Origin: a virus
Virus record (IMG/VR): IMGVR_UViG_3300027906_000138
Location: 1-25,734 of that record
Length of the DNA: 25,734 nt
Strand: one strand, 5' to 3'
Position numbers and translations under genes: made by a program. Positions 1-25,734 of this stretch are shown here, one piece after another. Position 1 is the stretch's first letter, and the number at the start of each line of letters is the position of its first letter. The notes below the pieces were generated by a model. It saw nothing but the letters and a program-made list of their open reading frames with translations, was not told the origin of the DNA and did no database searches.

Positions 1-14
1 ATAATATTAAATAA

Positions 15-74
15 GTCTAACTGATGAGATTTTAATAATCGAAACTAACTAAGTTCGCTTAGTTAGTCTTAGAC
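15..74 (+). ncRNA. Type I hammerhead ribozyme, copy 1
   Basis: Full hammerhead core is visible. Stem I 5' strand GTCTAA (15-20), box CTGATGA (21-27), stem II GATT/AATC (28-31 with 37-40, loop TTAAT), GAAA (41-44), stem III of 9 bp (45-53 with 58-66) closed by a TTCG loop, cleavage triplet GTC (66-68), stem I 3' strand TTAGAC (69-74). The open end lies in stem I, so this is type I. Predicted scission follows C68, 37 nt before the start codon of the next gene. Three further copies with compensatory stem changes follow downstream. The fold was made by eye; the core is complete. Confidence 0.9.
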
Positions 75-86
75 AATCAAGTCTAA
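69..86 (+). promoter_or_regulatory. Post-cleavage 5' hairpin, unit 1
   Basis: TTAGAC (69-74), loop AATCAA, GTCTAA (81-86) form a 6-bp hairpin. It uses the same TTAGAC strand as ribozyme stem I, so it is mutually exclusive with the uncleaved fold. After cleavage it would begin exactly at the new 5' end and stop 6 nt before the AAAGGA ribosome binding site. The inferred role is to make cleavage irreversible and protect the 5' end of the mRNA. Confidence 0.7.
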
Positions 87-105
87 TTAATGAAAGGAAA
101 ATATT

Positions 106-255
106 ATGACTACAACAACAATAGCAACAATTATTATAATTGCTTTAGTTTTCGGCGTTGTTTCTGGACTAGCTTATTGGTTAGCAGGACCAACTTTAGA
201 GGACTTTGATAAAAAAGCTGAGTTTTATAACTCACTTACAAGGGAGGATTTCTAA
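106..255 (+). CDS. Small single-pass membrane protein (49 aa)
   Basis: ATG at 106 lies 7 nt after an AAAGGA ribosome binding site, the same leader as the next ribozyme-headed genes. The protein has a Thr-rich N terminus, one hydrophobic segment (about residues 6-27, rich in Ile, Val, Ala and Leu) and a short charged C-terminal tail (about residues 31-49), typical of a small single-pass inner-membrane protein. It is the first gene of the first hammerhead-released unit, and its stop is followed directly by the next gene (ATG at 257). No family recognised. Small phage membrane proteins of this type often act in superinfection exclusion or lysis control, but nothing here specifies that. Confidence 0.7.
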   Translation: MTTTTIATIIIIALVFGVVSGLAYWLAGPTLEDFDKKAEFYNSLTREDF

Positions 256-256
256 A

Positions 257-658
257 ATGGGAAATAGAGCAGTTATTACAATTAAAGATGATTACTTAAA
301 CAAAGAAGATTGGCCTTCAATTTATCTACATTGGAACGGCGGTTTAGATACAGTTCAACCAATGTTAGATGTCGCAAAGGAGTATAGGATTAGATGCGAG
401 TCGCAATATGGCACAGCCAGACTGGCTCAACTATTCGCCAATTATTTTGGCGGAACTCTAAGCGTTGGTGTCGGTCCATATAAAAGACAAGATGTGGACA
501 ACTACGACAACGGCGTCTATATAATAGGCGATAATTGGGAGATAGTTGAAAGGGAATACAATAGAAATCCTGAACAACAATACCATGATTATGATGAGAT
601 GGTTGAGTCTATTAAAAAGATAAATGACCCAATTTTTAAAGAAGAAAAGTCTAACTGA
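257..658 (+). CDS. Conserved phage hypothetical protein (GNRAVI / YLHWNGG type, 133 aa)
   Basis: ATG at 257 is chosen over an upstream in-frame ATG at 206 because the 206 start would overlap the preceding gene, while AGGGAGG sits 9 nt upstream of 257. The N terminus GNRAVI and the IYLHWNGG motif (about residues 22-29), followed by a GVYII strand, match a recurrent but functionally uncharacterised phage/plasmid family as I remember it. It shares the first ribozyme-released unit with the 49-aa membrane protein. Its last codons (AAG TCT AAC TGA) double as the stem I strand and the first bases of the core of hammerhead 2, so the stop codon lies inside the CTGACGA box. Function unknown. Confidence 0.8.
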   Translation: MGNRAVITIKDDYLNKEDWPSIYLHWNGGLDTVQPMLDVAKEYRIRCESQYGTARLAQLFANYFGGTLSVGVGPYKRQDVDNYDNGVYIIGDNWEIVEREYNRNPEQQYHDYDEMVESIKKINDPIFKEEKSN

Positions 659-709
659 CGAGGATTAAATATCCGAAACTAAGCTAATTAAGTTAGCTTA
701 GTCTTAGAC
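649..709 (+). ncRNA. Type I hammerhead ribozyme, copy 2
   Basis: Stem I GTCTAA (649-654)/TTAGAC (704-709), core CTGACGA (655-661), stem II GGAT/ATCC (662-665 with 671-674, loop TAAAT), GAAA (675-678), 9-bp stem III (679-687 with 693-701, loop TTAAG), triplet GTC (701-703). Predicted cleavage follows C703. Compared with copy 1, stem II changes from GATT/AATC to GGAT/ATCC with pairing kept, and stem III is re-sequenced but still fully paired. The 5' part overlaps the 3' end of the preceding coding sequence, including its TGA stop (656-658). Confidence 0.92.
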
Positions 710-721
710 AATCAAGTCTAA
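704..721 (+). promoter_or_regulatory. Post-cleavage 5' hairpin, unit 2
   Basis: TTAGAC (704-709), loop AATCAA and GTCTAA (716-721) repeat exactly the hairpin found after copy 1. It would be the first structure on the released mRNA for the 64-aa gene, a few nucleotides upstream of its AAAGGA site. It competes with ribozyme stem I for the same strand. Confidence 0.7.
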
Positions 722-740
722 CAACGAAAGGAAAAATATT

Positions 741-935
741 ATGAGCGCATTACAAAGAGAAATTATATCTCTAAAAAAAACAATTAAAGAAAATGAGGAA
801 ACTATTAAAAATGTAAGAAAGCAAGTTTTAATGAGAGAGGAGCAAATTGATATAATCCTTCAATTTGTTGAAGCTAAAGATTTATTTAAAATAAAAAAAG
901 CTATTGGAGAAATCAATGTTGATAACTGGCTTTAA
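741..935 (+). CDS. Small coiled-coil protein (64 aa)
   Basis: ATG at 741 follows an AAAGGA site (727-732) in the standard ribozyme-linked leader. Residues about 1-45 are highly charged (Lys/Glu-rich) with heptad-like spacing of Ile/Leu/Val, predicting a helical coiled coil, probably oligomeric. The C terminus is short and ends in DNWL. It is the only gene on the 308-nt RNA predicted to be released by hammerheads 2 and 3. No recognisable family or catalytic motif; a small regulatory or inhibitor protein is possible but unproven. Confidence 0.75.
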   Translation: MSALQREIISLKKTIKENEETIKNVRKQVLMREEQIDIILQFVEAKDLFKIKKAIGEINVDNWL

Positions 936-948
936 GATTAATAAAAAA

Positions 949-1017
949 GTCTAACTGACGAGGATTAAATATCCGAAACTTAGTTACTGAGCGACCGCAG
1001 GTAACTAAGTCTTAGAC
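949..1017 (+). ncRNA. Type I hammerhead ribozyme, copy 3 (extended stem III loop)
   Basis: Stem I GTCTAA (949-954)/TTAGAC (1012-1017), core CTGACGA (955-961), stem II GGAT/ATCC (962-974), GAAA (975-978), stem III 979-987 with 1001-1009 (9 bp), triplet GTC (1009-1011). Predicted cleavage follows C1011. Stem III has a sequence different from the other copies yet is fully paired, and its terminal loop is 12 nt and GC-rich (988-1000 region) instead of 4-5 nt. It lies 13 nt after the stop of the 64-aa gene. Confidence 0.9.
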
Positions 1018-1029
1018 AATCAAGTCTAA
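1012..1029 (+). promoter_or_regulatory. Post-cleavage 5' hairpin, unit 3
   Basis: TTAGAC (1012-1017), loop AATCAA, GTCTAA (1024-1029). This is the third exact copy of the hairpin that would form at the 5' end of the cleaved RNA. It ends a few bases upstream of the AAAGGA ribosome binding site for the gene starting at 1050. Confidence 0.7.
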
Positions 1030-1049
1030 TTAATTAAAGGAAAAATATT

Positions 1050-1316
1050 ATGGAATATATATTAACAATAACCAAAGGTGAAAGAGATGAAAGTTCAAAG
1101 TATTTTGAAGCTACATTAACCGAGGAAGGTAACAGTTCTAACGAAATTGATTTTTTTAGAAGTAAATCAGAAGAAGCTGTTGTGAAATTTATTAATAAAG
1201 TAACGGAAGAATATGGTTTTGAGTATCATAACCTTTACCCCAACGATTATATGCTTGAATATTTAAAAAAGTTTATTGATGGTGGAAATCAAATTTGGGC
1301 TATTTATTCAAGATAA
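1050..1316 (+). CDS. Hypothetical protein (88 aa)
   Basis: ATG at 1050 follows AAAGGA and the AATATT spacer shared by the ribozyme-headed genes. The 88-aa product is acidic in its middle and rich in aromatic residues toward the C terminus (FEYHNLYPNDYM, QIWAIYSR). The pattern suggests a small alpha/beta fold with an N-terminal strand (YILTITKG). No signal peptide, membrane segment or catalytic motif is visible and I recognise no family. It is the sole gene on the 367-nt RNA predicted between hammerheads 3 and 4. Its stop lies 8 nt upstream of hammerhead 4. Confidence 0.75.
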   Translation: MEYILTITKGERDESSKYFEATLTEEGNSSNEIDFFRSKSEEAVVKFINKVTEEYGFEYHNLYPNDYMLEYLKKFIDGGNQIWAIYSR

Positions 1317-1323
1317 TCAACAA

Positions 1324-1384
1324 GTCTAACTGAGGAGATTTTAATAATCGAAACTAAGCTAATTAAGTTAGCTTAGTCTTAGAC
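1324..1384 (+). ncRNA. Type I hammerhead ribozyme, copy 4 (no downstream hairpin)
   Basis: Stem I GTCTAA (1324-1329)/TTAGAC (1379-1384), core CTGAGGA (1330-1336; the variable N is G), stem II GATT/AATC (1337-1349), GAAA (1350-1353), stem III 1354-1362 with 1368-1376, triplet GTC (1376-1378). Predicted cleavage follows C1378. Unlike copies 1-3, the sequence after TTAGAC lacks a second GTCTAA, so the post-cleavage 5' hairpin is missing and the leader to the next ATG is longer (64 nt). The long remainder of the operon would begin here. Confidence 0.88.
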
Positions 1385-1442
1385 AACGAATTTGACAATT
1401 ACACGAATCAATAATATTTTACATACAGGAAAGGAAACTATT

Positions 1443-1670
1443 ATGACAAAAAAATTAATTAAAACCTATAAAGGTAAATTATCTGAGGTTTCAGCACAAA
1501 TAAAAGCTGAAGCTGAAGAATATAAGGAACAGGAATTCGCTAAAGAAAATCCTAGTTTTGTTAAACTTAATGACGCCATTGTTAGTCCAAATGAGTTACT
1601 GGACAGAATGGTTAAAATGGGCAATATAACTAAAGCTAGAGCCGAAGAACTTAAAAGAACTATTAAATGA
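1443..1670 (+). CDS. Small charged helical protein (75 aa)
   Basis: ATG at 1443 is preferred over an in-frame TTG at 1392 because GGAAAGGAAAC precedes it at the spacing used throughout this operon. The product is Lys/Glu-rich and predicted mainly helical (about residues 11-36, then a C-terminal helix from about residue 50 including the AKxRAEELKR segment), with no membrane segment. It is the first gene after hammerhead 4. A 22-codon ORF starts inside its stop codon (ATGA). Family and function not recognised. Confidence 0.7.
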   Translation: MTKKLIKTYKGKLSEVSAQIKAEAEEYKEQEFAKENPSFVKLNDAIVSPNELLDRMVKMGNITKARAEELKRTIK

Positions 1671-1735
1671 TTAAGATAATTAAATACGCAATACGCAATT
1701 TTTTATGCTTTCGTTTTATGTGGAAGAAGAAGTAG
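1667..1735 (+). CDS. Possible basic microprotein (22 aa)
   Basis: An ATG overlaps the preceding TGA (ATGA), a common arrangement in this genome, and opens a 22-codon frame coding a very basic, Ile/Phe-rich peptide ending in three lysines. It could be translated by coupling, or act only as a leader whose ribosomes reach the zinc-ribbon gene at 1705/1735. No independent ribosome binding site; low confidence. Confidence 0.3.
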   Translation: MIKIIKYAIRNFLCFRFMWKKK

Positions 1736-1875
1736 TGGGTATTTATCAACAACCAACAGACAAGTTTGAATGTTTTATGTGCAAGAAATTGCAAACTGAT
1801 TCATGCCCTATCTGTAATAAACAGACCAATGAATCTTGGAAAATAGCTTTAAGTATGGGAAAGGAAAAGAAATGA
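1705..1875 (+). CDS. Small zinc-ribbon protein (up to 56 aa)
   Basis: The frame encodes two CxxC pairs (CFMC and, 9 residues later, CPIC), the signature of a four-cysteine zinc ribbon, followed by a basic C terminus. The start is uncertain: ATG at 1705 has no clear ribosome binding site, while GTG at 1735 overlaps the stop of the upstream micro-ORF (TAGTG) and has GAAGAAG upstream, giving a 46-aa protein. The 3' end overlaps the next gene by ATGA. Zinc-ribbon microproteins in phages often bind nucleic acid or RNA polymerase, but no specific role can be assigned. Confidence 0.6.
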   Translation: MLSFYVEEEVVGIYQQPTDKFECFMCKKLQTDSCPICNKQTNESWKIALSMGKEKK

Positions 1876-2018
1876 AAAAAGAAAAACTGTTTAATTGGAA
1901 AGTTAAATTGCAGTTGATCTTTGTGGTATTAATGTTGCTGTTACTTAATGCAATAGCACCAAAGCCATTTGCAAAGCATGAGCAAGTTGAATGTATTAAT
2001 ATTGAGCAAAGACAATGA
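1872..2018 (+). CDS. Small membrane-anchored protein (48 aa)
   Basis: ATG at 1872 is chosen because it overlaps the preceding stop (ATGA) and has GGGAAAGGAAAAG directly upstream; an in-frame ATG at 1836 would extend the protein into the previous gene. A basic N terminus (KKEKLFNWKVK) precedes one hydrophobic helix (about residues 11-27, Leu-rich), then a short hydrophilic tail containing one Cys. Topology is probably N-in with the tail periplasmic, or an uncleaved signal anchor. It overlaps the DNA methyltransferase start by 4 nt. Function unknown. Confidence 0.65.
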   Translation: MKKEKLFNWKVKLQLIFVVLMLLLLNAIAPKPFAKHEQVECINIEQRQ

Positions 2019-2947
2019 ATTATCTTTCGATATGTAGTGGTATAGACGCCGTTACAGTTGCATGGAAACCTATGGGTTGGAAAGCATTAGGCGTTTCAGA
2101 AATAGACCCTTTTAGAAAAGCAGTATTAGATTATCATTATCCAGATATAAAAAATTTTGGAGATTTTACGGAGATAAAAAAAGATGACTTTAGAGAACCA
2201 ATTGACCTTCTTGTCGGAGGAACGCCCTGTGTCAGTTTCTCAATGGCAGGACTTAGAGAAGGAATTACAGAAGATAGAGGAAACCTCGCACTTGAGTTTA
2301 TTAAACTGGCTCAAAGACTTAGGCCGAAGTGGTTACTTTGGGAAAATGTTGCAGGAGTCTTGTCAAGTAATCGAGGACGGGACCTTGGTTCCTTTCTCGG
2401 AGCATTGGCTCAATGCGGGTATGGGTTCGCCTACAGGGTTTTGGACACTTCACTTATCAGAACACAACGATTTCCCAGAGGCATACCACAAAGACGACGG
2501 CGTATCTTCGTTGTCGGACATCATACAGACTGGAGAAAACCTATCAAAGTATTATTTAAAAGGGAATCTTTGTCGAAGAATGTTGCGCCTGGCAGAGGAA
2601 AACGAATACAAGTTTCCGAAACAGATAGAGGAGCAATTAATACAACTTTCGCAGTTAGATCAAGTTTTGGAGGAGGATTCTTACCAGAACGAGCTTATAC
2701 TTTAATGGCTTCTGAATTGCAATATGTTAGTTATACAGATTTTTTAGGCACACATTTAAGAAAAATGACTCCTGTAGAATATGAGAGATTACAGGGCTTT
2801 CCTGATAATTATACGCAAGTTCCTTATAAAGGTAAGCCAAAAGAAGAATGTTCAGATTTAAAAAGATACGAGGCCTGTGGTAGATCAATGTCTATAAATG
2901 TTATGGAATGGTTAGGTAAAAGAATAGAGGAAGTAGAAAATGAATAA
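2015..2947 (+). CDS. C5-cytosine DNA methyltransferase with variant motif X (candidate carboxymethyltransferase)
   Basis: A 310-aa member of the phage C5-cytosine methyltransferase family. Motif I is YLSICSGIDA (3-12), motif IV GGTPCVSFS (68-76) carries catalytic Cys72, motif VI is ENV (110-112), motif VIII QRRRR (159-163), and the C-terminal block YERLQGFPDNY is present. The enzyme flips cytosine in DNA and attacks C6 through Cys72. The odd point is motif X. Relatives have GNS, here it is GRS (289-291), so Arg290 replaces a near-invariant Asn next to the cofactor pocket. As I recall, an N374K change at the corresponding place in M.MpeI confers use of carboxy-SAM. The gene overlaps a CmoA-like gene by 8 nt. 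Methylation or carboxymethylation of cytosine is possible; the recognition site is unknown. Confidence 0.93.
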   Translation: MNYLSICSGIDAVTVAWKPMGWKALGVSEIDPFRKAVLDYHYPDIKNFGDFTEIKKDDFREPIDLLVGGTPCVSFSMAGLREGITEDRGNLALEFIKLAQRLRPKWLLWENVAGVLSSNRGRDLGSFLGALAQCGYGFAYRVLDTSLIRTQRFPRGIPQRRRRIFVVGHHTDWRKPIKVLFKRESLSKNVAPGRGKRIQVSETDRGAINTTFAVRSSFGGGFLPERAYTLMASELQYVSYTDFLGTHLRKMTPVEYERLQGFPDNYTQVPYKGKPKEECSDLKRYEACGRSMSINVMEWLGKRIEEVENE

Positions 2948-3587
2948 AGCTGATACATTTGATTTTGCAAAAGTAGGTGAGTTTGATAAGCATATTAACT
3001 TATCAATACCAAATTATACTTCTTTATGTAATATATTCTTAAATATAACAAAAGAATTTATGTCTGCTGAAACAAAAGTAGTTGATTTAGGGTGTTCGAC
3101 AGGTAAATTTTTATCTTCATTAGATAAAATAGAGGATTGTGAATATATAGGTATAGACACCTTAGATTTTGCTGACAGAAAACAGGATTTTAAATTTTTA
3201 CAAAAAGACGCTGAAACAATAAAAGACATTGATAGTTGTTCAGTTATTATAAGTATGTTCTTTCTCCAGTTCTTAGGTGAACCTAAAAGAAAAAGAATGT
3301 TAAAGTTAATAAAAGAAAAAGTTGAAAAAGGTTGCGTTCTTCTTATATCAGAAAAAGTTTTATTAGAAGATACAAGAATACAGACTGTTTTACATAAAAT
3401 GCACTTACAAGAAAAAAGAAAAGGTTTTAGCGATAAAGAAATACTTGATAAAGATTTAAGATTAGGAGTTACCATGTATTGCAAAACTCAGAATGAGTTA
3501 CTAGAAGAATTAAAAGAAATAGGAAATCCAACACAAGTCTGGCAAAGTTACGGATTTGTTGGTTATGTTGTAAAGAAAAGGAGATAA
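2940..3587 (+). CDS. CmoA-like SAM enzyme (carboxy-SAM synthase family)
   Basis: A 215-aa class I SAM-binding fold with motif I VVDLGCSTG (47-55). Similarity to E. coli CmoA as I recall it extends through the chain: SIPNY versus SVPGY, LQFL in both, ISEKVLLED versus LSEKFSFED, a matching HKMH/NMHH segment, GFSDKEI versus GYSELEI, and a similar W...GF C terminus. CmoA makes carboxy-S-adenosyl-L-methionine from SAM and prephenate, normally for CmoB tRNA modification; no CmoB is seen here. A caveat: CmoA Arg199, which contacts the carboxylate, aligns with Asp172, although Arg174 lies two residues on. It is translationally coupled to the C5 methyltransferase, suggesting cofactor supply. A plain methyltransferase is the alternative. 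Confidence 0.75.
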   Translation: MNKADTFDFAKVGEFDKHINLSIPNYTSLCNIFLNITKEFMSAETKVVDLGCSTGKFLSSLDKIEDCEYIGIDTLDFADRKQDFKFLQKDAETIKDIDSCSVIISMFFLQFLGEPKRKRMLKLIKEKVEKGCVLLISEKVLLEDTRIQTVLHKMHLQEKRKGFSDKEILDKDLRLGVTMYCKTQNELLEELKEIGNPTQVWQSYGFVGYVVKKRR

Positions 3588-3589
3588 CA

Positions 3590-4345
3590 ATGAGAGTAAT
3601 TAGTTATATAAGATTATCGTCTGAAACGCAGATAGATAATCAATCAGCAAACAATCAGAAAGAGGTAAACACTCTTGAGATCAACAAGCTGAAAGAGTCA
3701 AAAGATATTAGTCCACATACACAACCAGAGGTCATTGATGATTCAGGTATATCAGGTCTGTTAGAGTTTAAAGACAGAAAGTTTGGTAAAGAATTATTAA
3801 ACTTAAAAGAAGGAGATTATGTTTTTGCATCTAATATTGATAGACTCGCAAGAGATAATAGAATTTTTGAAAACTTTATTTATGACTGCAAGGTTAAAGG
3901 CGTTAATGTTATTGTGCCAAACACAGGCAACATAGCTAAAAGTAAAGTTGGTCTTGAAGCATCACTACACGCCGTTTTTGCTAAAGAATATGCTAGACGA
4001 GTTAAAGAGAATTGCAGAACTGGAACAAAAAGAAAAAGACAATTTGCTTATCACGACTTTCCAGCAGTAAAGAATGGTATGGGTGGTAAAGTTCCTTATG
4101 GTTACAGAAAAGAGGGTAAAGGCAAAGACGCAGATTTTATTAAATGCGTATGGTTAGATGATGCAGTTTCTTTAATAAAAAAATTAGCTAGTGAGGGTAA
4201 ATCTTTAAGAGTTATAGCACAATCAGTTACGGTCGCTTATTCTATGTATGAAGAAGCAGAAATTACGCATCAAACAGTTAATAAAATACTAACTGACTCA
4301 GCAGAATATGAAAAAAGTTTAGCAATCAATCAAGAGGTAATGTAA
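3590..4345 (+). CDS. Serine recombinase (resolvase/invertase catalytic domain)
   Basis: The N-terminal catalytic domain has YIRLSSETQ (6-14) with the probable nucleophile Ser10, DDSGISG (50-56) and the NIDRLAR segment (82-88) with the conserved DRLxR residues. A Recombinase-like region with KVPYGYR follows, then a helix-turn-helix-like stretch (KSLRVIAQSV...ITHQTVNKIL). At 251 aa it is longer than simple resolvases but far shorter than large serine integrases, so it may catalyse inversion or resolution or act as a compact integrase. ATG at 3590 has GGAG upstream. It follows the methyltransferase pair in the same operon. No recombination site is proven nearby; an inverted repeat at 4674-4734 is a weak candidate. 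Confidence 0.85.
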   Translation: MRVISYIRLSSETQIDNQSANNQKEVNTLEINKLKESKDISPHTQPEVIDDSGISGLLEFKDRKFGKELLNLKEGDYVFASNIDRLARDNRIFENFIYDCKVKGVNVIVPNTGNIAKSKVGLEASLHAVFAKEYARRVKENCRTGTKRKRQFAYHDFPAVKNGMGGKVPYGYRKEGKGKDADFIKCVWLDDAVSLIKKLASEGKSLRVIAQSVTVAYSMYEEAEITHQTVNKILTDSAEYEKSLAINQEVM

Positions 4346-4575
4346 TGAAACAAAAAGAACTACAAAAGCAAATTGAAAAAGATTTAGCGAAGCTAGGAAC
4401 TAAGTATAGAAGCATGGGCGATGAACAAGAATTGTTTTTTATGGCTTACACTTCTGAAACATTTTTAGTGAGTATGATTAAGAATGTTCCAGCTACACAA
4501 TCGCTAATTATTTTTGTTAATATACTAAAGAATATATTAACTAACTTAGTTGACACTTATGTTCCAAACAAGTAG
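4345..4575 (+). CDS. Hypothetical protein (76 aa)
   Basis: ATG overlaps the recombinase stop (TAATG), so translation is probably coupled. The 76-aa protein has a charged helical N terminus (Lys/Gln/Glu-rich, residues 1-20), then a mostly hydrophobic C-terminal half with alternating Ile/Leu/Val and Asn residues (about 41-70), likely amphipathic helices. No motif or family recognised. It is the last gene before the operon terminator at 4624. A recombinase accessory role is conceivable from position only. Confidence 0.6.
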   Translation: MKQKELQKQIEKDLAKLGTKYRSMGDEQELFFMAYTSETFLVSMIKNVPATQSLIIFVNILKNILTNLVDTYVPNK

Positions 4576-4623
4576 ATTGTTAGAGTAAATTCATAATATT
4601 TACACCTTTAATAAATGTTGACG

Positions 4624-4659
4624 AACAAGGGCAGTTTAATTACTGCTCTTGTTTTTTTT
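4624..4659 (+). terminator. Rho-independent terminator of the ribozyme/methyltransferase operon
   Basis: AACAAGGGCAG (4624-4634) pairs with CTGCTCTTGTT (4643-4653), 11 bp with one G-T wobble and an 8-nt loop, followed by an uninterrupted T run to 4659. It lies about 50 nt after the last plus-strand stop. No T run exists on the other strand, so it is directional. Confidence 0.92.
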
Positions 4660-4668
4660 ATGGGTAAG

Positions 4669-4734
4669 AAAAACTTAGCCAAGTCTTACGAGTGGAAGGA
4701 AAGGAAAGTTGAAATAACTATCTGCTTGGCTAAG
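4669..4734 (-). terminator. Long-loop inverted repeat, possible minus-strand terminator or structured RNA
   Basis: CTTAGCCAAG (4674-4683) and CTTGGCTAAG (4725-4734) are perfect 10-bp inverted repeats separated by 41 nt. Read on the minus strand, downstream of the terminase gene, the hairpin is followed by TTTTTC (complement of 4669-4673), as in a terminator, although the loop is unusually long. The loop contains a small GTT/AAC hairpin. It could alternatively be a non-coding RNA or a recombinase-binding site. The rest of 4576-4785 holds only the plus-strand terminator. Confidence 0.4.
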
Positions 4735-4785
4735 GAAAATAAAAGTTTTTTCTATATGTAGTGATTATTGTAAACTAAGAAACAA

Positions 4786-6198
4786 TTAAACAACACCTTT
4801 AATATCTCTAACTAAAGGTTGTTTCCAATCTCTTGCGTATGAACCTGACCGAGAAGCTATAGCATCACCTGCCATTAATAAAACTAAAGCATCGGCAACA
4901 TCTGGTGAGCGACCAATTCTTTTTTTGATCTGATCTTTTGACTCGACTTGTATTTTACCACCAGCAGTAAATTTATATTTAACACTAATTAAATCAGCAA
5001 TCATGTATTCATTAGAGGGTAATTTACACATTTTACTCTCTAAAAAAGATCTAAACTTAAACCATAACTCACTTCGCAAATTCATATATGTTTCTTTCTG
5101 ACTAGGGCTTTCTGCCACATTGATTCCTACAGCGTTTAATCTTCCAATAGCATTAAGACTATCTAAAACACCATAACCCATGCCTATAACATCTATATAG
5201 ACTTCTACAGGCCTATTTTCTGGCTCTGTAGTATCAAATTCAGCTTGAACTCTGCCGCTTAACTCCATTAAATCTAAACGCTTCCATGTTTTTATATCTG
5301 TTATAATGTTTCCTTGTTTTTTAACAAGAACTGAACTATCTGCACCATGTCTTGCTACATCTAACGCCCATATTGTATCAGATATACCATGGTCATTAGG
5401 TATTTCTCTTTGTATAGCTGAGTCAACTAACTCTAAAGGTATAATAGTATCATCTGTTTCTTCTGCAAATTCGCCTAATACTCTAACTTTATATGCTGAA
5501 CTTTCTTCGCCATAACGCATAGCCATTTCTTCAACAAATTCATCTGATACTCTATCACTATCAAAAGCAGATATATGAAAAGTTTTCCATGCACCTTTTA
5601 ATTTATGGTGCGTATCATAAAATAGACCAGAATTTCTTGTTGGGTTTCCTAATAAAATTGTGTGAACATTATGTCCTGACATAGAACCGGCCGCTGATTC
5701 AAACACTTCTTCAGGGATTCCTGATGCTTCATCACAAAGCAAGATAACTTTACCTTGACTATGAACACCAGCTAACGCTTCAGGTTGTTCTTTTCTTGAG
5801 GTTCTAGCAGATATAAATGCTTCAGCACTTCTTGATTTTAAAACTATTCTATCACTTTTTACATCAACTAAGTCTTGTAATGGTTGTGGCATTTCACCAA
5901 TCCATTTCTTTAGTTCGGCAAACAAAGCATCAAACAACTGACCACTTGTTGGAGCAGTTACAATAAGTTTACAATCAAGGTGTGTAAGTAAAGTATGTAT
6001 TAATATCCAACTTGCAACAGAAGATTTACCAACACCGTGAGCAGAACGAACAGATACTTTTCTTTCGCCAGAAACAATAGCTTCCATTAGTTCAGACTGC
6101 CATTTATCTGGTGAAATACCTAAAACATTTTCACAAAAAAGAGTTGGCTCTTTCTTATAAGTTTTAATAAAATCTACAAATGGATTAGGTTGATTCAT
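4786..6198 (-). CDS. terL: Terminase large subunit
   Basis: A 470-aa packaging motor. The N-terminal ATPase has Walker A SAHGVGKSS (52-60, Lys58), Walker B VILLCDE (151-157) and coupling motif GNPT (184-187). The C-terminal RNase H-like nuclease has ALDVARHG (Asp280), a YIDVIGMGYG segment and a terminal DVADALVLL motif supplying the other metal-binding acids. It docks at the portal, drives ATP-dependent DNA packaging and cuts genome ends. Its start overlaps the 2OG oxygenase by 14 nt, and it is the last gene of the long minus-strand replication operon. Length and motif order are normal for the family. No small terminase subunit is recognisable by sequence nearby. Confidence 0.96.
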   Translation of the reverse strand: MNQPNPFVDFIKTYKKEPTLFCENVLGISPDKWQSELMEAIVSGERKVSVRSAHGVGKSSVASWILIHTLLTHLDCKLIVTAPTSGQLFDALFAELKKWIGEMPQPLQDLVDVKSDRIVLKSRSAEAFISARTSRKEQPEALAGVHSQGKVILLCDEASGIPEEVFESAAGSMSGHNVHTILLGNPTRNSGLFYDTHHKLKGAWKTFHISAFDSDRVSDEFVEEMAMRYGEESSAYKVRVLGEFAEETDDTIIPLELVDSAIQREIPNDHGISDTIWALDVARHGADSSVLVKKQGNIITDIKTWKRLDLMELSGRVQAEFDTTEPENRPVEVYIDVIGMGYGVLDSLNAIGRLNAVGINVAESPSQKETYMNLRSELWFKFRSFLESKMCKLPSNEYMIADLISVKYKFTAGGKIQVESKDQIKKRIGRSPDVADALVLLMAGDAIASRSGSYARDWKQPLVRDIKGVV

Positions 6199-6733
6199 TT
6201 TTATCCTCTAAACCAGCCCATAATACTAGAGAATTTCTAATTCCAAAATAAATAGGTAACGCTTTATGAAGCATTAATGAAGGAAAAACAATCATAGTTC
6301 CTGGTTTTAATTTAGGTCTTGGAAAATCATGGTTTCTAAATTGCAATCCGCCACCAATATAATCTTTAGGATTAGTAAGTTCAATAGTTGCTGATATTAC
6401 TCTATTTGGTGTTTCTGGCCATGCGTTAGAATCTATATGATAATTATAGTAATTTAAAAATTTATAATGAGTAAATTGAATTGGCTCAACATTATTTAAT
6501 TCTTGGTTATAGAAATTTTTACTAACATCAAACAGCATATCTACAACTTTATTTAATATCTTATCTAAATCTTTGTTTTCGTCTTTATGAAACCATGAAA
6601 CTTTATTTCTTCTTGAAAAAACTTTTGCAGACATAGTTGTAGCTTTTTCTAAATTTTTCATACCTTCTTTAGTTATAAAATCTATTTCATTTTTATCTAA
6701 AATATCTTGAAGTATGTAATAATCAGGTCGCAT
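6185..6733 (-). CDS. 2-oxoglutarate/Fe(II)-dependent oxygenase
   Basis: A 182-aa double-stranded beta-helix dioxygenase of the prolyl-4-hydroxylase/PKHD type common in marine phages. The Fe(II) triad is His99-x-Asp101 (in YHIDSN) and His156 (in LMLHKALPI), with Arg166 (in IRNSLVLW) placed to bind the 2-oxoglutarate carboxylate; GGGLQFRN forms the typical central turn. The substrate cannot be told from sequence. Phage relatives are thought to hydroxylate proteins or amino acids, and nothing here resembles TET/JBP DNA oxygenases. The start touches the stop of the upstream zinc-ribbon gene (TAAATG), and the 3' end overlaps terL by 14 nt, suggesting co-expression with packaging genes. Confidence 0.9.
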   Translation of the reverse strand: MRPDYYILQDILDKNEIDFITKEGMKNLEKATTMSAKVFSRRNKVSWFHKDENKDLDKILNKVVDMLFDVSKNFYNQELNNVEPIQFTHYKFLNYYNYHIDSNAWPETPNRVISATIELTNPKDYIGGGLQFRNHDFPRPKLKPGTMIVFPSLMLHKALPIYFGIRNSLVLWAGLEDKNEST

Positions 6734-6892
6734 TTACCACTTATCTCTCGGACAAAAACTACCTTTTAATAAGGTTTTTGCTTTTAAAAAACATCTACAA
6801 TGATTACAGATATAACCATATTTCGTTTCAGATTTAGCTTCACATTCCATACAGATTTTTAATCTTTTTTTTTGAAGTTTCTTATCAAACAT
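6734..6892 (-). CDS. Small zinc-ribbon protein with CPxxKW tail (52 aa)
   Basis: A 52-aa frame with CMEC (14-17), CNHCRC (29-34) and a C-terminal CPRDKW (47-52). The pattern CxxC...CxxCxC...CPxxKW matches a small zinc-ribbon family frequently found beside terminase or oxygenase genes in marine phages. It starts 4 nt after the stop of the gene at 6896 and its TAA is followed directly by the oxygenase ATG. The N terminus is strongly basic, compatible with nucleic-acid contact. Exact role unknown. Confidence 0.85.
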   Translation of the reverse strand: MFDKKLQKKRLKICMECEAKSETKYGYICNHCRCFLKAKTLLKGSFCPRDKW

Positions 6893-6895
6893 TTT

Positions 6896-7162
6896 TTAAT
6901 TCAATTTTGTTTTATCGTATTCAACATGAAAAATACTATCACCAAATGCACCTATAACTCCCATACAAGACTTAGCTGACTCAGTAAATTCTTTATAACC
7001 ATGACAATCTTTAGGTGTTTCACAGCTACAGCATTTAGATTCATATTCAAAGCAGATTACTTGAGAGCAAGTATCTATCATTAAATCTAAATAATCGCTT
7101 TCAGTTATCTTGATAAACTCATCTTTTTTAATATCAGACATAGTGTTTGTATTATACATCAT
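6896..7162 (-). CDS. Cysteine-rich hypothetical protein (88 aa)
   Basis: The start at 7162 (ATGATG, overlapping the upstream stop) is preferred to an in-frame ATG at 7183, because GGGAAAG lies just ahead and the overlap shrinks to 11 nt. The protein is acidic with a Cys cluster: CSQVIC, then CCSCETPKDC about ten residues later and a further Cys near residue 65. Spacing suggests metal binding but does not match a standard zinc finger. No family recognised. Sits in a run of small overlapping genes between the primase and terminase. Confidence 0.65.
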   Translation of the reverse strand: MMYNTNTMSDIKKDEFIKITESDYLDLMIDTCSQVICFEYESKCCSCETPKDCHGYKEFTESAKSCMGVIGAFGDSIFHVEYDKTKLN

Positions 7163-7430
7163 TATTTCTTTCCCATATAACATTACTTATTTCTTTGTTT
7201 AATCTGATTAATTGATTATTAGTTAATTTAACTTTAATATGTTCTCTTTTGCTATTGCTAATAATTAAATAATCCTTATTAACGCTTACACAATTATATT
7301 GATTTTTTTCTATTAAATTTAAAATATATTTTCTTCTTTCTTCTTTATTGTAATTATAGTTTCTAAAGACTTCTTCTTCATCTGCTATAATACCAATAGA
7401 CTCTAATAGTTCTTTATTAGTTTTGTTCAT
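7152..7430 (-). CDS. Hypothetical protein (92 aa)
   Basis: The MNKTNKEL start at 7430 is chosen; an in-frame alternative 5 codons upstream would lengthen the overlap with the preceding gene. The 92-aa product has a helical, charged N-terminal half (KEERRKYILNLIEKN) and a C-terminal part with beta-like segments (CVSVNKDYLIISNS, HIKVKL). It is rich in Lys and Asn, as expected at this base composition. No domain recognised. It overlaps both neighbours by about 10-14 nt, so it is probably translated by coupling. Confidence 0.6.
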   Translation of the reverse strand: MNKTNKELLESIGIIADEEEVFRNYNYNKEERRKYILNLIEKNQYNCVSVNKDYLIISNSKREHIKVKLTNNQLIRLNKEISNVIWERNNDV

Positions 7431-7644
7431 CTTTACTAACACCAAATAAACTAATAACTAACTTATCAGCTATTTCTTGTAATTCTTCTTCAGATAAATC
7501 TTTGTTTTGTTCTTTAACTAAATCATCAAATTCAAGAGTTAATATACCTTTTTCACCATTTACATCAACTATTTCAAATTCTTCATCAACAGTATCATCT
7601 GCGTCAATTTCATAATTGCTTGGCTTTTTCTTGGAGTCGGACAT
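7417..7644 (-). CDS. Acidic small protein (75 aa)
   Basis: ATG at 7644 has AAAGGAAAC at good spacing; a TTG two codons upstream is the alternative. The 75-aa protein is strongly acidic (DADDTVDEEFEIVD near residues 14-27), with a beta-like GILTLEFDD segment and a C-terminal helix beginning LSEEELQEIADKL. It may be a DNA mimic or a small scaffold/regulator, but only composition supports that. It overlaps the 3' end of the upstream gene by 35 nt. Confidence 0.6.
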   Translation of the reverse strand: MSDSKKKPSNYEIDADDTVDEEFEIVDVNGEKGILTLEFDDLVKEQNKDLSEEELQEIADKLVISLFGVSKDEQN

Positions 7645-7873
7645 CTTCAAGTTTCCTTTCGTTTTGTTTTGCTTCTTTTATTAATCGTTCAAGTATTATT
7701 GGTGATCTTAACCTACCAAAATGACCTTCTGGGCTTTCTAAATTAATTATTTGATGATTAAATTTTTCAAGTATCATTATTTGCTTTATTAATGACTCTC
7801 GTTCATATTCTAATCTAACTCTTTTTCTTCTTTCTGCATTGATCTTAGAGTTCATAATAAGTTTCGTAACCAT
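7610..7873 (-). CDS. Coiled-coil/helical basic protein (87 aa)
   Basis: ATG at 7873 overlaps the stop of the zinc-ribbon gene (TAATG) and has AAAGGA at the spacing typical of this genome. The 87-aa product is mostly charged helix (Arg/Glu/Lys-rich from residues 12 to 42, again after 63) with a central SPEGHFGRLRSP turn. Its small, basic helical character and its position a few genes upstream of terL would fit a DNA-binding role such as a small terminase subunit, but there is no sequence match I recognise. Function unassigned. Confidence 0.6.
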   Translation of the reverse strand: MVTKLIMNSKINAERRKRVRLEYERESLIKQIMILEKFNHQIINLESPEGHFGRLRSPIILERLIKEAKQNERKLEDVRLQEKAKQL

Positions 7874-8163
7874 TATAGTTTTCCTTTTAAGAAATTATCT
7901 ATAAATTCTCTTTCATCTGTATCATCACTTTGAACTACATAACTATCAGTTCTTGTAGATTTTGGTGATACTTTACTATGTCCTCGTCTGCGAATCTTCA
8001 CTAGAGGGCTTCTAACGGCTTCGTTTTTTTGTAAAACTACACTTTCTTGTGTTGTAAACCGAAAACCACAATTTAAACACTCTCGTCTGCGTCTAATAGA
8101 ATCATCTGCTTTTCTACTTTCTAGCACTTTACTTTTTTTATGATTACATTTGCTACAATTCAT
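7873..8163 (-). CDS. NrdR-like zinc-ribbon protein lacking the ATP-cone
   Basis: Residues 1-40 closely follow the N-terminal zinc ribbon of the ribonucleotide reductase repressor NrdR: C3xxC6 and C29xxC32 with the diagnostic SxxRRRRECLxCGxRFTT block. NrdR is normally about 150 aa with an ATP-cone that senses dATP/ATP; here the 96-aa protein ends in a basic then acidic tail with no ATP-cone. It should bind zinc and perhaps NrdR-box DNA, possibly competing with the host repressor and derepressing dNTP synthesis. That is inference. Position next to replication genes fits a nucleotide-supply role. No RNR gene is seen in this window. Confidence 0.8.
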
Positions 8164-8167
8164 TTAA

Positions 8168-8752
8168 TTACCATGGTATTTCATCATCAAAAGGTTCGTG
8201 ATATTTTCTATCTTTATCATGTCCTGTAACTTTAACATTACGACCATCAATTTCTACGCAATCAAACTTCTCTACTTTTGCTTTTCTAAATATCTCTTTA
8301 CACTTATTAACTTCATGTAAAGTTTCAAGAATTTCAGCTATTTCTCCTGTTGAATAGACAATAGCACCACCTACTTTTTCAAATAAAGAATCTTTTTCAG
8401 CTTCACTTTTAACTATTAAAAATTCTTTTTTATTTTCTGAAATAGCTGTCCAATATTCGCCTGTTGGTGGTTGATGACCAGCTAAACGAACAGCTTTATC
8501 TATTGCTAACCAACCTTTCTTCATGTTGTTACAAACTTTAACAACAAGTTCAGCGTCTAAATCATTACTAATAGCTTTATTAAATTTAGTTTTAGCGTTC
8601 TGAAATTTTTTTTTCATTTCGTTATCAGCTAATTGTTCAAGAGTTCCAGCACCCCATATCTTTTCCATTTCAATAGCTATTTCATCAACTTGTTTGATAT
8701 AAGTATCTTTAACTTTGTTATTCCATTTTGTATTTTTATCTAACTTAGCCAT
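8168..8752 (-). CDS. Hypothetical replication-module protein (194 aa)
   Basis: ATG at 8752 is used; an in-frame TTG 5 codons upstream exists, but GGAACGAAAAG precedes the ATG. Lys-rich N-terminal helices (to about residue 85) lead to a GHQPPTGEYW segment and a C-terminal half with EILETLHEV and KFDCVEIDGRNVKV strands, ending in an acidic FDDEIPW tail. Acidic C-terminal tips ending in hydrophobic residues are seen in proteins that dock on replication partners. It overlaps the primase/helicase gene by 13 nt, supporting a replication role. No named family recognised. Confidence 0.7.
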   Translation of the reverse strand: MAKLDKNTKWNNKVKDTYIKQVDEIAIEMEKIWGAGTLEQLADNEMKKKFQNAKTKFNKAISNDLDAELVVKVCNNMKKGWLAIDKAVRLAGHQPPTGEYWTAISENKKEFLIVKSEAEKDSLFEKVGGAIVYSTGEIAEILETLHEVNKCKEIFRKAKVEKFDCVEIDGRNVKVTGHDKDRKYHEPFDDEIPW

Positions 8753-10569
8753 ATCTTTTCGTTCCAAACACCAATTATGTCTTTGTTTTGTAAACCTAAT
8801 ATACTTCTCTTTAATATCTGATTCTTTTGACTGTTAGTTTTTTCAGTTAGTTGAGGTAAAACAGAAAACTCTATATGACTTAATGTAATATATTTCTTTT
8901 CACCGACATCTGCATTAATCCAATCTTCTTTTGCGATCTCTGAATCCATAACATTAACAATAGTATCATAAACAAGTTTTTGATTCGCACCCAATTTAGG
9001 TATAAATGGTGTATGAATAGTGTTTGTATCTTCTTTTACTCTCTCTAAAGTAACAGAAGTTTCTCCAATCAACGCTCTTGATTCAACTTCAAGAGCAATA
9101 TCTTCTAAAGATTCAGCGTCTTTTTGTTTCTGAACTTCAAGATGAACATTAGGTTTTGAATACTTACAGAAGATAGAGGTATCAACACCACCTAATAATG
9201 CACTAGAACCTCTTAATCCAGCAGTTTCACTTTTGCCTGAATGATGAATAACTAATACAGCACAGTTAATATTTTCTCTTATGTAGTCGCATGAACTTAT
9301 AAAAGCACCCATATCACTTGCACTATTCTCATCTGAACCTGCATTAGATAATGCTCTAGCAACTGTATCTACAACTACAAGTTTAAAATCTTTTCCTATG
9401 TGATTAATTGTTTTAACTAATTTATCAAGTTCATCTTGATCTAAAAAGTTAATTGTTTGTGCAAGTAAATGAAAGTTTGGTGTTGTTTCAGGTTTGTTTT
9501 TCATTAACCATGCTTTGATTCTTTTCTTTAAACCCCCTACACCCTCACTTGCTACATATAAAGTTTTACCCTCTACTGCTGATAGACCTTGCCAATCTCT
9601 GCTTGAAGCTATTGATAGACTCATATCTAAGGCACAGAATGTTTTATAACTAGCTGGTTGCCCATAGATAACTGCAAGACCATTTTCTGGTATTAAATTT
9701 TCAATTAGAAACTTTTGATTTTTTAAACTTAAAATATCACCAATAGCCATTGTAGGAAAAATATTAATATCTGATTTTTCATAAGTTTCAGCACTTAATA
9801 TAAGCTGTTCTAAGTCGCCACCTTGTTCTAAGAAATCTGTTATATCTTGCTTTTCAGAAACTTTGCCCTCTAATTTCACAATATGAACGCTCTCAGAAGC
9901 CGTTAGAATAGAGTTTGCGACCTTGTCTATATGTAAGTAACCCGCAGAATCGTTATCTGGAATTAAAATAACTCGTCTATCTTTAAACCATTTGTTTAAA
10001 GAATCGTGCCAGTTCTTACTGCCACCACTATTTGTTGTAGCAAGAAAACCTAAAGACATTAATCTATCTGCGTCTTTCTCGCCCTCAACAATAAATATTG
10101 TTTTATCTTTTTGCTCTAATATCTCAGGTAAATTATAAGGTAAAGGTTCAATGCCATTTAAACCCCAATGCCACTTATCATCTTTATAATGTCTTTGTCT
10201 AAAATCTTTAGGTTGATAACGAATAACTTGGTATCTAACTTCGCCTAATTCATTTCTATAATTATACTTAGCAACAACTTTTCTTTCTTTGCTTTTTAAT
10301 GTGTGTTTTTCTGTAATCTTATCGCCTATATTAAATTCATTATAAAGATATTCTGATAAGTCTTTACCTGATAAACCTTTGCTTTTCATTATTAAATCTA
10401 TTAAACCACCACCTTCGTTTTCTTCAAAATCAAAGTAAGTTGCATTTTCTAAATCAATAGCTTTACTTAATCTTTTACCAAATCGCCACTCATTTTCATT
10501 TTTAAGAGTTGGTTCGCCCCAACACTCTTGAGATACAAATTTAATGGCTTCTATATATTTCTTATCCAA
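8740..10569 (-). CDS. Phage primase/helicase (TOPRIM plus RecA-like RepA-type ATPase)
   Basis: A 609-aa replication protein. The TOPRIM domain has IFIVEGEKDADRL (158-170, Glu162) and LIPDNDSAG (202-210, Asp205/Asp207), the metal site for primer synthesis. The C-terminal AAA/RepA-like domain has Walker A GQPASYKT (303-310), Walker B LVVVDT (about 400) and VLVIHHSGK, with LRGSSALLGGVD downstream. No N-terminal zinc-binding domain is obvious. It probably primes and unwinds DNA at the phage fork. The start is TTG at 10569: AGGAG lies 6 nt upstream (complement of 10576-10580) and no ATG is available near the N terminus. It overlaps the TM microprotein at its 5' end and the 194-aa gene at its 3' end. 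Confidence 0.93.
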   Translation of the reverse strand: MDKKYIEAIKFVSQECWGEPTLKNENEWRFGKRLSKAIDLENATYFDFEENEGGGLIDLIMKSKGLSGKDLSEYLYNEFNIGDKITEKHTLKSKERKVVAKYNYRNELGEVRYQVIRYQPKDFRQRHYKDDKWHWGLNGIEPLPYNLPEILEQKDKTIFIVEGEKDADRLMSLGFLATTNSGGSKNWHDSLNKWFKDRRVILIPDNDSAGYLHIDKVANSILTASESVHIVKLEGKVSEKQDITDFLEQGGDLEQLILSAETYEKSDINIFPTMAIGDILSLKNQKFLIENLIPENGLAVIYGQPASYKTFCALDMSLSIASSRDWQGLSAVEGKTLYVASEGVGGLKKRIKAWLMKNKPETTPNFHLLAQTINFLDQDELDKLVKTINHIGKDFKLVVVDTVARALSNAGSDENSASDMGAFISSCDYIRENINCAVLVIHHSGKSETAGLRGSSALLGGVDTSIFCKYSKPNVHLEVQKQKDAESLEDIALEVESRALIGETSVTLERVKEDTNTIHTPFIPKLGANQKLVYDTIVNVMDSEIAKEDWINADVGEKKYITLSHIEFSVLPQLTEKTNSQKNQILKRSILGLQNKDIIGVWNEKIWLS

Positions 10570-10642
10570 GAAAAGCTCCTATAAAAAACGCTACAACTAA
10601 AAGACTTGTCATTATTAAAAATAAAAAATTTTCAAAACTCAT
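10562..10642 (-). CDS. Membrane microprotein (26 aa)
   Basis: A 26-aa frame, almost entirely one hydrophobic helix (FLFLIM...LLVVAFFIGAFLG), starts by ATGA overlap with the adenine methyltransferase stop and ends 8 nt inside the primase gene. It may be a genuine single-pass peptide, or exist mainly to couple translation across to the TTG-started primase gene, whose AGGAG site lies within it. Length and overlap suggest it is real; function unknown. Confidence 0.5.
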   Translation of the reverse strand: MSFENFLFLIMTSLLVVAFFIGAFLG

Positions 10643-11232
10643 GGCTCTATCCAATCAAATGTTGTATCATCACTTTTCCAACTTTTACCTCGCCAAACAA
10701 TCCATGCGTAAGCTGTTGTTCCACTACGACCTTTTGGTATAGCTTCACCATTTCTCCATAAAGTTTGTCTTTTTGCAAAAACATATATGTTGCTTGGCTT
10801 ATGTTCTTTATACCAATGAAATCTTTTCTGACCTTCTAAAAAATTTAATCTTAAAAACAAAGCTAACTTACCACCTGATTGAGCAGTAAGTTCATATCCT
10901 AGTTTCATAAATTCAGTAGCATATTTAAAAGGTGGGTTAGTTACTATATTTCTAGGCATATTTTCTTGATATGTGCATTGTAAAAAATCAGCAATAGCAT
11001 TTAAGTTTTTGTAACCATGATCTACAATATCAGTTGATAAAACAGAATAACCAGCGTCTAATAAAACATCACTTATATCACCTCTACCACAAGCTGGTTC
11101 CCAAACTTGACCATGAAATTTCTCTCTATCAAGTAATTGTTTTACGCATTTTCTTGGTGTTGGGTATAAATCATATTCTGCTCTATTACCTGTTTTTAAA
11201 GTTGTATTAGATTTGGATTGTAATTTCGGCAT
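10639..11232 (-). CDS. DNA N6-adenine methyltransferase
   Basis: A 197-aa SAM-dependent enzyme with motif I WEPACGRGDIS (44-54) and catalytic NPPF (99-102), the amino-methyltransferase signature; a DLYPTP segment (21-26) precedes motif I. The order motif I then NPPF and the short length match phage-type adenine methyltransferases. It would methylate exocyclic amines in phage DNA to evade restriction or mark replication. A recognition site cannot be inferred. ATG at 11232 has GAAGGA upstream. It is the first substantial gene after the 230-nt gap containing a long inverted repeat, and its stop overlaps the TM microprotein (ATGA). Confidence 0.88.
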   Translation of the reverse strand: MPKLQSKSNTTLKTGNRAEYDLYPTPRKCVKQLLDREKFHGQVWEPACGRGDISDVLLDAGYSVLSTDIVDHGYKNLNAIADFLQCTYQENMPRNIVTNPPFKYATEFMKLGYELTAQSGGKLALFLRLNFLEGQKRFHWYKEHKPSNIYVFAKRQTLWRNGEAIPKGRSGTTAYAWIVWRGKSWKSDDTTFDWIEP

Positions 11233-11350
11233 TTAAGTTCCTTCTACACATAACTATTTCGTTATCTCCGTTTAAGAAAAAATTTCCAAAAGAGATATAT
11301 AAAACAAAAAACAAATTAATCATTATTTCAGACTTTTCATGTTTCAGCAT
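11207..11350 (-). CDS. Possible small hydrophobic ORF (up to 47 aa)
   Basis: A frame from ATG at 11350 (or a second ATG at 11323-11320) encodes a peptide with one hydrophobic stretch (INLFFVLYISFGNFF) and overlaps the start of the adenine methyltransferase by 26 nt. Neither ATG has a convincing ribosome binding site. It may be an AT-rich chance frame or a leader peptide. Listed because it lies in an otherwise gene-free interval. Confidence 0.25.
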   Translation of the reverse strand: MLKHEKSEIMINLFFVLYISFGNFFLNGDNEIVMCRRNLNAEITIQI

Positions 11351-11362
11351 ATTAAAGGGGGT

Positions 11363-11430
11363 GGAAAGAGTAGAACTAGAGAGGGGAGAATTAAACTAAC
11401 TATATATTGTTAATTGTTTCTACTCTTTCC
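11363..11430. repeat. 13-bp inverted repeat with nested AATTAA/TTAATT arms
   Basis: GGAAAGAGTAGAA (11363-11375) and TTCTACTCTTTCC (11418-11430) are perfect inverted repeats. Inside, AATTAA (11389-11394) and TTAATT (11410-11415) form a second pair around an AT-rich apex. The left arm lies in a purine-rich G-run tract (AAAGGGGGTGG, GAGGGGAG). Gap 11233-11464 otherwise holds only the doubtful ORF noted above. There is no T run on either side, so it is not a simple terminator. Candidate origin, processing site or operator between the recombination and methyltransferase/replication genes. Confidence 0.6.
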
Positions 11431-11464
11431 TATAACAAGCACCCAATAGTATGCCTGTTAATTC

Positions 11465-12103
11465 TTAAAAATCGTCATTAAATTCGTCAGCAAGAGCGTC
11501 TAAATCATCTTTTTTAGGTGATTCTGCTTTTTCTGACTTAGACTCAATGTCTTTAATTTCTTTCGATTCTGAGTTACTTTCGGCTGTTTTCAGTTCGTCT
11601 GGTCTTTCTTTCCAATCAACAATCTTCATATTAGGTATAAATACTTTAGCTTTACCCCATTTGATTGGGCCTTCTAACCCGTCAAAATGAACTACTGGTA
11701 TTAACTCCTTTTCTTTTGCTTCTAAGTAACTGTCATGTAGCTTATCAACTGCTTGAATAATACTACCTGCACTAGAACCAAATGTTACAACACCTAGATT
11801 CTTATTGTAAATCTTGACAACAAAGTATTCTTTATGATCTTCACTTGGTTTATTTGGTGGTTGATTCGTACCTAATGGAACAGTAACTACGCTAGGTGGT
11901 GATTCACTAAAATTTGCCCAACCTACTTCCATAGATTCAAAGTCTAAAAGAACTTTAAAATCTTTTTTATATTCTTCACTTTCTCTAACCTCGTTTTCTC
12001 TATCATAATAACTATGAGTAAAAACTCCGTCTTTTGCGTTATATCCTAATCTATCATAAATTTGATTAGTTGAACTGCTTTCTGTTGATAAACCTAATGC
12101 CAT
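11465..12103 (-). CDS. Single-stranded DNA-binding-like protein with acidic C-terminal tip
   Basis: A 212-aa protein with a probable OB-like core (KDFKVLLDFESMEVGWANF, EYFVVKIYNK, GLEGPIKWGKAKVFIPNMKIVDW) and a disordered Ser/Glu/Lys linker after about residue 170. It ends in DDLDALADEFNDDF, the acidic-plus-aromatic tip typical of SSBs that recruit other replication proteins. Phage proteins with this layout coat ssDNA during replication and recombination. The gene is coupled to the upstream exonuclease (TAATG) with a strong AAGGAG site, matching exonuclease-SSB pairs in phage recombination modules. It does not resemble canonical bacterial SSB closely, so assignment rests on tail and context. 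Confidence 0.7.
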   Translation of the reverse strand: MALGLSTESSSTNQIYDRLGYNAKDGVFTHSYYDRENEVRESEEYKKDFKVLLDFESMEVGWANFSESPPSVVTVPLGTNQPPNKPSEDHKEYFVVKIYNKNLGVVTFGSSAGSIIQAVDKLHDSYLEAKEKELIPVVHFDGLEGPIKWGKAKVFIPNMKIVDWKERPDELKTAESNSESKEIKDIESKSEKAESPKKDDLDALADEFNDDF

Positions 12104-12987
12104 TATATATCTCCTTCTAAATTGATTGGTTTGTTAATTAAAATTGTTTGTTCTGCTTCTAAAGGTGGTAATGTTTCTTTATATGCCCAATGGGGAACAT
12201 CTAAAGTAACAATTTCATTTGGATAATCTTTATAAACACCATTTACTTCAGCGTCTTTATATTCTCGTAATGCTTTTTTCATACAAGCAACACCTTCATC
12301 TACAAAAGGTTTTGGTATTTCATATAAACAACACGCAAAAGGTGGTTCTTTTTCAACAAATAAAAATAAAAATCTTGTAATACTTTTCTTTGTCGCTAGT
12401 GACCAAACATGGCGATAAAATGCTTCTTGTATATGATAACCATATCTTGATATTGAACGAATAACGCTATCTTCATCTGCTGATTGTGTCGTTTTTAAAT
12501 CAACTAATATGTCAGACTTTTCGCCAATAATAACTCTATCAGGTCTTGTTTTCATTTTAACACCTGTAACAGGGTCTTTTGCAAAAGCTGACATCTCAGA
12601 CTGACCATAATCAGAAGCAATTACTTTATTACACTCACTCTTACTATGAACGCTATCTCTACTGCGTAAACAAATGTCATATTCTTTATCAGTAATAATG
12701 ATTTGATTTTCTTTTTTTGTTTTCTTTAGTTCTCTATATAAAGAGGTTGTTCTTGATTGACCACATTTTAAAACAGATTCTTCAAACTTCTCAGGTTCAA
12801 GTATTGCGATATGAACTGCTGTTCCTATATCAAAATGAACTGAATGTTTTGGTTCGTGGAATTTATAATGAGCAACACTCTTATTATATATTGTCTTAAT
12901 ACCAGAAGAACCTATTGCTTCTTTTATAATATGATAGCCGTCATGTGATAAATGAGGAACAACCGATGGATATTTTATTTCTTGCAT
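12103..12987 (-). CDS. RecE/YqaJ-like PD-(D/E)xK exonuclease
   Basis: A 294-aa nuclease. FDIGTAVHIAILEPEKF (52-68, His59), Glu131, RPDRV with Asp150, and DLKTT with Asp163 and Lys165 give the order of the RecE/lambda-exonuclease-like PD-(D/E)xK fold, followed by the YGYHIQEAFYRH helix. It probably resects double-stranded ends 5'-3' for single-strand annealing recombination or concatemer formation. ATG at 12987 is preferred to an in-frame TTG 5 codons upstream because GGAAGGAAG sits ahead of it. It is the first gene of the minus-strand replication operon, transcribed away from the regulatory gap 12988-13201, and is coupled to the SSB-like gene. Confidence 0.88.
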   Translation of the reverse strand: MQEIKYPSVVPHLSHDGYHIIKEAIGSSGIKTIYNKSVAHYKFHEPKHSVHFDIGTAVHIAILEPEKFEESVLKCGQSRTTSLYRELKKTKKENQIIITDKEYDICLRSRDSVHSKSECNKVIASDYGQSEMSAFAKDPVTGVKMKTRPDRVIIGEKSDILVDLKTTQSADEDSVIRSISRYGYHIQEAFYRHVWSLATKKSITRFLFLFVEKEPPFACCLYEIPKPFVDEGVACMKKALREYKDAEVNGVYKDYPNEIVTLDVPHWAYKETLPPLEAEQTILINKPINLEGDI

Positions 12988-13025
12988 GATACTTCCTTCC
13001 AAAAAGTTCTAAGTCAAAATATTAT

Positions 13026-13122
13026 GATTCGTTTTTGAATCAAATTTATTTTGATTTTGATTCAGAATGTAAATTTTTTTTCAGATTCAAAAAAGTTGCT
13101 TTTCAAAAATCGCAGAATGTAA
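13026..13122. promoter_or_regulatory. Divergent control region with inverted and direct repeats
   Basis: TGAATCAAA (13036-13044) and TTTGATTCA (13056-13064) form a 9-bp operator-like inverted repeat. CAGAATGTAA occurs twice as a direct repeat (13063-13072 and 13113-13122). Four GANTC sites fall within 63 bp (13026, 13037, 13059, 13084). The region lies between the divergent exonuclease operon and the plus-strand promoter at 13140, so it likely binds a regulator of one or both. No clear -35/-10 pair was found for the minus strand. Confidence 0.6.
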
Positions 13123-13139
13123 GCGTTTTAATTTTGAAC

Positions 13140-13168
13140 TTGACAATAATGTGTGCATAATCTAATAT
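13140..13168 (+). promoter_or_regulatory. Sigma70-like promoter for the 13202 gene
   Basis: A perfect -35 TTGACA (13140-13145) and a 17-nt spacer lead to TAATAT (13163-13168), a weaker -10. A transcript starting near 13175 would have a short leader with AAAGGA just before the ATG at 13202. This is the only near-consensus promoter I found in the window, suggesting transcription by host polymerase, probably early. Confidence 0.7.
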
Positions 13169-13201
13169 GGTTATATAACATTTATTAGAAAGGAAAGTAT
13201 T

Positions 13202-13990
13202 ATGAGTATAAGTAAAAAAGCAAAAGCAAACTATGAAGAAGTTAATAGATTTGCAAAAACACTAGAACCTAATTTTCACACAGCAAAGTGGCAAAAAGGT
13301 AATGATATAGATTTTGATATTGCCTGTAATTTTGTTAAATATATGTGGGATAAAAAATCTGATTATAAAATGCCGAAACGCATTAAGTTTAAAAAGACTA
13401 CAGGACAAAGATATACTAGGTGGAAAAGATATAGTCGAAAATTTAAAAATGTTGATGGGTTTTATAAAATAATTACAGGAACATATTGCATTAACATTGA
13501 AAGAGGTTGGGGTCATTTTGCCCATGAATTTTCACACAACTTATCATGGATTATGAGAAACAAAAGTAAGCATGGTGATTTTCAATCAGGTGTTGAATTA
13601 GAGGTTCATAAAGAACTGCATACATTTTTATATAAAGCTAAAAACAACTTAATAGATATAACCCCTTTATCAGTTGATGAACCAAAGAAAAGAAAAAGAA
13701 GAAAGAAAAGGAAAACTAAAAAGTTACCTTATCAAGCATCTTATCCAACTTTACTAAAAAGGTTTCCACAAATTGTTGTTGAAGATGAGGGTGTGTGGGC
13801 TGAAGATGATGGGCGAACAGTTTATTATGTTTACATTGAAGATAGTTGGTTTGAAAAACATGGCTTGAGTAGTGAACATGATTGCCCTTTAAATAGTGAA
13901 GGTCATAATGCTTGGGGTGTTGATGAAAGATTTTGGCATACAGAAACATTAGCAAAATTTATTTATGAAACTGAATTGCAAAACAAATGA
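13202..13990 (+). CDS. Putative HExxH zinc metalloprotein with Lys/Arg-rich linker
   Basis: A 262-aa protein in a plus-strand island flanked by minus-strand operons. HFAHEFSH (105-112) contains HExxH (108-112), the zinc and catalytic motif of many metallopeptidases; acidic residues in the following helix (Glu132/Glu134, GVELEVHKELH) could supply the third ligand. Residues 162-174 are almost all Lys/Arg, a likely nucleic-acid contact or flexible linker. A distinct C-terminal domain rich in His, Trp and acidic residues follows (DSWFEKHGL, ERFWHTETL). It has the best promoter in the window and AAAGGA before the ATG, and ends at a strong terminator, so it looks early and highly expressed. Host-takeover or anti-defence protease is inference; a non-catalytic zinc protein is possible. 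Confidence 0.75.
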   Translation: MSISKKAKANYEEVNRFAKTLEPNFHTAKWQKGNDIDFDIACNFVKYMWDKKSDYKMPKRIKFKKTTGQRYTRWKRYSRKFKNVDGFYKIITGTYCINIERGWGHFAHEFSHNLSWIMRNKSKHGDFQSGVELEVHKELHTFLYKAKNNLIDITPLSVDEPKKRKRRKKRKTKKLPYQASYPTLLKRFPQIVVEDEGVWAEDDGRTVYYVYIEDSWFEKHGLSSEHDCPLNSEGHNAWGVDERFWHTETLAKFIYETELQNK

Positions 13991-14000
13991 AAGGAAATAG

Positions 14001-14027
14001 TGAGGGGTTAATAACCCCTCATTTTTT
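14001..14027 (+). terminator. Rho-independent terminator after the HExxH gene
   Basis: TGAGGGGTT (14001-14009), a 3-nt AAT loop and AACCCCTCA (14013-14021) form a perfect 9-bp GC-rich stem, followed by six T (14022-14027). It ends 5 nt before the next ATG, so the two small downstream genes depend on readthrough or another promoter. Confidence 0.93.
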
Positions 14028-14032
14028 ATAAG

Positions 14033-14230
14033 ATGAATAAATCACAATTAAAGAAAAGATTATTAGAAGCTAGAGAACTAACAACGAAACACAAAGGTAA
14101 AATGCCTTTAGTTATCGTTTGTGAAACACAAGAAGAAGTTAATGAACTTAACAAGATCAAAAAGACAATGAGAAATGTTAAGCACATTGATATTGAACTT
14201 ACTAACAATTTATCAACAACTAATTTTTAG
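14033..14230 (+). CDS. Hypothetical small protein (65 aa)
   Basis: A 65-aa protein with a basic N-terminal helix (SQLKKRLLEARELTTKHKGK), a PLVIVCETQEEV strand-turn-helix and a Lys-rich region leading to a HIDIELT strand, perhaps a small alpha/beta domain. The ATG lies immediately after the terminator stem and lacks a good ribosome binding site, which makes expression uncertain. No family recognised. Located in the plus-strand island. Confidence 0.5.
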   Translation: MNKSQLKKRLLEARELTTKHKGKMPLVIVCETQEEVNELNKIKKTMRNVKHIDIELTNNLSTTNF

Positions 14231-14277
14231 TTATCAACAACAATCAAAATGCAAACACTAGAATTAAAATCGAATCA

Positions 14278-14291
14278 AGATAATATTATCT
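14278..14291. promoter_or_regulatory. 14-bp perfect palindrome upstream of the 14315 gene
   Basis: AGATAATATTATCT is a perfect 14-bp palindrome 24 nt before the start codon at 14315, compatible with a dimeric repressor site or a small leader hairpin. AT-rich palindromes are not rare at this base composition, so support is moderate. Confidence 0.4.
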
Positions 14292-14314
14292 CAATTAAGG
14301 AAAGGATTAATATT

Positions 14315-14536
14315 ATGAATATCGAAGATAGAATTGTTTACACAAATATAACTTTAACTCTTGGGCTTTTGCATAGACAAGGTTTAGATCGCTTAGAAGA
14401 TTTATCAGTAACAACACCATTTACTGATGCAGTTAAAAAAGAGTATGATGAATTAAGGCATGGTTTGCATTACATTAATAATCAATTAGAGCATTATAAT
14501 TTTTTATTGGAAAAGGGATATGAAAGGCGTTCTTGA
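14315..14536 (+). CDS. Hypothetical helical protein (73 aa)
   Basis: ATG at 14315 is chosen over one at 14249 because AAGGAAAGG and the AATATT spacer typical of this phage stand directly before it. The 73-aa product is predicted as two long helices separated by a TTPFTDAVKKEYDEL turn, with His/Tyr-rich C-terminal sequence (HGLHYINNQLEHYNFLLEKGYE), reminiscent of small helical hairpins. No domain recognised. It is the last sizeable gene of the plus-strand island. Confidence 0.65.
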   Translation: MNIEDRIVYTNITLTLGLLHRQGLDRLEDLSVTTPFTDAVKKEYDELRHGLHYINNQLEHYNFLLEKGYERRS

Positions 14537-14573
14537 TATAATTGTAATTTATATTATGGAATTTTTTGGCTAA
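14520..14573 (+). CDS. Possible hydrophobic micro-ORF (17 aa)
   Basis: A 17-codon frame starts 17 nt before the end of the previous gene and overlaps the convergent gene at 14570 by 4 nt. It encodes an Ile/Val/Phe-rich peptide. AAAAGGG sits very close to the ATG. It may be a chance frame; kept at low confidence because this genome contains other overlapping hydrophobic microproteins. Confidence 0.2.
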   Translation: MKGVLDIIVIYIMEFFG

Positions 14574-15127
14574 CCAAAAAAACTAAATAAAGGATTTTTT
14601 CTTTTCATAAGTAAAGCACTTAACTTATTTCCCATAGCTTCTTCATCTATAGCTAATTGATCTTCAATAGGTTCTTTTAATTTACCCTCTGGTATAGGTG
14701 TAAAGTTTTGAATATTTGCACCAATTTTTTGTATTCTTTGTTTATCCATTTCAGGCACTCTAAGTTGAGTCATTGGTTTGTTTGGTAAAGGATTTAATAT
14801 TGTATTCGTCAAGTTTGTTTTTGCTTGTGTTTGTGCTAATTCATCTGCTTGTCTTTGAGCAATAGATTTATCATCAATACCTAGAATTTGTGTAAGAACA
14901 TTATTACGAGCCAAAGGGTAGTTAGGGTCTTTTGGACCCATTAATTTTCTTAAATCTTTTTCTGCATCATGTATCGGGTCTAATTGTGGTCTAGTTTTTA
15001 GACTCGTAAGTCTGTCAAAGTAATTTTGTGGATTATATTTTTTTTGCAATAGATCAACTCTATCCTCCAATAGACTTATTGGACTATTCATGTTTTTAAT
15101 ATCAAATTTTCTAATTCTATTAAACAT
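14570..15127 (-). CDS. Hypothetical protein at the end of the virion operon (185 aa)
   Basis: A 185-aa hydrophilic, mainly helical protein with Pro/Asn/Gln-rich low-complexity stretches (NPLPNKPMTQ, FTPIPEGKLKEP), the style of phage virion or ejection accessory proteins. No membrane segment or catalytic motif. ATG at 15127 overlaps the lipoprotein stop (TAATG). It is the last gene of the long minus-strand structural operon and converges on the plus-strand island, with no obvious terminator between them. Virion association is inferred only from position and composition. Confidence 0.7.
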   Translation of the reverse strand: MFNRIRKFDIKNMNSPISLLEDRVDLLQKKYNPQNYFDRLTSLKTRPQLDPIHDAEKDLRKLMGPKDPNYPLARNNVLTQILGIDDKSIAQRQADELAQTQAKTNLTNTILNPLPNKPMTQLRVPEMDKQRIQKIGANIQNFTPIPEGKLKEPIEDQLAIDEEAMGNKLSALLMKRKNPLFSFFG

Positions 15128-15261
15128 TAGTTAGCGTTTGGTTTAGATTTAATTACTATTTCTAAATCAGTATCAGCAGGTGTTTGAGTTGATACGCTGA
15201 CATGGCCAGACGCACAACCTATTACTAAAACAACTGGTAATAGTGTTAATAATTTTTTCAT
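15127..15261 (-). CDS. Small lipoprotein (44 aa)
   Basis: A 44-aa frame with a classic lipoprotein signal: MKKLLTLLPVVLVIGCASG, lipobox VIGC with Cys16 as the lipidated residue, leaving a mature peptide of about 29 residues. It overlaps the 1217-aa gene at its start (ATGA) and the 185-aa gene at its end (TAATG), so it is embedded in the operon. It should be exported and anchored in a membrane. An outer-membrane spanin subunit or a superinfection-exclusion lipoprotein are both plausible; the mature part is too short to decide. Confidence 0.8.
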   Translation of the reverse strand: MKKLLTLLPVVLVIGCASGHVSVSTQTPADTDLEIVIKSKPNAN

Positions 15262-18200
15262 TTCTTTCTCCTCATTTCTTTTAAGTAGGCGTTCCATAAA
15301 TTTTGATATTCTTCATTATTCATTAAGTCAGGATTGTTTTCAATTTCTTCAATTAAATCTTTTTCTGCTATATCAATACCTGCCTCTAATAAAGTTGGTC
15401 TTAAATTTCTTCCTTTGTTAATTGGGTTAAGTGGTGTATTTGTGGCTTCCATAACTTTTACCATATATTCAGGGTCTGTTAATGCTTTGTCTAATATTTT
15501 AAGCATATCTTTAGGTTGTAAAAATCTTTGTAACCCAGACGCAAATCTTTTGTTCATAGCATGAGCAATAACTAATCCAGCACCAGCACCTGTTGAAAAG
15601 TTTGTTGAAAAATTAGCACCAGCTATTCTAGTTAATAAATCTAATTGTGAAGCGACAGGAAATAGATTAAATTCTTGAGAATATCTACCAAGATAGTTTC
15701 TAGCGTTTTCAGACGCTTTTAAATTTTTTATTTGATTTAACAATAAACTCATTTCTTTTTTTGTAAAAATATTGTTTTCAATTAATAAATCTCTTTGTGT
15801 TTTACCTAATAAATTTCTATTTAATAGATTTAAAATTGCATCATCATTTATAGACTGCCTTTGATATGTAGTTAAAGTTGTATCATCAATTACTTTCTTT
15901 AAACCAGCTTGAGCAAATAATTCATCAATAAAATAACCTCTTATTGAATTTCTAAGGTCAGTAGTTTCAGTTTTTATATTTTTTGCATTTGGTGTAGTTT
16001 TGGCGGTTTTATATAGATTAACAATTTCACTAGCTGGTACCTCTATGTCAGTAAATAATCTACTCATAATTGATGAAACATCTGAACCTTCTCTTAAATT
16101 TAACAATTTAACTATTTGTGAATTTGGGTTGAGTCCGTCTATTTTAAAAACAATACCATTTTCATCAAAAGTTCTTGTAATACCTTGAACATTAAATAAC
16201 GACTCAGGGTTTTTCATTACTGTATCTGCTACATCAACACTTTCTTTCATTAATGTTTGTAATCTTGCATCAAGTTCAGGTAATAATCTTAATACTTCTT
16301 TGTTTTTTAATCGCCATTCATTTAATGTAGCTTTGTTTAACTTGTTGTTAGGAAATAAGTTTTTATCAAGATAAAGTTCTTTGACTATAGCTTCTAGTAA
16401 TTCATTTGAAGTTTCACCTTTAGCTAAATCAGTAGGTCTGTTTAAAGCTGATTTTTCTTTAGGGTTAAAGCTAGTAATTTTTATTTTTTGTTGTGAGCCA
16501 TCAGGTAATGCTCTTTTTATTTCTTGTTCACCTTGATAAATACGAGCAACAACATCATCTGCTTCTTGTAGTTGTGCTATTGGTATATCTATATCATCTT
16601 TATAATCTTCTGTTATTAATTTTTTAATTGCAATATTTCTATCAACTCTAGGCACACCTTTTGCGTCTGGTCTTAAAAAATTATTAAGAAGCGTATTGTC
16701 TATAAGTTCATGTTTAAATGCAGACATGGCATTTGCATTTAATAATTGCGGGTTATCAGAAGATAAATTTTGTAAATCTCTTTGTAACGCATTTGAAATT
16801 TGATTAACAATTTGACTATCTCCTTTAGATTCATCTTTTAATAATCTTCTTCCTAAATCTCTTAAATTAGTAATGCTACTTTTTAATCTGTTTAAGTTAA
16901 ATTCTCTAGGGAAATTTACTTGTTCACCGTTACTTTGTCTTATAAGAAGTTTTTGTATATCTTCTATGTTCTTAATAATTGATTGAAACTCTTTATCTTT
17001 TGGTAATATTCTTCCGCTATTTTTTAAATTATTAATAACTGTTGTGCTTTCGTCTAAGTTTGTAATAGGCGTATTTTTCATATAAGTTTCTAAAGGTGCA
17101 TACAATTTTGAAACTTCTTTATTTAATGCTTGGTCGTAATACTTTATTCTCGATACTAAAGCGTTAGATAAACTTCTTTTATCGCCAAAACCCTTATAAG
17201 CATCATCAACATCATCAATACCTTTTTTTATAATTGAACTTATTTCTCTTTCTAAATCATCATAAGTTTGTCTAATAAATTGTGGCATATCTTTTGAATT
17301 AACACCTCTATTTTGTAAATTTTGTATATTATTAACAGTTCTATTAAACATATTATCTAAAACAGTATCAAAAGTTTTTCTAAAATCTGAAGAAGTTGGG
17401 TCGTTATATCTTTGTAATGCAATTCCTTTTAAAACATCACCACGAGGTCCTGTTACAGTTGTAGGTGTAAGCATACTATCTTTTATAATTTGTATTTCTT
17501 CATCTCCAGCTTTTTTTGAAATTTCATTTTTTAAAATTTTTGTTTCTATGCTTTCAATTTCAGCATTTTTAATAGCTAAATTATTTTTAACTTCTTCTAA
17601 AAGTCTTATATTACCAATTTCACTTGAATTTTTTATACCCTCATCAAGTTCTGCTTTTGTTATATTACCTGCTTTAAACTGATTGTTTAGATTATCTATA
17701 TGTTCTTTTTGATACTTTTGAATTGTTCCTTTATTTAATTCTCTTTCAAGTATTTTTCTTATATGAACCATATAATCTTCTTCAGATTGTCCTTTAAACG
17801 CTTTTCTAATTTGAAAATTAATTAAACTTATATTATCTTTTATTCCGTCAATCGTATCTACAGCTTTAGAACCAGCAAAAGGAATATATCCATCTTCTCC
17901 TGTAACTTTAGGCGCTATTTCATCAAGAGAACTACCTAAATTAGATTTTGCTTTATCTACATAAGGTTTTAATTTCAATTCGTATATTTTTTTAGAAGGG
18001 TTATAAACTAACATTTTAGGAACTGAAACAACACCTTTTAAAGCATCTGTAACGCTTACAATACCACCAGCAGTTAAACCTGCTGTTGTATTTAATAAAA
18101 ATCTTTGCAAATCAGTTAAGTCTTGCTCTTGTCCGTATGTTTCAGAAAGGCCCATAGCTGTCGCTGAACTAAGATTAAGGGCTTGAGAAAACTTTGGTCT

Positions 18201-18911
18201 TGTCAATTCCATTTTTATAATATCGTCTAGCATACCAGGTGCTAAGGCAGGATTAGCAACACCTTGTGATACTTGACCTGTATAGGATTGTGGAAATTTT
18301 GAGGCGTAACCAGCTAAAGCTGTTCTTATAGCTAATGGTATTGAAAAGGCGTCACCAGTAAAACGACCACCTTTGTAGTAAGGCATATATTCAGTAGGAA
18401 CATCTGATAAACTTCCATAACCTAAACCAGTTAAATCGTGATATTTTTGATCTTGATATGCTCTACCAAAAACAAAATCTTCTGGTGGTATAGGATAAAA
18501 CCCTTCTTCTCTACCAAAAATCCCTTGATTTGCTCTCTTACCTATACCAGGCACATAACCTAATGCCTGATTAGCTAAGTCTGTTAAGCCAAATAATGAA
18601 GTAATGCCTGTTGGTGCTGTGCCTTTTGCAAAAGCACTTGCTCTTGTATCGTTCTGATAGTTTTCTTCTTGTGTAAGATTTGCGTCTAGCACTCCTGTTA
18701 ATGCTTTAGCAATATCTCTACCTTCTTCATTATCAAGATTAGCAAATTTTTCTGTTAAATCAGGTAATAATCTAATAGCTGTGCTTCTATCAAACTTTTT
18801 AAAAGTATCATCATCAATACTGTATTCTTCGCCACCTTTATAGCTAAAATCAAGACCACCAGAAGATTGTATTTCTTGTAATAGTTTTCTTTCTTCGTCA
18901 GTAAAAAACAA
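15258..18911 (-). CDS. Giant internal virion/ejection protein candidate (1217 aa)
   Basis: The largest gene here. The first 300 residues contain Gly/Pro-rich segments and a hydrophobic AAGL-type stretch (about 265-290); residues about 380-1000 are dominated by long charged helices and probable coiled coils with many Asn, Ile, Lys and Asp. Another small hydrophobic Gly/Ala patch (NFSTGAGAGLVIAHAM) lies near residue 1120. Size, helical content and position next to tail and core genes fit an internal core or DNA-ejection protein of a podovirus. I see no lytic transglycosylase or peptidase motif. The start is TTG at 18911, with AAAGGA 8 nt ahead and no nearby ATG. Its stop overlaps the lipoprotein gene. 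Confidence 0.75.
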   Translation of the reverse strand: MFFTDEERKLLQEIQSSGGLDFSYKGGEEYSIDDDTFKKFDRSTAIRLLPDLTEKFANLDNEEGRDIAKALTGVLDANLTQEENYQNDTRASAFAKGTAPTGITSLFGLTDLANQALGYVPGIGKRANQGIFGREEGFYPIPPEDFVFGRAYQDQKYHDLTGLGYGSLSDVPTEYMPYYKGGRFTGDAFSIPLAIRTALAGYASKFPQSYTGQVSQGVANPALAPGMLDDIIKMELTRPKFSQALNLSSATAMGLSETYGQEQDLTDLQRFLLNTTAGLTAGGIVSVTDALKGVVSVPKMLVYNPSKKIYELKLKPYVDKAKSNLGSSLDEIAPKVTGEDGYIPFAGSKAVDTIDGIKDNISLINFQIRKAFKGQSEEDYMVHIRKILERELNKGTIQKYQKEHIDNLNNQFKAGNITKAELDEGIKNSSEIGNIRLLEEVKNNLAIKNAEIESIETKILKNEISKKAGDEEIQIIKDSMLTPTTVTGPRGDVLKGIALQRYNDPTSSDFRKTFDTVLDNMFNRTVNNIQNLQNRGVNSKDMPQFIRQTYDDLEREISSIIKKGIDDVDDAYKGFGDKRSLSNALVSRIKYYDQALNKEVSKLYAPLETYMKNTPITNLDESTTVINNLKNSGRILPKDKEFQSIIKNIEDIQKLLIRQSNGEQVNFPREFNLNRLKSSITNLRDLGRRLLKDESKGDSQIVNQISNALQRDLQNLSSDNPQLLNANAMSAFKHELIDNTLLNNFLRPDAKGVPRVDRNIAIKKLITEDYKDDIDIPIAQLQEADDVVARIYQGEQEIKRALPDGSQQKIKITSFNPKEKSALNRPTDLAKGETSNELLEAIVKELYLDKNLFPNNKLNKATLNEWRLKNKEVLRLLPELDARLQTLMKESVDVADTVMKNPESLFNVQGITRTFDENGIVFKIDGLNPNSQIVKLLNLREGSDVSSIMSRLFTDIEVPASEIVNLYKTAKTTPNAKNIKTETTDLRNSIRGYFIDELFAQAGLKKVIDDTTLTTYQRQSINDDAILNLLNRNLLGKTQRDLLIENNIFTKKEMSLLLNQIKNLKASENARNYLGRYSQEFNLFPVASQLDLLTRIAGANFSTNFSTGAGAGLVIAHAMNKRFASGLQRFLQPKDMLKILDKALTDPEYMVKVMEATNTPLNPINKGRNLRPTLLEAGIDIAEKDLIEEIENNPDLMNNEEYQNLWNAYLKEMRRKK

Positions 18912-18922
18912 TTTTATATCCT

Positions 18923-20212
18923 TTATTCGTTAGCTAGTATTAATTTATCAATAGATTCCATTCTTTTTCTAATGTCAGTAGGATTAATTTCTTTTCTTTT
19001 TGTTCTTGCGTTATCTTCTTTATCTAAAGCTATAATGTATTCTGCGGCCATAATTGCCTTACTAACATTTTCCATATAATTCTGTTGTTGTCTTGAAAGG
19101 TCTGTCGCATCTTTAGAGCCACCTTTTGTTCCATATTGTTCTTGTGCTTTTATATCCTCTCTAAAATCTCTTAGTTTATCAATTAATTGAGGTAATAAAA
19201 CTTTAGCTTTAGAAACGCCTTGTTTTACGGTGTCTGTTTTATTAGGAAACGCAGAAGATGATATTTCTAATGAAAATTTACCACCTCTGTTAGAAGTTTC
19301 TACTGAAGTTAAACCTTTTAATGGGTTAAAGATACTATCTACCCAATTTAAACCTTCTAAATCCGAACCAATATCAGGTATAAAATCTTTGAACAAACTT
19401 TGGTCTCTAACTTTTGAATAAGCAGTAGGTAATCCAACTTTTATTTCAGGTTGCTTACCTGAGGTGCCAACTGCTCTTTCTGTATAATAAGAACCAAACG
19501 CTTGGTCATCACCTCTAAATATATTTTTTAAAGTCCAATTTTCATTAACACCTATAGGTGATAGATTTTCTGCTGGTTTTATATTTCCTTCGTTATCTGT
19601 TGACGGAAAGAAAAATGATAAATTTCTTTCTTTAGGTGTTCCTGTGTCAGTAACTTGTAACGCTTGCTTATATTTATCAACTTGTCTTTGAGGTGTCATA
19701 GCACCACCTAAACCTGCTTTTGCCATTCTTATTTTTTCATTTGAAGATAACTCTGGTCTTTGATTATGAACGGCCTCATAATTTGGTGCAAATTTTTGAT
19801 AGTCTGCTTCATTAAAAATAGTATATAAATTTTCTCCATTTTCATTTTTTGCGTTACCAAATTGTGCAACTCTAGGAGCGAATTTAGTTACGCCATCTGG
19901 TATTAATTGACCTGTGCTATTATCAATAATATAAGCTGGTTGATCTAAATATTTTGCTTGTTCTATTGTGTTTCCGGCTACTCTCTCCTCTGTAGAAGAT
20001 AAAAATCCTGAATCTTGCAATATATTGCCAAATTTTCTATCAATCGCACCTAAAACACCTGGTCCAGCAGATTTATTTTCATTTAAAAGAGAGGAAACAC
20101 CAACATCAACATTTTTTAAATTTGGAACAAATTGATCAACGCTTGATTCTCCACCTAGAGCAATTTTTTCTAGTTCTTCAATTTTTTTTCTTCTTTCTTC
20201 TATTGTTGTCAT
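18923..20212 (-). CDS. Virion-associated hypothetical protein (429 aa)
   Basis: A 429-aa hydrophilic protein with no signal, membrane segment or enzyme motif. A helical N terminus (TIEERRKKIEELEKIA) is followed by loop-rich sequence with many Asn, Gly and Pro, and the C terminus is helical (QEQYGTKGG...RQQQNYMENVSKAIMAAEYIIALDKEDNARTK). It lies between the 519-aa Gln/Ala-rich protein and the 1217-aa protein in the structural operon, the place of internal or ejection proteins in podovirus genomes. ATG at 20212 has GGATAAAA upstream. Role inferred from context only. Confidence 0.7.
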   Translation of the reverse strand: MTTIEERRKKIEELEKIALGGESSVDQFVPNLKNVDVGVSSLLNENKSAGPGVLGAIDRKFGNILQDSGFLSSTEERVAGNTIEQAKYLDQPAYIIDNSTGQLIPDGVTKFAPRVAQFGNAKNENGENLYTIFNEADYQKFAPNYEAVHNQRPELSSNEKIRMAKAGLGGAMTPQRQVDKYKQALQVTDTGTPKERNLSFFFPSTDNEGNIKPAENLSPIGVNENWTLKNIFRGDDQAFGSYYTERAVGTSGKQPEIKVGLPTAYSKVRDQSLFKDFIPDIGSDLEGLNWVDSIFNPLKGLTSVETSNRGGKFSLEISSSAFPNKTDTVKQGVSKAKVLLPQLIDKLRDFREDIKAQEQYGTKGGSKDATDLSRQQQNYMENVSKAIMAAEYIIALDKEDNARTKRKEINPTDIRKRMESIDKLILANE

Positions 20213-20216
20213 TGTT

Positions 20217-21776
20217 TTATCCTAATGTAAATGAACTCTGCTTCCCTCTTGATTTCATAGGTGTTGGGAATCCTTGTAATAAACCACCTAAGAATTGTGC
20301 TAACATCATTTGATACTCTTGCCCTTCTAAGAACTGTTGATAATCAAAGTCTAATTGTTGTTGCTCTCTAGCATCTTTAACAGAACCAACCTCTCTTAGT
20401 TGATTAAATCTATCAACTGTTGATTGATTTGAAGCATCAGCTAAACCGGCCGCTGATAATAAACCTTGTTGATTTAATGCGTTAGCTTCAAGACCAGCAC
20501 CTTGATTCGACATAGCGGCCTGTAATGATGATGATTGATTGGCTAAATCTGCTTGTAATGATGATGCTTGATTGGCTAAATCTGCTTCAAGTGTATTAGC
20601 TACATTCTGTGCTTGGGCTCGATATTTGTTGTCAACATTTGATTGTGCGACTCTAAACGCATCTTCTTGATTCATACCTTGTGCTTGTAAATCTCTAGTC
20701 GCATTTGCTAAGTCAATTTCTCTTTGATTGGCTTGATTTGCTAAAGCAGATTGTTGCATCATTTCTGTATTAAATTGACCTAATGATAAATCTCTAGCTT
20801 GATTTAATCTTTGTGCTTCCATGGCCGCATCTAACATTGATTGTTCGGCCGCTAAATCAGTAGCTTGATTTAATCTTTGTGATTCCATTAAATTAGAAAC
20901 ATTATCTCTTTGTGCTTGATTTAATAAACCTAAGTCTTTTGTTGCTAATTGTGAAGCTGTGTTAAAACCTTGTTGACCTAGTAATGCACTTTGTTTTGCT
21001 ATTTCTGATAATGCTTTACCTTGTATAAGACCAGCTTCTACACCTTCTCTACTTCCGCCAAAAGCACCAGCTTTTATGGCTCTATCTTGTAATTGTGATA
21101 ATGACCTATCTCTACCTTCTAATATGTCATTTATAGTAAAATCTCTAACATATTGATTGTAAGGATTCATATAAGGGTCCAAAGGAGTTTCTGCTAAAGT
21201 TTGAGGTGTTATTGTTTCAGGCGCACCAATTCTTTCAATATCAAAACCTCTTTCTAAAACTTCTCTTGCTGTAATATCATCTGGGTCTGCAACTCTTTCA
21301 CCTGTTACATCTGTTGTACCGACCATTGTTCTAGCTATTACCTCTGGTAAATCAATAGTTCCAGCGGCAACATCTCTTGAAGTTACATCTCTTGAAGTTA
21401 CATCTTGAGGTGTATAGTTTGCGGCCGTTGACATACGACCATATAAATCATCTAGTCTTTGTGTTTGTTGAAATGGTTGGTCTTTGCTGTAAACATAAGA
21501 ACTTAACAAATTTTCGCCTATTCCTGTTTCTCTACCAGGGGCGGCGAATCTAGGGTCTGTATATTCTTCATATTCTTTTAACTTTTTTGTGGTTCTTGGT
21601 ATTGGTACCTGTATTCCACCAGGAGCTGTTGTGTAATCAATAATTTGATTTCCATTTGCATCTAAAACAGGTACTGTTTCATAAATAGTATCTTTACCTA
21701 GATCAAAGGTTTCTTGCATCATCTGTTTGATTGCAGGATCTAACTCTGAACTATTACTTCCTCTTGATTTACCCAT
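20217..21776 (-). CDS. Gln/Ala-rich tail or ejection protein with internal repeats (519 aa)
   Basis: A 519-aa structural-type protein. The N-terminal 170 residues are loop-rich with a short tandem DVTSR repeat; the middle (about 260-480) is a long series of Leu-Asn-Gln-Ala/Arg helical repeats (LNQATDLA, LNQARDLS, QADLANQ) with a tandem 11-residue duplication. Such Gln/Asn/Ala helical repeats are common in phage DNA-transfer or tail-tube-associated proteins of marine podoviruses. The C terminus contains FDYQQFLEGQEYQMMLAQFLGGLLQGF. ATG at 21776 follows the GNAT gene stop by one base. Precise role unproven. Confidence 0.75.
   Translation of the reverse strand: MGKSRGSNSSELDPAIKQMMQETFDLGKDTIYETVPVLDANGNQIIDYTTAPGGIQVPIPRTTKKLKEYEEYTDPRFAAPGRETGIGENLLSSYVYSKDQPFQQTQRLDDLYGRMSTAANYTPQDVTSRDVTSRDVAAGTIDLPEVIARTMVGTTDVTGERVADPDDITAREVLERGFDIERIGAPETITPQTLAETPLDPYMNPYNQYVRDFTINDILEGRDRSLSQLQDRAIKAGAFGGSREGVEAGLIQGKALSEIAKQSALLGQQGFNTASQLATKDLGLLNQAQRDNVSNLMESQRLNQATDLAAEQSMLDAAMEAQRLNQARDLSLGQFNTEMMQQSALANQANQREIDLANATRDLQAQGMNQEDAFRVAQSNVDNKYRAQAQNVANTLEADLANQASSLQADLANQSSSLQAAMSNQGAGLEANALNQQGLLSAAGLADASNQSTVDRFNQLREVGSVKDAREQQQLDFDYQQFLEGQEYQMMLAQFLGGLLQGFPTPMKSRGKQSSFTLG
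20521..20586 (-). repeat. Tandem 33-bp duplication inside the 519-aa gene
   Basis: 20521-20553 and 20554-20586 are adjacent 33-bp direct repeats differing at about two positions, coding ADLANQ-type 11-residue helical units. It looks like a recent in-frame duplication within a repetitive helical domain. Confidence 0.85.
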
Positions 21777-21777
21777 T

Positions 21778-22140
21778 TTATAACTCCTTGTCTAAGGTAA
21801 AGAAAGTTGGATTATAACCAACATCTTTAAACTGTCTTTGCCAACCTTTACGACCAGTTAAAGTTGTATATTTGCAACCTACTTCTCTTGCTTTATCTTC
21901 TAATATTGGCATTAACTCTTTAATTTCTTCTGTATGACCACCAGCTAAAAAGCCGTGTAAATTATAATACTGTGGAAATACATGAACTTCAGTAATGATA
22001 AAGGAGTTTCCAAGAGAATGAAAAAACATTTCACCTTTGGCTATACTTTGTCTTACATCATCAAGAGTATGACTGTTCTTTCCATAATCTAACGCTTTCT
22101 GTATGCTTTCGCAACATTTTTCAAAATTTTCTATATTCAT
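21778..22140 (-). CDS. GNAT-like acetyltransferase of the phage structural cluster (120 aa)
   Basis: A 120-aa protein with a GNAT-like pattern: ITEVHVFPQ strand, LHGFLAGGHTEEIKELMPILEDKAREVGC helix, then TLTGRKGWQRQFKDVGYNP, matching small phage GNAT-type proteins found beside tail genes. The acyl-CoA loop is degenerate, so catalysis is uncertain. The target is unknown; such genes in podovirus structural operons could modify a virion or host protein. The start overlaps the upstream stop (ATGA). Confidence 0.75.
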   Translation of the reverse strand: MNIENFEKCCESIQKALDYGKNSHTLDDVRQSIAKGEMFFHSLGNSFIITEVHVFPQYYNLHGFLAGGHTEEIKELMPILEDKAREVGCKYTTLTGRKGWQRQFKDVGYNPTFFTLDKEL

Positions 22141-22343
22141 ATCGCACTCGCTGTTATATTGCCTGAATTATCTACTGTTATATTATATCGTGTTCCGTTA
22201 GGAGATTTCAGGATTAATCGCCCATCGTTAATGTTTATATCTGTATCTTTCTTAAAATTTTTTTTATCTTCTTGCTCTAAAGTATTGTTTGTTTGTTGAG
22301 CAATACCTGAGTTATATTCTGGAGTTGGTAATGGCAATCTCAT
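22137..22343 (-). CDS. Small structural-operon protein (68 aa)
   Basis: A 68-aa hydrophilic protein with a Pro-rich N terminus (LPLPTPEYNSG) and a C-terminal beta-like section (GRLILKSPNGTRYNITVDNSGNITASAI) resembling a short hairpin or fibre-attachment motif. The start overlaps the gp10-like gene stop (TAATG) and its end overlaps the GNAT gene (ATGA). Small proteins of this look occur in phage tail modules, but no family was recognised. Confidence 0.7.
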   Translation of the reverse strand: MRLPLPTPEYNSGIAQQTNNTLEQEDKKNFKKDTDININDGRLILKSPNGTRYNITVDNSGNITASAI

Positions 22344-23839
22344 TATCCTCTACCTCCACCAGCTCTTACGAATATTTGCATATTACCTACTCTCCAATCT
22401 GAGTTTCTTGCTGTTTCAACTCTAAACTTTACTTCTCTTGCAGTAAATCTAACATCTGTAGGATTAGCCAAAGTAAAAGAACCAGTATTTGGGTGAGTTG
22501 TTTCTGTTCCTGTAGGATAGTTTTTAACTTTAAATTTAGCAGAAACATCTCCTAATGTTTTTTCATCTGGTATTATTTGTAATACATTCATTAACTTACC
22601 ACTTGGTTGATCTAGTTGATAGGGGCCCGATTCAGCAAAAACACTTGTTGATTCGCCTGAATATGAATATCCAGTTTCGTGTTCATAAAGTTTATAGTCA
22701 GCACCAATCATAACAGGATTTAAAAATATACCTTCATCTTCTGCGCAAGTTCTAGCTAAGTTACCTATAGACCAATGATTCTCTTTGTAGTTCCAAGCAA
22801 CATATCTATTGTTTTCTGTGCTATCAGAACTAGGATAAAACCACCATATTTCTGAGAATTGAGAATTGTTAAAGGCATATACTTTACTTTTTTGACTAAC
22901 ATTCATGTCGCTAAAGACATAATCGCTAACATCACTAGGTAATGATTTAACAAGTCCGTCATACATAAAGAACTGACCATTACCCATCCAAACTGCAAAA
23001 GTATCAGTAGCTACTATTGAGTTTGCTGAAATAACTCCACAATTAGAACCAACTCTTTCAAAAGAATATACAAAAGGTAAACCAACATAAGTTGAGGTAT
23101 AAGCATCAATAGTTGAAAGTATAAGTATTTGTCCTTTAGTTCTTATTGCTGTTATTACTTTTCCATGACCATTAAGATTAAAACTACCAGCTTGATTTGT
23201 ACCACCTGGTGTCCAATCTGTATTATCTTCTAGATCAGACCATTGTATTTTTTTAGGATCGCCACCAGCTCCTAGTAGCATTAATGCTCTTTCTTCTGTA
23301 ACAATTATACCTTGATTACTTGTTGGGCAATTAGCTATTTGTTGAGCAACAGTTCCGTTGCCTAATTGCCACTCATAAACTTTTCCGTCTGTTGTACTAC
23401 AACCAACTAAATATTGTCCCCAATTATCTAAAGACCAAGTTGTGCAAGGTGTCCATATTCCATGATCAGGTCTTTGAGTACCATAGTTTCCTGTTCCATA
23501 AACATAATTACCATAAGAAACATTTTCAACTGCGTCATCATTTCCTGTGGTAAAACCAACTGGTGTTATGTCGTATTGCTGACCTTCAATAGTGTAGTAA
23601 TAAAGTTTATTTGGTGTTCCTACAGCTAATCTTCTGTTTCTATTATTATCAGTCCAACTAACCATTTTTCTTGCTTTGCCTGTTGTTGTAGAAGAACCTA
23701 ATTGAGTCCAACCTTTTACTGGTTGCATAGCATTATTATCCCAACGAACTAAATTACAATCATGCCAACGACCTTTAGCTTGTAATTCAGTTCCGTTTTT
23801 ATAAACTCCACTTGGTATTTTTAATTCAACATAAGGCAT
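22343..23839 (-). CDS. P22 gp10-like packaged-DNA stabilisation / tail protein
   Basis: A 498-aa beta-rich protein with repeated aromatic/Gly segments (NVSYGNYVYGTGNYG, YLVGCSTTDGKVYEW, FAVWMGNGQFFMYDGLV, RYVAWNYKENHWSIG) typical of the beta-propeller-like P22 gp10 packaged-DNA stabilisation family, which closes the portal and joins it to the tail. The N terminus (PYVELKIPSGVYKNGTELQAKGRWHDCNLVRW) is the most diagnostic part. It supports a short-tailed virion. The start overlaps the porin gene stop (TAATG). Confidence 0.8.
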   Translation of the reverse strand: MPYVELKIPSGVYKNGTELQAKGRWHDCNLVRWDNNAMQPVKGWTQLGSSTTTGKARKMVSWTDNNRNRRLAVGTPNKLYYYTIEGQQYDITPVGFTTGNDDAVENVSYGNYVYGTGNYGTQRPDHGIWTPCTTWSLDNWGQYLVGCSTTDGKVYEWQLGNGTVAQQIANCPTSNQGIIVTEERALMLLGAGGDPKKIQWSDLEDNTDWTPGGTNQAGSFNLNGHGKVITAIRTKGQILILSTIDAYTSTYVGLPFVYSFERVGSNCGVISANSIVATDTFAVWMGNGQFFMYDGLVKSLPSDVSDYVFSDMNVSQKSKVYAFNNSQFSEIWWFYPSSDSTENNRYVAWNYKENHWSIGNLARTCAEDEGIFLNPVMIGADYKLYEHETGYSYSGESTSVFAESGPYQLDQPSGKLMNVLQIIPDEKTLGDVSAKFKVKNYPTGTETTHPNTGSFTLANPTDVRFTAREVKFRVETARNSDWRVGNMQIFVRAGGGRG

Positions 23840-24468
23840 TATTCTTCATCTCTACTAAATAAGTAACTAATTATAAAAAATGGATCACTATCATCTCTAC
23901 TACTATCAATTATTCCAAATGAAAAACCAGAGTCAAAATTAATAGACACTCCATAGTCTGTTTCGTCATCATCAATATTATAATCGTAAAAACCAAGATG
24001 AAAGTTTAAATCTACTTTATCGCTTAGACCTAGAGCAGTATCTATTGAGTAATAAACTTCATCTCCAAATTGCATATCCCAATCTGCATCGGCTAATATG
24101 TTTGCTCCAAATGTAAAAGCTCCAATATCAGCAGAAATATTTATCTCACTAGAATCGTATCCTTCATCTGTATTGTCAGGAAAAGCATAATAAATATAAC
24201 CAACACTTACAGGACCAAAACTATATCCAGCATAGACATCAAGTTCATAAGTTGTGTTGTCATCAAAATCTACATTTGATACCCAAGCACCAGCCCAAAA
24301 ACCTGATTCGTTATAAACATCTATTCCACCTTGAACAGCGGCACCTTTACCTTGAGACATTCCTCGCCAAACATATTCATTAGTAATTGATGCGTTCCAC
24401 TCTACATCTGCTGTTGCCACTTCTGACATTAAAAAACTTAATATAATTGGCAGTATAAATTTTCTCAT
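23839..24468 (-). CDS. TorF/Gcw_chp-type outer-membrane porin
   Basis: A 209-aa secreted beta-barrel. A Sec signal (residues 1-20, cut after ATA) precedes WNASITNEYVWRGMSQ and GGIDVYNESGFWAGAWVSNVDF, the hallmark N-terminal strands of the bacterial TorF/Gcw_chp porin family (TIGR02001). Alternating aromatic/polar strands follow and the chain ends in FFIISYLFSRDEE, an imperfect C-terminal barrel signal. These are normally host outer-membrane proteins. Here it lies between a membrane protein and the gp10-like gene in the phage structural operon, with TAATG coupling. It may alter host permeability or mask a receptor late in infection, or be a captured host gene. It is not a tail fibre. Confidence 0.9.
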   Translation of the reverse strand: MRKFILPIILSFLMSEVATADVEWNASITNEYVWRGMSQGKGAAVQGGIDVYNESGFWAGAWVSNVDFDDNTTYELDVYAGYSFGPVSVGYIYYAFPDNTDEGYDSSEINISADIGAFTFGANILADADWDMQFGDEVYYSIDTALGLSDKVDLNFHLGFYDYNIDDDETDYGVSINFDSGFSFGIIDSSRDDSDPFFIISYLFSRDEE

Positions 24469-24470
24469 CT

Positions 24471-25037
24471 TTATCTCTCAATCAAATATAATATTTCAGA
24501 TATTTTCATAGCTGTTGCTTTAGTCGTTTTTAAATCTGGTGCTGTATCGTTTCGATATGTAACCAACAAAACACCCCAAGCATCTTCTGAACTCATTATA
24601 GGACAAGCTGTATTAACTATATCTCTATCTAAAGAGGTGCATTGACTTAAAACAAAATGACCGATCACATATTCATCACCTTCCATAAAATATCCTGTTG
24701 GTAATAAATCTTCGCTGTTTCTAGGTTCATTATACAAAGGAACTATATTTCGTGCATCTATCCAATCGTATAACCAAACTGATTCAATATCTCTATTTGA
24801 TCTAAGAAGTTTGGTAATTAAATCTTCTACTTTAACTTTTTTTTCAGGATCCTTTTCATACACCTCTACTATTGGGATCTCATTATCTTCTTCAGCATCA
24901 AGATTAAGATATTGTTGAAAACCTATATATCCAATTACAGCTACAATTATAAGACTTGTAATCTTCATAACAAAAGCTGACCAAGATTGTTCTGGTGATA
25001 TTATTCCTTTTATCGCATCAATAATTTTATCCATCAT
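24471..25037 (-). CDS. Membrane-anchored hypothetical protein (188 aa)
   Basis: A 188-aa protein with one transmembrane helix (about residues 21-43, AFVMKITSLIIVAVIGYIGF) after an amphipathic N terminus, then an acidic spacer and a globular domain with alternating strands and helices (SVWLYDWIDARNIVPLYN, YVIGHFVLS, AWGVLLVTYRND) reminiscent of a GAF/PAS-like sensor fold, though not diagnostic. Two Cys residues (near 133 and 145) could form a disulfide if the domain is periplasmic. It sits between the holin and the porin, suggesting an envelope or lysis role. Start ATGATG; the first ATG is used. Confidence 0.7.
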   Translation of the reverse strand: MMDKIIDAIKGIISPEQSWSAFVMKITSLIIVAVIGYIGFQQYLNLDAEEDNEIPIVEVYEKDPEKKVKVEDLITKLLRSNRDIESVWLYDWIDARNIVPLYNEPRNSEDLLPTGYFMEGDEYVIGHFVLSQCTSLDRDIVNTACPIMSSEDAWGVLLVTYRNDTAPDLKTTKATAMKISEILYLIER

Positions 25038-25038
25038 A

Positions 25039-25476
25039 TTACTTTCTCATCTTCTCTATGGCTCTACTTGAGAACCAAAAACATACAACTGAACTTAAAA
25101 TACCAACATCTGTTTCTGAATATATTTCTGGTAAAAACTCATGTAGATCACCACCATTTTGATATATTTGAACAACTGCTAAAGTTTTTGCAGTTAAATA
25201 TAAACCTAATATTGCAAAAGTAACTGTAGGTCTTACAAGACCACTTAAATTAACTATCCATTTACTAGCATTATTTTGAATTGTTTGACTGTGTTGATAA
25301 ACACCTGCTACTTCGGCTTCATCTGCTCTTGCTTTAGCTACAGTAATCTTATGTTTGGCTGCCATTTCCATTACAGCCAATTCATGCTTCTGATTACTTT
25401 TTTGTTTAAAGTGATCAAGAACAGCAGGTAAACCTGAACTAGCAAAACCTAATAAAGAGCCAATTAAACCGAACAC
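25039..25476 (-). CDS. Three-TM holin (GTA-holin-like)
   Basis: A 145-aa membrane protein: an N-terminal hydrophobic segment (FGLIGSLLGFASSGL), a long charged helix (HELAVMEMAAKHKITVAKARADEAE), then two TM helices (VTFAILGLYLTAKTLAVV and VGILSSVVCFWFSSRAI). This is the layout of the 3TM holins of gene transfer agents and phages, which permeabilise the inner membrane to release endolysin. No ATG is available. GTG at 25476 is preferred to GTG at 25488 because GAGGTG sits at proper spacing before 25476, while 25488 lies inside that Shine-Dalgarno. No endolysin gene is visible in the window. Confidence 0.82.
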   Translation of the reverse strand: MFGLIGSLLGFASSGLPAVLDHFKQKSNQKHELAVMEMAAKHKITVAKARADEAEVAGVYQHSQTIQNNASKWIVNLSGLVRPTVTFAILGLYLTAKTLAVVQIYQNGGDLHEFLPEIYSETDVGILSSVVCFWFSSRAIEKMRK

Positions 25477-25734
25477 GATTCTAAACACCTCTCAAAACTT
25501 TGTTTCATTATAGACTTATCGTAAAAATGTGCTTCAGATAATTTATGTGTTTTTGTTTTTATTTCATCAACTAACTTAAAGATTACTGTTTCGTGATCTG
25601 AACCAAACAAAGCGATAATATCTGCATCTTCTTTTGTGTATTTTCTTTTTTCACCACCAATGTTAGTAGCAAAATTATATCTAGGTTTACCACCTTTTTT
25701 TCTATTGTAATCTTTTGAGAGAGCAGATTTTACT
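25464..25734 (-). CDS. C-terminal part of an unknown protein, truncated by the window edge
   Basis: An open frame enters from beyond 25734 and ends at TAA 25464, overlapping the holin start by 13 nt. The visible 89 residues are basic and hydrophilic, including KKGGKPRYNFATNIGGEKRKYTKEDADII and a helical C terminus (HETVIFKLVDEIKTKTHKL...FYDKSIMKQSFERCL). No recognisable domain. Its start and true length lie outside the window, so product and role cannot be inferred. Confidence 0.6.
   Translation of the reverse strand, partial: VKSALSKDYNRKKGGKPRYNFATNIGGEKRKYTKEDADIIALFGSDHETVIFKLVDEIKTKTHKLSEAHFYDKSIMKQSFERCLESCSV

Follow-up and report, generated by a model that had tools for sequence, protein, structure and literature searches.

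Why should a self-cleaving ribozyme be followed directly by a second copy of one of its own strands? The question is raised by the first 1.4 kb of the window (the whole 25,734-nucleotide stretch of marine phage DNA analysed here), where four copies of a 60–69-nucleotide unit lie on the plus strand, each directly upstream of a small open reading frame (Table 1). A scan for core and stems finds in all four the type-I hammerhead core CUGANGA...GAAA...UH, ending at the cleavage site, and three helices: a 6-bp stem I (GUCUAA/UUAGAC), a 4-bp stem II with a loop of UUAAU or UAAAU, and a stem III of 9–10 bp, with cleavage predicted after GUC. Stems II and III are closed by loops and stem I is open-ended, as in type I. 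Core position 7, at which the hammerhead tolerates variation, is U, C, C and G in copies 1 to 4. Conserved features are loop II, which reads U-N-A-A-U, and the A on either side of the 6-bp stem I, a sequence pattern that suggests putative tertiary contacts between loop II and stem I, which would favour fast cleavage.

Table 1 Ribozymes, product hairpins and genes at the start of the window.
Feature	Position	Strand	Details
Hammerhead copy 1, type I	15–74	+	Core and stem scan; Rfam RAGATH-1-hammerhead, 29.2 bits; stem I 15–20/69–74, CUGAUGA 21–27, stem II 28–40, GAAA 41–44, stem III 45–66; predicted cleavage 68/69
Product hairpin copy 1	69–86	+	Product fold −5.1 kcal/mol; shuffle P 0.0014; starts at product nucleotide 1
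Shine–Dalgarno-like AAAGGA, gene A	93–98	+	Sequence; gene A starts at 106
Gene A	106–255	+	49-residue predicted small membrane protein
Gene B	257–658	+	133 residues; without a hammerhead of its own
Hammerhead copy 2	649–709	+	Stem I 649–654/704–709, CUGACGA 655–661; predicted cleavage 703/704
Product hairpin copy 2	704–721	+	Product fold −5.0 kcal/mol; upstream of gene C
AAAGGA, copy 2	727–732	+	
Gene C	741–935	+	Downstream of copy-2 product hairpin
Hammerhead copy 3	949–1017	+	Stem I 949–954/1012–1017, CUGACGA 955–961; longer stem III; predicted cleavage 1011/1012
Product hairpin copy 3	1012–1029	+	Product fold −5.1 kcal/mol; upstream of gene D
AAAGGA, copy 3	1036–1041	+	
Gene D	1050–1316	+	Downstream of copy-3 product hairpin
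Hammerhead copy 4	1324–1384	+	CUGAGGA core; predicted cleavage 1378/1379; no product hairpin
Gene E	1443–1670	+	64-nucleotide leader after copy-4 cut

In Rfam, copies 1 and 4 come closest to RAGATH-1-hammerhead (RF03152; 29.2 and 30.1 bits), which has the same core and stem layout as the window copies; its model has no downstream product hairpin, and its upstream 5′ hairpin is only weakly matched by them. Neither copy reaches the gathering threshold of 56.3, and at gathering thresholds there are no Rfam matches in the window or in the related loci L405, L406, L349, L341, L086 and L119. Membership at curated thresholds is thus rejected, and annotation at such thresholds misses the hammerheads of the window and of the related loci tested.

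The copy-2 ribozyme core takes in the stop codon of gene B (UGA, 656–658), so that ribosomes ending gene B would run into the ribozyme. Within the leader of copy 4 (1385–1442) is the region's best promoter-like match (TTGACA-17-TATTTT at 1392–1420, 10 of 12); such matches as a whole are no more frequent than expected from shuffled sequence, and gene E may have a promoter of its own. This leader, again with no hairpin, also stands before the gene E orthologue in L005. The terminase large subunit encoded further downstream (4786–6198) is at most 51% identical to that of any phage record, from an uncultured spring-water phage, and 49% identical to that of Sinorhizobium phage phiM5, placing the window phage at a distance from cultured phages. 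Neither the window nor L349 had an informative relative among phage records in BLAST searches.

Directly 3′ of the predicted cleavage sites of copies 1–3 is the sequence UUAGAC-AAUCAA-GUCUAA, exactly as the original prediction had it, and its UUAGAC is also the strand that pairs with the upstream GUCUAA in stem I. The downstream arm is thus present, but each unit holds only two copies of GUCUAA; the 'third copy' of that prediction is better described as the third strand of a three-strand exchange. Products cleaved after positions 68, 703 and 1011 would begin UUAGACAAUCAAGUCUAA and are predicted to fold into a perfect 6-bp terminal hairpin, in which nucleotides 2–6 are paired with a probability of at least 0.94 and the first nucleotide with one of about 0.65. 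The predicted hairpin would sit at the newly made 5′ end, ahead of the ribosome-binding site, and the folding energies of the predicted products together with the spacing of Shine–Dalgarno sequence and ATG support the proposal that the released RNA could form it there. In copy 4 the downstream GUCUAA is missing, and the predicted leader is unfolded.

In shuffled leaders, a perfect 6-bp anchored hairpin with a loop of 3–8 nucleotides arises by chance at about 0.0012–0.0014 per copy. Copies 1–3 are duplicates, however, so the hairpin counts as one event and not three. The hairpin is not independent of the ribozyme strands, its 5′ arm being the 3′ strand of stem I. Conservation among the window copies was rejected as evidence of selection owing to their paralogy. 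The conserved loop, also put forward in support, fares no better: an A follows stem I in 179 of 203 hammerheads with a six-bp stem I, most of them without a strong hairpin, so the loop A's are not creditable to the hairpin.

Selection was assessed on viral contigs scanned with hammerhead patterns silent on the sequence downstream of stem I (one further pattern demanded nothing there but CA where stem I ends). Together with phage genomes, those of five pelagiphages among them, the contigs gave a set of 470 distinct hammerheads; representatives were taken at 80% identity, and downstream sequences were permuted by swapping them among elements. Hairpins anchored at the 5′ end (ΔG ≤ −3 kcal/mol, using four or more of product bases 1–6) occur in 28 of 230 representatives against 8.4 ± 2.6 in permuted sets (maximum 17 in 200). 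Product nucleotides 2–6 are paired with P > 0.8 in 27 of 262 representatives (8.3 ± 2.3 permuted, maximum 14 in 60) and, under a looser 72% clustering, in 18 of 152 (5.3 ± 1.9 permuted). At 65% clustering there are too few groups, and a simple pair-count test is not significant (3 versus 1.7). A mirrored control on the upstream strand of stem I gives no excess (9 versus 10.5 expected), which makes the excess specific to the product side; permutation and mirrored control together reject a chance origin of the hairpins.

Strong hairpins are confined to about 10% of the phage hammerheads sampled; this frequency and the hairpin-less copy 4 indicate that the ribozyme as such does not need it. Nearly all representatives (220 of 230) have an ATG-started open reading frame, mostly 20–40 nucleotides past the cut, as against 51%, dispersed, at control positions, and 142 of 230 have both an ATG and a Shine–Dalgarno-like motif, as against 15% of controls. 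About 40% of hammerhead-bearing loci have two or more hammerheads. Nearly all matches in a scan of bacterial genomes are attributable to chance; two plausible hammerheads are left, one of which, in a metagenome-assembled genome, has a GC-rich 5′ hairpin.

Sixty-four elements have at least five contiguous in-register pairs, representing 20 distinct combinations of stem-I strand and downstream arm. As stem I varies (GUCUAA, GUCUAG, GCCUAA, GUAACA, GCAACA, GAUACU, GCUACA, GCUAAC and GCAAGU), the downstream arm changes along with it, and the covariation at pairs 2–5 includes the types TA/GC, TA/AT, TA/GC/AT and AT/GC/GT/TA. These elements were chosen for pairing, so the list displays the pattern and the statistical weight rests on the permutation tests. 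In L321/L332 and L006 a stem-I pair is a G–U wobble, yet the arm is Watson–Crick with the product strand, and in L349, too, the arm is a better fit to the product strand than a copy of the ribozyme strand; L335 is the opposite case, its arm copying the ribozyme strand instead of taking the better fit to the product strand. The same picture comes from gene A-like proteins, which follow hammerhead and hairpin modules in L055, L028, L377 and L357: strand and arm ahead of them are UUAGAC/GUCUAA in the window, UUAGGC/GCUUAA in L055 and UUAGGC/GUCUAU in L028. Identity of three paralogues proves little for the earlier claim of selection; it is this covariation across divergent phages that supports a hairpin both real and selected.

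The GUAACA branch of the family belongs to the genus Pelagivirus (Autographiviridae), phages of Pelagibacter represented by HTVC031P, HTVC142P, HTVC168P, HTVC109P and Eistla. All five carry at least one hammerhead, unannotated, upstream of the phage RNA polymerase gene. In HTVC168P (TGTTAC-TATTCC-GTAACA) and Eistla (TGTTAC-AATAAC-GTAACA), perfect 6-bp hairpins whose arms are kept and whose loops have changed precede genes that are orthologous to each other (78% amino-acid identity) and lie upstream of the RNA polymerase gene. Predicted cuts are at 545/546 in HTVC168P and at 8839/8840 and 10098/10099 in Eistla. Strong hairpins are absent from the only hammerhead of HTVC031P, the only one of HTVC142P and the second of Eistla. 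In HTVC168P (L406, 480–560), stem I is flanked on both sides by U where most of the family has A, which suggests a paired change in a putative tertiary contact. The predicted hammerhead of HTVC109P (L407, 1111–1158) overlaps the annotated start of gp05 (1121–1387), which may therefore be misannotated.

Hammerhead modules are clearly duplicated ahead of unrelated genes. The DNA of gene D is 98% identical in L021 and L111 but lies behind a different hammerhead and hairpin module; between L021 and the window, the ribozyme module differs sharply almost up to the gene D start codon. A near-identical gene behind a different module indicates that genes and modules recombine. It is quite possible, if still tentative, that the module is a mobile leader cassette of phages, cultured SAR11 phages included, in which a co-transcriptional hammerhead cut is followed by a third strand that swaps with stem I, releasing and capping the product; the cassette would be reused before unrelated accessory genes and be exchangeable, giving each a standard insulated 5′ end.

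In simulated nascent folding of copies 1–3, stem I has a probability of 0.56–0.88 with 8–14 nucleotides exposed beyond the cut, and the hairpin dominates at 16–18 nucleotides (0.96–0.98 at 18). With 30 nucleotides exposed, the hairpin state is favoured by 3.4–3.8 kcal/mol in copies 1–3, 2.6 in Eistla and 0.7 in HTVC168P, in models that leave out the energy of the hammerhead core and tertiary contacts. In nearest-neighbour predictions for full-length RNA before cleavage, the hairpin has a probability of 0.88–0.93 and stem I of 0.001–0.04 in copies 1–3; stem I of the hairpin-less copy 4 has one of 0.55. Because the modelled hairpin outcompetes stem I before cleavage, a tension that the original prediction overlooked, cleavage would have to be co-transcriptional or helped by tertiary contacts; the equilibrium preference for the hairpin would inhibit the ribozyme if cleavage were slow.

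The best explanation, which we hold with moderate confidence, is that the hammerheads cut nascent operon RNA and that the second GUCUAA then captures the product strand, releasing and capping the message. The four hammerheads between the small genes of this rightward operon would cut the nascent polycistronic RNA about 37–38 nucleotides upstream of the start codons for copies 1–3 and 64 nucleotides upstream for copy 4. Stem I would form first, from the 5′ GUCUAA and UUAGAC, as the polymerase moves off the ribozyme, allowing cleavage between GUC and U. Once the next 16–18 nucleotides emerge, the second GUCUAA would capture the UUAGAC strand and expel the upstream RNA, leaving a terminal hairpin directly ahead of the Shine–Dalgarno sequence and blocking religation. 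The downstream mRNA would have a structured 5′ end with its 5′-OH buried in the hairpin, and the upstream mRNA would end in the stem II and III hairpins. Capture of this kind could make cleavage irreversible and protect the 5′-OH end, as the original prediction proposed, and might affect expression. From the elements, their covariation, their gene context and the predicted energetics we infer that the RNA is cut, in which order it folds, that the product is released and that stability or translation benefits; the recurrence of the hairpin with matching base changes suggests selection, probably for finishing or protecting processed messages.

The same energetics could instead describe a timer or attenuator, with the arm selected in the uncleaved RNA, competing with stem I and stopping the ribozyme if it is uncut within about 10 nucleotides of transcription; the processed fraction would then depend on transcription speed, temperature or Mg2+. 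The competitor arm does emerge right behind the ribozyme, and full-length copies 1–3 fold to the hairpin state whereas copy 4 retains stem I, but these models ignore the core and tertiary energy, and the conserved A's and loop II suggest putative tertiary contacts that would favour fast cleavage. The covariation fits a timer and capture with release alike, through the same pairings; we regard a timer as a live but unlikely alternative.

Two other readings are less likely still. It might be a functionless relic of a tandem duplication of the ribozyme 5′ end, carried along with the modules, and the plain duplication of modules ahead of unrelated genes, the arm of L335 and the copy 2 leader AAGTCTAACAACGAAAGG, which loosely resembles the ribozyme start AAGTCTAACTGACGAGG, are all in keeping with this. 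A relic is nevertheless very improbable given covariation in many unrelated stem-I sequences, the better fit to the product strand in L321/L332, L006 and L349, and arms kept while loops changed between HTVC168P and Eistla. Scarcely more credible is a translation element, in which the hairpin mainly fixes the folding of the leader and holds the ribosome-binding site open whether or not the RNA is cleaved. The hairpin of copies 1–3 ends 5–6 nucleotides before AAAGGA, the Shine–Dalgarno sequence is unpaired in the predicted products, and the added hairpin of RiboJ has been suggested to expose the ribosome-binding site (PMC6206723); against this, the leaders are rich in A, and those of copy 4 and of hairpin-less relatives are open as they stand.

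Capture and release by a third strand would add to what is described for related systems. Prokaryotic and phage hammerheads flank small unknown open reading frames, often several close together, and in haloviruses HF1 and HF2 one lies 13 nucleotides upstream of the helicase start codon; the available text of these accounts, which treats their role in phages and prokaryotes as an open question (PMC6155905), describes self-cleaving elements near small reading frames like those of the window, without mention of a downstream arm that takes over the stem-I product strand or of its covariation (PMC3088659; PMC6155905). In a literature search with most subscription journals outside its scope, a product hairpin sharing the stem-I strand was not found described. 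What is new is the strand-exchange product hairpin; the ribozyme itself is of no new kind, and hammerheads beside small phage reading frames were already known.

The synthetic insulator RiboJ likewise consists of a hammerhead followed by a hairpin that stays at the new 5′ end before the ribosome-binding site, where it is proposed to stabilise the RNA (PMC6206723). RiboJ, however, is engineered from sTRSV and has a separate 23-nucleotide hairpin, whereas that of the window occurs in nature and has one strand in common with stem I, which would couple cleavage to capping. Closer to the RiboJ layout are other phages, L030, L037, L086, L127 and L135, where a short, separate hairpin lies close to where stem I ends; those of L127 (GUCGAAAGAC / GGCGAAAGCC) and L086 (AGUC...GACU / AGUG...CACU) covary between copies within one phage. 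Early mRNA of phage T7 is processed by RNase III, and 5′ stem-loops that stabilise mRNA exist, for example in ompA. In T7, too, polycistronic phage RNA is cut between genes into units with structured ends, but there a host protein cuts, whereas in the window the RNA itself is predicted to do so, with 5′-OH and 2′,3′-cyclic phosphate ends expected.

The covarying strand-exchange hairpin suggests processing of mRNA in which the end is capped and the product set free, and the cultured phages HTVC168P and Eistla make it directly testable. If the proposal is true, phages of abundant marine bacteria would have in this hairpin a natural equivalent of the RiboJ insulator.

Follow-up and report, generated by a model that had tools for sequence, protein, structure and literature searches.

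A predicted CmoA-CmoX gene pair for cytosine carboxymethylation in a marine phage, from a methyltransferase branch that appears to have gained its motif X arginine independently

Why a marine phage should carry, in overlapping reading frames, a C5-cytosine DNA methyltransferase with arginine in the place of the motif X asparagine and a gene resembling that for the carboxy-SAM synthase CmoA is the question raised by the 25,734-base IMG/VR virus record analysed here (the window). In the answer that we consider highly probable, the two genes are a phage CmoA-CmoX system with the predicted product 5-carboxymethylcytosine (5cxmC), which would shield the phage DNA, and the methyltransferase belongs to a branch with the catalytic sequence GGTPC that would have acquired its arginine independently of the CmoX of Synechococcus phage S-B43 (SpCmoX).

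A sequence-only reading of the locus had proposed that the phage supplies carboxy-SAM locally, that a natural arginine variant reads it, and that no confirmed natural example was known. The last point no longer holds and the first two have gained support, since Yang et al. (Nat Commun, Dec 2025; PMC12783734) proved just such a pair in S-B43, and so the idea was right in kind if no longer without precedent. There SpCmoA makes carboxy-SAM (Cx-SAM) and SpCmoX, which uses Cx-SAM only and not SAM, makes 5cxmC in GC motifs; the DNA becomes resistant to HhaI. Arg350 of SpCmoX replaces Asn304 of HhaI and in the crystal touches the Cx-SAM carboxylate, and the R350N change abolishes activity. A ligase of the same phage, CmoY, amidates the carboxymethyl group, adding glycine (PMC12783734). 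The main text of that paper gives a CmoX family of 5,615 members for which SPPC and Arg350 were required, and the paper cites the engineered M.MpeI N374K, which uses carboxy-SAM. Among the papers searched, none of later date deals with CmoX or 5cxmC.

In the window both frames lie on the + strand, the methyltransferase gene (cmoX) at 2015..2947 (310 aa) and the cmoA-like gene at 2940..3587 (215 aa), and the 8-nt overlap first pointed out between them (ATGAATAA) is borne out by the sequence, as is the arginine. A small upstream ORF (1836..2018, + strand) ends in a TGA that overlaps the cmoX ATG, as ATGA. Judged by its matches in Pfam (PF00145, E 1.1e-46), NCBIfam (TIGR00675, above cut-off) and PHROGs, the cmoX product is a bona fide C5-methyltransferase. 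The signatures of catalysis are intact, with Cys72 (codon 2228..2230, + strand, an invariant alignment column) in GGTPC, E110-N111-V112, and QRRRR at 159-163; the family motifs I, IV (PC), VI (ENV) and VIII (QxRxR) are thus all present, and motif X, which reads ACGRSMSINVMEW, has Arg for Asn. The residue, Arg290, is encoded by AGA at 2882..2884 (+ strand), turning GNS to GRS, and is invariant among 15 aligned enzymes of the cmoA-linked Arg clade, which rules it out as a sequencing quirk. Profile alignment with hhalign pairs it with Arg350 of SpCmoX, and this, together with clade and partner statistics, underlies the prediction of a CmoX-like carboxymethyltransferase. Structure models were built from locus-only alignments; the AlphaFold model of this enzyme is poor (pLDDT 59.9, and <50 at 285-290), and so the placement of Arg290 in the pocket is not given by it.

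By homology the route to the modified base would begin with CmoA carboxylating SAM with prephenate to yield carboxy-SAM. The methyltransferase would flip out the target cytosine, Cys72 would attack C6 to form the C6 adduct, and Arg290, standing where motif X normally has Asn, would hold the carboxylate of carboxy-SAM. Transfer of the carboxymethyl group to C5 and beta-elimination would then leave 5cxmC, which may shield the phage DNA from restriction.

CmoA of the host type acts alongside CmoB in modifying tRNA, and so the pair could also be read as an ordinary 5mC methyltransferase, the fold and motifs being those of a normal C5-MTase and the arginine neutral, beside a CmoA-like gene that serves the host tRNA wobble modification. 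The partners kept by related enzymes bear directly on this. Methyltransferase-centred scans of IMG/VR gave 108 loci in 68 clusters, of which 37 Arg and 22 Asn clusters (59 non-redundant) were assessable. A cmoA gene is nearby in 35 of the 37 Arg clusters and in 0 of the 22 with Asn (Fisher p = 3e-14, a value which overstates independence because clusters within one clade share ancestry), and the Arg methyltransferase and cmoA genes usually overlap or abut. The sequence-only reading was prepared to be wrong if GRS variants commonly occurred with no CmoA partner, and they do so in just 2 of the 37. Against the CmoA-CmoX reading stand phages L018 and L041, which have the Arg methyltransferase with no separate cmoA and a CmoA-like domain only inside a large ORF; in their contigs (L346, L347) the reading frames that contain this domain are 1230 and 1507 codons long. 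Approached from the other side, with a narrow CmoA alignment (a broad one had no conserved stretches), 57 of 70 cmoA-centred loci hold a GGTPC Arg methyltransferase, 12 a partial methyltransferase ORF only and 1 none, with an Asn methyltransferase in 0 of the 70. A cmoY gene adjoins the Arg methyltransferase in 11 of 38 clusters, the orders of cmoX (X), cmoA (A) and cmoY (Y) being XA in 26, YXA in 8, XY in 1, YAX in 1 and X in 2. At one locus (L017) the window methyltransferase clade is paired with a different CmoA, of Mcat8 type in the tree, and so the pairing has been made at least twice. An ordinary 5mC enzyme does not account for so nearly perfect a linkage of Arg with cmoA and its lack in the Asn relatives, nor for the company of cmoY; a CmoB match was looked for and not found, in a search run without a positive control; and SpCmoX with its arginine refuses SAM (PMC12783734). 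We therefore regard that explanation as very unlikely, and prefer the CmoA-CmoX pair.

The preferred reading requires that the cmoA-like product make carboxy-SAM. Its best NCBIfam matches are two CmoA equivalogs (TIGR00740 at E 1.1e-23, the other at 3e-16), both under their cut-offs, and so it is to be seen as a divergent CmoA. Its best matches among PDB sequences are E. coli and Haemophilus CmoA (E about 4e-14), and its model (pLDDT 83.6) has CmoA proteins for all its top PDB structural matches; in sequence and fold it is thus CmoA-like, if below the equivalog thresholds. That divergence (28-29% identity to SpCmoA and to E. coli-type CmoA) would suit another scheme, in which the protein makes some other SAM derivative, or the methyltransferase uses another acidic SAM analogue, and the base is not 5cxmC. 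So would the lack of a counterpart to Arg199, the residue with which E. coli CmoA binds the carboxylate (PMC3663124): the window protein has Asp in that column and so lacks the Arg of that salt bridge. However the active SpCmoA has Glu there, and the absence of Arg199 is consequently no argument against activity of the window CmoA. In a quick tree, with the window represented by the identical CmoA of a close relative (L006, see below), the window clade is sister to the SpCmoA group (SH-aLRT 92), nearer to it than to E. coli CmoA, and SpCmoA makes Cx-SAM with a k_cat of 2.33 per s (PMC12783734). A neighbouring CmoY, moreover, needs a carboxyl to ligate. A product other than carboxy-SAM or 5cxmC is on these grounds also very unlikely.

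If the chemistry is that of S-B43, the enzyme does not seem to have come by descent from an arginine-bearing ancestor in common with SpCmoX. The window methyltransferase has the Arg that defines the published CmoX family, but it and its Arg relatives have GGTPC and not SPPC. Searched against the PDB, the clade profile found SpCmoX (8YF3) at E 1.3e-5, near the end of the 60 PDB sequences listed, and M.HhaI at 1.9e-24. In a tree of 62 proteins, some with long end branches, the 19 GGTPC-Arg enzymes group as a single clade (98/93) within a well supported GGTPC branch (97/98) that also holds 22 GNS enzymes, and SpCmoX lies in another branch, where its relatives have Asn (CL131), Leu (Melnitz-2) or Met (FPSV-S2) at the motif X position. 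Forcing the Arg enzymes into one clade is rejected by the AU test (dlnL 207.5, p-AU 4.5e-104), and since the motif X column, not deliberately excluded from the alignment, would favour joining them, two origins of the arginine, and with them a convergent branch containing the window enzyme, are well supported by these sequence comparisons. A genome-collection scan for the window methyltransferase clade gave two truncated fragments and one distant match only.

Other arrangements occur elsewhere among phages. In the Staphylococcus phages vB-SscS-F1 and SPbeta-like (L087:5995-8513, L091:5950-7649) cmoA stands beside a third methyltransferase lineage, with GSPC and with Gly at motif X, possibly a third solution to carboxy-SAM binding; vB-SscS-F1 has a CmoY-like gene in addition. 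In the Yersinia and Erwinia phages L092 and L093 (about 250-265 kb), cmoA and a cmoY-like gene are present without an immediately adjoining C5-MTase. The SPPC-type Arg enzyme gp43 of Erwinia phage Yoloswag (L351:2450-4558) has an apparent intein, inserted directly at the catalytic cysteine of its SPPC motif. In the window itself an ORF at 10639-11232 with an NPPF motif resembles adenine or N4-cytosine DNA methylases and has no Pfam match.

Nested within cmoX is a +1-frame ORF of roughly 170 codons (2184..2705, + strand). An HMM picks it up in every one of the loci tallied (119 Arg, 42 Asn), and its length exceeds that expected under synonymous shuffling, with p < 0.01 for most of the genes tested. 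Its relatives match PHROG 16143, labelled DNA methyltransferase, and it has the appearance of an overlapping gene under conservation.

The final state of the base is addressed by the close relative L006 (IMGVR 3300020411_001603), whose sequence is by blastn 96.3% identical to the window upstream of the cassette and 98.5% identical downstream of it. In L006 an 825-nt cmoY lies exactly between the small ORF and cmoX, with the 11-nt sequence AAAGACAATGA at both its ends; blastn and the junction sequences place a single copy in the window, at 2008..2018 (+ strand). The small-ORF stop, which in L006 overlaps the cmoY start, overlaps that of cmoX in the window, where the ATGA coupling is thus restored, and the two records form a clean CmoY presence/absence polymorphism. 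The small ORF as a remnant of CmoY was considered and ruled out, as it also precedes cmoY in L006. Absence of cmoY extends to the 23.6-kb L007 contig as well as the window record, both of which may be fragments. Loss of cmoY is likelier than gain because the YXA order is found in 8 clusters, gain being the less likely direction. With cmoY missing from the window and L007, the cassette might be thought a relic left with a catalytically dead methyltransferase. The catalytic motifs are nevertheless all intact, and between the window and L006 just 3 residues differ in the methyltransferase and 0 in CmoA, the few changes in cmoA being all at third codon positions; of the alternatives weighed this is the least likely. 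A working CmoA-CmoX pair lacking CmoY would be predicted to leave free 5cxmC as the final base of the window phage, and by analogy relatives with CmoY probably have the carboxyl amidated. The role in blocking restriction first suggested for 5cxmC can be kept as a predicted one, with the amendment that in relatives the group may also be a handle for CmoY. On balance we favour the wider view that DNA carboxymethylation evolved at least twice, via the same Asn-to-Arg change in distant phage methyltransferase branches, and that among phages of a single marine species the final base is free 5cxmC in some (window, L007) and amidated in others (L006), the change being a precise deletion of cmoY between the 11-nt repeats. 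The gene for a 2OG-Fe(II) oxygenase adjoins the terminase in the window (6185-6733), where it might conceivably take part in further modification of the base. L006 does not have it at this position but has cmoY elsewhere, a reciprocal pattern that may be due to chance.

A modification of DNA that was first described in December 2025 would thus extend to an independent enzyme branch, one which a search requiring SPPC would miss. The findings suggest that in nature one motif X substitution may be enough to make a C5-MTase use carboxy-SAM in place of SAM. Naturally matched enzymes with which to test such a change are available in the Asn and Arg sister groups, and a comparison of the window phage with L006 would single out what the last amidation step does to restriction and host range.

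Compared with the CmoA-CmoX-CmoY system of S-B43 (CmoX structure 8YF3), the window has in common a CmoA adjoining a C5-MTase whose motif X Asn is replaced by Arg, and a CmoY-type ligase occurs in its relatives, so that by analogy the chemistry is very probably the same. It differs in the GGTPC branch of its methyltransferase (SPPC in SpCmoX), in the separate origin of the arginine, in gene order (XA or YXA here, AYX in S-B43) and in lacking CmoY. With E. coli CmoA (4GEK, 4IWN), both top structural matches of its model, the window CmoA shares fold and SAM-site motifs, whereas identity is about 28%, Arg199 is not kept, and the partner is a DNA methyltransferase in place of CmoB. M.MpeI N374K, as cited in PMC12783734, likewise has a basic residue at the motif X Asn and gains use of carboxy-SAM by it, but is a laboratory mutant with Lys and a CG preference, in contrast to a natural enzyme with Arg. 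The nearest Asn relatives, GNS methyltransferases of phrog_116 type such as those of Roseobacter phage CRP-821 and Pseudanabaena phage Pan4, are of the same GGTPC branch and presumably ordinary 5mC enzymes; they keep Asn at motif X with no cmoA or cmoY nearby, whereas the window enzyme has its Arg beside cmoA.
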